Virus record (IMG/VR): IMGVR_UViG_3300035070_004509 | Coordinates: 1-36,930 of that record | DNA length: 36,930 bases | Source: a virus | Direction: 5' to 3' (one strand) | Shown here: positions 1-36,930 of the stretch, piece by piece | How the letters are laid out: each line of letters opens with the position of its first letter | How positions within the stretch are numbered: position 1 is the stretch's first letter | The notes under the pieces: generated by a model | Told to the model about the DNA's origin: nothing | Seen by the model: the letters and a program-made list of their open reading frames with translations, nothing else | Databases searched by the model: none | Translations under genes and position numbers: made by a program

Positions 1-144
1 AACGACTTTTTTAAGACCTTAATTGCCTATGAAGCACATCAGGCCGCATTAGCCAAGCAAGAAGCGTTAACTGGCAAATTGTCTGACTTATCAGACGAAG
101 ACTTACTAGAAATGGTCAACAAAACACTGAAAGAGAAAAAATAA
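1..144 (+). CDS. C-terminal end of a protein, probably small terminase subunit (5' truncated)
   Basis: An open frame enters from the left edge and runs 47 codons to TAA at 142-144. The visible tail is charged and helical, with the stretch LSDLSDEDLLEMVNKTL followed by a lysine-rich end. No catalytic motif is visible. Small terminase subunits often end in such an acidic helix plus a basic tail, and the gene lies upstream of the large terminase and one base before the next start codon. The name therefore rests mainly on position. It could equally be another small packaging-region protein. The start and N-terminal domain are outside the window. Confidence 0.45.
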   Translation, partial: NDFFKTLIAYEAHQAALAKQEALTGKLSDLSDEDLLEMVNKTLKEKK

Positions 145-145
145 C

Positions 146-694
146 ATGAGCACCGAAAACAAGATAAACCTGCCAATAGCCGTTAGAGAAATTTTTCCAG
201 AAGAGCATAACTTTGTATTAAACTCTTGGATTAAGTCTGGACATAGGTCACGAAATTTTGAAGCAGTTGCCAAAGAAATTTACACCCTTAATCAACACGA
301 GATTATCACCAGCCTGTTAACACGGTCTAAAATATTAGTTGCACAAGAGCTAGACAAACCAGAAAATTTATACGGTTACATTGTTTATGATTACATAGAC
401 GGCGTATTCACCTTACATTACGCCTACACTAAACAATTTTTTCGAGGTCTTGGCGTCTTTAAATTAATGTTAGAACATGCCGGTTTTGCCGCAGACACAG
501 CAGGCTTTTACACACATCAAACCAAAGTCTGTGAAAAAGTTATGCCTGCCGTAAATTTACTTTATAATCCGTATCTGCTAATAAACCCAAAATTCAGTCC
601 ACTATGTCGCAATCCGAACCGTAAAGTAACAAGTCTTAAAATATCAGATTTAACGCCATCAATGCCCTTAACAACAGGAGAAAAAAGTGAATAA
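146..694 (+). CDS. GNAT-like N-acetyltransferase
   Basis: A 182-residue protein starting at ATG one base after the preceding stop. The N-terminal half has the SWIKSGHRSRNF pattern seen in a phage family of GNAT-like proteins. The centre reads FTLHYAYTKQFFRGLGVFKLML, where the R-x-x-G-[LV]-[GF] piece corresponds to the acetyl-CoA pyrophosphate-binding loop of GNAT enzymes. The family transfers acetyl groups to amines; the substrate here is unknown. Proteins of this type are common next to podovirus packaging genes. The C-terminal 40 residues are not recognisable. The gene overlaps the next start by eight bases. A second, shorter GNAT-like gene occurs at 16490. Confidence 0.65.
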   Translation: MSTENKINLPIAVREIFPEEHNFVLNSWIKSGHRSRNFEAVAKEIYTLNQHEIITSLLTRSKILVAQELDKPENLYGYIVYDYIDGVFTLHYAYTKQFFRGLGVFKLMLEHAGFAADTAGFYTHQTKVCEKVMPAVNLLYNPYLLINPKFSPLCRNPNRKVTSLKISDLTPSMPLTTGEKSE

Positions 695-1064
695 TGTTAT
701 CCTAGATGAATCAATGCAGGTTACTGGTCATACAGTAGAAGAGTTACCAATAGAGCAGTTAAAACCTAGCGATTATTTTCCAGGCCAAGAACTTGAGCTT
801 CTAAAGGCCCGCATGAAACGGGAAGTAAAAGCGTTTAGCCACAACGAATTAGCAAGACAGTACGTTGACCTTTATACTACTTTAATTGTCCTAAATAAGG
901 ATTATATGGCCCTACAAAAAGTGCTTAAAGACGTTAAACAGTTGGAGAGCCTGTTGGAAGAAGCTGTTAAACTAAAAGCTGAACAAGAAAAATCTGCTGA
1001 AAATAATTCTGAGCAAGAAAAATCTGCAGAAAATAATTCTGAACAAGGCAGTCAAAATGCGTAA
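687..1064 (+). CDS. Unknown coiled-coil protein with a C-terminal decapeptide repeat
   Basis: A 125-residue protein. I chose the GTG at 687 because AGGAG lies seven bases upstream (676-680). The middle (about residues 45-100) is a heptad-rich helix expected to form a coiled coil. The C-terminus contains two copies of EQEKSAENNS, encoded by a 30-base tandem repeat at 983-1042 that differs at only a few bases. The end overlaps the protease start by eight bases, so the two are translationally linked. No family is recognised. Its position between terminase subunits suggests a packaging or head-assembly accessory, which is inference only. Confidence 0.6.
   Translation: MNNVILDESMQVTGHTVEELPIEQLKPSDYFPGQELELLKARMKREVKAFSHNELARQYVDLYTTLIVLNKDYMALQKVLKDVKQLESLLEEAVKLKAEQEKSAENNSEQEKSAENNSEQGSQNA
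983..1042 (+). repeat. 30-base tandem repeat inside a coding region
   Basis: Two adjacent copies of a 30-base unit encode EQEKSAENNS twice near the end of the coiled-coil gene. The copies differ only at silent third positions, which suggests a fairly recent duplication. Confidence 0.8.
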
Positions 1065-1812
1065 TTTAACAATAATATTTATTCTTCTAATGTCCTTTGC
1101 TGCCGGAATTTTAATAAATAAACATAGAAATATGCCCGCAGAACTTTCCAGTGAAGAGAAAATGATACAAGCCACAATACTAATAACATCTTTAAAAGGC
1201 GGAGGCGGTTCAGGCTCTATTGTTTATAGCGACAATGTTTATAGTCTTATTCTTACAAACGCACACGTATGTAAAGCAATTGCAGAAGGCGGCAGAGTAA
1301 CTAGTACATCTGGAAAATCTGCCTTAATTGAATATTATGGCCTGTACGAAGACCATGATTTATGCCTAATAAAAGTTTCAGTAAACATGGGACCTGCTGT
1401 AAAAATTGCTAAACAAACTGCAAACATTCAAGAAAAAATTATTGTTTCTGGTCACCCAAGTTTACTACCACAAACATTTGCAGAAGGTAGAATAACTGGT
1501 AAACAAGAAATTGATATTTTGGCAGAACTAAGACCATGCACCGAAGAAGAGTCTAAGCAAATTATAGCATGTGCATTTTTCGGAGGAATTCCAGTTGTTA
1601 AAAAAATGGAAGCAATTTCAACTTCAGCACTAATAATGCCAGGTTCTTCAGGCTCTGCAGTATATAACCAAAATGCAGAAATTGTAGCCGTAGTATTCGC
1701 AGGTCGCGGCGGATTATCATATGGATTTTTAGTTCCATTTGAACACGTTAAACAATTTTTAGACCAAGAAGAAATTTATTTTACAAAAATTAAATATGAT
1801 ACACAATTATAA
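1057..1812 (+). CDS. Membrane-anchored trypsin-like serine protease
   Basis: A 251-residue protein. Residues 3-20 are a hydrophobic signal or signal-anchor segment after MRN, with no lipobox. The chymotrypsin/trypsin fold triad is visible: His70 in LTNAH, Asp101 in EDHDLCLIKV, and Ser198 in GSSGS, followed by AVYNQNAEIVAVV, the usual strand after the serine. It would therefore cleave peptide bonds, probably on the outer side of the inner membrane. Phage head maturation proteases normally belong to other families (S14, S49, S78), and a membrane segment argues against a prohead role. It may act in the periplasm or on host surface proteins. It lies between the terminase genes. The biological target cannot be read from the sequence. 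Confidence 0.8.
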   Translation: MRNLTIIFILLMSFAAGILINKHRNMPAELSSEEKMIQATILITSLKGGGGSGSIVYSDNVYSLILTNAHVCKAIAEGGRVTSTSGKSALIEYYGLYEDHDLCLIKVSVNMGPAVKIAKQTANIQEKIIVSGHPSLLPQTFAEGRITGKQEIDILAELRPCTEEESKQIIACAFFGGIPVVKKMEAISTSALIMPGSSGSAVYNQNAEIVAVVFAGRGGLSYGFLVPFEHVKQFLDQEEIYFTKIKYDTQL

Positions 1813-1843
1813 ATATGGCATTTTGCCAGAAACCGGAGAAAAC

Positions 1844-2152
1844 ATGCAATCAAACAATTTAAAAATCAAAATGGTAAAATTCTATCAATCTGTAAGATTT
1901 AACAAAAAAGAATACACATCAGCTACAAATCCAGACTTCATCACAATGAGAACTTCTGATGAAAAATTGAAAATTTCTGTAAACTCAGTTGGTGTAACAT
2001 TAGAAAATGACGAAGAAGTAACTCAAATTTCTTGGAATAATGTTGCCTATATAAACTATGTTAAAGAAGATAATGTTGAATCTAAACAGGAGCAATTACC
2101 AGAACCTGTGCAAAAACCTGCCAGCAAAAAGCAAAACTTCAGAGATATTTAG
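1844..2152 (+). CDS. Small conserved-type phage protein of unknown function
   Basis: A 102-residue protein starting at ATG 1844, chosen because CCGGAGAA lies just upstream. An in-frame ATA at 1796 has no ribosome binding site and would overlap the protease. The body alternates short strands (KFYQSVRFNKKEY, LKISVNSVGVTLE, ISWNNVAYINYV), suggesting a small beta-rich fold, followed by a charged, proline-rich tail. No transmembrane segment is visible. It sits immediately before the large terminase gene. I do not recognise a named family. Confidence 0.6.
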   Translation: MQSNNLKIKMVKFYQSVRFNKKEYTSATNPDFITMRTSDEKLKISVNSVGVTLENDEEVTQISWNNVAYINYVKEDNVESKQEQLPEPVQKPASKKQNFRDI

Positions 2153-2199
2153 GCTGCCGATTATAAACTTTTAAACCGACACGGAAATAGGTGGCATAA

Positions 2200-4509
2200 T
2201 TGTCCCAAAACGAAAAAGTAAAAAACATAAATAAGGCCGCTATTCTGGCAGAAATCCAGAAGCGAGCCGAACGTGTTAAAGTAAAAAAGTTTAGTATTGA
2301 AGATTATTGCTTTACTGAACAAATAAACTTTATTAGAGACCCTGCCAAATTTAAAACCGCAGTATGCTCAAGACGTGCCGGAAAATCAGAAGCTTGTGCC
2401 GCAGACCTTGTTGATACTAGTCAAAATTTGAAAAATGCTACCTGCCTATATATAACATTAAGTCGCGTATCTGCCGAACGTATTATTTGGCGTACTTTAC
2501 TAAAAATAATTGAAGAACATCAACTTAAAGTTAAAATAAATAATAAAGAACTTTCCATTAAGTTTTTAGACACCAATTCTATGCTATACGTGTCAGGTGC
2601 AAAAGACGCTACCGAAATTGAAAAGTTTCGTGGTATGTCTCTAAATAAGGTTTATATTGACGAATGTTTTCACCCAGATACATTAATAGAAACTTTATCA
2701 GGATTAAAAAAGATTTCAGGTATTTCCACAAAAGACTATGTAAAAAGCGCCTTAGGCTTTAAAAAAGTAACTGAAATTACAAAAAAACAAAAAAATCTAT
2801 TTACAAAACTGATTTTCAATGGTAAAGTGATAAAGTGTTCATTAGAGCATCCATTTTTAACCGATAACGGTTGGAAAAAAGCTAAAGATTTAAAAGTAGG
2901 AGAGAATCTTGTTAAAACCACAACAGCAATGCGACTATTGCAAGAAGCTATTCACGAAACCAGGCCGGAGGATTTATCGGTTTTGCAGTCTACATTGTTG
3001 TGGGAAGTGGAGTCGAGAGAATTGTCCGAACCCAATGGAAAACAAAGATACTCGAGAAAAAATGGCAGCAACTTTGAAAAGAGTTGGACACAAACCAACA
3101 ATTCGAAAAGGGAACGGACATGGACCAACAGAACCAGAAAAATTAATTATGGAAGCTATTCCAGAAATTACTTGGAACTTTGCAATTGGTTTAGGAAGTC
3201 GTGGAAATGGTTATCCCTCCAACTACAAAGTGGATTTAGCTTTTCCAGAAGTAAAATTAGCGATAGAAATAGATGGCTTATCTCACAACCTAATATCAAG
3301 GAGAGAACAAGACACGAAGAAAGTAGCGAAACTAAGTATATTAGGTTGGAAAGTATTGAGATTCAAGAATCTAGAAGTGATTCAACAAACCCAGAAGGTT
3401 ATTTCTACGATATTGGAGTTGAGGGACACCCTAGTTTCACAGTCAACGAAGTATTAGTACACAATTGTCAATCCTTTAAACCATATATAAAAGAACTGGT
3501 AGAAGATGTACTAAGCTGGGCAACAAAAGACGTTGCTGGAACTATGTGCTTTACAGGCACTCCTGGACCAATACCTGCAGGCTACTTTTATGAAATGTCT
3601 ACTAAAACAAATAAAAAAGTTAGTCAACATAAGTGGACACTGTTACAAAATCCCTGGATAAAAATAAAATCTGGCATGGAGCCTGCTGAAATATTGGCAG
3701 AAGAACGTGCCCGTAAAGGTATAACTGAATCTGACCCAACATACAGACGAGAGGCTCTCGGAGAATGGGTTAAAGACGAAAATGCACTGGTAATAAAATT
3801 CTCACAAAACAAAAATGTGGTCAATTCATTTCCTACAGATTTAACATATATATTTGGAGTAGACATTGGTTTTAATGATGCTGATGCAATTGCTGTAATA
3901 GGTTATAATTACACTTCCAACAATGTATTTTTGGTAGAAGAAGTTGTTCAAGCAAAGCAAGACATAACTACCCTAGTTGGCAAAATAAAAGACCTTCAGG
4001 CATTTTATAAGCCAGTAAAAATTGTTATGGACGCAGGAGCACTAGGTAAAAAAATACAAGAAGAGATTAGAAACAGGCACGGAATAAATGCCGAAGCTGC
4101 CGATAAAAACCGTAAACTGGAGTATATAGAGTTACTTAATGATGACCTTAGGTCAGGACGTTTTAAAACATTTCCAGGTAGCATATTTGAACAAGAATCT
4201 AATATTATAGTATGGGATTATGATGGGCCTGTGAAGAAAATTTCTGACCGTACACATTCTGATTTGCTCGACTCAGTTTTGTATAGTTTCCGTGAAGCAA
4301 AACATTATTTTGAAAAAGAAGTTAACAAAAAGGCAGAAAAGTACTCTAAACAATGGTTAGACGAACAAGAAATGCTATTAGCACAACAGCTTAAAAATAA
4401 AATGAATGATGAAGAAGATATTGTCAGCCAGGATGACATTGAATCAATATTTGAAGATGATTCAGAAATGTTTAGTATATCAGATTCCAGCGGAGACGAC
4501 TGGTATTAG
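2200..4509 (+). CDS. terL: Terminase large subunit precursor, interrupted by an intein
   Basis: A 769-residue precursor; excising the intein (residues 156-422) leaves a 502-residue protein, a normal size for a podovirus terminase. It is the ATP-driven DNA packaging motor with a nuclease that cuts the concatemer. Walker A-like SRRAGKS is at 57-63, and Walker B KVYIDE ends at 155, directly before the intein. The coupling motif FTGTPG is at 451-456. The RNase H-like nuclease acids are D555 (VDIGFND), D611 (VMDAGALG) and D688/D691 (HSDLLDS). The start is TTG at 2200 with AGGTGG about five bases upstream. Because the intein splits the ATPase centre, activity should need splicing. A separate endonuclease is encoded out of frame within the intein part. 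Confidence 0.93.
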   Translation: MSQNEKVKNINKAAILAEIQKRAERVKVKKFSIEDYCFTEQINFIRDPAKFKTAVCSRRAGKSEACAADLVDTSQNLKNATCLYITLSRVSAERIIWRTLLKIIEEHQLKVKINNKELSIKFLDTNSMLYVSGAKDATEIEKFRGMSLNKVYIDECFHPDTLIETLSGLKKISGISTKDYVKSALGFKKVTEITKKQKNLFTKLIFNGKVIKCSLEHPFLTDNGWKKAKDLKVGENLVKTTTAMRLLQEAIHETRPEDLSVLQSTLLWEVESRELSEPNGKQRYSRKNGSNFEKSWTQTNNSKRERTWTNRTRKINYGSYSRNYLELCNWFRKSWKWLSLQLQSGFSFSRSKISDRNRWLISQPNIKERTRHEESSETKYIRLESIEIQESRSDSTNPEGYFYDIGVEGHPSFTVNEVLVHNCQSFKPYIKELVEDVLSWATKDVAGTMCFTGTPGPIPAGYFYEMSTKTNKKVSQHKWTLLQNPWIKIKSGMEPAEILAEERARKGITESDPTYRREALGEWVKDENALVIKFSQNKNVVNSFPTDLTYIFGVDIGFNDADAIAVIGYNYTSNNVFLVEEVVQAKQDITTLVGKIKDLQAFYKPVKIVMDAGALGKKIQEEIRNRHGINAEAADKNRKLEYIELLNDDLRSGRFKTFPGSIFEQESNIIVWDYDGPVKKISDRTHSDLLDSVLYSFREAKHYFEKEVNKKAEKYSKQWLDEQEMLLAQQLKNKMNDEEDIVSQDDIESIFEDDSEMFSISDSSGDDWY
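2665..3465 (+). other. Class 1 intein in the large terminase, inserted after Walker B
   Basis: A 267-residue intein from Cys (2665-2667) to Asn (3463-3465), followed by Cys+1. Block A is CFHPDTLIETLSG. The N4/B region is LEHPFLTDNGWKKAKDLKVGE. Block F is YFYDIGVEGHPSFTVNEV, and block G is VLVHN followed by C, with the usual penultimate His. All residues expected for standard splicing are present, so it should be active. Between the N- and C-terminal splicing blocks the reading frame holds no recognisable endonuclease. It reads a Ser/Arg/Asn/Trp-rich linker of about 160 residues. The endonuclease is instead encoded in the +1 frame over the same bases. Confidence 0.92.
2909..3457 (+). CDS. EDxHD (Vsr-like) homing endonuclease, overlapping the intein in the +1 frame
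   Basis: A 182-residue protein read one base out of frame with the terminase/intein. It has its own start: TTG at 2909 preceded by AGGAGA (2898-2903). The N-terminus holds a zinc-binding pattern (C8-x2-C11, C26-x2-H29-C30). The C-terminal domain has the very-short-patch-repair/DUF559-like nuclease core: E75/E77, D109 in YKVDLAF, LAIEIDG (E120, D122), H126 in LSHN, D135, then LGWKVLRF. This matches the EDxHD homing endonucleases described with inteins and fractured genes. It probably cuts intein-free terminase alleles to spread the intein. The last 18 or so codons lie over intein blocks F and G. The whole gene sits inside the intein coding region. Confidence 0.85.
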   Translation: MLKPQQQCDYCKKLFTKPGRRIYRFCSLHCCGKWSRENCPNPMENKDTREKMAATLKRVGHKPTIRKGNGHGPTEPEKLIMEAIPEITWNFAIGLGSRGNGYPSNYKVDLAFPEVKLAIEIDGLSHNLISRREQDTKKVAKLSILGWKVLRFKNLEVIQQTQKVISTILELRDTLVSQSTKY

Positions 4510-4564
4510 CTGGCAGTATAACCCGGCCAGACAAAATATGAATATGTAACCAGGCCAACCAAAA

Positions 4565-4581
4565 TATAATTATGACACATA
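4565..4581 (+). promoter_or_regulatory. Late promoter-like element, copy 1
   Basis: TATAAT at 4565-4570, three bases, then GACACATA at 4574-4581. The same layout recurs five more times at + strand unit boundaries. It precedes the 85-residue gene and the portal gene. No -35 hexamer is obvious 16-18 bases upstream. Confidence 0.7.
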
Positions 4582-4597
4582 ACAGGAGCAACCGCAT

Positions 4598-4855
4598 ATG
4601 ATGTTAAGTATCGAGGAAATAAAGGAATTAGTGAAGTTTGCACGCAACCTAAAAGTAAAGAACTTACAAATAGGTAATGTAAAAATAGAAATGTCAGACT
4701 ACGCCTTTATAGAAGATGTTTCTAATGCACCCGGCACGGTAAAATCTCCATTAGAGCGAGAAAACTTAGACAGCCAAAAAAATTGGTCAGACGATAGCGA
4801 CAAAATGTCTCAAGAAGAATATGATTCTTTACTGTTTCACAGCTCTAACAGCTAG
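4598..4855 (+). CDS. Small acidic phage protein of unknown function
   Basis: An 85-residue protein beginning with two adjacent ATG codons (4598 and 4601) after AGGAG at 4584-4588. The N-terminal part (IEEIKELVKFARNLKVKNLQIGNVKIEMSD) predicts a helix followed by two strands. This is a small-protein pattern I associate with podovirus genes between terminase and portal. The C-terminal half is acidic and probably disordered. It is the first gene after late promoter-like copy 1 and is followed by the portal gene. No function can be assigned. Confidence 0.65.
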   Translation: MMLSIEEIKELVKFARNLKVKNLQIGNVKIEMSDYAFIEDVSNAPGTVKSPLERENLDSQKNWSDDSDKMSQEEYDSLLFHSSNS

Positions 4856-4905
4856 TTTTGGCATATGCCGTTATAACAACATAATGCCCCAAAAGGATAG
4901 AAAAA

Positions 4906-6744
4906 ATGTTCAATCAAAATCAAAACGTATATGCCAGCCACTGGTACAAAGAAGATAATAAGCCAGAATCTTTATTTGGATACCTAAAGTCATTAGAAAA
5001 TGAACAGTCTTATATATCTGCAAACAATTTAAGACACCTCAGGTTATACAGTGAATCTGAATTTAACAGTTTATCTAGTTTTAACTATGCCCGGATAGAA
5101 CCTTCATTAGCAGGCGGTAACAGAGTTACATTCAACATTGTACAAAGCATGATTGACACCGCTGTTTCTAAAATTACTAAAAATAAACCACGTCCTTATT
5201 TTCTTACAGATGGCGGCGACTGGTCTTTAAAACGTAAGGCGCAAAAACTTACTCAGTTTGTTGATGGTGCATTTTACACTACTGATTTTTACCGCAAAGC
5301 CACAACTGCATTTAAACATGCCTGCATCTGGGGAACAGGTGCAATTAAGATATACAAGCAGGACAATGAACTTCAAGTAGAAAATGTTATCATTGAAGAA
5401 ATTGTTGTAGACCAAAAAGAATCTTTTTATGGCAAACCACGCCAAATTCACCAAAAAAAGTGGATTCACAGAGAAGTGCTGAAGACAATGTTTCCTGGTA
5501 AAGCAGGAGCAATAGACCTTGCAAACTCTACACTACAAGAATTTGGATATCAAAGTGAGAATAAGGCCGACATGGTTTTAGTAGTAGAATCCTGGAAATT
5601 AAGGTCAGGAAAAAACAAAAACGATGGCCTTCATGGAATATACATTTCAAATGCAACTCTATTTGAAGAAAAATGGAAGAAAGACTATTTTCCGTTTGTG
5701 TTCTTTAAGTGGAATGAGTCTCCAATTGGATTTTTTGGAGAAGGAATTGCTAAACAATTAACTGGCCTGCAAATTGAAATTAATAAGATTTTACGAACTA
5801 TTCAGGTCTCAATGCACTTAGTGTCTGTGCCAAAAATATTTGTAGAAGCAAGTTCTAAAATTGTAACGTCTCACTTGAATAATAAAATTGGTGGCATTAT
5901 TAAATATGCTGGAACCCCTCCAACAGAAGGTAAATTAGGAACTATTCCACCAGACTTATTTAATCACCTAGACAGACTATATCAACGTGCTTTCAGCATT
6001 ATTGGAATATCTCAACTTTCTGCTCAGGCCCAAAAGCCACAAGGGCTTAATTCTGGCAAGGCCTTAAGAGCCTACAACGACATCGAAACAGAAAGATTTA
6101 CATCAGTAGGCCAGGACTATCAAAATGCTGCTTTAGACGCAGCTCGTCAAATGATAGATGTTATTAAAGAAATTTCAGACGAAACTGGTAATTTCTCAGT
6201 TAAAAGTCCAGGCTCTAAGTTTTTATCAAAAATAACATGGAAAGATGTGGAATTGGAAGAGTCTGACTATATCATGCAATGTTTTCCAATATCGGCATTA
6301 TCGCAAGACCCAGCATCTCGTTTATCGGAAGTACAAGAATTAATCCAAGGCGGTTTATTGGATAAACAAAATGGAATGAAATTATTAGACTATCCCGACC
6401 TTAGGTCATATTATGACATGGTAAATGCAGGTATAGATATAATAGAGCAACAAATTGAATTTATGGTAGATAAAAATGAATACACAGGCCCAGAACCATA
6501 TATGAACCTGCCACAAGCAATGGTAATGGTACAAAATGCTTATCTTAAATTCAAAGTTGAAGGCGCTCCTGAGGAAAATCTAGACCTTTTAAGAAGATAT
6601 TTAGATGAGTGTAATGAGTTATTAGCACAAGCATCAGCGCCTACGCCAGAAGAGCAAATGCAAATGGAGCAGCAGGCTATCCAGACGGGAAGACCTGCAA
6701 CTCCTCCAACAGCAGAATTATTACCTAATAACCCTATAGGATAA
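4906..6744 (+). CDS. Portal (head-tail connector) protein
   Basis: A 612-residue protein with ATG at 4906 after AAAGGATAG. The length, the position between terminase and scaffold, and the segments fit the portal family: SMIDTAVSKITKNKPRPYF near residue 85, GTGAIKIY, and PFVFFKWNESPIGFFGEGIAKQL with the long helix that follows (INKILRTIQVSMH). Portal proteins form the dodecameric ring at one capsid vertex through which the terminase pumps DNA. The C-terminal 100 residues are helical and then Gln/Pro-rich, which suits a barrel or tail extension. The stop is followed one base later by an HNH endonuclease gene. Confidence 0.88.
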   Translation: MFNQNQNVYASHWYKEDNKPESLFGYLKSLENEQSYISANNLRHLRLYSESEFNSLSSFNYARIEPSLAGGNRVTFNIVQSMIDTAVSKITKNKPRPYFLTDGGDWSLKRKAQKLTQFVDGAFYTTDFYRKATTAFKHACIWGTGAIKIYKQDNELQVENVIIEEIVVDQKESFYGKPRQIHQKKWIHREVLKTMFPGKAGAIDLANSTLQEFGYQSENKADMVLVVESWKLRSGKNKNDGLHGIYISNATLFEEKWKKDYFPFVFFKWNESPIGFFGEGIAKQLTGLQIEINKILRTIQVSMHLVSVPKIFVEASSKIVTSHLNNKIGGIIKYAGTPPTEGKLGTIPPDLFNHLDRLYQRAFSIIGISQLSAQAQKPQGLNSGKALRAYNDIETERFTSVGQDYQNAALDAARQMIDVIKEISDETGNFSVKSPGSKFLSKITWKDVELEESDYIMQCFPISALSQDPASRLSEVQELIQGGLLDKQNGMKLLDYPDLRSYYDMVNAGIDIIEQQIEFMVDKNEYTGPEPYMNLPQAMVMVQNAYLKFKVEGAPEENLDLLRRYLDECNELLAQASAPTPEEQMQMEQQAIQTGRPATPPTAELLPNNPIG

Positions 6745-6745
6745 T

Positions 6746-7294
6746 ATGAAAACTTGTTGTGTATGTAAAATTAAACAACCTAAGGAAAACTTCTGTAAAA
6801 ACACCCAAGCAAAAGATGGATTAAATTATCAATGTAAAAGCTGTAAAAAAATAATTGGAAAAAAATACTATTGGAGTGATACAGAAAGAGAAAGTAATAG
6901 GAAAAAAGAATACTATATAAAAAACAAAGAAATTTTAAATAAAAAAATATATAAATACAAAAAAGAAAGAAAGAAGACCGATAAACTATTTAAATTTTCA
7001 GAGGATACTAGGCGCCTTATAAGACAAGCATTTAAAAGAAGAGGTTTTACAAAGAATACCAAAACATATCAAATATTAGGATGCTCTTTTGAAGATTTTA
7101 AAATTCATCTAGAAAACCAATTTGTACCTGGAATGAACTGGGGTAATCGCAATAAATGGCATATAGACCACATAGTACCAGTTAGTTTAGGGAAAACTGA
7201 AGAAGAAATAATAAAATTGAATCATTATACTAATTTAAGACCACTTTGGGCTGAGGAGAACCTTAAAAAAGGCAGCAAATATGAGCAGGTCTAG
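6746..7294 (+). CDS. Free-standing HNH endonuclease with N-terminal zinc finger
   Basis: A 182-residue protein. Residues 4-33 form a CxxC...CxxC zinc finger with the spacer KDGLNYQCKSC typical of phage HNH proteins. The middle is a lysine-rich helix. The HNH core is KWHIDHIVPVSL (H139, D141, H142), then NLRPLW (N163) and AEENLKKG (N172). It is expected to nick or cut DNA with a metal ion and to behave as a homing endonuclease. It starts one base after the portal stop and overlaps the next gene by 14 bases, as expected of an insertion into a tight operon. It shares the finger and HNH layout with the gene at 10153. The target site is unknown. Confidence 0.85.
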   Translation: MKTCCVCKIKQPKENFCKNTQAKDGLNYQCKSCKKIIGKKYYWSDTERESNRKKEYYIKNKEILNKKIYKYKKERKKTDKLFKFSEDTRRLIRQAFKRRGFTKNTKTYQILGCSFEDFKIHLENQFVPGMNWGNRNKWHIDHIVPVSLGKTEEEIIKLNHYTNLRPLWAEENLKKGSKYEQV

Positions 7295-7484
7295 AAAAGC
7301 GCCATACTGGACAGACGGCTCCGGCTCAAAATGGAAGAAAAAAGCCAAAAAACAAGCTAACAATGTTGTAAAAGCGACAAAAGATATTGCAAACGGAAAA
7401 TCATATAAGAAAGTATTTGAGTCCTGGTTAATATGTGACTTTAAGTTTCCAGACCCCAAAAATCCAAAGGCCTACAGAAAATAG
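7281..7484 (+). CDS. Small basic protein of unknown function
   Basis: A 67-residue protein starting at ATG 7281 inside the end of the HNH gene, with AAAGGCAGC upstream. It begins MSRSRKAPYWTDGSGSK and is strongly basic throughout, with no membrane segment and no cysteine motif apart from one Cys. Short basic proteins beginning MSRSRK are common in phage head regions, but I know of no function. It is followed by a 96-base gap holding late promoter-like copy 2, so it closes the portal unit. Confidence 0.6.
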   Translation: MSRSRKAPYWTDGSGSKWKKKAKKQANNVVKATKDIANGKSYKKVFESWLICDFKFPDPKNPKAYRK

Positions 7485-7506
7485 TGCTGGAATATGCTCA
7501 GAAATA

Positions 7507-7523
7507 TATAATATTGACACATA
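7507..7523 (+). promoter_or_regulatory. Late promoter-like element, copy 2
   Basis: TATAAT at 7507-7512, ATT, then GACACATA at 7516-7523. The upstream sequence ATGCTCAGAAA is shared with copy 6 at 26019. It lies in the gap before the scaffold and capsid genes and would give an mRNA leader of about 60 bases. Confidence 0.72.
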
Positions 7524-7580
7524 GTTGGACGCTATTGTCAAGAACTTAAAAACGTCCTTAAAAAGCTAACAGGAGAATTT

Positions 7581-8525
7581 ATGTCAGAAAGTTTATCTAT
7601 TCAGGATATGCCAATTTCAACGGAAACAATCACAACACCGGCCCCAGCCCAAAACTTGTTTGAAACAAGCAATGAACCAGAAAACGTAGAAAAAAAGCCG
7701 GTAGAAGACGCCAGCAAAAAGCCAATAGATGAAAAACTTTCTAGTAAATTTGCAGCCTTAAGCCGTAAAGAAAAACTGCTTAAACAACAAGAAATGCAAT
7801 TTAAGCAACAAGAAATTCAACTAAAGCAAAAAGACCAGGAATATCAAAACAGTATTTCTAGCATGAAAGCCGAACTTGAAAAAATAAAGTCAGAATTTGA
7901 GCAATATAGAACCGGCATAAAACAGAACCCATTGAAGCACTTACAGGCCGAAGGATACGATTTTGATAAACTGACAGAAATGCAGTTAAATGACCAAAAT
8001 CCGACTCCAGAAATGATGTTAGAACGTGCTAAAAAAGAGTTAGAATCAGGCTATAAATCTGAAATAGAAAAAATGAAAGCAGAACTTGCTGAAAAAGAAA
8101 AATCGGCCCAGGAAGCTGCCGAAAAAGCAGAATTAGAAGCTCAGGAAAAAATTAAGGTAGATTATCAAACAGAGATAAACGCTTATTTAGAGCAAAATGC
8201 TGAAAAATATGAACTTATAAATTTAAATAATGCTCAAAGCATAGTATACGATGTGGTAGAGCAATTTTATGATGAACACCAACGTATTTTAACTCTGGAG
8301 GAAGCTGCAGACTTCACAGAAAAATACCTTGAAGAAGAAGCGAATAAACTACTTAAGGCAAAAAAGTTTAATAAACCGCAGCAAACACAAAAGCAACAAA
8401 GCGAACCAAAAGAGAGTTTCACACTCTCAAATGACATGTCCACTCAAGTTCCTAGAGGTGATGTCAGAAAGTTATCTAGGGAAGAAGAAATTCAAGAAAT
8501 TGCAAAAAAACTTGTTTGGGAATAG
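7581..8525 (+). CDS. Capsid scaffolding protein
   Basis: A 314-residue protein with ATG at 7581 after CAGGAGAA. It is highly charged. Residues 60-125 and 150-200 are long heptad-rich helices (LKQQEMQFKQQEIQLKQKD, then KAELAEKEKSAQEAAEKAEL), predicted coiled coils. The N-terminus is Pro/Thr-rich and the C-terminus ends in the basic/amphipathic segment REEEIQEIAKKLVWE. Charge, helicity and position directly upstream of the major capsid gene fit an internal scaffold. Such proteins direct procapsid assembly and leave before or during packaging. The gene is the first coding region after late promoter-like copy 2. Confidence 0.82.
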   Translation: MSESLSIQDMPISTETITTPAPAQNLFETSNEPENVEKKPVEDASKKPIDEKLSSKFAALSRKEKLLKQQEMQFKQQEIQLKQKDQEYQNSISSMKAELEKIKSEFEQYRTGIKQNPLKHLQAEGYDFDKLTEMQLNDQNPTPEMMLERAKKELESGYKSEIEKMKAELAEKEKSAQEAAEKAELEAQEKIKVDYQTEINAYLEQNAEKYELINLNNAQSIVYDVVEQFYDEHQRILTLEEAADFTEKYLEEEANKLLKAKKFNKPQQTQKQQSEPKESFTLSNDMSTQVPRGDVRKLSREEEIQEIAKKLVWE

Positions 8526-8595
8526 GTCTCAGGCCGGAAATAACAATTTCAACAAAAACAAAACATAAGGTCTTAACTGACCACAAAGGATAAAA

Positions 8596-10046
8596 ATGGC
8601 TGATTTAAATATGACGAGCTTCGCGGCTGCGTTAAAACAAATGTACTCTCCAGATAAAGTAAAGAATATGGTATATCAGGATTAACGGTAGTCCCCCTAA
8701 GTAGAAATATTTAGGTAAACTTCGGGCAAAATCGGTGGAAGTCCTTGACAAAAGGATAATACCGAGGTAAACTGAGAAGGTAAAGAAACTCAGTCACCGT
8801 AACGCTTAGAGGATGATACTGCTCTTTTAGCAGACTATAAACCTCCACGAGTGTCCGACACCCAAAAAGGGTGAAAATATAAGCTGAACTTGCTGGTAAC
8901 AGTAAGATGTAGAGGATAAAAAGCCACTACGATAACAAATTGAACCCATTACTTGCTCTATTACCAAAAATGGAAAATTTCGTAGGTGAAAACTATGTTC
9001 AACCTATAATTTTCGGAAACTCTCAAGGAGCTTCTGCTACTTTCGCTAATGCTCAAGCAAATAAAACTGCTGGTAGCATTAAAAAATTCACTATCACTAC
9101 TGTTAAAGACTATTCTTTAGCATCAATTGATAATGAGACAATTTTAGCATCTAAAAACAATTCTGGCGCTTTTATGTCAGCAGTTTCTTTTGCTACTGAC
9201 GGTGCTTTTGCTCAGGCCTCAAGGTCTTTAGCAGGTGCAGTATACGGTTCTGGTTCTGGTAAATTAGGTCAAGTTGTTTCTACATACTCTTCTGGTACAA
9301 CAATTACTTTAAGTCAGGCTTCTGACATTGTTAACTTTGAAGTTGGTATGAAAATTAACTTCGCAGTTGCTGAAACTGGCGGTTCTGTTATTGCAACTAA
9401 ACCAACTATTTCTAACATTGATAGAGATGCTGGTTCTTTCGTAGTTTCAGATGCTACTTCAGTTCTTGCTGACCACTATATCTACAGAGATGGAGATTAT
9501 GACCTTAAACTTAAAGGTTTAGAGGCATGGTTACCAGGTTCTGCAGTTACTTCAGCTTCATACTTTGGAGTTGACAGAAGTGTTGATAAGTCAAGACTTG
9601 CTGGTATTGTTTACGATGGTTCAACTGCTCCTATTGAAGAAGTTGTAATTTCTGCTGCTGCTAGACTTGCTCGTGAAGGTGGAAAACCTACTCACTTATT
9701 CTTATCATATGAGAAATTTGCTGAGTTGGAAAAATCTTTAGGTTCTAAAGTTCAGTATGTTGACCTTAAAGCTGATGCTGATGTCGGTTTCCGTGGTATT
9801 GTTATCAATGGACCAAGAGGCCCGATTAAGGTTATTGCGGACCAAAATTGTAGCCATAATAAGGCATACATGTTACAACTTGACACATGGAAATTGCTAA
9901 GTCGTGGACCTGCCCCTCAGATATTGAATATGGACGGTATAGACCGCTTAAGGGACTCTAGTGCAGATAGCATCGAGTTAAGAATTGGTTTTTATGGAAA
10001 TTTAAGCTGCAGCGCACCTGGCTGGAACTGTAAAATTTCATTTTAA
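8596..10046 (+). CDS. Major capsid protein, gene interrupted by a group I intron
   Basis: Two exons: 8596-8682 (29 codons, MADLNMTSFAAALKQMYS to YQD) and 8943-10046 (starting NPLLALLPK). Joined they give 395 residues. The exon 1 frame meets a stop within four bases of the splice site, so splicing is required. The N-terminal arm, LLALLPKMENFVGENYVQPI, the central Gly/Ser-rich strands with an inserted domain (about residues 115-180), and the end NLSCSAPGWNCKISF fit an HK97-fold coat protein of the kind found in podoviruses. AAAGGA lies before the ATG. A strong terminator follows the gene. Position after the scaffold supports the call. Confidence 0.85.
8683..8942 (+). ncRNA. ORF-less group I self-splicing intron in the major capsid gene
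   Basis: 260 bases that can be folded by hand. P1: exon GGAT (8679-8682) with GTCC (8691-8694), giving the U-G pair at the 5' site. P10: GGT (8687-8689) with exon ACC (8944-8946). P2: CCTAA/TTAGG (8696-8700/8711-8715). P3: TCGGGC/GTCCGA (8722-8727/8853-8858). P4: CGGT/ACCG (8733-8736/8761-8764). P5: TCCTT/AAGGA (8742-8746/8752-8756). P6: GGT/ACC with an ACTGAG/CTCAGT extension. P7: CTATA/TGTAG (8835-8839/8908-8912). P8: CACCC/GGGTG (8859-8863/8868-8872). The S-like element AAGATGTAGAGG is present and the last base is G. It encodes no protein. Confidence 0.9.
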
Positions 10047-10083
10047 TACAATATAATCAATAACTTATGGTTTTTATAAACCT

Positions 10084-10117
10084 AAAAGGGCTGGAAGAGA
10101 TTCCGGCCCTTTTTTTG
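10084..10117 (+). terminator. Rho-independent terminator after the major capsid gene
   Basis: A nine-pair stem (GGGCTGGAA 10088-10096 with TTCCGGCCC 10101-10109, one G-T pair), a GAGA tetraloop and seven T follow the capsid stop by about 40 bases. It is the clearest terminator in the window. Confidence 0.92.
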
Positions 10118-10146
10118 TTGCAAAATGTAGAAATTTGTTATATAAT
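10118..10146 (+). promoter_or_regulatory. Sigma70-type promoter of the second HNH gene
   Basis: TTGCAA (10118-10123), a 17-base spacer and a perfect TATAAT (10141-10146). The expected start of transcription coincides with the ATG at 10153, so the message would have little or no leader. It starts immediately after the T run of the terminator. Confidence 0.7.
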
Positions 10147-10152
10147 GTAAAT

Positions 10153-10881
10153 ATGGAAACAAAAATTTGTACAAAATGTAAAGAAACAAAACCATTAAGT
10201 GAGTTTACCAAGAATAAAAAGTCTAAAGACGGATTAAGAGCTTATTGTAGAGAGTGTGCCTCTAAATATTTTAAAGCCTGGAGAATTAATAATATAGACA
10301 GCGAAAGGTTAAGAAATAAAAAATTTATTACAAAGAATCCAGAAAAAAAGAAGCAGTATGATAAGAAGTATTATACAAAAAATATCGAGAAAAGAAAAAC
10401 TTATTTAAAAAATTACTATATAAAAAACTCCGAACATATAAGAAATAGAGTGAAATTATATGAGGAAAACAACCCAGAAAAAGTTAAAAAGACTGGTAAA
10501 TTGTGGAGAGAAAAAAATAAAGAATATAAAAGACAAATGGATAAAATATATGGTGCAAAATACTATAAAAATAATATTGATAGGATAAGAGAGTATACTA
10601 AAAAATGGAGAATAGAAAATCCAGATAAAAATACCGCAAAATCTTCTAAAAGAAGAGCCTCAAAGATAAAAGCAACTCCAAAATGGTTAACAAAGCAGCA
10701 ACTAGCTGAAATTGCTAACATTTATAAACAGGCTAAACAGTTGGAGAAGGAAACAGGCCTTAAATACCATGTTGACCACATAATACCATTAAAAGGTAAA
10801 GACGTCTGCGGTCTCCATGTACCATGGAATTTACAAGTATTAAAAGCCGAAGAAAATATTAGGAAAGGTAATAAAATATAA
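10153..10881 (+). CDS. Free-standing HNH endonuclease with N-terminal zinc finger
   Basis: A 242-residue protein. I chose ATG 10153 because the upstream in-frame TTG (10135) lies inside the promoter. The N-terminal finger is C6-x2-C9 with KDGLRAYCRECAS. Residues 50-170 are a long Lys/Tyr/Asn-rich helical region with repeated KNPEK/ENPEK-like pieces, probably DNA binding. The C-terminal HNH core is KYHVDHIIPLKGKDV, then PWNLQVLKAEENIRKGNK. It is related to the endonuclease at 6746. It is separated from the capsid gene by a terminator and has its own promoter. Being next to the intron-bearing capsid gene, it may help move that ORF-less intron; this is inference. Confidence 0.87.
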   Translation: METKICTKCKETKPLSEFTKNKKSKDGLRAYCRECASKYFKAWRINNIDSERLRNKKFITKNPEKKKQYDKKYYTKNIEKRKTYLKNYYIKNSEHIRNRVKLYEENNPEKVKKTGKLWREKNKEYKRQMDKIYGAKYYKNNIDRIREYTKKWRIENPDKNTAKSSKRRASKIKATPKWLTKQQLAEIANIYKQAKQLEKETGLKYHVDHIIPLKGKDVCGLHVPWNLQVLKAEENIRKGNKI

Positions 10882-10956
10882 TAAAGTCATATACCTGATA
10901 CTTAATGTATCAAAGCTGCTGGAATCACCCATCAGACTAAATGATAAGGATATTTT

Positions 10957-11325
10957 ATCGCATCTCGTAATTTTTCAAGAAAACAGTGTTTAGAAAAAGA
11001 AATCAAAGAAATTTACTGTAAGTTAACATTCGGAGCCTCAGGCGCTGTCACGTTAACAGAAGGTTATGGCGTTGCATCTGCAGCAAAGTCAGGTACAGGC
11101 GACTATTTAATAACATTGCAGGACAAATATGTTTCACTAAAGTTTGTAGAAGGTATTTTACTAAAATCTACAGGCGAAGACATTCGTATCCAGCTTAAAT
11201 CTGAAGACGTAAATGGTGCAAAAACTATTGCAATTTATACATTAGCCGGCTCTTCAGCTACAAACCCATCTAGCGGTGCAGTAATGTACCTTAAATTTGA
11301 CCTTAAGAATACAGATGTGGTGTAA
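10957..11325 (+). CDS. Structural protein, paralogue of the following gene; ATC start
   Basis: A 122-residue protein. The frame is open from a stop at 10945-10947 and contains no ATG, GTG or TTG until TTG 11116, in the middle of the conserved region. AAGGA (10946-10950) ends six bases before ATC 10957. The protein from there (xASRNFSRKQCLEKEIKEIYCK) aligns without gaps to the next gene's start (MGNRTYNLKQSLEREVKELYYK), with ATC opposite its ATG. The rest aligns to the second half of that protein (GYGVAS, SLK, ATNP, KFDLKN). It is probably a virion decoration, joining or fibre protein. The start is either a rare ATC or a base error. Confidence 0.7.
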   Translation: MASRNFSRKQCLEKEIKEIYCKLTFGASGAVTLTEGYGVASAAKSGTGDYLITLQDKYVSLKFVEGILLKSTGEDIRIQLKSEDVNGAKTIAIYTLAGSSATNPSSGAVMYLKFDLKNTDVV

Positions 11326-11327
11326 TT

Positions 11328-12089
11328 ATGGGAAACAGAACCTATAATTTAAAACAGAGCTTAGAACGCGAAGTAAAGGAATTGTACTACAAAGGTACAC
11401 TTACTTACGTGGCTGCAACAGCCGTTGCAAACCTAACAAATGATATTACCTACACTTCTGTAGCCGCAGGACCTGCCCGTAATACAAACACGGTTACAAT
11501 TGAAGTTGCAGCAGCAGCAGCTAATCCAACTAACACAATTTTGGCAGTGTTCACAGGCACCTCAGCAGCAGTTGTCATCACCATTACCCCAAACGATGGT
11601 ACAAATAACTCTGCTACACCAGTAAACTTAACAACTGCAAATTTAGTTGAACTTATCAATACCGGGTCAGTAACTGGTAAAACAGTTACATTAACAGACG
11701 CTTCAAGTTTAAGAGAATTACAAACAGCTTCTGGTGGCGGTGCCCAAGCATTAGCAAACAGTGGAGAAGGCGACAATGTTGTGGCAACATTTAGTGCCGG
11801 AAGTATTTCTGTTAGTAAAGACTCAGGATACGGGTTTGCATCTGTAACTTGGTCAGCAACTGGAACTTTTGATGTTATACTTGAAGATGTTTACTACAGT
11901 TTAAAGTCTGCAAAGGCAATTTATTTGTCAGCAACTGCTGCAGATATTAGATATAATCTAAAATCTCAAAGCATAACTAGTAAACTTATGTCACTTTTAT
12001 CATTAACTGGAGCAACTGCAACAAACCCACCAGATGGAAGTTCGTTTTTGCTAAAAGTAGATGTTAAAAATTCTACTGGCCTGTTTTAG
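11328..12089 (+). CDS. Structural protein with an inserted beta-rich domain
   Basis: A 253-residue protein with ATG at 11328, just after the paralogue's stop. Residues 1-25 and about 155-253 match the preceding gene product (LKQSLEREVKELYYK; SGYGFAS, SLKSAKAIYLSA, ATNPPDGSSFLLKVDVKN). Residues 26-155 are an extra Thr/Ala/Val-rich domain (NDITYTSVAAGPARN, then VTITPNDGTNNSATPVNL, LINTGS) of a type widespread in phage head-fibre and decoration proteins. It looks like a duplication followed by insertion of a binding domain. It lies between the capsid and head-tail adaptor genes, consistent with a virion surface role. The exact location in the particle is not determinable. Confidence 0.72.
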   Translation: MGNRTYNLKQSLEREVKELYYKGTLTYVAATAVANLTNDITYTSVAAGPARNTNTVTIEVAAAAANPTNTILAVFTGTSAAVVITITPNDGTNNSATPVNLTTANLVELINTGSVTGKTVTLTDASSLRELQTASGGGAQALANSGEGDNVVATFSAGSISVSKDSGYGFASVTWSATGTFDVILEDVYYSLKSAKAIYLSATAADIRYNLKSQSITSKLMSLLSLTGATATNPPDGSSFLLKVDVKNSTGLF

Positions 12090-12140
12090 GCCTGGTAGTA
12101 AACATTTAAACTGAAAATAAACTTAGAAAAGAGATAAAAT

Positions 12141-12395
12141 ATGTTAATGCAACCTGATAAGAAAAAAATGGCAGCTCTAATTATTGCCAAAGCTGGCCCA
12201 AAAGGCGAAGAAATGAAAGAAGCTCCACAAGTAGACGGAGCAGAACAAGATAACTCTATTGCCGAAGAAAGTGCCGCTGAGGATTTAATGGCAGCTATTG
12301 AGCAAAAAGACGTTAAACAAATAGTTTCTGCCTTTAAAGCTCTTATGGAAATTTGTGACAATGGAGAGTCTGAGCCCGAAAAAGAAATGGAGTAA
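12141..12395 (+). CDS. Small acidic helical protein, head region
   Basis: An 84-residue protein starting MLMQPDKKKMAALIIAK, with AAAGAGATAAAAT before the ATG. A basic helix is followed by an acidic linker and a second helix (EDLMAAIEQKDVKQIVSAFKALMEIC). Small proteins with this KKKMA-start and C-terminal helix repeatedly occur between capsid and adaptor genes in podoviruses, where they have no assigned role. It overlaps nothing and is followed closely by the adaptor gene, so it belongs to the head-tail joining unit. Confidence 0.65.
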   Translation: MLMQPDKKKMAALIIAKAGPKGEEMKEAPQVDGAEQDNSIAEESAAEDLMAAIEQKDVKQIVSAFKALMEICDNGESEPEKEME

Positions 12396-12398
12396 TAA

Positions 12399-13076
12399 AT
12401 GTCCATAACTTTAGCGCAGCTTAAATCTCAAGCCAGAGATAGAGCCGACATGACCAACAGCCAGTTCGTTTCAGATAGCGAGCTGGTAAACTACATTAAT
12501 GCTTCTATTGCAGAGCTTCATGACCTGTTGATTGCAGCTTATGACTCAGACTATTTTATTACGGAATATACATTTAGTACTGTAGCTGGCACTGCCACAT
12601 ATGCTTTACCTGCAGACTTTTATAAAATTCGCGGCATAGACTCTAGAATTAATGGTGACTCTTGGGCCTCTATTCAACCATTTAACTTTAACGAACGTAA
12701 TGCCAATAATGAGTTGGTAGCCTATTTGTCATTTGGCAATAACATTAGATATAGGCTGGTCGGCTCAAACCTAATGTTATCTCCGACTCCAACAGGCGTG
12801 TATAACATGAAAATGTGGTATATTCCAGTTGCTACTAAATTAACTTTAGATGCAGATACATTGTCAGACCTAAATCAATATGCCGAGTATGTTATTGTAG
12901 ATGCTGCTTTAAAAATGGCCGCTAAAGAAGAAACAGATGTTTCAGTTTTGGCTGCACAAAAGGCAGAATTGCGCCGCAGGATAGAAGTAATGGGTCAAAA
13001 CAGAAATGCTGACAAATCAGAATCTGTTTCAGACATTTATTCTGAAAATTTAGACTACCTTTGGTATTCAAGGTAA
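12399..13076 (+). CDS. Head-tail adaptor / tail tubular A-like protein
   Basis: A 225-residue protein. It starts SITLAQLKSQARDRADMTNSQFVSDSELVNYINASIAELHDLL, a helical N-terminus typical of the podovirus adaptor family. This is followed by TYALPADFYKIRGIDSRING and LSPTPTGVYNMKMWYIPVATKL. These Leu-Pro-x-Asp-F-x-K and Pro-x-x-x-Y-x-x-x-Y-x-P patterns are characteristic of the ring that connects portal to nozzle. The C-terminal helix (AEYVIVDAALKMAAKEETDVSVLAAQKAELRRRIE) fits the same family. It should assemble as a dodecamer beneath the portal. It overlaps nothing upstream and ends two bases before the next ATG. Confidence 0.82.
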   Translation: MSITLAQLKSQARDRADMTNSQFVSDSELVNYINASIAELHDLLIAAYDSDYFITEYTFSTVAGTATYALPADFYKIRGIDSRINGDSWASIQPFNFNERNANNELVAYLSFGNNIRYRLVGSNLMLSPTPTGVYNMKMWYIPVATKLTLDADTLSDLNQYAEYVIVDAALKMAAKEETDVSVLAAQKAELRRRIEVMGQNRNADKSESVSDIYSENLDYLWYSR

Positions 13077-13078
13077 TT

Positions 13079-13399
13079 ATGCCATTTAGCAAATTTTATA
13101 TTTCAACAGCAGACACTAAAAGTCCGGAACAACTTCACAGGACTATAAATACTTTGCAACAAAATGTAGAAGATGCTTTTACTAAAGTTGAAAAAAATAC
13201 TTTATTAGATAATGTCATACATTCAGATATTTTAATAAGTACTTCTAGAACTTTAGAACACAGATTAGGCAGAGTACCAAAAGGATATTTAATTATACAA
13301 AAAAATGCTAATGCTCAAGTTTGGAATGGCAGTATAACAGAGACAACTATTGTGTTAACAAGCTCTGCAGCAGTAACTGTAACAATATTAGTATTTTAA
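13079..13399 (+). CDS. Small tail-region structural protein
   Basis: A 106-residue protein. I prefer ATG 13079 (MPFSKFYISTADTK) with CAAGGTAA upstream over the in-frame TTG at 13061 inside the adaptor gene. The N-terminal half is helical (PEQLHRTINTLQQNVEDAFTKVEKN). The C-terminal half has short strands (DNVIHSDILISTSRTLEHRLGR, then GYLIIQKN and TIVLTSSAAVTVTILVF). This helix-plus-beta-domain layout is common for small proteins between adaptor and nozzle genes that may attach to fibres. The function is inferred from position only. Confidence 0.62.
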   Translation: MPFSKFYISTADTKSPEQLHRTINTLQQNVEDAFTKVEKNTLLDNVIHSDILISTSRTLEHRLGRVPKGYLIIQKNANAQVWNGSITETTIVLTSSAAVTVTILVF

Positions 13400-13408
13400 G
13401 GCGGTCAC

Positions 13409-16400
13409 ATGTCATTGCAGAAACAAAAAATACCATTAAGTTTAGTTACAGGAATGGATACTAAAACAGATGAATTTAATTCCACATCATTTAAATTGTT
13501 GGAAAACCTAAAGACACATAAACCACAATCACTACTGAAAAGATATGGACATCAGGAGTTATCAAAGTCTGTAATAGGAATTGCAACTACACAATCTGAC
13601 ATTGCTAGCGCTAATTACTTATTAAACTCAAACAATTCTTTATTATTAGCATCTAGTACAGGCACTTATAATTACTCTGCAGTCCAAAATAAATGGTTAA
13701 ATTTAAATCAAGCAACCTACACAAACAGTATCAACTCAGAATTAGCAGCATGTGAATATTCAGAAGACTCCATAATTTCTGGCAAAGGTTTATTATATGA
13801 TACTAAATATGTTGAAAATGCTAATTATATAGTAACAACTTCTTTATCATCGGAATATATATCTCCTTCACAATTTAATAGAAACTTAAACATTAAAATT
13901 GAAAATAAAACAGAAAAAACAACTGTAATTCAAGATATTATATCATTAACAACTTCTGGAACAAATCCAGTATCTTTAGAAATTTTTCCAACTTACTGCC
14001 TGGTTATTTATAGAGACTCTACAGTTGTGAGAATTTTAAAATACACTTTTAGTAGTACCACAATTACAAGCGCAGACACTGTATTTTTATCAGGAATATC
14101 TTCTAGCTTATATTTTGATACTTGTAACGATGGCACGCACACTTACTTCGCAGCAGTAGACGGTGCTTCAAACAACGTTTATATTTATAAAATTGCTTCA
14201 GACTTAACAAGTTCAAATGTTACTTATGCAGACTCTGGATACACCAAAGCAAATTCTTTACAAGTAGGATTTTATTCCGGTGGATTAAGGTTAGCATATT
14301 TTGACTCCGATGCTTCAAAAAATATAAGACATGTAGGATATACTACAGCATTAGTACAATCTTATGCACCAGCAGACTTAAATTCAACACCAACCAATGG
14401 CTTTGTTAGAGCAGTAAGTTTTATTAGTGATAATACAAACACATACTTTTTCTACACAATATGCGAAGCAGAGACCACATATTCTGGCACATTTCCCATA
14501 ACATACGGAACAGGTCAAAATCATTTATATACAAAAGTGTTGTTAGATAGCAATAATACAGTAACTACAGCAGAAACTGAAGTATTAAGAGAAGTATTAG
14601 TACAAACTAGACCAGAAATTATAAACAATAATATTTATCTAGGAATAACTAAAATTTGGGGACAATACCACATTAAACCATTTCAAACTTATTTCGTATT
14701 AGCAATAAATAAAACAAGTCTAAAACAAACAATTGCTGGAAAATCATTATATTTGGAATATAAGCCATTTTTACCATTAAACGGATATTCTCTGCAGAAA
14801 TTTTATAAATCAAGTGAAAAACTTACACTATCATTACCAAAAACAACAAGTGTTTTATCTGAAACTTTATATGCTGTAAACACCAATACAGCAGAACAAT
14901 ATACCGACATTGTTAGAGCCTCTTTTGATTATGATTATAATGCACTTACCCAAACCAATTTAAATGGTGGTTTATATATTTCAGGAAGCGTATTAAAATA
15001 TTATGATGGCAAATCGTTGGTAGAAGATAATTTTTTAGACGAACCTTATATATATGGAGTAACATCAGTAGCAGGAACACTGTCTTCAGGGGTTTATTCT
15101 ATATACGCAGTATCAAAATGGGTAGATAATTTTGGAAACATACATAGAGGAGTTCCTGTAAATTATACTCAATCCTTATCAACAGGATTTCAACTATCAT
15201 TAGGTGGAACTTTCATAACTCAAAAGCAAAATCTACAGCTAGAAATATATATGACTGCTGCAGATGGTTCTATACCTTATTTACAAAACACTTTAAATTA
15301 TACAACTGTTGCTAGCAAAGGATTAGCTTTATTATTCGATGCAGACTCAGACATTAAAACTAATACAGAAGTTCTTTATACTGTTTCTGGTGAATTAGAA
15401 AATGACCCCGCAACTGCAGCCGGCTTTGTAACGTCTTTTAAAAATAGGATTTGGACTTTAGATAACAATAAAATTCAATATTCAAAATATTTGGAAGAAG
15501 GTTATCCAATTAGCTTTAATGCAAACTTTGAAATTCCTTTGACTGCAGAAGGCGGCAACAACATCGGTCTTCAAGGTATGGACAATGTTATGGTCCTTTT
15601 TAAGGAAAATTCCATATTTATAATTTCAGGAGACGGTCCAAACAATACTGGAGAAGGTTCTTTTTCACAACCACAACCAATATCATCTGACGTAGGATGT
15701 GTAGAAGCAAATTCTATAATTTCAACACCAGACGGAATAATGTTTAAATCTGAAAAAGGTATTTATATCCTTAATCGAGGATTGTATGTATCTTACATTG
15801 GAGCACCTGTAGAAAGTTATAATGCTGACTTAATATTAAGCTCTACTTTAGTAAACGACCTAAACGAAATAAGATTTTTAACAAATGATAATACTGTATT
15901 ATGTTATGATTATTACAACAAGTCTTGGAACATTGAAACATATACGGATGTAGTAGACATGTTAGTCTTAGGCAATACCACATATTTAGTGTCTAGTACT
16001 GGCACAGTTATGAAAGAAGATTCTACACTATTTAAAGACGGTTCAAGTCACTATAATGGAAAATTTGAAACAAACTGGATAACTGTAGGAAGCATAAATG
16101 TTAACGGAAGTATGCAAACTTCAGCTCAAGGCTTTCAACGACTATATACTATTAATGTTTTAGGCAAATACAGGTCTGCTCATAATCTTAAAGTGTCGCT
16201 GGCCTATAATTATTCTGACACGGTTATAGACTATGCTACAATTGTACCTACCGGCACAGGAGTATACCAGTTTGAAGTTAAGCCAAGTTTACAAAAATGT
16301 GAAGCTTTTAAAATTATTGTAGAAGATACTAACCAGTCTGGAACCGGCGAAAGCATGGTCATAAGCCATATTTTACTGGAAGTTGGCATTAAAGGAAGTG

Positions 16401-16444
16401 CTCAAAAAGTGGTTGCTGATAGTAATCGGTTTGCGGCTACATAA
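13409..16444 (+). CDS. Tail nozzle / packaged-DNA stabilisation protein
   Basis: A 1011-residue protein with ATG at 13409 after AAGGCGG. The opening, KIPLSLVTGMDTKTDEFNSTSFKLLENLKTHK, and the early GYG-like KRYGHQELSKS are the signature of the tail-hub family that includes podovirus nozzle and P22 gp10-type proteins. The rest is almost entirely beta-rich, with many Ser/Thr/Asn repeats and short YNY/SST motifs, consistent with a propeller-like fold. Six copies should form the short tail tube below the adaptor and close the packaged head. It is the last gene of the capsid-tail unit. A promoter-like site (copy 3) follows directly. Confidence 0.82.
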   Translation: MSLQKQKIPLSLVTGMDTKTDEFNSTSFKLLENLKTHKPQSLLKRYGHQELSKSVIGIATTQSDIASANYLLNSNNSLLLASSTGTYNYSAVQNKWLNLNQATYTNSINSELAACEYSEDSIISGKGLLYDTKYVENANYIVTTSLSSEYISPSQFNRNLNIKIENKTEKTTVIQDIISLTTSGTNPVSLEIFPTYCLVIYRDSTVVRILKYTFSSTTITSADTVFLSGISSSLYFDTCNDGTHTYFAAVDGASNNVYIYKIASDLTSSNVTYADSGYTKANSLQVGFYSGGLRLAYFDSDASKNIRHVGYTTALVQSYAPADLNSTPTNGFVRAVSFISDNTNTYFFYTICEAETTYSGTFPITYGTGQNHLYTKVLLDSNNTVTTAETEVLREVLVQTRPEIINNNIYLGITKIWGQYHIKPFQTYFVLAINKTSLKQTIAGKSLYLEYKPFLPLNGYSLQKFYKSSEKLTLSLPKTTSVLSETLYAVNTNTAEQYTDIVRASFDYDYNALTQTNLNGGLYISGSVLKYYDGKSLVEDNFLDEPYIYGVTSVAGTLSSGVYSIYAVSKWVDNFGNIHRGVPVNYTQSLSTGFQLSLGGTFITQKQNLQLEIYMTAADGSIPYLQNTLNYTTVASKGLALLFDADSDIKTNTEVLYTVSGELENDPATAAGFVTSFKNRIWTLDNNKIQYSKYLEEGYPISFNANFEIPLTAEGGNNIGLQGMDNVMVLFKENSIFIISGDGPNNTGEGSFSQPQPISSDVGCVEANSIISTPDGIMFKSEKGIYILNRGLYVSYIGAPVESYNADLILSSTLVNDLNEIRFLTNDNTVLCYDYYNKSWNIETYTDVVDMLVLGNTTYLVSSTGTVMKEDSTLFKDGSSHYNGKFETNWITVGSINVNGSMQTSAQGFQRLYTINVLGKYRSAHNLKVSLAYNYSDTVIDYATIVPTGTGVYQFEVKPSLQKCEAFKIIVEDTNQSGTGESMVISHILLEVGIKGSAQKVVADSNRFAAT

Positions 16445-16469
16445 TGCTATAATACAGCAATAATACACA

Positions 16470-16486
16470 TATAATTCAGACACATA
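16470..16486 (+). promoter_or_regulatory. Late promoter-like element, copy 3
   Basis: TATAAT at 16470-16475, TCA, then GACACATA at 16479-16486. If transcription starts seven bases after the -10 box (A at 16482), the leader before ATG 16490 is only eight bases. A second TATAAT (16448-16453) just upstream lacks the GACACA part. Confidence 0.72.
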
Positions 16487-16489
16487 CAT

Positions 16490-16819
16490 ATGGATGACAT
16501 TTATTTAAAGTATCGAAAAGAGCGAGAAGGAATTGAATATATTTTGGTAGAAGGTGCTTTTGCAACCTTTAAACCCCTAAAAGAGCATTTATACTTAGAG
16601 GACTTATACTGTATACCGGAATTAAGAGATTCTGGAATCATACATGACCTTGTTAACAAAGTTGAAGATATTGCCAAAAAAGCAGGTTACAAAAAAATAT
16701 TAGGTAGTGTAGATGTTTCTACCAAAAATGCAGAAGCTAATTTAGTAAGCTGCATAAAACATGGTTATAAAATTTTAAAATTAGATAATAGCCTAATTTG
16801 GCTAGAAAAGGAAATTTAA
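16490..16819 (+). CDS. Small GNAT-like acetyltransferase
   Basis: A 109-residue protein. The core LYLEDLYCIPELRDSGIIHDLVNKVEDIAKKAGYKKILGSV follows the GNAT order: strand 4, acetyl-CoA loop (here RDSGI in place of the usual R/Q-x-x-G-x-G/A), helix, then strand 5 with the C-terminal GYKIL and YKILKLDNSLIWLEK. The normal N-terminal substrate part is very short, so it may be a minimal or partly degenerate enzyme. No ribosome binding site precedes the ATG. Late promoter-like copy 3 ends four bases before it. The gene overlaps the next one by one base (TAATG). Confidence 0.6.
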   Translation: MDDIYLKYRKEREGIEYILVEGAFATFKPLKEHLYLEDLYCIPELRDSGIIHDLVNKVEDIAKKAGYKKILGSVDVSTKNAEANLVSCIKHGYKILKLDNSLIWLEKEI

Positions 16820-18339
16820 TGGGCGGCAAATCCGGGACACCTTTAGACGAAATTAATCCCTTTAATAAAGAAGGTGCAGTAGGTAAGTATAGTTATGGTG
16901 CTTTAGGCGGCATAGACACTTCCATTAAAGACCCTGCTGGCATGCAACAATATACAGACCTTGCAAACCAGGCCCAGCAAACATATGGACAAAATCAAAA
17001 ATTTCTACAAGAAAATGTTGACCCACAACGTAAAAGTTTGTTAACAGCACTTGCTGAACAAGCTTCAGGAAAAGCACCTTCAGTTGCAGAAGCTCAGCTT
17101 AAATCAGCTTTTGACACCAGTTTAAAAAACCAATTGGCATTAGCACGTTCTCAAAGAGGCGGAAATGCCGGACTTGCAGCCAGAAATATTTCAAATGTAG
17201 CAGCACAACAACAGCAAAATTTAGCTCAACAAGGCGCTATTGCAAAACTACAAGAACGTCAACAGGCACAAAATGCTTTGTCAAGCCAAATTAAAAATGA
17301 ACAAGATTATGGTGTTGATACACTAAGTGCAGCACTAGGCTCACAAGCAAATGTTGCCACTATGCAAAATGCTCAACGTGACCGAAATGATAAAAGAAAT
17401 AAAGATTTACTTGGCGGAGGCATACAAGCAGTAACTTCTATGTTTGGATTAGCAAAAGGCGGCCAGGTACAGTATTTAGCAGAAGGCGGCCAGGTAAAAT
17501 CCAAAAAAGAGTTTTATAAACAGTTAAAAGCATGTGGTGGAAAAGTTCAGAAAAAAGCACAAGGTGGAGCTATAGACGTCGGAGATGTTTCAGCATTTGC
17601 AAAAGGTGCTTCTGACAATAACGAAATTGATAACAGTATTGGCGGCGTTAGTAAAAAGAAAAAGCCAACAGATGAATCTGGTAAAGACATGGCCGGTATG
17701 GCAGACCTTGCTAAAGTTGCCTTTGTGGCAGCAGAAGGCGGCCAGGTAAATGATAACCAGGTTGAAAAAGTGTCTGAAATGGAAGACGAAATCGCTAAGA
17801 AAATTTTCAAAGAACGCGGTAGCATAGCGCTCCAAAAGTATTTGCAGAACAAAAAAAGATTACCAGCGGCAGAACCTGTGCAGGAGAAGGCTGAAGGCGG
17901 CCAAATATTGCCAGAAAACATGACTCCAGAAGAGAAAAAAATGTATTTGGAGCATGGTCCTGAAGCTGTGGAAAATGCACGTAAAAACAAAAAAATGCGT
18001 GATAACATGTTTAACCTACCGGAGCAAGAATATAAAGCTGAAGGTGGCCTAATGTTACAGGCCGGTGGAGTACCAGGAACTGCAAAACATGTAGGAGACA
18101 ACTATGCCAACGATAAAGTGCCGGCAATGTTAAGTCCTGGTGAAGTTGTGGTACCCAGGTCAGTAATTGCAGACGGGCCAAAAGCTGCAGCAATATTTGT
18201 AGAAAAAGCTTCAAAAGACAAAAACTACAATGCTGAAAATTATGCCCAAGAAAGACCAAGTTTTATTAAAGCATTAGGCGGCATGAAGAAAAAAGAATCT
18301 GATTACGAAAATTTCAAAAAAATGATTAGAGGAAGGTAA
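16819..18339 (+). CDS. Internal virion / ejection-type protein with Gly-Gly repeat motifs
   Basis: A 506-residue protein starting at ATG 16819 in a TAATG overlap. Residues 1-200 are Ala/Gln-rich helices (AQQTYGQNQKFLQENV, LALARSQRGGNAGLAARNISN), with a short hydrophobic Gly stretch near residue 205 (LLGGGIQAVTSMFGLAKGG). The second half contains at least five AEGGQ-like pieces (LAKGGQV, LAEGGQV, AAEGGQV, KAEGGQI, KAEGGLM). It ends with VPAMLSPGEVVVPRSVI, a module found in many phage tail and ejection proteins. It heads the ejection-protein block with the next two genes. These are thought to leave the virion and help DNA cross the envelope. The exact role is not shown. Confidence 0.68.
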   Translation: MGGKSGTPLDEINPFNKEGAVGKYSYGALGGIDTSIKDPAGMQQYTDLANQAQQTYGQNQKFLQENVDPQRKSLLTALAEQASGKAPSVAEAQLKSAFDTSLKNQLALARSQRGGNAGLAARNISNVAAQQQQNLAQQGAIAKLQERQQAQNALSSQIKNEQDYGVDTLSAALGSQANVATMQNAQRDRNDKRNKDLLGGGIQAVTSMFGLAKGGQVQYLAEGGQVKSKKEFYKQLKACGGKVQKKAQGGAIDVGDVSAFAKGASDNNEIDNSIGGVSKKKKPTDESGKDMAGMADLAKVAFVAAEGGQVNDNQVEKVSEMEDEIAKKIFKERGSIALQKYLQNKKRLPAAEPVQEKAEGGQILPENMTPEEKKMYLEHGPEAVENARKNKKMRDNMFNLPEQEYKAEGGLMLQAGGVPGTAKHVGDNYANDKVPAMLSPGEVVVPRSVIADGPKAAAIFVEKASKDKNYNAENYAQERPSFIKALGGMKKKESDYENFKKMIRGR

Positions 18340-18340
18340 C

Positions 18341-19948
18341 ATGGCAGAAGATACTTCAATATGGAATATGTCCGTTCAGGACGCTGTGCAAGACCCTAGA
18401 GTTCAAAATGCTGCCTCTGCAGTTGGAAATGTTTTAACATCTAATCCACAAGAAATATTGCAACAAGCAATGACAGAACAGGTTCCAATAAATCCAAATT
18501 CACCATTACAAAATCCTCCAGTAGACCCAACACAAATGGACCCTCAGACTCAATCCACCATTTTAGGTGCAGCAAATCCTCCTAAATTTCAAGCTCCACA
18601 AAATCCAATGTCGAATGTTCCTCCTGCGGCTGAAGAAGTTCAACAATATGCTTCAGATATGCAAAAACCAGTTGAATCAGTTTCGGTACTGCCACAGTCA
18701 CAAGACCCATTTGCTGGTATAAACATGCAAATTGGCGCACAAAGAGATTTAGGCAGAGCAGCTCAAACTTTAGAAAAATCTAGACAAGAACAGTTAGCTA
18801 AAACTGAAGAAGTGCAAGCTCAAAGAATTGCCCAATACGCAGATGTTTCTCAAAAATATAATCAGGAACTTAACAGCCGGATGCAGGCAATTGACGACGA
18901 GCTAAAAAAAGTAGAAGCAGACGCCCTAAATGCCCGCAAAAGTACTGCTGACTTATTTGCAGAAAAATCTACAGGACAAAAAGTTGCTGCTGGCATTGCT
19001 ATGTTACTAGGTGTTGCTCATGCAGGTTTAGGCGGCGGTAACGGAGGCAACCTAGGCGTCCAACTAATTGAACAGTCTTTGCAAAAAGATAGAGATTTGA
19101 ATTTACAAAAATATGCTCAGTCTAAAGAAATGTTAAACTTAAAGCGTCAAAATTCAGATGATTATGCTGAAATGATGAGTAGGCAGGAGGCTGTGGCTGA
19201 TAAAGCCCAACTGTTACAACTCCAAGCTATTGAAACAAAATTAAAACAAGCCGAAAGTGTTTATAGAGGTTCTGCTGCCGGTGCAAATGCAAAAAATGCT
19301 TTGGGACAGCTAACCATGGTTAAACAAGAAATGATAAACAGAATTGCCCAGCAACAAGCATTAAACAACTTAATGAATGGTGCTGCAGGTAGTGACATTG
19401 ACCAACTTCCACCACAAGCTATAGCAGCAATTTCTGGTAAAAACATTGTTGACGTAATTCAAGAGCGTGAAAAACGGTCAGTAAGAATTCCAGGCCAAGA
19501 AAAGCCATATTATGTATCAAAAGAAACAAATGTTAAAGAAGCTAATGACATTGTCATGGCAAATTCTGAAATTCAAGATGCCTTAGCAGATATGCAAAAA
19601 ATTGTTGCTGAAGACCCTGTTTTAGTAAAAGGCGGAAGCTGGACAAAATCCGGTCAAGCAGCTCAAGCATCATTTGGGCGTATTACTGCCGCAATGAAAA
19701 AAGCAGAAGCACTTGGAGCATTGGATAATGGTGTTATAAACCTGGTATCTGGCATTATAAAAAATCCAACTAGCTTAATAAACCAAAATGATTATGCTAA
19801 AATTAAAAAGCAGTTTCAAGATTCAGCAGACTATAAACTTCAACCTTTATTAAAAGGCTACAAGCCAAATGCTGGAAAAACATTTAAATTTAAAGAAGCT
19901 AAACCAGGTACTGTTGACACTATGTTTAAAAGGTATTTGCCCAAGTAA
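18341..19948 (+). CDS. Internal virion protein, helical
   Basis: A 535-residue protein with ATG one base after the preceding stop and AGAGGAAGG upstream. The first 110 residues are Pro/Gln-rich and probably flexible. Residues 125-215 are a long charged helix with a following Gly/Ala membrane-like stretch (VAAGIAMLLGVAHAGLGGGNGG). The rest is mostly helical, with coiled-coil potential. Length, composition and position between two other Ala/Gly-rich proteins fit a DNA-ejection (internal core) protein. No lytic transglycosylase or peptidase motif is visible, so a peptidoglycan-degrading role is not supported. Confidence 0.65.
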   Translation: MAEDTSIWNMSVQDAVQDPRVQNAASAVGNVLTSNPQEILQQAMTEQVPINPNSPLQNPPVDPTQMDPQTQSTILGAANPPKFQAPQNPMSNVPPAAEEVQQYASDMQKPVESVSVLPQSQDPFAGINMQIGAQRDLGRAAQTLEKSRQEQLAKTEEVQAQRIAQYADVSQKYNQELNSRMQAIDDELKKVEADALNARKSTADLFAEKSTGQKVAAGIAMLLGVAHAGLGGGNGGNLGVQLIEQSLQKDRDLNLQKYAQSKEMLNLKRQNSDDYAEMMSRQEAVADKAQLLQLQAIETKLKQAESVYRGSAAGANAKNALGQLTMVKQEMINRIAQQQALNNLMNGAAGSDIDQLPPQAIAAISGKNIVDVIQEREKRSVRIPGQEKPYYVSKETNVKEANDIVMANSEIQDALADMQKIVAEDPVLVKGGSWTKSGQAAQASFGRITAAMKKAEALGALDNGVINLVSGIIKNPTSLINQNDYAKIKKQFQDSADYKLQPLLKGYKPNAGKTFKFKEAKPGTVDTMFKRYLPK

Positions 19949-19954
19949 TATTGC

Positions 19955-19971
19955 TATAATTTTGTCACAAG
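19955..19971 (+). promoter_or_regulatory. Late promoter-like element, copy 4
   Basis: TATAAT at 19955-19960, TTT, then GTCACAAG at 19964-19971. It precedes the large ejection-protein gene at 19989, which has a normal AAGGA ribosome binding site. It is the most divergent copy in the 3' half. Confidence 0.62.
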
Positions 19972-19988
19972 TGTAACAAGGAAGCTAA

Positions 19989-22331
19989 ATGTCCAACACT
20001 ATTAAAATAAAAGATAAGTTGCACAACACTGAAGTTGTAGTCCCAATGGATGAAGTTGGTCCATTAGTTAAATCTGGTAGATATGAACTTCCACTTGGTA
20101 AAACAATGCCAGTTTTGAACCCTGATGGACAGTTAGGTGAAATTTCTACTGAACAATATACTGAAGCATTAGATGCCGGGTATGTACCTGCGACTTCTGT
20201 AGACATACAAAAGAAAATTGATAAAGATACTTATGGAGACAGTCCGTTACAAACTGCTGTTGAACGTGCAGCAGGTGCAGCATCTTTTGGATTAACTGAT
20301 TTTGCGGCCTCAAAAATTGCCCCACATTATGCTGAAGAAATGGCTAAACGTGAAGAGTATAATCCAGTTTCTGCATTTGTCGGAGAAGCTGCGGGTGTTA
20401 TAGGGCCTGCATTATTAACAGGTGGGACTTCCACTGCCGCGAAAGTAATTTCAGCACCTGCAAAAGTTGCAGAAAAAATTGCAGCAAAAACAACAGCGAC
20501 AATTGCCAAAACCATGCCAAAAAATGCACTTGCAACCAAAATCATTTCTGAAATGGTGCCACGAGCTGCTGGTATGGGTGTTGAAGGTGCATTATATGGA
20601 GCAGGTAGCGCACTTTCTGATGTCAGTTTAGGTAACATTGATGCCACCACTGAAGCAGTTTTAGGTGAAATTGGCCTAAACACATTTTTAGGTGCCGGGC
20701 TAGGAGCTGGTATTGGTGCTGCTAGTTTATTAGTAAAACCAGTTGTTCAAAAAGTTACTGGTTTCGGCAATGTAAAAGCTTTGGCAAATGAATATGCTGG
20801 ACTAGGTACAAAAACTGCACAGAAAAAAATTGCTGGGCGCGGTATTCAAGATAGTGAAGTTGCTGATTTACTGGTAAACAAAATGGGCCTTCAGGTAACA
20901 GATAATTCCGACGATATTTTGGCAAAACTTTCAAATTTACAAGACGATGCTGGCTCCCGTATTGGAGCAGCCCTTGAACAAATGAAACAAGCTGACCCTC
21001 AGGCCCTACCTAGCATTGGAGACTTCAGAAAAAAGTTGTTTGGCTCCTTAGATGAAATGGCCGAAGAACTAAGGCTAAACGGCAAATCTATTGTTGGCGA
21101 AACTGATAAGGTAAATTTCCTAACCGGATTAAAATCAGAAATAGATGACATGTTTGGGCTGACTGGACTAGCAGATAAAGAAGTAAAGGCCGCTGCTGCC
21201 ACAAAACTTGACGTAGACTCCCTGCAACGCATAAGACAATCTCTGGACTCAAACGCTAAATTTGCAAGTACTGCCGAAAACTTTAAACCCGATGTTTACA
21301 AAGAATTAAGGAAACCGGTTCGCGAGATGTTAGATGAAGTTGCAGAAAAAGTTTCTCCTGAATTGAAACAGGCCTTGAAACAGGCTAACCGCGATTATTT
21401 TATTTCTACCTCAATAGAACCTTTTTTAAAATCTAAATTAACGTCTACTGCTAACAAATATGGTTTTGATATTAAGGACGCTGTTTACAGTATTCCAGCA
21501 TTAATGTCTGGGCACGGCGCATTTATACCACTTATTATAGCAGGCAAGAAAACATTAGAATCACAAGCTGGAAAAAATGCTAGATTAATTTATAGCATGA
21601 AATTAGCAGAACAAAACACTGCTAAAAACATTGGTAAAAGCATGCACAACTTTTTTGTATCCGGCACCAAGGCCGTAAGACCAGTTTTGTATAAATTTAA
21701 TCAAAATAAGAAACAAAGTGAACAAGATGCTTACGAAGCATATGCTGACAAAGTACGAAAATATGCTGAAAATCCAGAAATGTATTTGCAAGAAATAAAT
21801 GCTAAAAATGTTGACTTGCACAGGGAAATTCCAAACATTGTAGCTAATGCTGAAGTAAAAGGCATAAATGCCATTAATTTCCTGAATAGCAAGTTGCCAA
21901 GACAAAAGTCAGAATTTGGTGTAATAAATAGACCTTTTAGGCCAACATCTCAGCAGTTAGCAAAATTTGCAAGATACGCTGAAATTGTAGAAAATCCTAA
22001 GGCAGCATTACAACATTTACAGGCTGGTACATTAACAAAAGAAAATGTAGAGGCTCTAAAGGCCGTTTATCCAGAAATTTACAAACAAGTTGTTAGTACT
22101 GCAGCAACATATATAGACAAATATGGTGCAAAATTACCATATAATAAGAAAGTGCAGTTGGGCTTAGTACTTGGAGTTCCAATAGACGCCTCTATGACCA
22201 CAAAAGCATTAAGGAATTTCCAGGCCGGGTATTTACAGCAACCAGACCAAAACTCCGGCGCAGTAAACAGCACAGTAACCGGCTTAAAAGAGTTAGATAA
22301 GTCTAATCGCATGATGGGCAAAGAGCAATAG
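19989..22331 (+). CDS. Large internal virion / ejection protein
   Basis: A 780-residue protein with ATG at 19989 after CAAGGAAGC. The N-terminal 80 residues resemble a small beta domain (KIKDKLHNTEVVVPMDEVG). Residues 85-260 contain several Ala/Gly-rich hydrophobic stretches with glycine-zipper character (AAGAASFGLTDFAASKIA, FLGAGLGAGIGAASLLV) that could insert into membranes. The remainder is long charged helix (AEELRLNGKSIVGETDKVNF, LKQALKQANRDYF). Podovirus ejection proteins form a channel across the cell envelope and have just this mix of amphipathic and Gly-zipper segments. No enzymatic motif is seen. It has its own upstream promoter-like site. Confidence 0.7.
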   Translation: MSNTIKIKDKLHNTEVVVPMDEVGPLVKSGRYELPLGKTMPVLNPDGQLGEISTEQYTEALDAGYVPATSVDIQKKIDKDTYGDSPLQTAVERAAGAASFGLTDFAASKIAPHYAEEMAKREEYNPVSAFVGEAAGVIGPALLTGGTSTAAKVISAPAKVAEKIAAKTTATIAKTMPKNALATKIISEMVPRAAGMGVEGALYGAGSALSDVSLGNIDATTEAVLGEIGLNTFLGAGLGAGIGAASLLVKPVVQKVTGFGNVKALANEYAGLGTKTAQKKIAGRGIQDSEVADLLVNKMGLQVTDNSDDILAKLSNLQDDAGSRIGAALEQMKQADPQALPSIGDFRKKLFGSLDEMAEELRLNGKSIVGETDKVNFLTGLKSEIDDMFGLTGLADKEVKAAAATKLDVDSLQRIRQSLDSNAKFASTAENFKPDVYKELRKPVREMLDEVAEKVSPELKQALKQANRDYFISTSIEPFLKSKLTSTANKYGFDIKDAVYSIPALMSGHGAFIPLIIAGKKTLESQAGKNARLIYSMKLAEQNTAKNIGKSMHNFFVSGTKAVRPVLYKFNQNKKQSEQDAYEAYADKVRKYAENPEMYLQEINAKNVDLHREIPNIVANAEVKGINAINFLNSKLPRQKSEFGVINRPFRPTSQQLAKFARYAEIVENPKAALQHLQAGTLTKENVEALKAVYPEIYKQVVSTAATYIDKYGAKLPYNKKVQLGLVLGVPIDASMTTKALRNFQAGYLQQPDQNSGAVNSTVTGLKELDKSNRMMGKEQ

Positions 22332-22373
22332 TTTCAGCATAGGTTAGCCTAAATGTAATCAGGTACAGCAATA

Positions 22374-22390
22374 TATAATTAAGTCACATA
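22374..22390 (+). promoter_or_regulatory. Late promoter-like element, copy 5
   Basis: TATAAT at 22374-22379, TAA, then GTCACATA at 22383-22390. It lies in the gap between the ejection block and the fibre/decoration block. ATG 22392 follows almost at once and opens a 22-codon reading frame. Confidence 0.7.
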
Positions 22391-22391
22391 T

Positions 22392-22460
22392 ATGGCAGAT
22401 AAGCTGCCCAATTACTGCCTAATCCAGGCAAGTAACAGCCTTAAAAGGGAGAAAAAATGA
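22392..22460 (+). CDS. Possible leader peptide, 22 residues
   Basis: A short frame (MADKLPNYCLIQ... ending KREKK) begins six bases after the predicted transcription start of promoter-like copy 5. Its TGA overlaps the ATG of the next gene (ATGA, 22457-22460). The next gene's ribosome binding site, AAAGGGAG, lies inside its last codons, so coupling is possible. There is no homology I recognise, and a chance frame of this length is quite possible. Confidence 0.35.
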   Translation: MADKLPNYCLIQASNSLKREKK

Positions 22461-22798
22461 GTAGAAAAGTTTCACATAGTTACACCATGCTAAATGCTGT
22501 AGCTGCCACATCCACCCAAACCAGTGAGGAAGTTTCTGTGTTTGGAGTAGACAAATTATCAATTCATGCAAAATTCTCCGCAAATAATTCAGGCACATTT
22601 ACACTCCAGGCTAAAAACAGTGAATCTGATTCTTGGTTCAATGTTGACTTTAATGTTGCCATGACCATTACTGCTGAAGCTGAAACATTAATGCTAATGA
22701 ATGAAGTACCTTTTGACAAAATAAAGTTAACATGGACTCCTTCTGCCGGTTCAGGCACATTAACAGCAGTTTTAAAAATGAAATCAACTGGCGCGTAA
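22457..22798 (+). CDS. Virion surface / fibre-associated protein
   Basis: A 113-residue protein with ATG at 22457 after AAAAGGGAG. It is almost wholly beta: SVFGVDKLSIHAKFSANNSGTFTLQAKNSESDSWFNVDF, then LNEVPFDKIKLTWTPSAGSGTLTAVLKMK. The pattern (strand, SGTFTLQAK, W-x-x-V/I, then K-x-x-W plus SGTLT) is a small jelly-roll-like fold common in phage tail and decoration proteins. The gene product at 24595 has the same pattern (GTVKIQASND ... W-x-D-I ... IRVVYTRSSGGSTTI). Likely a virion surface component. Which part of the particle it belongs to is unclear. Confidence 0.62.
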   Translation: MSRKVSHSYTMLNAVAATSTQTSEEVSVFGVDKLSIHAKFSANNSGTFTLQAKNSESDSWFNVDFNVAMTITAEAETLMLMNEVPFDKIKLTWTPSAGSGTLTAVLKMKSTGA

Positions 22799-22807
22799 GG
22801 AGCAAAC

Positions 22808-23674
22808 ATGACAATATTCACATTTCCAGGCGTACAAATTTCTACTGCAGGTTTAGCGACAGAAACTGAACAACAAGCTCAATCTGCATTACTGACAACA
22901 ATAGATGCTGATACCGGAAATATTTCTACGGAAATAGCTGCTATAAACACAAAAACTCCAGCTCTTGGACAGGCTTTAGCTGCAGCTTCCACACCGGTAG
23001 TATTAACTGCTGCACAAGTTTCAACACTTACTCCACAGACAGACGCACTTACAGATGTTCAACTACGGGCGTCTGCAGTTCCAGTTTCTGCTGCAAGTTT
23101 ACCATTACCAACAGACGCTGCTACACAAACAACTTTGGCAGCCTTAAATGCTAAAGTAACTGCGGTAAATACGGGCGCTGTAGTAGTATCGTCATCAGCT
23201 TTACCAACTGGTGCAGCAACAGAAACAACACTAGCCTCAATAGATTCAAAAATAACTGCTGTAAACACTGGAGCAGTAACAATTTCGGCGGCATTACCAG
23301 CAGGTGCAAACACTATTGGTGCAGTGACACAGTCTGGAACTTGGACTGTTCAGCCAGGTAACACTGCAAACACTACTGCTTGGTTAGTACAAGAAGAAAA
23401 ATCTACCACAGCCACTTTAGCAAATATTTCCGGAGCAACTTCAAGCACAACATTACAAGCTTCAAATTCTGCTCGTAAAGGCTGGTCAATTCATAATGAT
23501 TCATCAGCAATTTTATATGTGAAATTTGGTTCTGCAGCTTCAAGCACTTCATACACGGTAAAATTAATTGCAGATGCGTATTATGAGCTTCCAACAACTA
23601 GCGTTTACACAGGCATTATTACTGGAATTTGGGCAAGTGCTACTGGCTCCGCAAGAGTAACGGAGTTAACATAA
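22808..23674 (+). CDS. Head or tail fibre protein with repeated TTLAALNAKV units
   Basis: A 288-residue protein with ATG after AAGGAGC. Residues 1-60 are helical. The middle has near-repeats: ATQTTLAALNAKVTAVNTGAV at about 112 and ATETTLASIDSKITAVNTGAV at about 143, each followed by ALPxGA. These make a trimeric-type shaft often seen in phage fibre proteins. It ends in a beta domain (LQASNSARKGWSIHNDSSAI, ILYVKFGSAASSTSYTVKL, YELPTTSVYTGIITGIW), a module common in phage fibre or decoration proteins. It ends in a TAATG overlap with the next fibre gene. Host attachment or capsid decoration are both possible. Confidence 0.68.
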   Translation: MTIFTFPGVQISTAGLATETEQQAQSALLTTIDADTGNISTEIAAINTKTPALGQALAAASTPVVLTAAQVSTLTPQTDALTDVQLRASAVPVSAASLPLPTDAATQTTLAALNAKVTAVNTGAVVVSSSALPTGAATETTLASIDSKITAVNTGAVTISAALPAGANTIGAVTQSGTWTVQPGNTANTTAWLVQEEKSTTATLANISGATSSTTLQASNSARKGWSIHNDSSAILYVKFGSAASSTSYTVKLIADAYYELPTTSVYTGIITGIWASATGSARVTELT

Positions 23675-24441
23675 TGCCTATTTATAATCCTAATACCGCA
23701 CCTTCAGTTATTTTAACAGTTGCTTCAAAAACAACAACATACACAGCTACAACAAGCGACGATGTTATTTTAGCTGATACATCGGGCGGAGCTTGGACAT
23801 TAACATTATACGCAGCAAGTGGAAATTCGGGAAAAGTTTTAACAATCAAAAAAACGACTTCTGATTTCTCAGCTTTAACAATAGATGCTAATGATTCAGA
23901 GACAATAGACGGTCAGGCAACAACAACAGTTAATACGCAATTTGAAGCCTTAAAGATAATTTGTGATGGAACTAATTGGCATATTTTAGAGAGAAAATTT
24001 GACCAAACTCCGCAATCTTTTACCATGTCAATTACTGGACAGACTTCTGACCCAACAAAGGGCACAACAACAACAGACCAAGCGTTTTGGACGCGTGAAG
24101 GAAAGTATATTTATATAACATTTAATTATGTGCAAACCGGTTCTGGCGCCGATGGAACTGGTTATTATATATATAACATCCCATCAGGTCTAACTATAGA
24201 CACAAATTATGCGACCACTAACAACAATGCAAATCAAGTAGGGTTTGGTAGCGCCTATAATGGAAGTACATTTGTAAAAGGTCCAATGGAAATAATTAGC
24301 TCAACTGGTTTAGTTATGACTGGTTTTAGCGACACAACAGCGCCTAATCAAATAGGTTCTGCTTTTTATCAATTAAGCGGAGCTAGTATAATATATGGTT
24401 TTTTTGCTAAGGTACCTATTTCCGGCTGGAAAGGTAACTAA
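23674..24441 (+). CDS. Fibre-like structural protein
   Basis: A 255-residue protein. I chose ATG 23674 in the TAATG overlap because MPIYNPN fits a virion protein start. The first 90 residues have the motif SDDVILADTSGGAWTLTLYAASGNSGKVLTIKKT, with a following DANDSETIDGQATTTVN and WHILE. This is a beta-helix-like domain found in many phage fibre and spike proteins. The C-terminal 130 residues (FWTREGKYIYITFNYV, YYIYNIPSGLTID, FVKGPMEIIS) are another beta domain, possibly for receptor binding. It lies in the fibre block. The receptor is unknown. Confidence 0.7.
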   Translation: MPIYNPNTAPSVILTVASKTTTYTATTSDDVILADTSGGAWTLTLYAASGNSGKVLTIKKTTSDFSALTIDANDSETIDGQATTTVNTQFEALKIICDGTNWHILERKFDQTPQSFTMSITGQTSDPTKGTTTTDQAFWTREGKYIYITFNYVQTGSGADGTGYYIYNIPSGLTIDTNYATTNNNANQVGFGSAYNGSTFVKGPMEIISSTGLVMTGFSDTTAPNQIGSAFYQLSGASIIYGFFAKVPISGWKGN

Positions 24442-24515
24442 TGGTTCACATCAAGAAAATATATCTGGCAAAACGGCAAAAAAATGCATACGCAATCAAG
24501 GGTGTAAAAAAATAG
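24441..24515 (+). CDS. Possible tiny basic protein, 24 residues
   Basis: ATG 24441 overlaps the preceding stop (TAATG) and opens 24 codons rich in Lys and Arg (MVHIKKIYLAKRQKNAY...). There is an AAAGG upstream. The region to 24594 holds only this frame, a 13-codon frame at 24572, and a 20-base tandem repeat. It may be a remnant of a lost gene. Confidence 0.3.
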   Translation: MVHIKKIYLAKRQKNAYAIKGVKK

Positions 24516-24520
24516 GCCAG

Positions 24521-24560
24521 GCAGAATTTGCCAGAAAAAGGCAGAATTTGCCAGAAAACA
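24521..24560 (+). repeat. 20-base direct tandem repeat
   Basis: Two adjacent copies of GCAGAATTTGCCAGAAAAAG, the second differing at the last two bases. It lies in the short non-coding or decayed stretch before the gene at 24595. Confidence 0.85.
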
Positions 24561-24594
24561 GAATAAAAAACATGTTAGAAAAAGGACGGTCAAA

Positions 24595-24942
24595 TTGGGA
24601 TATAAAACATTAAATGTACTAAGTGGGGCAGATACTGCCACAATAACTGGAGATGCTGTAAACGTGCAAGGAGGCTTTATTGCTTCTTTTGTGCCAATAT
24701 TTGGAGACAACAGCGCAAACGGAACAGTAAAAATTCAAGCCTCAAATGACATTGTGGCAGTAGGCGGCGCACCGACAAAATGGGTAGACATTACAGGAGC
24801 AACTTCCTCAATAGCATCTGGAGTAGGGCCTGCAATATTGCTAGCTAACATGTGTTATGCTTGGATTAGGGTTGTATATACCAGGTCTAGCGGAGGCTCT
24901 ACAACAATTTCTGTAAACATGAACTACTATTCAATATATTAG
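24595..24942 (+). CDS. Small virion surface protein related to the one at 22457
   Basis: A 115-residue protein starting at TTG 24595, with AAAGGACGG six bases upstream. It is beta-rich: LNVLSGADTATITGDAVNVQGGFIASFVPIF, GTVKIQASND, KWVDITGA, ANMCYAWIRVVYTRSSGGSTTISVNMNYYS. It resembles the 113-residue protein at 22457 in length and strand order, so both are probably the same fold. It is the last structural gene before the holin gene. It may be a fibre tip, decoration or knob; nothing in the sequence decides between these. Confidence 0.62.
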   Translation: MGYKTLNVLSGADTATITGDAVNVQGGFIASFVPIFGDNSANGTVKIQASNDIVAVGGAPTKWVDITGATSSIASGVGPAILLANMCYAWIRVVYTRSSGGSTTISVNMNYYSIY

Positions 24943-24956
24943 GCCTGGAGAATATT

Positions 24957-25400
24957 GTGAAAACAGATGTTAAAACAGTATTACTGGCAGTATTAACTCC
25001 ATTATTGGCATTTTTTGAGCCGGTAAATGAGCTTATTACTCCAATTTTATGGTTAGTTTTTCTGGACATTTTAACTGCTATGTATCTTGTACGCATTGTA
25101 AAAAAAGAATCATTGACGTCCAGAGGATTTTTCAAGAAAATGCCACAGCTCCTTATGTTTTTAGTAGCAGTAGCTGCCAGTTTACATGCTAATCCATTTT
25201 TTTCTGCATTTGGATTTCCCGACCATCAGGCTTCAAAGCTTGTTATCAGTTTTTATGGTTTGTACGAACTATTTAGTATTTTGGAAAATTTAGGTGGCGC
25301 AGGATTACCTATTGCTAAACAAATTTCTAAATTATTGCAGGCAAAATTACCAGATGATGTTAAGTCAGAAGTTTCTAACATTCGAAAGCAGGAGCAGTAA
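24957..25400 (+). CDS. Holin (phage holin 4 / TcdE-like family)
   Basis: A 147-residue membrane protein starting at GTG 24957 after CTGGAG. Hydrophobic segments are at about 6-20, 27-45 (ITPILWLVFLDILTAMYL) and 62-78 (PQLLMFLVAVAASLHA). A weaker fourth is around 85-110. The D-I-L-T-A-x-Y motif followed by KKESLTSRGFFKK and then a hydrophobic helix matches the holin 4 (TcdE/UtxA) family. These proteins make membrane lesions that let the endolysin out. The candidate endolysin is on the other strand at 31004, so the lysis genes are split between late and early arms. It overlaps nothing and is followed closely by the repeat protein. Confidence 0.68.
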   Translation: MKTDVKTVLLAVLTPLLAFFEPVNELITPILWLVFLDILTAMYLVRIVKKESLTSRGFFKKMPQLLMFLVAVAASLHANPFFSAFGFPDHQASKLVISFYGLYELFSILENLGGAGLPIAKQISKLLQAKLPDDVKSEVSNIRKQEQ

Positions 25401-25402
25401 AA

Positions 25403-25939
25403 GTGTCAGAACTACTTAAAAACCTGTATGAAAAATCTAAATCTGCAGTAAACACTGTTGACCGTGCAGTATCCGAAACTAAACGAAAATTTACAGACGC
25501 ACTTGTTGACGCCACTGACCTAATGCCAGCAGACATGCGAAAAGGACAGGCGTATGAACAAGGACAACAAGATATTAAGACCATTACTGGTAATTTATTT
25601 GATATTGCTACTCCTGATGCTACTGCTGCTGTAGGAAAACTTACTAAGCTTGGCAAATTAGGCAAAATGATGGCTAAGCCTGACATGGTTTCTAACATTG
25701 TTGGAGCTGCTTCCAAGGCAAATACGGCATATGGTAAAATTATTCAAAAAAATGCTGAATCTAAACAAGCCGGATATGGCAAGGTAATCATGAAAGATAA
25801 TCAGCCTAAGCAGGCAGGTTACGGCAAAGTAACTGTTTTAAATCCGGAGCCAAAACAAACAGGCTTTGGAAAGGTAACAGTTGTTGACAATCAACCTAAA
25901 CCTGCAGGTTACGGAAAAATTATTTTCAAGCCGTTTTAG
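25403..25939 (+). CDS. Protein with four to five 15-residue AGYGKV repeats
   Basis: A 178-residue protein starting at GTG 25403 after CAGGAGC. Residues 1-60 are helical and charged. Residues 73-105 contain Lys/Gly segments (GKLTKLGKLGKMMAKP). Residues 109-178 are tandem 15-residue repeats: AYGKIIQKNAESKQA, GYGKVIMKDNQPKQA, GYGKVTVLNPEPKQT, GFGKVTVVDNQPKPA, and a partial GYGKIIFKPF. The repeats are regular, Tyr/Gly/Lys-rich and likely extended. No family is known to me. It sits between the holin and the RusA-like gene at the end of the late arm, so it may be a virion or lysis accessory. Confidence 0.6.
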   Translation: MSELLKNLYEKSKSAVNTVDRAVSETKRKFTDALVDATDLMPADMRKGQAYEQGQQDIKTITGNLFDIATPDATAAVGKLTKLGKLGKMMAKPDMVSNIVGAASKANTAYGKIIQKNAESKQAGYGKVIMKDNQPKQAGYGKVTVLNPEPKQTGFGKVTVVDNQPKPAGYGKIIFKPF

Positions 25940-26018
25940 GTTGCCTGGTGCACCCAAGTAGGCTATATTGCACTTAAAAAGCAGTATATGCATTTTCGGT
26001 TCACATGCTCAGAAAAAA

Positions 26019-26035
26019 TATATTTATGCCACACT
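26019..26035 (+). promoter_or_regulatory. Late promoter-like element, copy 6
   Basis: TATATT at 26019-26024, TAT, then GCCACACT at 26028-26035. It is the weakest match to the consensus but shares ATGCTCAGAAA upstream with copy 2. The predicted start A at 26031 leaves an eight-base leader before ATG 26039, as at copy 3. Confidence 0.62.
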
Positions 26036-26038
26036 AAT

Positions 26039-26515
26039 ATGAGCGAATCAAAAAATACACTAAAGCAAGTTATAACATTATCCGTACCAGCAATCTCCAT
26101 TAATGCTGCCTACTACAACAATAAAAAGTTTGGATACCGGTCCGAAGTCAAAGAATGGATTGGAATTGTATGTTGGGAATTGTCACAAAAAGAGAATAAA
26201 GAAGCACTTAGGCAGTTACGAGAACAGTTTGACGAATCTAAACATTGTTTTAAAGTTACCATAACATTTTTTACACCTAAATTTTTCAATAAAGCTGGCT
26301 CTATTTCTGCTCATAGTATGGATTGTGGGAATATAAGTAAGGTCCTCCTAGATGTTCTATTTACTGAACCTTTTTTCGGCAACAATAGTTCCATGAAATG
26401 TGAAAACATTTGTCATGACGACAGATTTATTACAGAACTTATTACTATTAAGAGGCCCAGGAATGAATATGGTCACATTGTGGAAATAGAGATTCTGGAC
26501 CTGCCTAAACAATGA
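26039..26515 (+). CDS. RusA-like Holliday junction resolvase
   Basis: A 158-residue protein. I chose ATG 26039 because the upstream in-frame ATG (25988) lies before the promoter. It opens with TLSVPAISINAAYYNNKKFGYRSEVKEW, the RusA-type start (P-x-S-x-N followed by basic residues). It has the acidic core DCGNISKVLLDVLF (compare RusA D-x-x-N-x-x-K-x-x-x-D-x-L), and later DDRFITELITIKRP. These Asp residues would bind metal for cutting four-way junctions, usually before packaging. No ribosome binding site is evident. It is the last gene of the + strand arm. Confidence 0.68.
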   Translation: MSESKNTLKQVITLSVPAISINAAYYNNKKFGYRSEVKEWIGIVCWELSQKENKEALRQLREQFDESKHCFKVTITFFTPKFFNKAGSISAHSMDCGNISKVLLDVLFTEPFFGNNSSMKCENICHDDRFITELITIKRPRNEYGHIVEIEILDLPKQ

Positions 26516-26525
26516 TGATTACTAA

Positions 26526-26573
26526 AGTACACTTATTGCCAGTATATTGCCAAAATAGCCATATATGTGTACT
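26526..26573. repeat. Inverted repeat between the converging arms
   Basis: AGTACACTTAT (26526-26536) and ATATGTGTACT (26563-26573) are inverted copies with one mismatch, separated by 26 bases that contain TTGCCA twice. It lies between the two converging coding arms. It could act as a bidirectional terminator or a protein site; there is no T run. Confidence 0.5.
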
Positions 26574-26582
26574 ATAAGGCAC

Positions 26583-26909
26583 CTAAACATCTTGAACAAT
26601 AGCTACTAATTCTCCAGACTCCGTTAATCCAAATGTTATTGGAGTATAGTTTTGCTCTACTATAATTTCTTTTAAATGGTTAAAGTCTGTCACAAAATTG
26701 TCTTTATAATATTTTTTATACAGCAAAAACTGAGCATATTGTAGCATACGTTGTAATTTGAGCATGTTGGTTCCGCACTTTTTTTCCGCTTTATCATATG
26801 TTAAACGCCAATCTTCTTCATACTTTAATTCATCTTCTGGGTCTAATGGCCTACCTGATTTTTTAACAATGCGAATACCGGAAATGGGACTGTTTATGTC
26901 AGAACTCAT
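26583..26909 (-). CDS. Unknown small protein, last gene of the - strand arm
   Basis: A 108-residue protein. ATG 26909 lies in the end of the preceding gene and has TAGGAG upstream. It begins SSDINSPISGIRIVKKSGRPLDPEDELKYEEDW, then has helices (KCGTNMLKLQRMLQYAQFLLYKKYYKDN) and two strands (TPITFGLTESGELVAIV). No membrane segment is clear. I do not recognise a family. It ends the chain of small genes below the DNA polymerase. Confidence 0.55.
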   Translation of the reverse strand: MSSDINSPISGIRIVKKSGRPLDPEDELKYEEDWRLTYDKAEKKCGTNMLKLQRMLQYAQFLLYKKYYKDNFVTDFNHLKEIIVEQNYTPITFGLTESGELVAIVQDV

Positions 26910-27303
26910 ATTTAACTCCTACAAATAAATTACCATTTGAACTTGCCTCAACTGTGCCAAATACTGGCCCAAATAAACGTCTACTTGCATCTAATTTGTA
27001 GGCCTGGTTACTGAAATTGTAACTTATTCCTACCAGATACTGAAATTCTTGCTTTTTAATGCTAGTAGTGGATTTAGTACTTTCTTTAGACTTGTCAACA
27101 ATGATAGTCTCTTTTTCCTTTGTACCATCTGGTCTTTCAATTTCTTTAACCACAGTCACAACATCCCTCTTTACTGTTTCTATCTGTTTAATTTCAACCT
27201 GTGGAGGCTTTTTGTAGCCATAGTAATATGCAGTTCCATGGGATAGTATGAGGGCAATTGCTGACATAATTATTACACTTACTGTCTTATTGCTTGTCAA
27301 CAT
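26899..27303 (-). CDS. Membrane-anchored protein with coil and beta C-terminus
   Basis: A 134-residue protein. I prefer the ATG at 27303 (MLTSNKTV) with AAGGACGG upstream over one seven codons earlier. Residues 6-24 are a membrane anchor (VSVIIMSAIALILSHGTAYYYG). A charged, probably coiled stretch follows (IETVKRDVVTVVKEIERPDG). The end is beta-like (FQYLVGISYNF, GNLFVGVKYEF). An N-terminal anchor with a periplasmic coil recalls inner-membrane spanins, but the beta end is unusual for them. It overlaps the preceding gene by 17 bases. Confidence 0.55.
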   Translation of the reverse strand: MLTSNKTVSVIIMSAIALILSHGTAYYYGYKKPPQVEIKQIETVKRDVVTVVKEIERPDGTKEKETIIVDKSKESTKSTTSIKKQEFQYLVGISYNFSNQAYKLDASRRLFGPVFGTVEASSNGNLFVGVKYEF

Positions 27304-27520
27304 TTTTACCGTCCTTATTAACATTTTTTGCCTCTATTTCTTCCATAACTGCTTTACGGATATAATAATATTTTATTACTGTTTCTATAGGCCCGTACAA
27401 AGCAATAGCTGCAAGAATAAACATAAAATTATTACCTGTTTTAATATAAAAAACCATTCTTTCTAACATCCACATTGCAAATCCTATGGTATATACTGCC
27501 ATAATTGTATTTACAGTCAT
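27287..27520 (-). CDS. Small membrane protein, probably two helices
   Basis: A 77-residue protein with ATG at 27520 in an ATGA overlap with the preceding small gene; AAGGAG is upstream. Residues 5-27 (TIMAVYTIGFAMWMLERMVFY) and 33-52 (NFMFILAAIALYGPIETVIKY) are hydrophobic. The tail is charged (EEIEAKNVNKDGKNVDKQ). Two-helix membrane proteins of this size occur as holins or pinholins and as inner-membrane accessories. Its lysis role is possible but unproven, especially because a better holin candidate lies at 24957. Confidence 0.6.
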   Translation of the reverse strand: MTVNTIMAVYTIGFAMWMLERMVFYIKTGNNFMFILAAIALYGPIETVIKYYYIRKAVMEEIEAKNVNKDGKNVDKQ

Positions 27521-27687
27521 TTTTTCTCCTTTTTCTGAGTCTTTGAGACTCGTTTTTTCTTTAAATATTCTATTCTATGATAATTTCTAAACGGCAATAC
27601 ATTTGTACGCCGAGTAGATTGCTTTCTAGATAAATAAACTATTATTGCTATAAGCAGGACATATAAAATTGTAAAAAATGTTGCCAT
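27517..27687 (-). CDS. Very small single-helix membrane protein (56 residues)
   Basis: A 56-residue frame starting at ATG 27687 and ending in TGA within the next ATG (ATGA overlap at 27517-27520). Residues 3-20 (TFFTILYVLLIAIIVYLS) are a membrane helix, followed by a basic tail (RKQSTRRTNV, LKKKRVSKTQKKEKK). The overlap on one side and the three-base gap to the HNH gene on the other make a real gene likely. It may be a lysis or membrane accessory protein. Confidence 0.6.
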   Translation of the reverse strand: MATFFTILYVLLIAIIVYLSRKQSTRRTNVLPFRNYHRIEYLKKKRVSKTQKKEKK

Positions 27688-27689
27688 AT

Positions 27690-28178
27690 CTATTTAACTT
27701 CTCCTACAAAAATATACTCTCCAAACAGTAATTTTGCTTTTTCATCGTATGCAAGCTTAGCTTCTAATTCAGTGTTATAAGTCCCTAAAGGTATTTTTTG
27801 TTTTTTAAATTGAATCTGTGCCTTCCATTTACCATTTTTTGCTTGATGAACTCCTTTATAAGAAGATGTTTTTTTATTATATCTTGGTCTTGCATTAATA
27901 TTATTCCCAACATGGTCAGTAATTCTTAAATTAGAAATACAATTATTCAAAGGATTTCCATCTATATGGTCTACTATTTCATTTTTTAAAGCTCCTGTTA
28001 ACATTCTATGAAGTCTATAATGTTTTCCTTTTAAAATCCCTACAACATATGTTCCATAATGTCTTTCTGTAGAATAAAAATTCCACTTAATTTTATTATA
28101 AATTTCAAAAGACTCTAAATCAATATTTATTTCTTTTACTCCAAATTTAGGAGTATATTTAAAAATACGCAATCTCAT
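27690..28178 (-). CDS. HNH homing endonuclease with AP2 domain
   Basis: A 162-residue protein. HNH_3-type core: HRMLTGALKNEIVDHIDGNPLNNCISNLRITD (about residues 57-88; H, DH and N positions present). A C-terminal AP2-like DNA-binding domain follows: SSYKGVHQAKNGKWKAQIQFKKQKIPLGTYNTELEAKLAYDEKAKLLFG (about 105-153). This combination is typical of phage homing endonucleases. Its ATG overlaps the DNA polymerase stop in ATGA, as expected of an inserted element that adopted the operon's coupling. The DNA polymerase gene is a common target for such elements, but I cannot see its recognition site. Confidence 0.87.
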   Translation of the reverse strand: MRLRIFKYTPKFGVKEINIDLESFEIYNKIKWNFYSTERHYGTYVVGILKGKHYRLHRMLTGALKNEIVDHIDGNPLNNCISNLRITDHVGNNINARPRYNKKTSSYKGVHQAKNGKWKAQIQFKKQKIPLGTYNTELEAKLAYDEKAKLLFGEYIFVGEVK

Positions 28179-30478
28179 TTAGACTCCGCTAAATTCTTCC
28201 CATGTGAAGGAGGTGCTGTTAATTTAACAGATATTTCATAAGCTGTTTCCATAGCCCATTGTAACATATCTAAAGTCTCTTGTAAACAAGAATCTTCACA
28301 TAAAATAGTAATTTGGTCATGTACTAAAGCGCATATATAAGCATTTAGGCCGCGGTTCTTTATTTCCTTAGCCGCTTTTATCGCAGCCCTATTTGTTATA
28401 GATGCAGCTAATCCTTGAATTTGAAAATTAGCAGCATTGTTTACCAGGTTTTTACATATTCCTGCAGCAGTTTTGGCTTGTTGGTACATTTCTGGATAAT
28501 CATGATACTCTTTCCAAAGTTCTAAACCGTCGAATAATAGGTCACCATATTTTTTATAATAATCTTGTAATTCAGGATAATGTCTAATTCTGCCTGCTTC
28601 AGTAACCATTTTTCCTTCAATACAAGCCTTTTTAATACTGTTATCTAGCCATTTTTTAAGGTTAGGATAAGCATTAAAATAAGAGTTATAAATTTTCTTA
28701 GCTTCTTCTTCAGAACAGTTTAGTTCAAATTTTAGCTTATATGGAGACATGTTGAAAGCAAGTCCTAGTGCATATGCCTTAGCTCTTTGTCGAGCAGCTT
28801 TATTTAATTTACCTAGGTAATTTTCAGCTTTTTTATTAGCAGAGTATTCGGTTAAACCTTCTGAAGCTATACATACAGAACTATAAAAATCATCTCCGTT
28901 CTCAAAAATATCTTTAATGCGTTGTTCACCAGATACGTGCGCAAACACTTTTACTTCCTGACTGTCATAGTCTAAGTCGACAAATGACTTTTCTGACCCT
29001 GATATAAAAAATCTACGAATCCTGTTAGTATATTCTACAATTGCTTCATCAATATTCTGTTCTTTTGCTTCTTTTTCATCAATAGGTCTAGGCAATTGTT
29101 GAAAATTAGATGATAATCTGCCGGAAGTGGTACGATGAAGCATGAAACTTGGATAAAATATACCATCTTCCTGTTCTTCTAAAAATCTGTCTACATATGT
29201 TGACTTTATTTTGTTTAAGCTGTTCAGGCGTTGAAGTTTTTTAACCCACCCATATTTGCTGGATATTGCAGTTAAGAAAGCATCATCTACTTGCGCCTGG
29301 CCTTTGTCTGTCCGGCTTATAGGTGTTTCATTTAGGGCAGATTCTACCGTGGAAGAACCAAAAAATAGACGCTTCAAATGGTCTTTACTACTCAAGTTAA
29401 AAATATGTTTCACACCGTCTTCTGCCAACAATGCTCGCTGTACTTTATGAATCAGTTCTGCAGGCACTCTCACTTTACCAGAAATATAGTTTTCAAATTC
29501 AGATTCTTGCAGTAACGGTCTAATAATTCCTTTTTTTATCTCAGTTTTTGTCAACTCTTTTGCCCGCTTAAGGTCAGCAACATTAAAAGATAGTTTGCCG
29601 GAGTCTGACCGGGGCCATAATTCTGGTGCAATAAATTCTCCAAGTTTTTGCTTGAATCTGGCATTTAGTTCAAATGGGTAGTTTTTGGTCATATACCATT
29701 TGTTGAAGCTGCCTAATAGCGGCGCTATTTCTGCTTGAATTTGTTCTTCCAAATTTACTAAAATTTCCGCCAATTCGACTTGTGTTTTTTGCATAAACGG
29801 TATGTCTACAGGTATACCATACAACTCGGCATAAATGGTTACATGCCTGTAAAGCTCTATTGTTTCTAGCTGGTAAAATTCCTCCAGTCCGTCGGTGGCA
29901 AGTTGTTCCTGAAAATGTTCACACAGGCTGTATGTTAATTTTACGTCCTGTATAGCGTACTTTGCCCTAATGTTGGAGTCTGCCATAAAATATTGTTTAG
30001 CAGTTCCACCGTTTGCTTTTATTGACTGTAACATGTCTGTTTTTTCTGCAGTAGCATTTTCGCCATATATATCTGCAGCAATTTCTTTCAGGCCGTAACT
30101 AAATCTATTTTCATTTACAAGATGAGCCTTTAACATGCCGTCTTCCCAAATAGATTCTATTAGATTTACTCCAAAATAATGATATACAAACCTGGTATCA
30201 AAACTGCCATTCCATGTTCTGAGCCTGCACTTTTTAAGTTTGTTCAGTATTAGTGTACAAACTTGCTTAGACACAACTTCTTCAAGCTCTGCACCATTCC
30301 ATTTTCGGTGAACAATGTTGTAAGCAGTTTTTCCGTCATATAGTGCAATATCAGTAATCAGGCCCGAACGCACATTTAAAGAATTTGTCTCCAAGTCAAA
30401 TGCCCATATTTGCCCCGCACTAATTTTTTGCAGTAGAGACATGGCCTCTGCATTTGTTTCAATTATTTTATCTAACAT
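28175..30478 (-). CDS. Family A DNA polymerase with 3'-5' exonuclease domain
   Basis: A 767-residue phage replicative polymerase. Exonuclease: FDLETNSL (D28, E30), NGSFDTRFVYHYFG and the third motif IQDVKLTY with Asp. Polymerase: motif A DYDSQEVKVFAHVSGE near residue 500, motif B RQRAKAYALGLAFN near 565, and motif C ALVHDQI near 720 with catalytic Asp. At the position of E. coli Pol I Phe762 the motif B residue is Leu. No 5' nuclease domain is present. The start overlaps the preceding stop (TAATG) and its stop overlaps the HNH gene. Helicase and primase genes are not in this window. Confidence 0.93.
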   Translation of the reverse strand: MLDKIIETNAEAMSLLQKISAGQIWAFDLETNSLNVRSGLITDIALYDGKTAYNIVHRKWNGAELEEVVSKQVCTLILNKLKKCRLRTWNGSFDTRFVYHYFGVNLIESIWEDGMLKAHLVNENRFSYGLKEIAADIYGENATAEKTDMLQSIKANGGTAKQYFMADSNIRAKYAIQDVKLTYSLCEHFQEQLATDGLEEFYQLETIELYRHVTIYAELYGIPVDIPFMQKTQVELAEILVNLEEQIQAEIAPLLGSFNKWYMTKNYPFELNARFKQKLGEFIAPELWPRSDSGKLSFNVADLKRAKELTKTEIKKGIIRPLLQESEFENYISGKVRVPAELIHKVQRALLAEDGVKHIFNLSSKDHLKRLFFGSSTVESALNETPISRTDKGQAQVDDAFLTAISSKYGWVKKLQRLNSLNKIKSTYVDRFLEEQEDGIFYPSFMLHRTTSGRLSSNFQQLPRPIDEKEAKEQNIDEAIVEYTNRIRRFFISGSEKSFVDLDYDSQEVKVFAHVSGEQRIKDIFENGDDFYSSVCIASEGLTEYSANKKAENYLGKLNKAARQRAKAYALGLAFNMSPYKLKFELNCSEEEAKKIYNSYFNAYPNLKKWLDNSIKKACIEGKMVTEAGRIRHYPELQDYYKKYGDLLFDGLELWKEYHDYPEMYQQAKTAAGICKNLVNNAANFQIQGLAASITNRAAIKAAKEIKNRGLNAYICALVHDQITILCEDSCLQETLDMLQWAMETAYEISVKLTAPPSHGKNLAESK

Positions 30479-30984
30479 TATTTCACCTTTTTTTGGCCTT
30501 TTTTTGCCTTATCAATCTTTTTAGCCGCGTTTTTATATTCTCGTTCCAGACGTTCCATGCCCAGATTAAGGTCATTTAATAGGTCTATTGGTACTTTATA
30601 ATACTGAGTTATATAACCTGGGTTCCAACGGTCAAACAATTTTAGGTCCTGTTTTTTAACTATTTTTTTCAATCTTGCCAAAAGTTGTACAGTATTAAAT
30701 ACAAAGATAACATTGTTTTGTACAAATTTATAAACAAAATATCTACAATCATTTTTTTGTGCCTGCCATGGACCTCCTGGTTTATCTTCTTTTGACCAGC
30801 GTTCCATTATTAGATTACCATATTTATTCATATCGTAGGTGTCGGATTTGAGCTCTATTTTAATGTTAGTTCCTTTTATTTTTAAATCGTGGCATCTAGT
30901 GTTTGCATATTCAAAAATAGGGTATTGTTCAAATAACATTCTTTCAGATTCATTTCCTAATTTAAGGTCATCATAAAAACCCAT
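30478..30984 (-). CDS. PD-(D/E)XK-like nuclease
   Basis: A 168-residue protein starting at ATG 30984, with AAGGAAG upstream; an in-frame ATG ten codons earlier would overlap the previous gene more. The order E (GNESERMLFE), D in CHDLKIKG, then IELKSDTYDM (E-x-K) is the PD-(D/E)XK fold pattern. Later residues include QAQKNDCRYFVYKFVQNNVIFVFN. Similar proteins occur beside phage DNA polymerases, probably as repair or recombination nucleases. The C-terminus is a lysine-rich tail. Its TAA shares bases with the polymerase ATG. Confidence 0.6.
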   Translation of the reverse strand: MGFYDDLKLGNESERMLFEQYPIFEYANTRCHDLKIKGTNIKIELKSDTYDMNKYGNLIMERWSKEDKPGGPWQAQKNDCRYFVYKFVQNNVIFVFNTVQLLARLKKIVKKQDLKLFDRWNPGYITQYYKVPIDLLNDLNLGMERLEREYKNAAKKIDKAKKGQKKVK

Positions 30985-31003
30985 TTTACTTCCTTTGTAT
31001 AAT

Positions 31004-31423
31004 TTAAGGTACAAACCTTCTAGACGGTCTGTCTAACATATTGGGACTATTTTGTAAATGAATCCAGTTTGTAAACTTTCCCTTTGTATATGCTTCATTT
31101 TCCATAAATAGGTCATATTTTCGTAACAAAGCCGGAGTCATTTTATTAGCCAAACTCTGTGTCTTATCATCTAACAAATCAATAGCTAAGCATGTGCCGT
31201 GTAAACTTTTTTTAGCACCTCCAGCAGCAACATTTGCAGCTAAAGGTCTAAATCCAGATGACACAGATACAGATAAAATTCCAACTTCTGCCAAAAGTGC
31301 GTTTACGGCAGTTAACAGTTTTTTTGCATTTTCCAGTTTTTCAGAAGTTAGTTCTGCACTTTTTTCCCGGTCTGGATATTTTCCAGACGATGTTAAATAA
31401 TCTTTTAATGTTATATTGGACAT
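31004..31423 (-). CDS. M15-type peptidase (candidate endolysin)
   Basis: A 139-residue protein with ATG 31423 after GGAGATAAAA; an ATG four codons earlier overlaps the ribosome binding site. The core SSGFRPLAANVAAGGAKKSLHGTCLAIDL gives the SGxR, first zinc His and Asp of M15A metallopeptidases. WIHLQ near residue 120 gives the second His. This family cuts the peptide stems of peptidoglycan and serves as endolysin in many phages. No signal peptide is present, so it would need the holin at 24957 for export. It lies far from the holin, beside the replication genes. Confidence 0.75.
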   Translation of the reverse strand: MSNITLKDYLTSSGKYPDREKSAELTSEKLENAKKLLTAVNALLAEVGILSVSVSSGFRPLAANVAAGGAKKSLHGTCLAIDLLDDKTQSLANKMTPALLRKYDLFMENEAYTKGKFTNWIHLQNSPNMLDRPSRRFVP

Positions 31424-31425
31424 TT

Positions 31426-31749
31426 TTATCTCCATGTGTATAGTTTACCATTAGGGTATTTCTCACAGTTTTCTAAAATATCTTCTACAAAAGACACCAG
31501 TCCCTCATATGTGCCCCAACCATTAGAAGCACCAAGTTTTTTAAATTTTTCTGGTTCTTCTTTTAGCTTCTCTAGACCTGATTTTAAAATTGGAATAATG
31601 TCTTTAGCTAATATAAATCCGTTTTCACCAGGTCTCCAAAGTGCTTCATATAAACCAGCTTCATCTGCCATATTGGCTAAATTATGTGTAATATTTCTTT
31701 CACAAACAGTTGTTTCTACAATTGCTGTAATACTAAAGTCTAAACTCAC
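31426..31749 (-). CDS. Unknown phage protein of the NITHNL family type
   Basis: A 107-residue protein starting at GTG 31749 in a GTGA overlap with the preceding gene. It contains ERNITHNLANMADEAGLYEALWRPGENGF, a long helix (LKSGLEKLKEEPEKFKKL) and NGWGTYEGLVSFVEDILENCEKYPNGKLYTW. I have seen this layout in small proteins of many phages and some bacteria, always without function. It is soluble, and its gene is tightly packed with its neighbours. Confidence 0.7.
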   Translation of the reverse strand: MSLDFSITAIVETTVCERNITHNLANMADEAGLYEALWRPGENGFILAKDIIPILKSGLEKLKEEPEKFKKLGASNGWGTYEGLVSFVEDILENCEKYPNGKLYTWR

Positions 31750-32171
31750 TTTTCTGCCTTTCTTAGCTTTGTTTTCGCAACTTCCGCAGGTCTATTACCA
31801 TTTTTGTCAAACCCGTTGCGGGCACGTTTTCGCTCGCTTATTTCTGTATGGCGACCATACCCAGTATTTTCCTGCTTGTACCGCCTGTAAACTTTATTCT
31901 TAATCAGGCCATATTTGTCTTCACCTGTATTCCAATCATTGTATAGTTCTTGTTTGGTTTGAACAATTTTTAAAGCAAAGGTTTCAAATGTTCCAACCAC
32001 TTTTGTATATTCAAATCCACCATCAATGGCACATTCTCCGCAAGTACACCTGCGAAAGTCATGATTGGTCCGGCTAAAAACAATATCGCCGCAGCTTGGA
32101 CATTCAATGGCCGCAACTTCCAGTTTAACTTCTTTGTCGTACGGTCCTCTTATTTTATATCTTCCTGACAC
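31746..32171 (-). CDS. Zinc-ribbon phage protein
   Basis: A 141-residue protein starting at GTG 32171 with a very strong AGGAGGT upstream. The core is IECPSCGDIVFSRTNHDFRRCTCGECAIDGGFEYTKVVG, a zinc ribbon (CPSC ... CTCG) plus the HDF and DGG motifs. It defines a widespread small phage family usually labelled hypothetical. The C-terminal half is basic and helical and may contact nucleic acid. Its stop is in a GTGA overlap with the next gene. Its strong ribosome binding site suggests higher expression than its neighbours. Confidence 0.7.
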   Translation of the reverse strand: MSGRYKIRGPYDKEVKLEVAAIECPSCGDIVFSRTNHDFRRCTCGECAIDGGFEYTKVVGTFETFALKIVQTKQELYNDWNTGEDKYGLIKNKVYRRYKQENTGYGRHTEISERKRARNGFDKNGNRPAEVAKTKLRKAEK

Positions 32172-32227
32172 TATTACCTCCTAAGGGCATTAGAGTATTT
32201 GCTCTATTCGCATATTCAGGCCAGAAA

Positions 32228-32443
32228 CTACTCGATTGACTCATAAGGCTCAGTATACGGCAAAAACACTGTAAACTCCACACCTTTTTTTGCCAACATT
32301 GTCTCTACAGCCTTAGTATAACAGTATACTAGGAACTCAGAGCTGTCAAGGTTTTTAGGGCAGTTGCTGCTTAAATATTTTTGGCCCGCCATATCTTTTA
32401 TTAGTCTAAGGTCATATGCTGATAATTCTACCTTTATACTCAC
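32228..32443 (-). CDS. Unknown 71-residue early protein
   Basis: Starts at GTG 32443 in a GTGA overlap, with AAAGGTGG upstream. The product is helical (AYDLRLIKDMAGQKYLSS, SSEFLVYCYTKAVETMLAKKG) and ends in a strand-like FTVFLPYTEPYESIE. No cysteine cluster or membrane segment is present. A 56-base gap separates it from the next gene, so it may be the last gene of a transcription unit. Confidence 0.55.
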   Translation of the reverse strand: MSIKVELSAYDLRLIKDMAGQKYLSSNCPKNLDSSEFLVYCYTKAVETMLAKKGVEFTVFLPYTEPYESIE

Positions 32444-32628
32444 TTTTTTCCACCTTTTTTTGCCGGTTTATAGTTTAACTTGCAAGTCTCAACTTTTTCT
32501 GACGCGAATCTGCCGTCATCTACAATAAGGCAGTTTGTATAGTAATTTATACATTCTCGCTTTGTATATTGGTCAATGTCTATCACCTTAATGTTACATA
32601 ATATCATGATTGCTGCGACTGTTTCCAA
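32440..32628 (-). CDS. Unknown 62-residue early protein; start uncertain
   Basis: Two starts are possible. TTG 32628 has GGAGG five bases upstream. ATG 32607 lies in an ATGA overlap with the preceding gene but has no ribosome binding site. I give the TTG. The protein (ILCNIKVIDIDQYTKRECINYYTNCLIVDDGRFASEKVE) is probably a small alpha/beta domain, with three cysteines and a lysine-rich end. No family is known to me. Confidence 0.5.
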   Translation of the reverse strand: METVAAIMILCNIKVIDIDQYTKRECINYYTNCLIVDDGRFASEKVETCKLNYKPAKKGGKK

Positions 32629-33071
32629 GTTTCCTCCTTTTTTAACATTATTCGTCTTAATTGCCCTAGTGCTAAATTATAGTGGGACTTGACAGAGTTC
32701 TCATTTAGACCATGTTGACGTGCAATTTCTGCCAGGTTTCCGGTTTTAAAATATTGCTGCAAAACCCATTTTTTCATGTATGAAAGCCCTTCTATGGCAG
32801 CGTCTAGCGTCAGTATTTGTTCAGCATATTCAGCAGTATCATTTGGTGGCGCAGGTTCTTTCATGTAGTTTAGGCATGCAGTAACATATTTTTTCTTTTT
32901 TCTGTGAAATGTTCGTTCTGCATTTCTTTTGCAAATTTTTCTGAATGCTGCTTCGTTTTCTATGTTGCCAGCATATTTCGCAATATTATAGTTAACATCG
33001 GCATCAATTTCTTCATAATCCTGTTTGTTTAAATTTGAGGTAAAATATAGGTTTATATCTGGTTTACTCAA
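32604..33071 (-). CDS. Sigma region 4-like DNA-binding protein (possible phage sigma factor)
   Basis: A 155-residue protein starting at TTG 33071 in a TTGA overlap, with AGGAGC upstream. The C-terminal part (about 88-143) reads LDAAIEGLSYMKKWVLQQYFKTGNLAEIARQHGLNENSVKSHYNLALGQLRRIM. That is a helix, then a helix-turn-helix as in region 4 of ECF-type sigma factors. The N-terminal half (ADVNYNIAKYAGNIENEAAFRKICKRNAERTFHRKKKK) could be a diverged region 2. It may guide host polymerase to phage promoters. It could instead be a simple HTH regulator. Confidence 0.6.
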   Translation of the reverse strand: MSKPDINLYFTSNLNKQDYEEIDADVNYNIAKYAGNIENEAAFRKICKRNAERTFHRKKKKYVTACLNYMKEPAPPNDTAEYAEQILTLDAAIEGLSYMKKWVLQQYFKTGNLAEIARQHGLNENSVKSHYNLALGQLRRIMLKKEETWKQSQQS

Positions 33072-33229
33072 TTTAGCTCCTGTATTTTCATGTTTAAATT
33101 ACAATAACAAGTTTCTCTAAAAGAATTGTAGTCATGTTTAAAAGGTTTACATTTTTGTCTACACACTTTAACTTCTTCATAATAATTACATCCAGTTAAA
33201 AGTAAGGATATTAAAATTATGTATTTCAC
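33068..33229 (-). CDS. Small lipoprotein, 53 residues
   Basis: Starts at GTG 33229 in a GTGA overlap with the preceding gene's stop. It ends with TGA in a TTGA overlap with the sigma-like gene. The N-terminus MKYIILISLLLTGC is a complete lipoprotein signal with lipobox LTGC (Cys14 would be lipidated). The mature part, NYYEEVKVCRQKCKPFKHDY..., has four Cys, probably two disulfides in the periplasm. It might be a spanin-like or immunity protein, but its early-arm position is against a simple lysis role. Overlaps on both sides make it convincing despite its size. Confidence 0.72.
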   Translation of the reverse strand: MKYIILISLLLTGCNYYEEVKVCRQKCKPFKHDYNSFRETCYCNLNMKIQELN

Positions 33230-33642
33230 TTCACACCGCCTATTATCTCATCGTCAGCTTTGATTGCTTCTCTGGCTTCATCTTCAGGTAAACTTTTGCC
33301 ATCCCATCCGCGATTCCAGGTTTCAAAATCACCATAATACTCCACAGCTTTTCTTAAAACCTCACGCGACTTTTTAAGCTTTTCATTCTCAACACTAAGT
33401 TTTCGATTAACTTCACGCTGCATTTCAACGCCGATTTCTCTGCACATTTTTAGGTCTTTAGATAGAGTTTCATTCTCTTCTTCCAGCTTGGTGATTTCTT
33501 CTTTATAAACAGGAATTTCGGCATCTTTTCTAAATGTTAATTCCTTTTCCAACTCCAAATAAGCACGGGCTAGAATATAAGTAGGCGCTTCTGGAACCAA
33601 AGAATTTATTACTATCTCTGCAATGTCTTTAGCATTATTCAT
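33226..33642 (-). CDS. Coiled-coil protein sharing its N-terminus with the MazG-like protein
   Basis: A 138-residue protein starting MNNAKDIAEIVINSL; the same first nine residues open the protein at 35991. Residues 45-95 form a coiled coil (ITKLEEENETLSKDLKMCREI). The C-terminal 40 residues (EYYGDFETWNRGWDGKSLPEDEAREAIKADDEI) are acidic. It overlaps genes on both sides by four bases. It may be a truncated or rearranged relative of the MazG-like protein lacking the enzymatic domain. Confidence 0.6.
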   Translation of the reverse strand: MNNAKDIAEIVINSLVPEAPTYILARAYLELEKELTFRKDAEIPVYKEEITKLEEENETLSKDLKMCREIGVEMQREVNRKLSVENEKLKKSREVLRKAVEYYGDFETWNRGWDGKSLPEDEAREAIKADDEIIGGVK

Positions 33643-33643
33643 T
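33615..33643 (-). repeat. 29-base exact repeat, copy 1
   Basis: Identical to 36902-36930. It encodes the start MNNAKDIAE of two different proteins on the - strand. This implies duplication or recombination between the two genes. Confidence 0.9.
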
Positions 33644-33968
33644 TTTTCTCCATTCTATATAATTGACACCAGTCACTGTGCATATATGTTGTATCTTCTT
33701 TAGGATATGTTTTATTAATTCCACATTCACATTTGTGGCCGGAGTATGCCAGTCCTTCGTCTATAGTTGCTGGCACATACGGCTCAAAATTGCAGATAAA
33801 AGTTTCAACGGTATTATTACCAACATAAAATCCACAAGTACTGCGATAGCCTACAAAATCATTTATGTAGTCTATGTAAGTAACTTCTACAATGGTGGAC
33901 ATTGGCACACTTGCGCCGTATTTTGAGCAACTATATAAATTGCCTTGTTTAACTGTGAATCCGCTCAT
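33639..33968 (-). CDS. Unknown early protein with C-terminal cysteine pattern
   Basis: A 109-residue protein starting at ATG 33968, with GAAGG upstream. It follows promoter 34008-34036 and is the first gene of that unit. It looks beta-rich (MSTIVEVTYIDYINDFVGYRSTCGFYV, VETFICNFEPYVP), with HKCECGINKTYPK and a later SDWCQLY that might bind a metal. Its stop overlaps the next ATG in ATGA. No named family is recognised. Confidence 0.55.
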   Translation of the reverse strand: MSGFTVKQGNLYSCSKYGASVPMSTIVEVTYIDYINDFVGYRSTCGFYVGNNTVETFICNFEPYVPATIDEGLAYSGHKCECGINKTYPKEDTTYMHSDWCQLYRMEKK

Positions 33969-34007
33969 ACCAAATTACCTTCTTTCTGACATATTGCCTA
34001 CTAATAT

Positions 34008-34036
34008 AGTATAACATGTTTTGCAGGCAGTTACAA
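34008..34036 (-). promoter_or_regulatory. Early sigma70-type promoter
   Basis: Read on the - strand: TTGTAA (34036-34031), a 17-base spacer, TATACT (34013-34008). It lies in the 71-base gap upstream of the gene starting at 33968. Confidence 0.68.
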
Positions 34037-34039
34037 TAT

Positions 34040-34327
34040 TTATTTTCGTGGCCCATAGTAAAAAATAGGTGAATTATTGCTGCTAACATATTCTTCCTGA
34101 GCCTGTGGGGCATGAATTTGTAGCCAGGTATGAACCAGCCCTAGAACTTCACCCCATTGCAGGTCGTGGTCTTCTGTCATTTCTTCTAGCAGTTTTTCCA
34201 TGTCTAGAGTGATATCTCCCATAGGCCGGAGTTGTTTAGATTTTAAAAAGTCTTCATATTCAACTTTATATTCTCTAAAGGTTTTTGCCAGCATAGCTGA
34301 TTCTCTTGATTTTTTCTTTCTACTCAT
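34040..34327 (-). CDS. Unknown 95-residue early protein
   Basis: ATG 34327 directly follows the preceding TAA. The N-terminus is basic (SRKKKSRESAMLAKTFREYKVEYEDFLK). The centre has an acidic helix (LDMEKLLEEMTEDHDLQWGEVLGLVHTWLQIH), and the end is SSNNSPIFYYGPRK. No domain is recognised. It is the last gene before the promoter at 34008-34036. Confidence 0.55.
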   Translation of the reverse strand: MSRKKKSRESAMLAKTFREYKVEYEDFLKSKQLRPMGDITLDMEKLLEEMTEDHDLQWGEVLGLVHTWLQIHAPQAQEEYVSSNNSPIFYYGPRK

Positions 34328-34540
34328 TTATTCCTCATATTCTGGAAATGTTTCTAACAGTTCTTCAATTCTATCATAAGTGTCCACAGCTTTTTTTAGT
34401 TCCTCAATATTTACCCCTACTCTTTCAAAATCAGAATAGTCTCGAGAATAATGTCTTAAATAATAATCTAATCCCTCATCTTCAATTTTTGCTCTCAGCT
34501 CCATTTTTTCTTTTTTATTTAGTTTTTTTATTTTATTCAT
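34328..34540 (-). CDS. Unknown 70-residue early protein
   Basis: ATG 34540 directly follows the preceding TAA and has GGAGG upstream. It is highly charged and helical, with KIEDEGLDYYLRHYSRDY and a C-terminal helix (IEELKKAVDTYDRIEELLET). The EDEGLDYYLR...Y pattern is familiar from small proteins of many phages but has no known function. Confidence 0.6.
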   Translation of the reverse strand: MNKIKKLNKKEKMELRAKIEDEGLDYYLRHYSRDYSDFERVGVNIEELKKAVDTYDRIEELLETFPEYEE

Positions 34541-34840
34541 TTATACCTCCGTTACAACTATAATATACCCAAATTCCACGCCATTGTCAAGCCGGACTGG
34601 GAATATTTTAAATAGCTCCATATCAATAACTGCCATAATCCTGCGTCTTGATATTCCTGGATATTGCTTTCTGGCCAGCCTATACATTTCTTTTTCAAAT
34701 ACTTTGTAGGTCTTTCGGCTAACCACGTACCTGTCTGGAATTGCATCATGAGAGTGGGCTAACCCAATTCTTTTTAATAAGGCTGGTAAATTAGTATATT
34801 CTGACTTTCTAATTTTGTATGCTTTAAATATTACTGACAT
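34541..34840 (-). CDS. Unknown basic early protein
   Basis: A 99-residue protein starting at ATG 34840 (MSVIFKAYK), with GGAAG upstream; a longer frame to 34900 overlaps the previous gene without a ribosome site. It has two basic helices (YVVSRKTYKVFEKEMYRLARKQYPG, SRRRIMAVIDMELFKI) and a C-terminal strand (VEFGYIIVVTEV). Basic helical proteins of this size may bind nucleic acid; nothing specific is recognised. Confidence 0.55.
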   Translation of the reverse strand: MSVIFKAYKIRKSEYTNLPALLKRIGLAHSHDAIPDRYVVSRKTYKVFEKEMYRLARKQYPGISRRRIMAVIDMELFKIFPVRLDNGVEFGYIIVVTEV

Positions 34841-34868
34841 GTTATCTTCCTTTGGTAAATTGTCACCA

Positions 34869-35237
34869 CTATTCTTCAATTTCAAACTCTTTTTCTTCAA
34901 TGCTAATTACCTTATTATAATTGGGGAATTGCGGTTTTGATACTTCTTCAACTGATTTAACATAGGAGGATTCATATATTACATTCCCGTCAAAATCTGT
35001 CCAATATGCTTTATAAAATGTCCGCTTCACTTTTTGTTTTGGCCTTTCTAACAGTTCTAGGCAAGGTTCTCCATTATCAAAAAAACGCCCATCTTCAGTA
35101 AAACAGTGTTCCAATTGGTTTAAAAATCGTACGCGTATAGGATATCCAATAAGTTTGTTTACTACCAATGTTGGAATAACTTCACCTTCCATACCGAGCC
35201 CCTTAACTTTGTCGCCTACTTTAAATTTTTCTATCAT
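34869..35237 (-). CDS. Unknown early protein with SH3-like N-terminus
   Basis: A 122-residue protein starting at ATG 35237. The opening FKVGDKVKGLGMEGEVIPTLVV is the KVGD-x-V pattern of small SH3-like barrels (KOW-like), common in phage early proteins. The middle (IRVRFLNQLEHCFTEDGRFF) continues the barrel. The tail is acidic. The leader carries GGTTAACAAAGGCGAAAAAC, very similar to that of the gene at 35679. Confidence 0.6.
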   Translation of the reverse strand: MIEKFKVGDKVKGLGMEGEVIPTLVVNKLIGYPIRVRFLNQLEHCFTEDGRFFDNGEPCLELLERPKQKVKRTFYKAYWTDFDGNVIYESSYVKSVEEVSKPQFPNYNKVISIEEKEFEIEE

Positions 35238-35280
35238 GTTTTTCGCCTTTGTTAACCTGTTTTATTCTATTTTACTGCCA
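35238..35280 (-). promoter_or_regulatory. Conserved early leader / possible promoter, copy 1
   Basis: On the - strand this reads GGCAGTAAAAT ... GGTTAACAAAGGCGAAAAAC before the ATG at 35237. The same layout, with GGCAGTACAAT and GGCTAACAAAGGCGGAAACC, precedes the gene at 35679. The TAAAAT at 35274-35269 would be its -10 box. No good -35 box is visible here. Confidence 0.5.
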
Positions 35281-35281
35281 T

Positions 35282-35452
35282 TTATTGATAAGGATACATT
35301 TCTGAATCTACTTGAGATAATAAGTCTTCCAAAGCTGCTCTTTTTGTATTTCCAAAACCAGCAGGGCTTTCTTGCAAATTTATAAAACTACTCAAATAAC
35401 AACACCACGAATTACCATCCATTTCAAATGTTAAAATTAACTCTTCTTTCAT
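35282..35452 (-). CDS. Unknown 56-residue early protein
   Basis: Starts at ATG 35452 in an ATGA overlap with the preceding gene, with AAGGAG upstream. The product (KEELILTFEMDGNSWCCYLSSFINL, then GFGNTKRAALEDLLSQVD) has a short strand, a WCCY pair of cysteines and a terminal helix. This strand-then-helix order, with FGxTxxxAxxDL, is seen in small phage proteins of the HicB-like fold. That similarity is tentative. Confidence 0.55.
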   Translation of the reverse strand: MKEELILTFEMDGNSWCCYLSSFINLQESPAGFGNTKRAALEDLLSQVDSEMYPYQ

Positions 35453-35679
35453 GTTAACTCCTTTTTTCTTTCCTTCATTATTTTTAATACTGCGTCTAGA
35501 ATTAATTTTCCACAATCTGGGCATAAATGCTCCCATGTTATGTTTTGTTGAACTGTTGGAACAGGTTTTAATACTAAAGCACACCCCGCTCCAAAACTTT
35601 TTGTCCAATGAAAATTAGCCGATTCTGCACTAATTGATTCTGATTTACATATGTCACAGTGTATTTTTTCTATAATCAT
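35449..35679 (-). CDS. Small zinc-finger-like early protein
   Basis: A 76-residue protein with ATG 35679 after AAAGGCGG. Two CxxC pairs (CDIC at about 8-11, CPDC at about 53-56) are suited to bind one zinc ion. Between them lies a beta stretch (FHWTKSFGAGCALVLKPVP). The end is a helix (LILDAVLKIMKERKKELT). It is the first gene after the strong early promoter at 35703-35731. It may bind nucleic acid or protein. No named family is recognised. Confidence 0.6.
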   Translation of the reverse strand: MIIEKIHCDICKSESISAESANFHWTKSFGAGCALVLKPVPTVQQNITWEHLCPDCGKLILDAVLKIMKERKKELT

Positions 35680-35717
35680 GGTTTCCGCCTTTGTTAGCCT
35701 TTATTGTACTGCCTTAT
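35680..35717 (-). promoter_or_regulatory. Conserved early leader, copy 2
   Basis: Reads GGCAGTACAAT ... GGCTAACAAAGGCGGAAACC in front of ATG 35679 and matches the leader before 35237. It contains the ribosome site AAAGGCGG. It shares the -10 box of the promoter at 35703-35731. Confidence 0.55.
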
Positions 35718-35731
35718 TAAGCTAGTGTCAA
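35703..35731 (-). promoter_or_regulatory. Strong early sigma70 promoter
   Basis: On the - strand: perfect TTGACA (35731-35726), a 17-base spacer, TACAAT (35708-35703). It lies in the 109-base gap between the genes ending at 35789 and starting at 35679. It is the best host-type promoter in the window. Confidence 0.82.
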
Positions 35732-35788
35732 CATTTATTTTGTCTATTTCCGGTCTGTTTAGGCCAGCTAAAACTTTTCTCCGACCCT

Positions 35789-36007
35789 CTAAACCTCACC
35801 TAAATACTCAAATGGTAACTTAGACATTTTTTCAAGTAACGACACAATTTCTACCTCACCTGAAAATTCATTTCCAAACACATCTAACTCTACTACGTCG
35901 TAATTTTGAAAATACGGTCTAATTTCAAACGTTTGTAATGTTTCGGTATTAAACCAAAGCCCACATTTAAATTTTATGAATCTAGGTCGTTTAAAACTTT
36001 TTTCCAT
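35789..36007 (-). CDS. Unknown 72-residue early protein
   Basis: ATG 36007, with GAAGGAGCC upstream, overlaps the end of the MazG-like gene by 17 bases; a start 15 codons earlier lacks a ribosome site. The protein is beta-rich (RFIKFKCGLWFNTETLQTFEIRPY, VVELDVFGNEFSGEVEIV), ending in a helix. No family is recognised. Confidence 0.55.
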   Translation of the reverse strand: MEKSFKRPRFIKFKCGLWFNTETLQTFEIRPYFQNYDVVELDVFGNEFSGEVEIVSLLEKMSKLPFEYLGEV

Positions 36008-36929
36008 TTTGGCTCCTTCTAGCTTCCGGTTTGTGGTCGGCTCTTTGGGCATTATAATTCAGTTTATCCTGTAGGGCGCCGTCTAAATCTAGTCTAAATT
36101 TTCCAGCAATATCAAATATACGGATTATGGCATCTACAAGTTCTACCTCGAAACCTGTTCGGTGTGGTAGTTTATCGTCTTGTAAATTTTTGCGGTAAGC
36201 TTCTAGAGCCTCGGATACCTCAGAATGAACAAGGCATAAAAGCTCTCCTACGTTGCGGTCTAATGGTTCTCCTGTAGCTAAGTCGGACCACCATCCTGCT
36301 TTTACGTTGACATCGTGGATGCTGGCAGATAAGTTGTTTAAAGCATTTTCTTTGCTCCCTTTTTCATAAACTAACTCGTCCATAATTCTTATGTTTTCAG
36401 ACCTTAAATAAGTTATGGACTTTCTTAAGGAATCAATGTCTGTACTATGTTCTGATAATGTTACATTTAAATTTTCATTTTCAGCCCTTAATGCTTCATT
36501 AGACTCAACCAAATGTTTCAAATTAGCTTTACCTGCAATCGACTGGTACTGTTTTTTATAGAAATTTAAATCTTCATTCTCTTCTTTAAACTTCGTATTC
36601 GCTTCGCTCAGCTTTGTGATTTCAGATTCTAAAGCTAAGCCCTTGTTAAAATAATCAACAGCTTTTTTATACTCATAATCATAGTTAACTTTAAGCTGTG
36701 CAACTTCGCCATTAAGCTTGGTGATTTCTGATTTCAATTCCTGATTACTATTATTTAATTCAATCATTCTTTTTTCTAACATAGGTATATAAGTATTATC
36801 GGTTTCAAGCTCATTAATAGTGTCCAAATAATTTCTGGCTAATGTATTTACATCTAAATAAGTTACCTCAAGCTGATTAACATATTTTTGATTTAATATT
36901 TTCTCTGCAATGTCTTTAGCATTATTCAT
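35991..36929 (-). CDS. Coiled-coil protein with C-terminal MazG-like nucleotide pyrophosphohydrolase domain
   Basis: A 312-residue protein; ATG 36929 is the last complete codon of the window, so an upstream start cannot be excluded. Residues about 35-195 are a long coiled coil (ELNNSNQELKSEITKLNGEV, LVESNEALRAENENLNVTL). The last 115 residues are MazG-like: GELLCLVHSEVSEALEAYRK (E-x-x-E/E-x-x-x) and FEVELVDAIIRIFDIAGK (E-x-x-D) give the metal-binding acids. Such enzymes hydrolyse (d)NTPs or (p)ppGpp-like substrates. Fusion of a long coil to the enzyme is unusual. Its first nine residues are repeated in the protein at 33226. Confidence 0.8.
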   Translation of the reverse strand: MNNAKDIAEKILNQKYVNQLEVTYLDVNTLARNYLDTINELETDNTYIPMLEKRMIELNNSNQELKSEITKLNGEVAQLKVNYDYEYKKAVDYFNKGLALESEITKLSEANTKFKEENEDLNFYKKQYQSIAGKANLKHLVESNEALRAENENLNVTLSEHSTDIDSLRKSITYLRSENIRIMDELVYEKGSKENALNNLSASIHDVNVKAGWWSDLATGEPLDRNVGELLCLVHSEVSEALEAYRKNLQDDKLPHRTGFEVELVDAIIRIFDIAGKFRLDLDGALQDKLNYNAQRADHKPEARRSQNGKKF

Positions 36930-36930
36930 T
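36902..36930 (-). repeat. 29-base exact repeat, copy 2
   Basis: Identical to 33615-33643; it spans the start codon and first nine codons of the MazG-like gene and reaches the window edge, so the full repeat may be longer. Confidence 0.9.

What the first reader, a model, noticed from the sequence alone, without database searches (positions are those of the whole stretch)
2665..3465. Homing endonuclease gene nested out of frame inside a continuous intein
Seen: one frame reads terminase-intein-terminase without a stop. From 2909 to 3457 the +1 frame encodes a complete 182-residue EDxHD/Vsr-like endonuclease with its own AGGAGA and TTG start. Known: intein endonucleases are normally fused in frame, or, in fractured genes, lie as separate ORFs between split-intein halves. 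Inference: this is a third arrangement, in which splicing and endonuclease proteins are made independently from overlapping codes, perhaps by re-fusion of a split locus. An open frame of 183 codons by chance is very unlikely in such AT-rich DNA.
Basis: partly seen in the sequence, partly recalled or inferred. Interest (0 to 1): 0.92.

Follow-up and report, generated by a model that had tools for sequence, protein, structure and literature searches.

The report
Endonuclease gene overlapping an intein
In this phage one stretch of DNA is read in two frames, as a self-splicing protein insert and as the DNA-cutting enzyme that probably spreads it, and the same double-coded design recurs in well over a hundred phage genes, so a little-noticed kind of mobile element may be common.

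Summary
terL (2200-4509, 769 codons) carries an intein at 2665-3465 in the Walker B motif (VYIDE|C). In the +1 frame inside it lies a 182-aa endonuclease ORF (2909-3457) with AGGAG and a TTG start. Neither frame is open by chance. The endonuclease is a DUF559/EDxHD (Vsr-like) enzyme; its model (pLDDT 94) matches I-Bth0305I best. It is not unique. Of 135 distinct relatives, 124 lie out of frame, always +1, in an uninterrupted intein frame. Hosts are helicases, terminases and clamp loaders, including cultured Vibrio, Pseudomonas and Corynebacterium phages. Permuting endonuclease codons synonymously predicts 514 intein-frame stops in 78 loci; none is seen. A search with intein sequence alone found the same, plus HNH and LAGLIDADG endonucleases nested in other frames (e.g. 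phages FoX3, TJE1), so the layout arose several times. Five relatives form one clade of 'fractured' genes: intein halves still in phase, 15-27 stops between them. Empty sites in close terL homologues indicate mobility. Most likely mechanism: a cis-splicing precursor plus separate internal initiation of the endonuclease; translation, splicing and cleavage are inferred. No held paper describes it in a true intein; key papers were unreadable.

The parts
2200..4509 (+). terL CDS, continuous terminase-intein-terminase precursor (769 aa; 502 aa after splicing)
   Evidence: Terminase_6N/6C, phrog_5653 terminase large subunit, Intein_splicing
2665..3465 (+). intein (267 aa), Cys1 to His-Asn, +1 extein residue Cys; inserted in Walker B VYIDE|CQSF
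   Evidence: intein-free homologues read VYIDE|AQSF or CQSF
2665..2916 (+). N-terminal part of the splicing (Hint) domain
   Evidence: model residues 1-84, pLDDT of these blocks 92-98; C1, T6, H62 invariant in 60 inteins
3337..3465 (+). C-terminal part of the splicing domain, ending VHN
   Evidence: model residues 225-267, pLDDT about 84-95; N267 invariant, H266 nearly so
3025..3336 (+). intein-frame linker under the endonuclease gene, predicted disordered
   Evidence: model residues 121-224 mostly below pLDDT 55, almost no secondary structure; changes faster than the endonuclease frame in relatives
2898..2902 (+). AGGAG, Shine-Dalgarno-like, made by codons of the conserved intein motif VGE
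   Evidence: spacing 6 nt to the TTG
2909..3457 (+). nested homing endonuclease gene, +1 frame, 182 aa, TTG start, TAG stop
   Evidence: DUF559 2e-12; model pLDDT 93.7
2930..2998 (+). endonuclease zinc-finger-like Cys cluster (C8, C11, C26, C30)
   Evidence: C8 and C11 invariant, C26 and C30 nearly invariant in 62 relatives
3215..3370 (+). endonuclease catalytic core (P103 ... K107-x-D109 ... E120-x-D122-G-x-S-H126 ... D135 ... N154)
   Evidence: invariant or nearly invariant in 62 relatives; fold match to I-Bth0305I 3r3p

Best explanation
This is a mobile intein whose homing endonuclease is a separate gene written in the +1 frame of the intein's own DNA. Translation of the terL frame gives a precursor; the splicing domain, joined by a disordered linker that is simply the other-frame reading of the endonuclease gene, cuts itself out. 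The endonuclease is most likely made from the same mRNA by internal initiation (AGGAG-6 nt-TTG; the signal lies in codons of a conserved intein motif). It should cut intein-free terL at the Walker B coding sequence, so that repair copies the whole element in. Shown by sequence: both frames open under selection, conserved phase, intact splicing and catalytic residues, empty sites in relatives. Inferred: internal initiation, splicing and cleavage. When a lineage starts to splice in trans, the intein frame under the endonuclease is released and fills with stops, which gives a fractured gene (inferred from the tree).
For: Both frames intact here and not by chance. 106 loci have splicing motifs at both ends around an out-of-frame endonuclease, always offset +1. 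In 78 non-redundant loci (12,549 codons) there are 0 intein-frame stops against 514 expected from endonuclease-preserving permutation, while the third frame has 1000 against 917; in reverse, 0 against 179. Of 192 loci, 135 distinct, 124 are continuous. In 24 close pairs substitutions pile up at endonuclease codon position 3 (714/609/1429), amino-acid difference 18% versus 32% in the intein frame: the enzyme is under purifying selection. Endonuclease model pLDDT 93.7, best PDB matches I-Bth0305I, 3hrl and, weaker, Vsr. Intein model: confident Hint halves, disordered overlap. Start codons with stronger anti-SD pairing than other starts in the same frame and genes (63% versus 30% at -5 kcal/mol, p 2.5e-5). 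Empty terL sites at 78% and lower identity. In the fractured relatives the endonuclease is an ORF of its own. Intein-only search: 52 of 80 loci carry the enzyme in +1, none in frame or +2. Cultured phages show the same.
Against: No translation, splicing or cleavage data. Internal initiation is only moderately supported: permuting intein codons leaves most of the SD signal (mean -5.1 versus -5.8 kcal/mol), so the intein protein sequence explains much of it, and about a third of the examined starts have weak pairing. The closest relative (L007) has no canonical SD of 4 nt or more in the simple scan. Relatives were drawn from linked searches, so counts are not a census.
Confidence: 0.85

Rival explanations
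1. The endonuclease is made as a fusion to the N-terminal intein part by programmed +1 ribosomal frameshifting, not by internal initiation.
For: The offset is always +1 in the EDxHD family, and the start signals explain only part of the loci.
Against: In the window a frameshift would have to fall in the 10 codons between the frame's opening (2900) and the first zinc Cys, and no shared slippery motif was noticed by eye. All 65 aligned endonucleases have a start codon between the last stop and that Cys. HNH and LAGLIDADG cases lie in +2 as well. In fractured relatives the enzyme has its own ATG and ORF.
Confidence: 0.09
2. The continuous overlap arose by re-fusion of a fractured (split) locus.
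For: Both architectures exist in one family with the same phase.
Against: The fractured loci are one clade (support 99), one change on the tree, inside continuous ones. 15-27 stops would have to be removed to re-fuse. Independent overlaps with other enzymes also exist.
Confidence: 0.05
3. The endonuclease frame is a relic or by-product: an in-frame endonuclease put out of frame by compensating indels or assembly errors, no longer active.
For: One distant in-frame relative exists (L246), and endonuclease decay is usual in the homing cycle.
Against: The same phase in more than 170 loci, including independently isolated phages; catalytic and zinc residues invariant or nearly so; purifying selection on the endonuclease frame.
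Confidence: 0.03
4. The insert is an RNA intron with an ORF and the open terL frame is accidental.
For: EDxHD enzymes are best known from group I introns (PMC3943268, PMC3984707).
Against: No Rfam match in the window; Hint motifs and the confident Hint model; 0 stops against 514 expected.
Confidence: 0.01

Closest known systems
Canonical homing-endonuclease inteins (e.g. PI-SceI; endonuclease domain fused in frame)
   Same: Hint splicing domain, insertion in an active-site motif, an endonuclease inside the element, sporadic distribution
   Different: The endonuclease is in another reading frame and a separate protein; the intein protein itself has only a disordered linker
Fractured genes with split inteins and Vsr-like endonuclease (Dassa et al. 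2009, NAR 37:2560; from memory and as cited in PMC11766414, text not held)
   Same: Same kind of enzyme, same kind of host genes; relatives L055, L075, L094, L168, L171 have that layout
   Different: Here the host gene and intein are continuous, and the endonuclease overlaps instead of separating two half-genes
ShiLan element: hidden out-of-frame HNH endonuclease in a phage methylase (Arsenault et al. 2025, PMC11855218)
   Same: An endonuclease in another frame of an insert that stays open in the host frame; sporadic distribution
   Different: The ShiLan insert has no splicing domain and is thought to stay in the protein; an HNH enzyme; no RBS found
I-Bth0305I (EDxHD homing endonuclease of a phage group I intron, PDB 3r3p)
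   Same: Catalytic fold (best PDB match), homing context in phage
   Different: Encoded in a group I intron (from memory); only about 20% identity; DNA-binding parts not compared

Membership tests
Intein (Hint protein-splicing element) | Cys/Ser/Thr1, block B His, C-terminal His-Asn, +1 Cys/Ser/Thr | tested here: met
   C1, H62, H266, N267, +1 Cys; PF14890 7.4e-12
Intein (Hint protein-splicing element) | Hint fold | tested here: met
   Model residues 1-84 and 225-267 confident; profile matches gp41-1 and other solved inteins; the model itself was not searched against PDB
Intein (Hint protein-splicing element) | In-frame insertion absent from some homologues | tested here: met
   L247, L248 and L251 have empty sites
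Intein (Hint protein-splicing element) | Autocatalytic splicing | not testable with these tools
   needs expression
Canonical in-frame intein endonuclease | Endonuclease domain in the intein frame | tested here: not met
   offset +1
EDxHD / Vsr-like homing endonuclease | Fold of the I-Bth0305I/Vsr catalytic domain | tested here: met
   Foldseek 3r3p E 9.5e-4, prob 1.0; 1vsr prob 0.92; profile hit to 3r3p E 0.01
EDxHD / Vsr-like homing endonuclease | Conserved acidic/His active-site residues | tested here: met
   D109, D122, H126 and D135 invariant, E120 nearly so, in 62 sequences; not superposed residue by residue on 3r3p
EDxHD / Vsr-like homing endonuclease | Sequence-specific cleavage of the empty site | not testable with these tools
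   needs biochemistry
Fractured gene (split intein with free-standing endonuclease) | Host gene and intein broken into two ORFs | tested here: not met
   0 stops in the intein frame here; met in L055, L075, L094 and L168, L171, L223
ShiLan-type insert | No splicing domain; HNH enzyme | tested here: not met
   Hint present and DUF559 enzyme
Group I intron | Intron RNA structure | tested here: not met
   no Rfam hit in the window

The most novel reading that the evidence does not exclude
Dual-coding inteins, in which the endonuclease occupies another frame of a continuous intein, are a common and repeatedly evolved architecture of phage inteins (EDxHD, HNH and LAGLIDADG enzymes; +1 and +2 frames), and are the evolutionary source of at least some fractured genes and natural split inteins.
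Probability: 0.65. Interest if true: 0.9.

Novelty: new variant of a known kind. Interest (0 to 1): 0.85.

Why it matters
It would add a third architecture to intein biology and show that phage inteins that seem to lack an endonuclease can hide an intact one in another frame. It gives a large family of long same-strand overlapping genes in phages. It also makes the origin of fractured genes and split inteins testable, because continuous, one-stop and fractured forms of one element can be compared. The overlap may protect the endonuclease from loss, since most indels would also destroy an important host gene (inference).

Tried and rejected
A scan with the window endonuclease alone found nothing, so only alignment-based scans reach relatives. 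The IQ-TREE bootstrap gave no support values in the time allowed; the quick tree with SH-aLRT was used. A simple SD scan left many loci without a signal; the duplex-energy test shows only moderate enrichment, so independent initiation is not claimed as shown. Rejected: assembly error, relic, group I intron, re-fusion origin (see rivals). Plasmids hold no such element, only one weak DUF559 match. Ten paper searches found no description in a true intein. Dassa 2009, Taylor 2011 and the preprint 10.1101/2025.01.02.630785, whose title mentions non-canonical intein architecture, are not held.

Full report
WHAT IS THERE. The window's terL gene reads without a stop from 2200 to 4509. Pfam and PHROGs see a terminase ATPase part, an intein and the nuclease part. 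The intein runs from 2665 (Cys1) to 3465 (His-Asn) and is followed by Cys; it splits the Walker B motif VYIDE|CQSF. Inside it, in the +1 frame, lies an ORF 2909-3457 of 182 aa. It starts with TTG, 6 nt after AGGAG, and its frame opens only 9 nt upstream of the TTG.

NOT CHANCE. I permuted synonymous codons of the endonuclease and counted stops in the intein frame: for the window 11.7 are expected and none is seen; in the third frame 16.5 are expected and 18 seen. The reverse permutation, keeping the intein-frame protein, expects 4.4 stops in the endonuclease frame and none is seen.

THE ENDONUCLEASE. It hits DUF559 (2e-12) and MTES_1575. Relatives share a Cys cluster near the N terminus (C8, C11, C26, C30), NPM/GNG motifs and a core K-x-D...ExDGxSH...R...D...GW..RF.N. 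The AlphaFold model has mean pLDDT 93.7. The best PDB matches are the EDxHD homing endonuclease I-Bth0305I, the Neisseria protein 3hrl and, weaker, Vsr. Reviews list EDxHD as one of six homing endonuclease families, mostly in phage group I introns (PMC3943268, PMC3984707).

RELATIVES. tblastn found the enzyme inside the helicase genes of cultured phages: Vibrio CP-T1, 159E43-1b and 1.194.O, Pseudomonas MR14, Corynebacterium phi673. In all five it lies in the +1 frame of a continuous CDS with intein motifs. Scans of viral and genome contigs brought 80 + 80 loci. Nearly all with a full-length enzyme show a continuous enclosing frame with 0 stops, always at the same offset, against about 12 stops in the third frame. 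106 loci have Cys1 and [HS]N|C/S/T motifs around it; 78 are non-redundant at 80% DNA identity. Hosts are SF2/SNF2 helicases, terminases and DnaX-type clamp loaders; the insertion site is usually DE|C in Walker B. A further scan added 80 loci. Of 192 loci, 135 are distinct at 85% aa identity: 124 continuous out-of-frame, 5 fractured, 4 without an intein (two are distant DUF559 proteins), 1 in frame (L246), 1 with a single stop (L228).

SELECTION ON BOTH FRAMES. Over 78 loci and 12,549 codons, intein-frame stops are 0 observed against 514 expected, third-frame stops 1000 against 917, and in the reverse test 0 against 179. In 24 close pairs, differences at endonuclease codon positions 1/2/3 are 714/609/1429 of 5590; amino acids differ by 18% in the endonuclease and 32% in the intein frame. 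So the enzyme is conserved while the intein-frame linker drifts but stays open. The intein model fits: confident Hint halves and a disordered stretch under the gene. Hint and endonuclease distances correlate (Mantel r 0.59, p 0.0005).

FRACTURED RELATIVES. L055, L075 and L094 have an N-extein+IntN ORF, an endonuclease ORF, and an IntC+C-extein ORF. The halves are in phase with each other, the endonuclease is +1, and 15-26 stops lie between the halves, as many as in the third frame. L168, L169, L171 and L223 show the same. On the tree the five distinct ones form one clade (SH-aLRT 99) with a single change, nested among continuous forms. The simplest reading is that continuous overlapping inteins became fractured when the constraint on the intein frame was lost. 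The root rests on one distant in-frame relative, so the direction is likely, not proven.

OTHER ENZYMES, OTHER FRAMES. To avoid selecting by the endonuclease, I searched with the N-terminal Hint part only (A8). Of 80 loci, 52 carry the EDxHD enzyme in +1, none in frame or +2. Non-redundantly (70 loci): 43 EDxHD out of frame, 9 with other long out-of-frame ORFs, 7 with in-frame enzymes (judged by eye), 3 mini-inteins, 8 unclassified; A8 itself came from this family, so these are not unbiased frequencies. Among the nine, Pfam confirms HNH_3 in L298, L314, L317 and L322 (+2), LAGLIDADG_2 in L331 (+2) and LAGLIDADG_3 in L304 (+1); HNH in L297 (+1) is just below the cut-off; L295 (LAGIIDGEG motif by eye) and L291 have no Pfam nuclease hit. 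The host ORFs carry intein domains in most of these. All nine have 0 intein-frame stops, though in some this alone is not significant (L314 P0 0.29, L322 0.09). L331 is the isolate Xanthomonas phage FoX3, and the terL inteins of Tetrasphaera TJE1 and Acinetobacter Highwayman show out-of-frame HNH enzymes. The layout therefore arose several times.

MOBILITY. Close terL homologues lack the intein: L247 (78% identity in the C-extein, VYIDE|AQSF), L251, and L248, which has Cys at the empty site.

EXPRESSION. All 65 aligned endonucleases have a start codon between the last stop and the first zinc Cys. Starts within 20 codons pair better with anti-SD than other starts of that frame in the same genes (63% versus 30% at -5 kcal/mol or lower; p 2.5e-5), but permuting intein codons keeps most of that signal, partly because the conserved intein motif GD/GE itself spells SD-like codons. 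Internal initiation is the best-supported model, not a shown fact.

PRECEDENT. The nearest published case is the ShiLan element, a hidden out-of-frame HNH enzyme in a non-splicing insert (PMC11855218). Fractured genes (Dassa 2009) and a 2025 preprint on non-canonical actinophage inteins could not be read. Novelty is therefore 'new variant', with a real chance that part of it has been noted elsewhere.

Noticed in passing
L207, around the helicase Walker B site: A free-standing relative of the endonuclease lies directly upstream of an intein-free helicase that has a frame break exactly at the DE|CHH insertion site; possibly a mis-repaired cut or an assembly error.
   Followed up: no
L228 3001-3729: A DnaX-type intein with a single stop in the intein frame under the nested endonuclease: a possible early step to fracturing, or a sequencing error.
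   Followed up: no
L246 about 2400-3600: A relative of the enzyme fused in frame in an intein of a phage head-type protein: the canonical architecture in the same broad family.
   Followed up: partly
L298, L304, L314, L317, L322, L331, L336, L337: HNH and LAGLIDADG endonucleases nested out of frame in continuous inteins of terminases, a glycosyltransferase and a helicase.
   Followed up: partly
L253 upstream of the terL match: A different terL intein, apparently with an in-frame LAGLIDADG-type domain, near the Walker A region of a related terminase.
   Followed up: no
window 27690-28178 (-): A free-standing HNH endonuclease gene overlaps by 4 nt the family A DNA polymerase gene (28175-30478, -).
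   Followed up: no
window 6746-7294 (+): An endonuclease VII-like gene (phrog_1035) directly after the portal gene.
   Followed up: no
window 1057-1812 (+): A trypsin-like protease gene (Trypsin_2, 1e-14) upstream of terL.
   Followed up: no
L248 site: An intein-free terL with Cys at the +1 position (VYIDE|CQSF), where other empty sites have Ala: possibly a trace of a lost intein or a ready-made target.
   Followed up: no

Follow-up and report, generated by a model that had tools for sequence, protein, structure and literature searches.

A very probable group IA intron without an endonuclease gene in the major capsid gene of virus record IMGVR_UViG_3300035070_004509

Introduction

Group I introns have been described in the major capsid protein (MCP) genes of several phages. 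In the mycobacteriophage LittleE, the spliced RNA and the N-terminal protein sequence of an intron-bearing major capsid gene have been demonstrated experimentally (PMC3706429). That intron, of about 819 nt and with an opposite-strand HNH endonuclease gene, belongs to a mycobacterial host and to a phage unrelated to the one described here (PMC3706429). The MCP genes of crAss-like uncultured phages, a different lineage, are also interrupted by group I introns, several of them in one example, which were recognised through their endonuclease domains (PMC7886860). With these reports published, the element analysed here is of a known kind and is not the first MCP intron.

Its closest described relatives are group IA introns from phages of Staphylococcus and Streptococcus, for example in terL of PMBT8 (L090) and in phiJH1301-1 (L091). 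They share its core, P7.1/P7.2, P9 and 3′ end, but occupy other genes (terL, tape-measure) in other hosts. The introns of S-CoN_Ph2 (L084), ROSA (L086) and MMB025 (L085) differ further in having an endonuclease ORF in L5. The phage Twort (NC_007021, L296) also carries group I introns, one of which has a solved crystal structure (PMC3984707).

Here we analyse a 36,930-nt stretch of DNA from an uncultured phage (the window), whose MCP gene contains an insert at 8683-8942. We identify this insert with high confidence as a self-splicing group IA intron that has no endonuclease gene of its own; its splicing is deduced from the sequence. Such introns break a structural gene that is widely used for identifying uncultured phages; in this case ORF calling drops the N-terminal 29 residues, while the intron lineage escapes the standard Rfam model. 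A literature search turned up no report of introns at this site or in this MCP family, and no survey covering this part of the capsid gene. Beyond the preliminary description of the locus, we report a cluster of MCP intron sites and an HNH gene as a possible mobiliser.

Results

An insert splits the capsid gene after 29 codons

The split gene has the following parts:

8596..8682, + strand: MCP exon 1, 29 codons MADLNMTSFAAALKQMYSPDKVKNMVYQD, with the ribosome-binding-site-like AAAGGAT upstream.
8683..8942, + strand: predicted ORF-less group IA intron, 260 nt, terminal G at 8942 (hold-out covariance model, covariation, blastn).
8943..10046, + strand: MCP exon 2, 367 codons plus stop (PHROG 14242 major head protein and homologues).

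Exon 1 runs from ATG 8596 to the residues VYQD, which end at 8682, and is followed directly by a TAA codon (8683-8685). Stops are present in all three frames of 8683-8942. Mechanical ORF calling places the start of the capsid ORF at TTG 8940 (368 aa), with no ribosome-binding-site-like sequence directly 5′ of it. Accordingly, the preliminary description was right on the length of exon 1, on the ORF-less insert, and on a false TTG start that costs the protein its N-terminus. Joining 8682 to 8943 gives a protein of 396 aa, and the intronless homologue in the closest relative (L001) is equally long. Over residues 5-381, the joined protein scores 62.3 bits against PHROG 14242 ‘major head protein’, compared to 55.3 bits for the TTG-started form. 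That this would be the most highly expressed structural gene, as also stated earlier, is an expectation from homology.

The boundaries proposed earlier agree with intronless alleles: 155 of the 159 fetched MCP loci, which include some contigs twice, align unbroken across the exact junction. The four exceptions are L008 and L282 (two copies of a contig starting inside the gene), L076 (a short fragment) and L061 (interrupted close by through an intron of its own). A boundary shift by one base would also preserve the frame (GAT|AAC to GAG AAC); we favour 8683-8942 because of the U at position −1, the terminal G and the D/N found at that residue in the MCP family. In L001 the MCP gene is uninterrupted and 78% identical over exon 2. 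Against this relative, dN/dS is about 0.08 for exon 1 and 0.17 for exon 2. Both exons are under purifying selection, and the split gene is therefore in use.

No intron at exactly the same site was found in the other fetched MCPs, and a DNA pattern search for one returned four unrelated stretches only. Among isolate phages, the MCP search gave weak matches only and the portal protein search found no relatives.

The insert has the architecture of a group IA intron

The following pairings were assigned, the percentages referring to alignment cells that are paired:

8679..8694, + strand: P1, exon GGAU (8679-8682) with intron GUCC (8691-8694), plus U8683-A8690; from the sequence and a hairpin in the minimum-energy fold.
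8687..8946, + strand: P10, exon 2 ACC (A8944-C8946) with GGU (G8687-U8689); assigned by hand from the sequence.
8696..8715, + strand: P2 hairpin CCUAAGUA/UAUUUAGG with a GAAA loop; from the minimum-energy fold.
8722..8858, + strand: P3, 8722-8728 with 8852-8858; 96.0% paired, 6 of 7 pairs change on both sides.
Within 8733..8764, + strand: P4, 8733-8736 with 8761-8764; 100% paired, covariation in 1 pair.
Within 8733..8764, + strand: P5, 8741-8746 with 8752-8757; 56-74% paired.
8766..8798, + strand: P6 and P6a, 8766-8768 with 8796-8798 and 8771-8776 with 8789-8794; 8 of 9 pairs change on both sides.
8802..8885, + strand: P7, 8804-8808 (plus 8802, with C8803 bulged) with 8880-8884 (plus 8885).
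Within 8809..8845, + strand: P7.1, 8809-8812 with 8842-8845; 97.2% paired.
Within 8809..8845, + strand: P7.2, 8819-8822 with 8830-8833; 91.3% paired.
8859..8873, + strand: P8, 8859-8863 with 8869-8873; 5 of 5 pairs change on both sides.
8889..8906, + strand: P9, 8889-8895 with 8900-8906; 99.2% paired.

Covariation was measured on 18 ORF-less introns (the window intron and 17 relatives), with the structure drawn on the window intron. Across the 52 proposed core pairs 92.7% of cells are paired, and 37 pairs have changes on both sides. Compensatory cells number 186 versus 53 in shuffles, and none of the 500 shuffles, a control that ignores the relatedness of the introns, matches the named structure on any measure. 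Sliding the partners by 1-3 columns lowers pairing to only 33-43%. P1, P2 and P10 lie outside this test and come from single-sequence reasoning. The insert plus flanks folds 4.7 SD better than shuffled sequence. Two columns that are invariant in the 17 relatives deviate in the window intron, one a flank base and one beside P9.

P7 is paired in 100% of cells across the 18 introns; at two positions, where three types of base pair occur, its changes are compensatory. Covariation is likewise seen in P3, P6, P7.1, P8 and P9. Its 5-bp complementarity recurs in 41 of 41 motif matches, the middle base having been left free in the search. A different P7, CCUC with GAGG, was dropped because covariation puts P7 at 8802-8808/8880-8885. 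Within P7, G8804-C8884 corresponds to the guanosine-binding pair.

The insert thus combines the P3/P7 pseudoknot, including the conserved R and S elements and the G-C pair, with a P4-P6 domain and P8 supported by covariation. The terminal U of exon 1 sits in a U.G pair of P1 (U8682.G8691), which marks the 5′ splice site, and the intron ends in G; exact intronless alleles exist and the exons join in frame. P7.1 and P7.2, a hallmark of group IA introns, lie between P7 and P3′, and both hairpins are supported. The U.G pair and terminal G noted in the preliminary description can be read directly in the sequence, and the group I architecture it drew by hand holds up under covariation and the hold-out covariance model described below.

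Two-step, guanosine-initiated splicing is established group I biochemistry, and the P1 U.G pair, P10, G8942 and G8804-C8884 would supply the elements for it. By this anatomy, the pre-mRNA would fold into a P3-P9 ribozyme whose P7 G-C pair would receive an exogenous guanosine for the first attack, after U8682. Exon 1, now free but kept in place by P1 and P10, would in turn attack after G8942. Such joining would restore the capsid frame and make the TTG-started ORF an annotation artefact. We infer that splicing does occur, and without protein help.

A lineage-specific model detects the intron and Rfam RF00028 does not

The preliminary description had proposed a covariance search with group I models, and the outcome depends on the model. 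Rfam RF00028 gave no match to the intron at gathering or relaxed thresholds, including a search of the 801 bases around it with the cut-off set at E<=10. A covariance model (R1) built from 17 phage introns with the window left out matches 8720-8919 with 181.8 bits (E=1.5e-57), its sole match in the window. Because the window was held out, this match is independent of relatedness and of the structure drawn on the window. The RF00028 result is a false negative: the model also misses six of seven sampled relatives (L078, L079, L083, L084, L086, L090) while finding L087, and it does detect the Twort introns. Its miss is a limit of the detector.

By blastn, the insert matches 110 phage records, mostly of Streptococcus and Staphylococcus phages, in partial alignments of roughly 65-88% identity. 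In the records that were opened, the matches lie between pieces of terL, tape-measure, helicase or DNA polymerase genes. R1 finds the PMBT8 and phiJH1301-1 type of intron; in the Twort stretch it detects three introns, with scores of 31-60 bits. The Twort introns, RF00028-positive unlike the window intron, form a separate clade with L072, near L087, whereas the window intron groups with L081 and L192 (support 0.98). An endonuclease-type ORF occupies L5 in the relatives L084, L085, L086 and L094. L5 of the window intron is five bases long, and the intron therefore has no endonuclease. It would have arrived by homing, the endonuclease gene having either been lost from L5 or never been present.

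In Staphylococcus phage SpP (L095), two group IA introns (1381-1582 and 2830-3065) lie close together around a terminase gene.

Alternative readings of the split gene

The insert could be a degenerated or poorly splicing group I intron, dead or regulatory, from which little intact capsid protein is made. Its splicing is, after all, read from sequence, and two otherwise invariant columns show small departures. We nevertheless consider this very improbable: the pairings of the catalytic core are all intact, both exons are under purifying selection, and no second MCP was noticed among the window ORFs. Still harder to credit, with next to no probability in our view, is that there is no intron at all and that the ribosome bypasses the insert by a programmed mechanism, or that a small separate ORF precedes a capsid gene starting at TTG 8940. 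Mechanical ORF calling does yield exactly these two ORFs; yet the TTG has no ribosome-binding-site-like sequence directly upstream, intronless homologues are contiguous across the junction, and a covarying group I core is not what bypass would lead one to expect. A splicing group IA intron is thus by far the most probable reading.

An HNH gene adjoins the capsid gene

One further ORF bears on mobility:

10135..10881, + strand: free-standing HNH/endonuclease VII-type ORF, a putative homing endonuclease of 248 aa from TTG, with an internal ATG at 10153 (PHROG 1035/2340/2255 endonucleases).

Its start lies 89 nt downstream of the stop codon of the MCP gene. In collaborative homing as published, an intron that lacks an ORF has a free-standing endonuclease gene next to it (PMC3984707, PMC10448857), and the window has the same layout. 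The HNH protein may therefore mobilise the intron by cutting intronless MCP alleles at the intron site, a mechanism compatible with the group IA reading. In its favour, the syntenic L001 has neither the intron nor this HNH gene. Moreover, the junction is 57% identical to L001, measured in a single short interval, compared to roughly 80% nearby, which fits co-conversion of the flanking exon during homing. However, a second HNH ORF (6746-7294), between the portal and scaffold genes, is likewise missing in L001, so that the differences in such elements need not be linked. None of the 80 HNH relatives lies near this MCP family, and an intron match, itself weak, occurs close to just one of them. 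As the HNH target in the MCP gene is putative and its relatives show no tie to that gene, we regard collaborative homing as possible but rather unlikely.

A link of the HNH relatives to introns or to the MCP was also considered and rejected: they lie apart from this MCP family, and none is clearly encoded within an intron. A third HNH-type ORF (27690-28178), with an AP2 domain, adjoins the DNA polymerase gene.

Four intron sites lie close together near the N-terminus of the MCP

Other members of the MCP family have introns close to the window site. In L239 the intron lies about seven codons upstream (R1, 92.9 bits) and contains an endonuclease VII-type gene. The L061 intron (2742-2954; RF00028, 60.8 bits) lies about nine codons downstream, and that of L072, L073 and L077 (2721-2941 in L072; RF00028, 98.3 bits) about fifteen codons downstream. 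With the window intron, this makes four distinct sites within about 66 nt at the MCP N-terminus, for which a crude simulation of four random sites in a 1191-nt gene gives 7e-4. The sample was not designed for this question, and the clustering is therefore a lead only. No insertions in other parts of the MCP gene were found by a tblastn scan; the known L061 and L072 cases, with their short first exons, also went unflagged, so the scan speaks only for introns flanked by longer exons.

Group I introns prefer conserved positions (PMC2814812), and clustered independent introns thus provide a small test of site choice by homing elements. A broader proposal is that unrelated group I introns have landed repeatedly in the MCP N-terminal block (at least four sites in a span of about 66 nt, plus the intron-rich L192, where another protein of PHROG 14242 is split), with the window intron mobilised in trans by the adjoining HNH gene. 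Taken as a whole, we find this proposal doubtful.

Three further observations concern mobile elements in these phages. In the MCP gene of L239 (1727-2520), the endonuclease VII-type ORF of the group IA intron appears to begin in the ribozyme core and to extend into the P9 region. In L192, a capsid-like gene (5779-8725, with a PHROG 14242 match on its 3′ part) appears to be split by several group IA introns, one of them with a GIY-YIG endonuclease, and one exon may be only 13 nt long. Finally, the terminase large subunit of the window holds an intein (2665-3465) at VYIDE|C, and a DUF559/Vsr-like endonuclease ORF (2909-3457) lies wholly within it, on the same strand and in the +1 frame.
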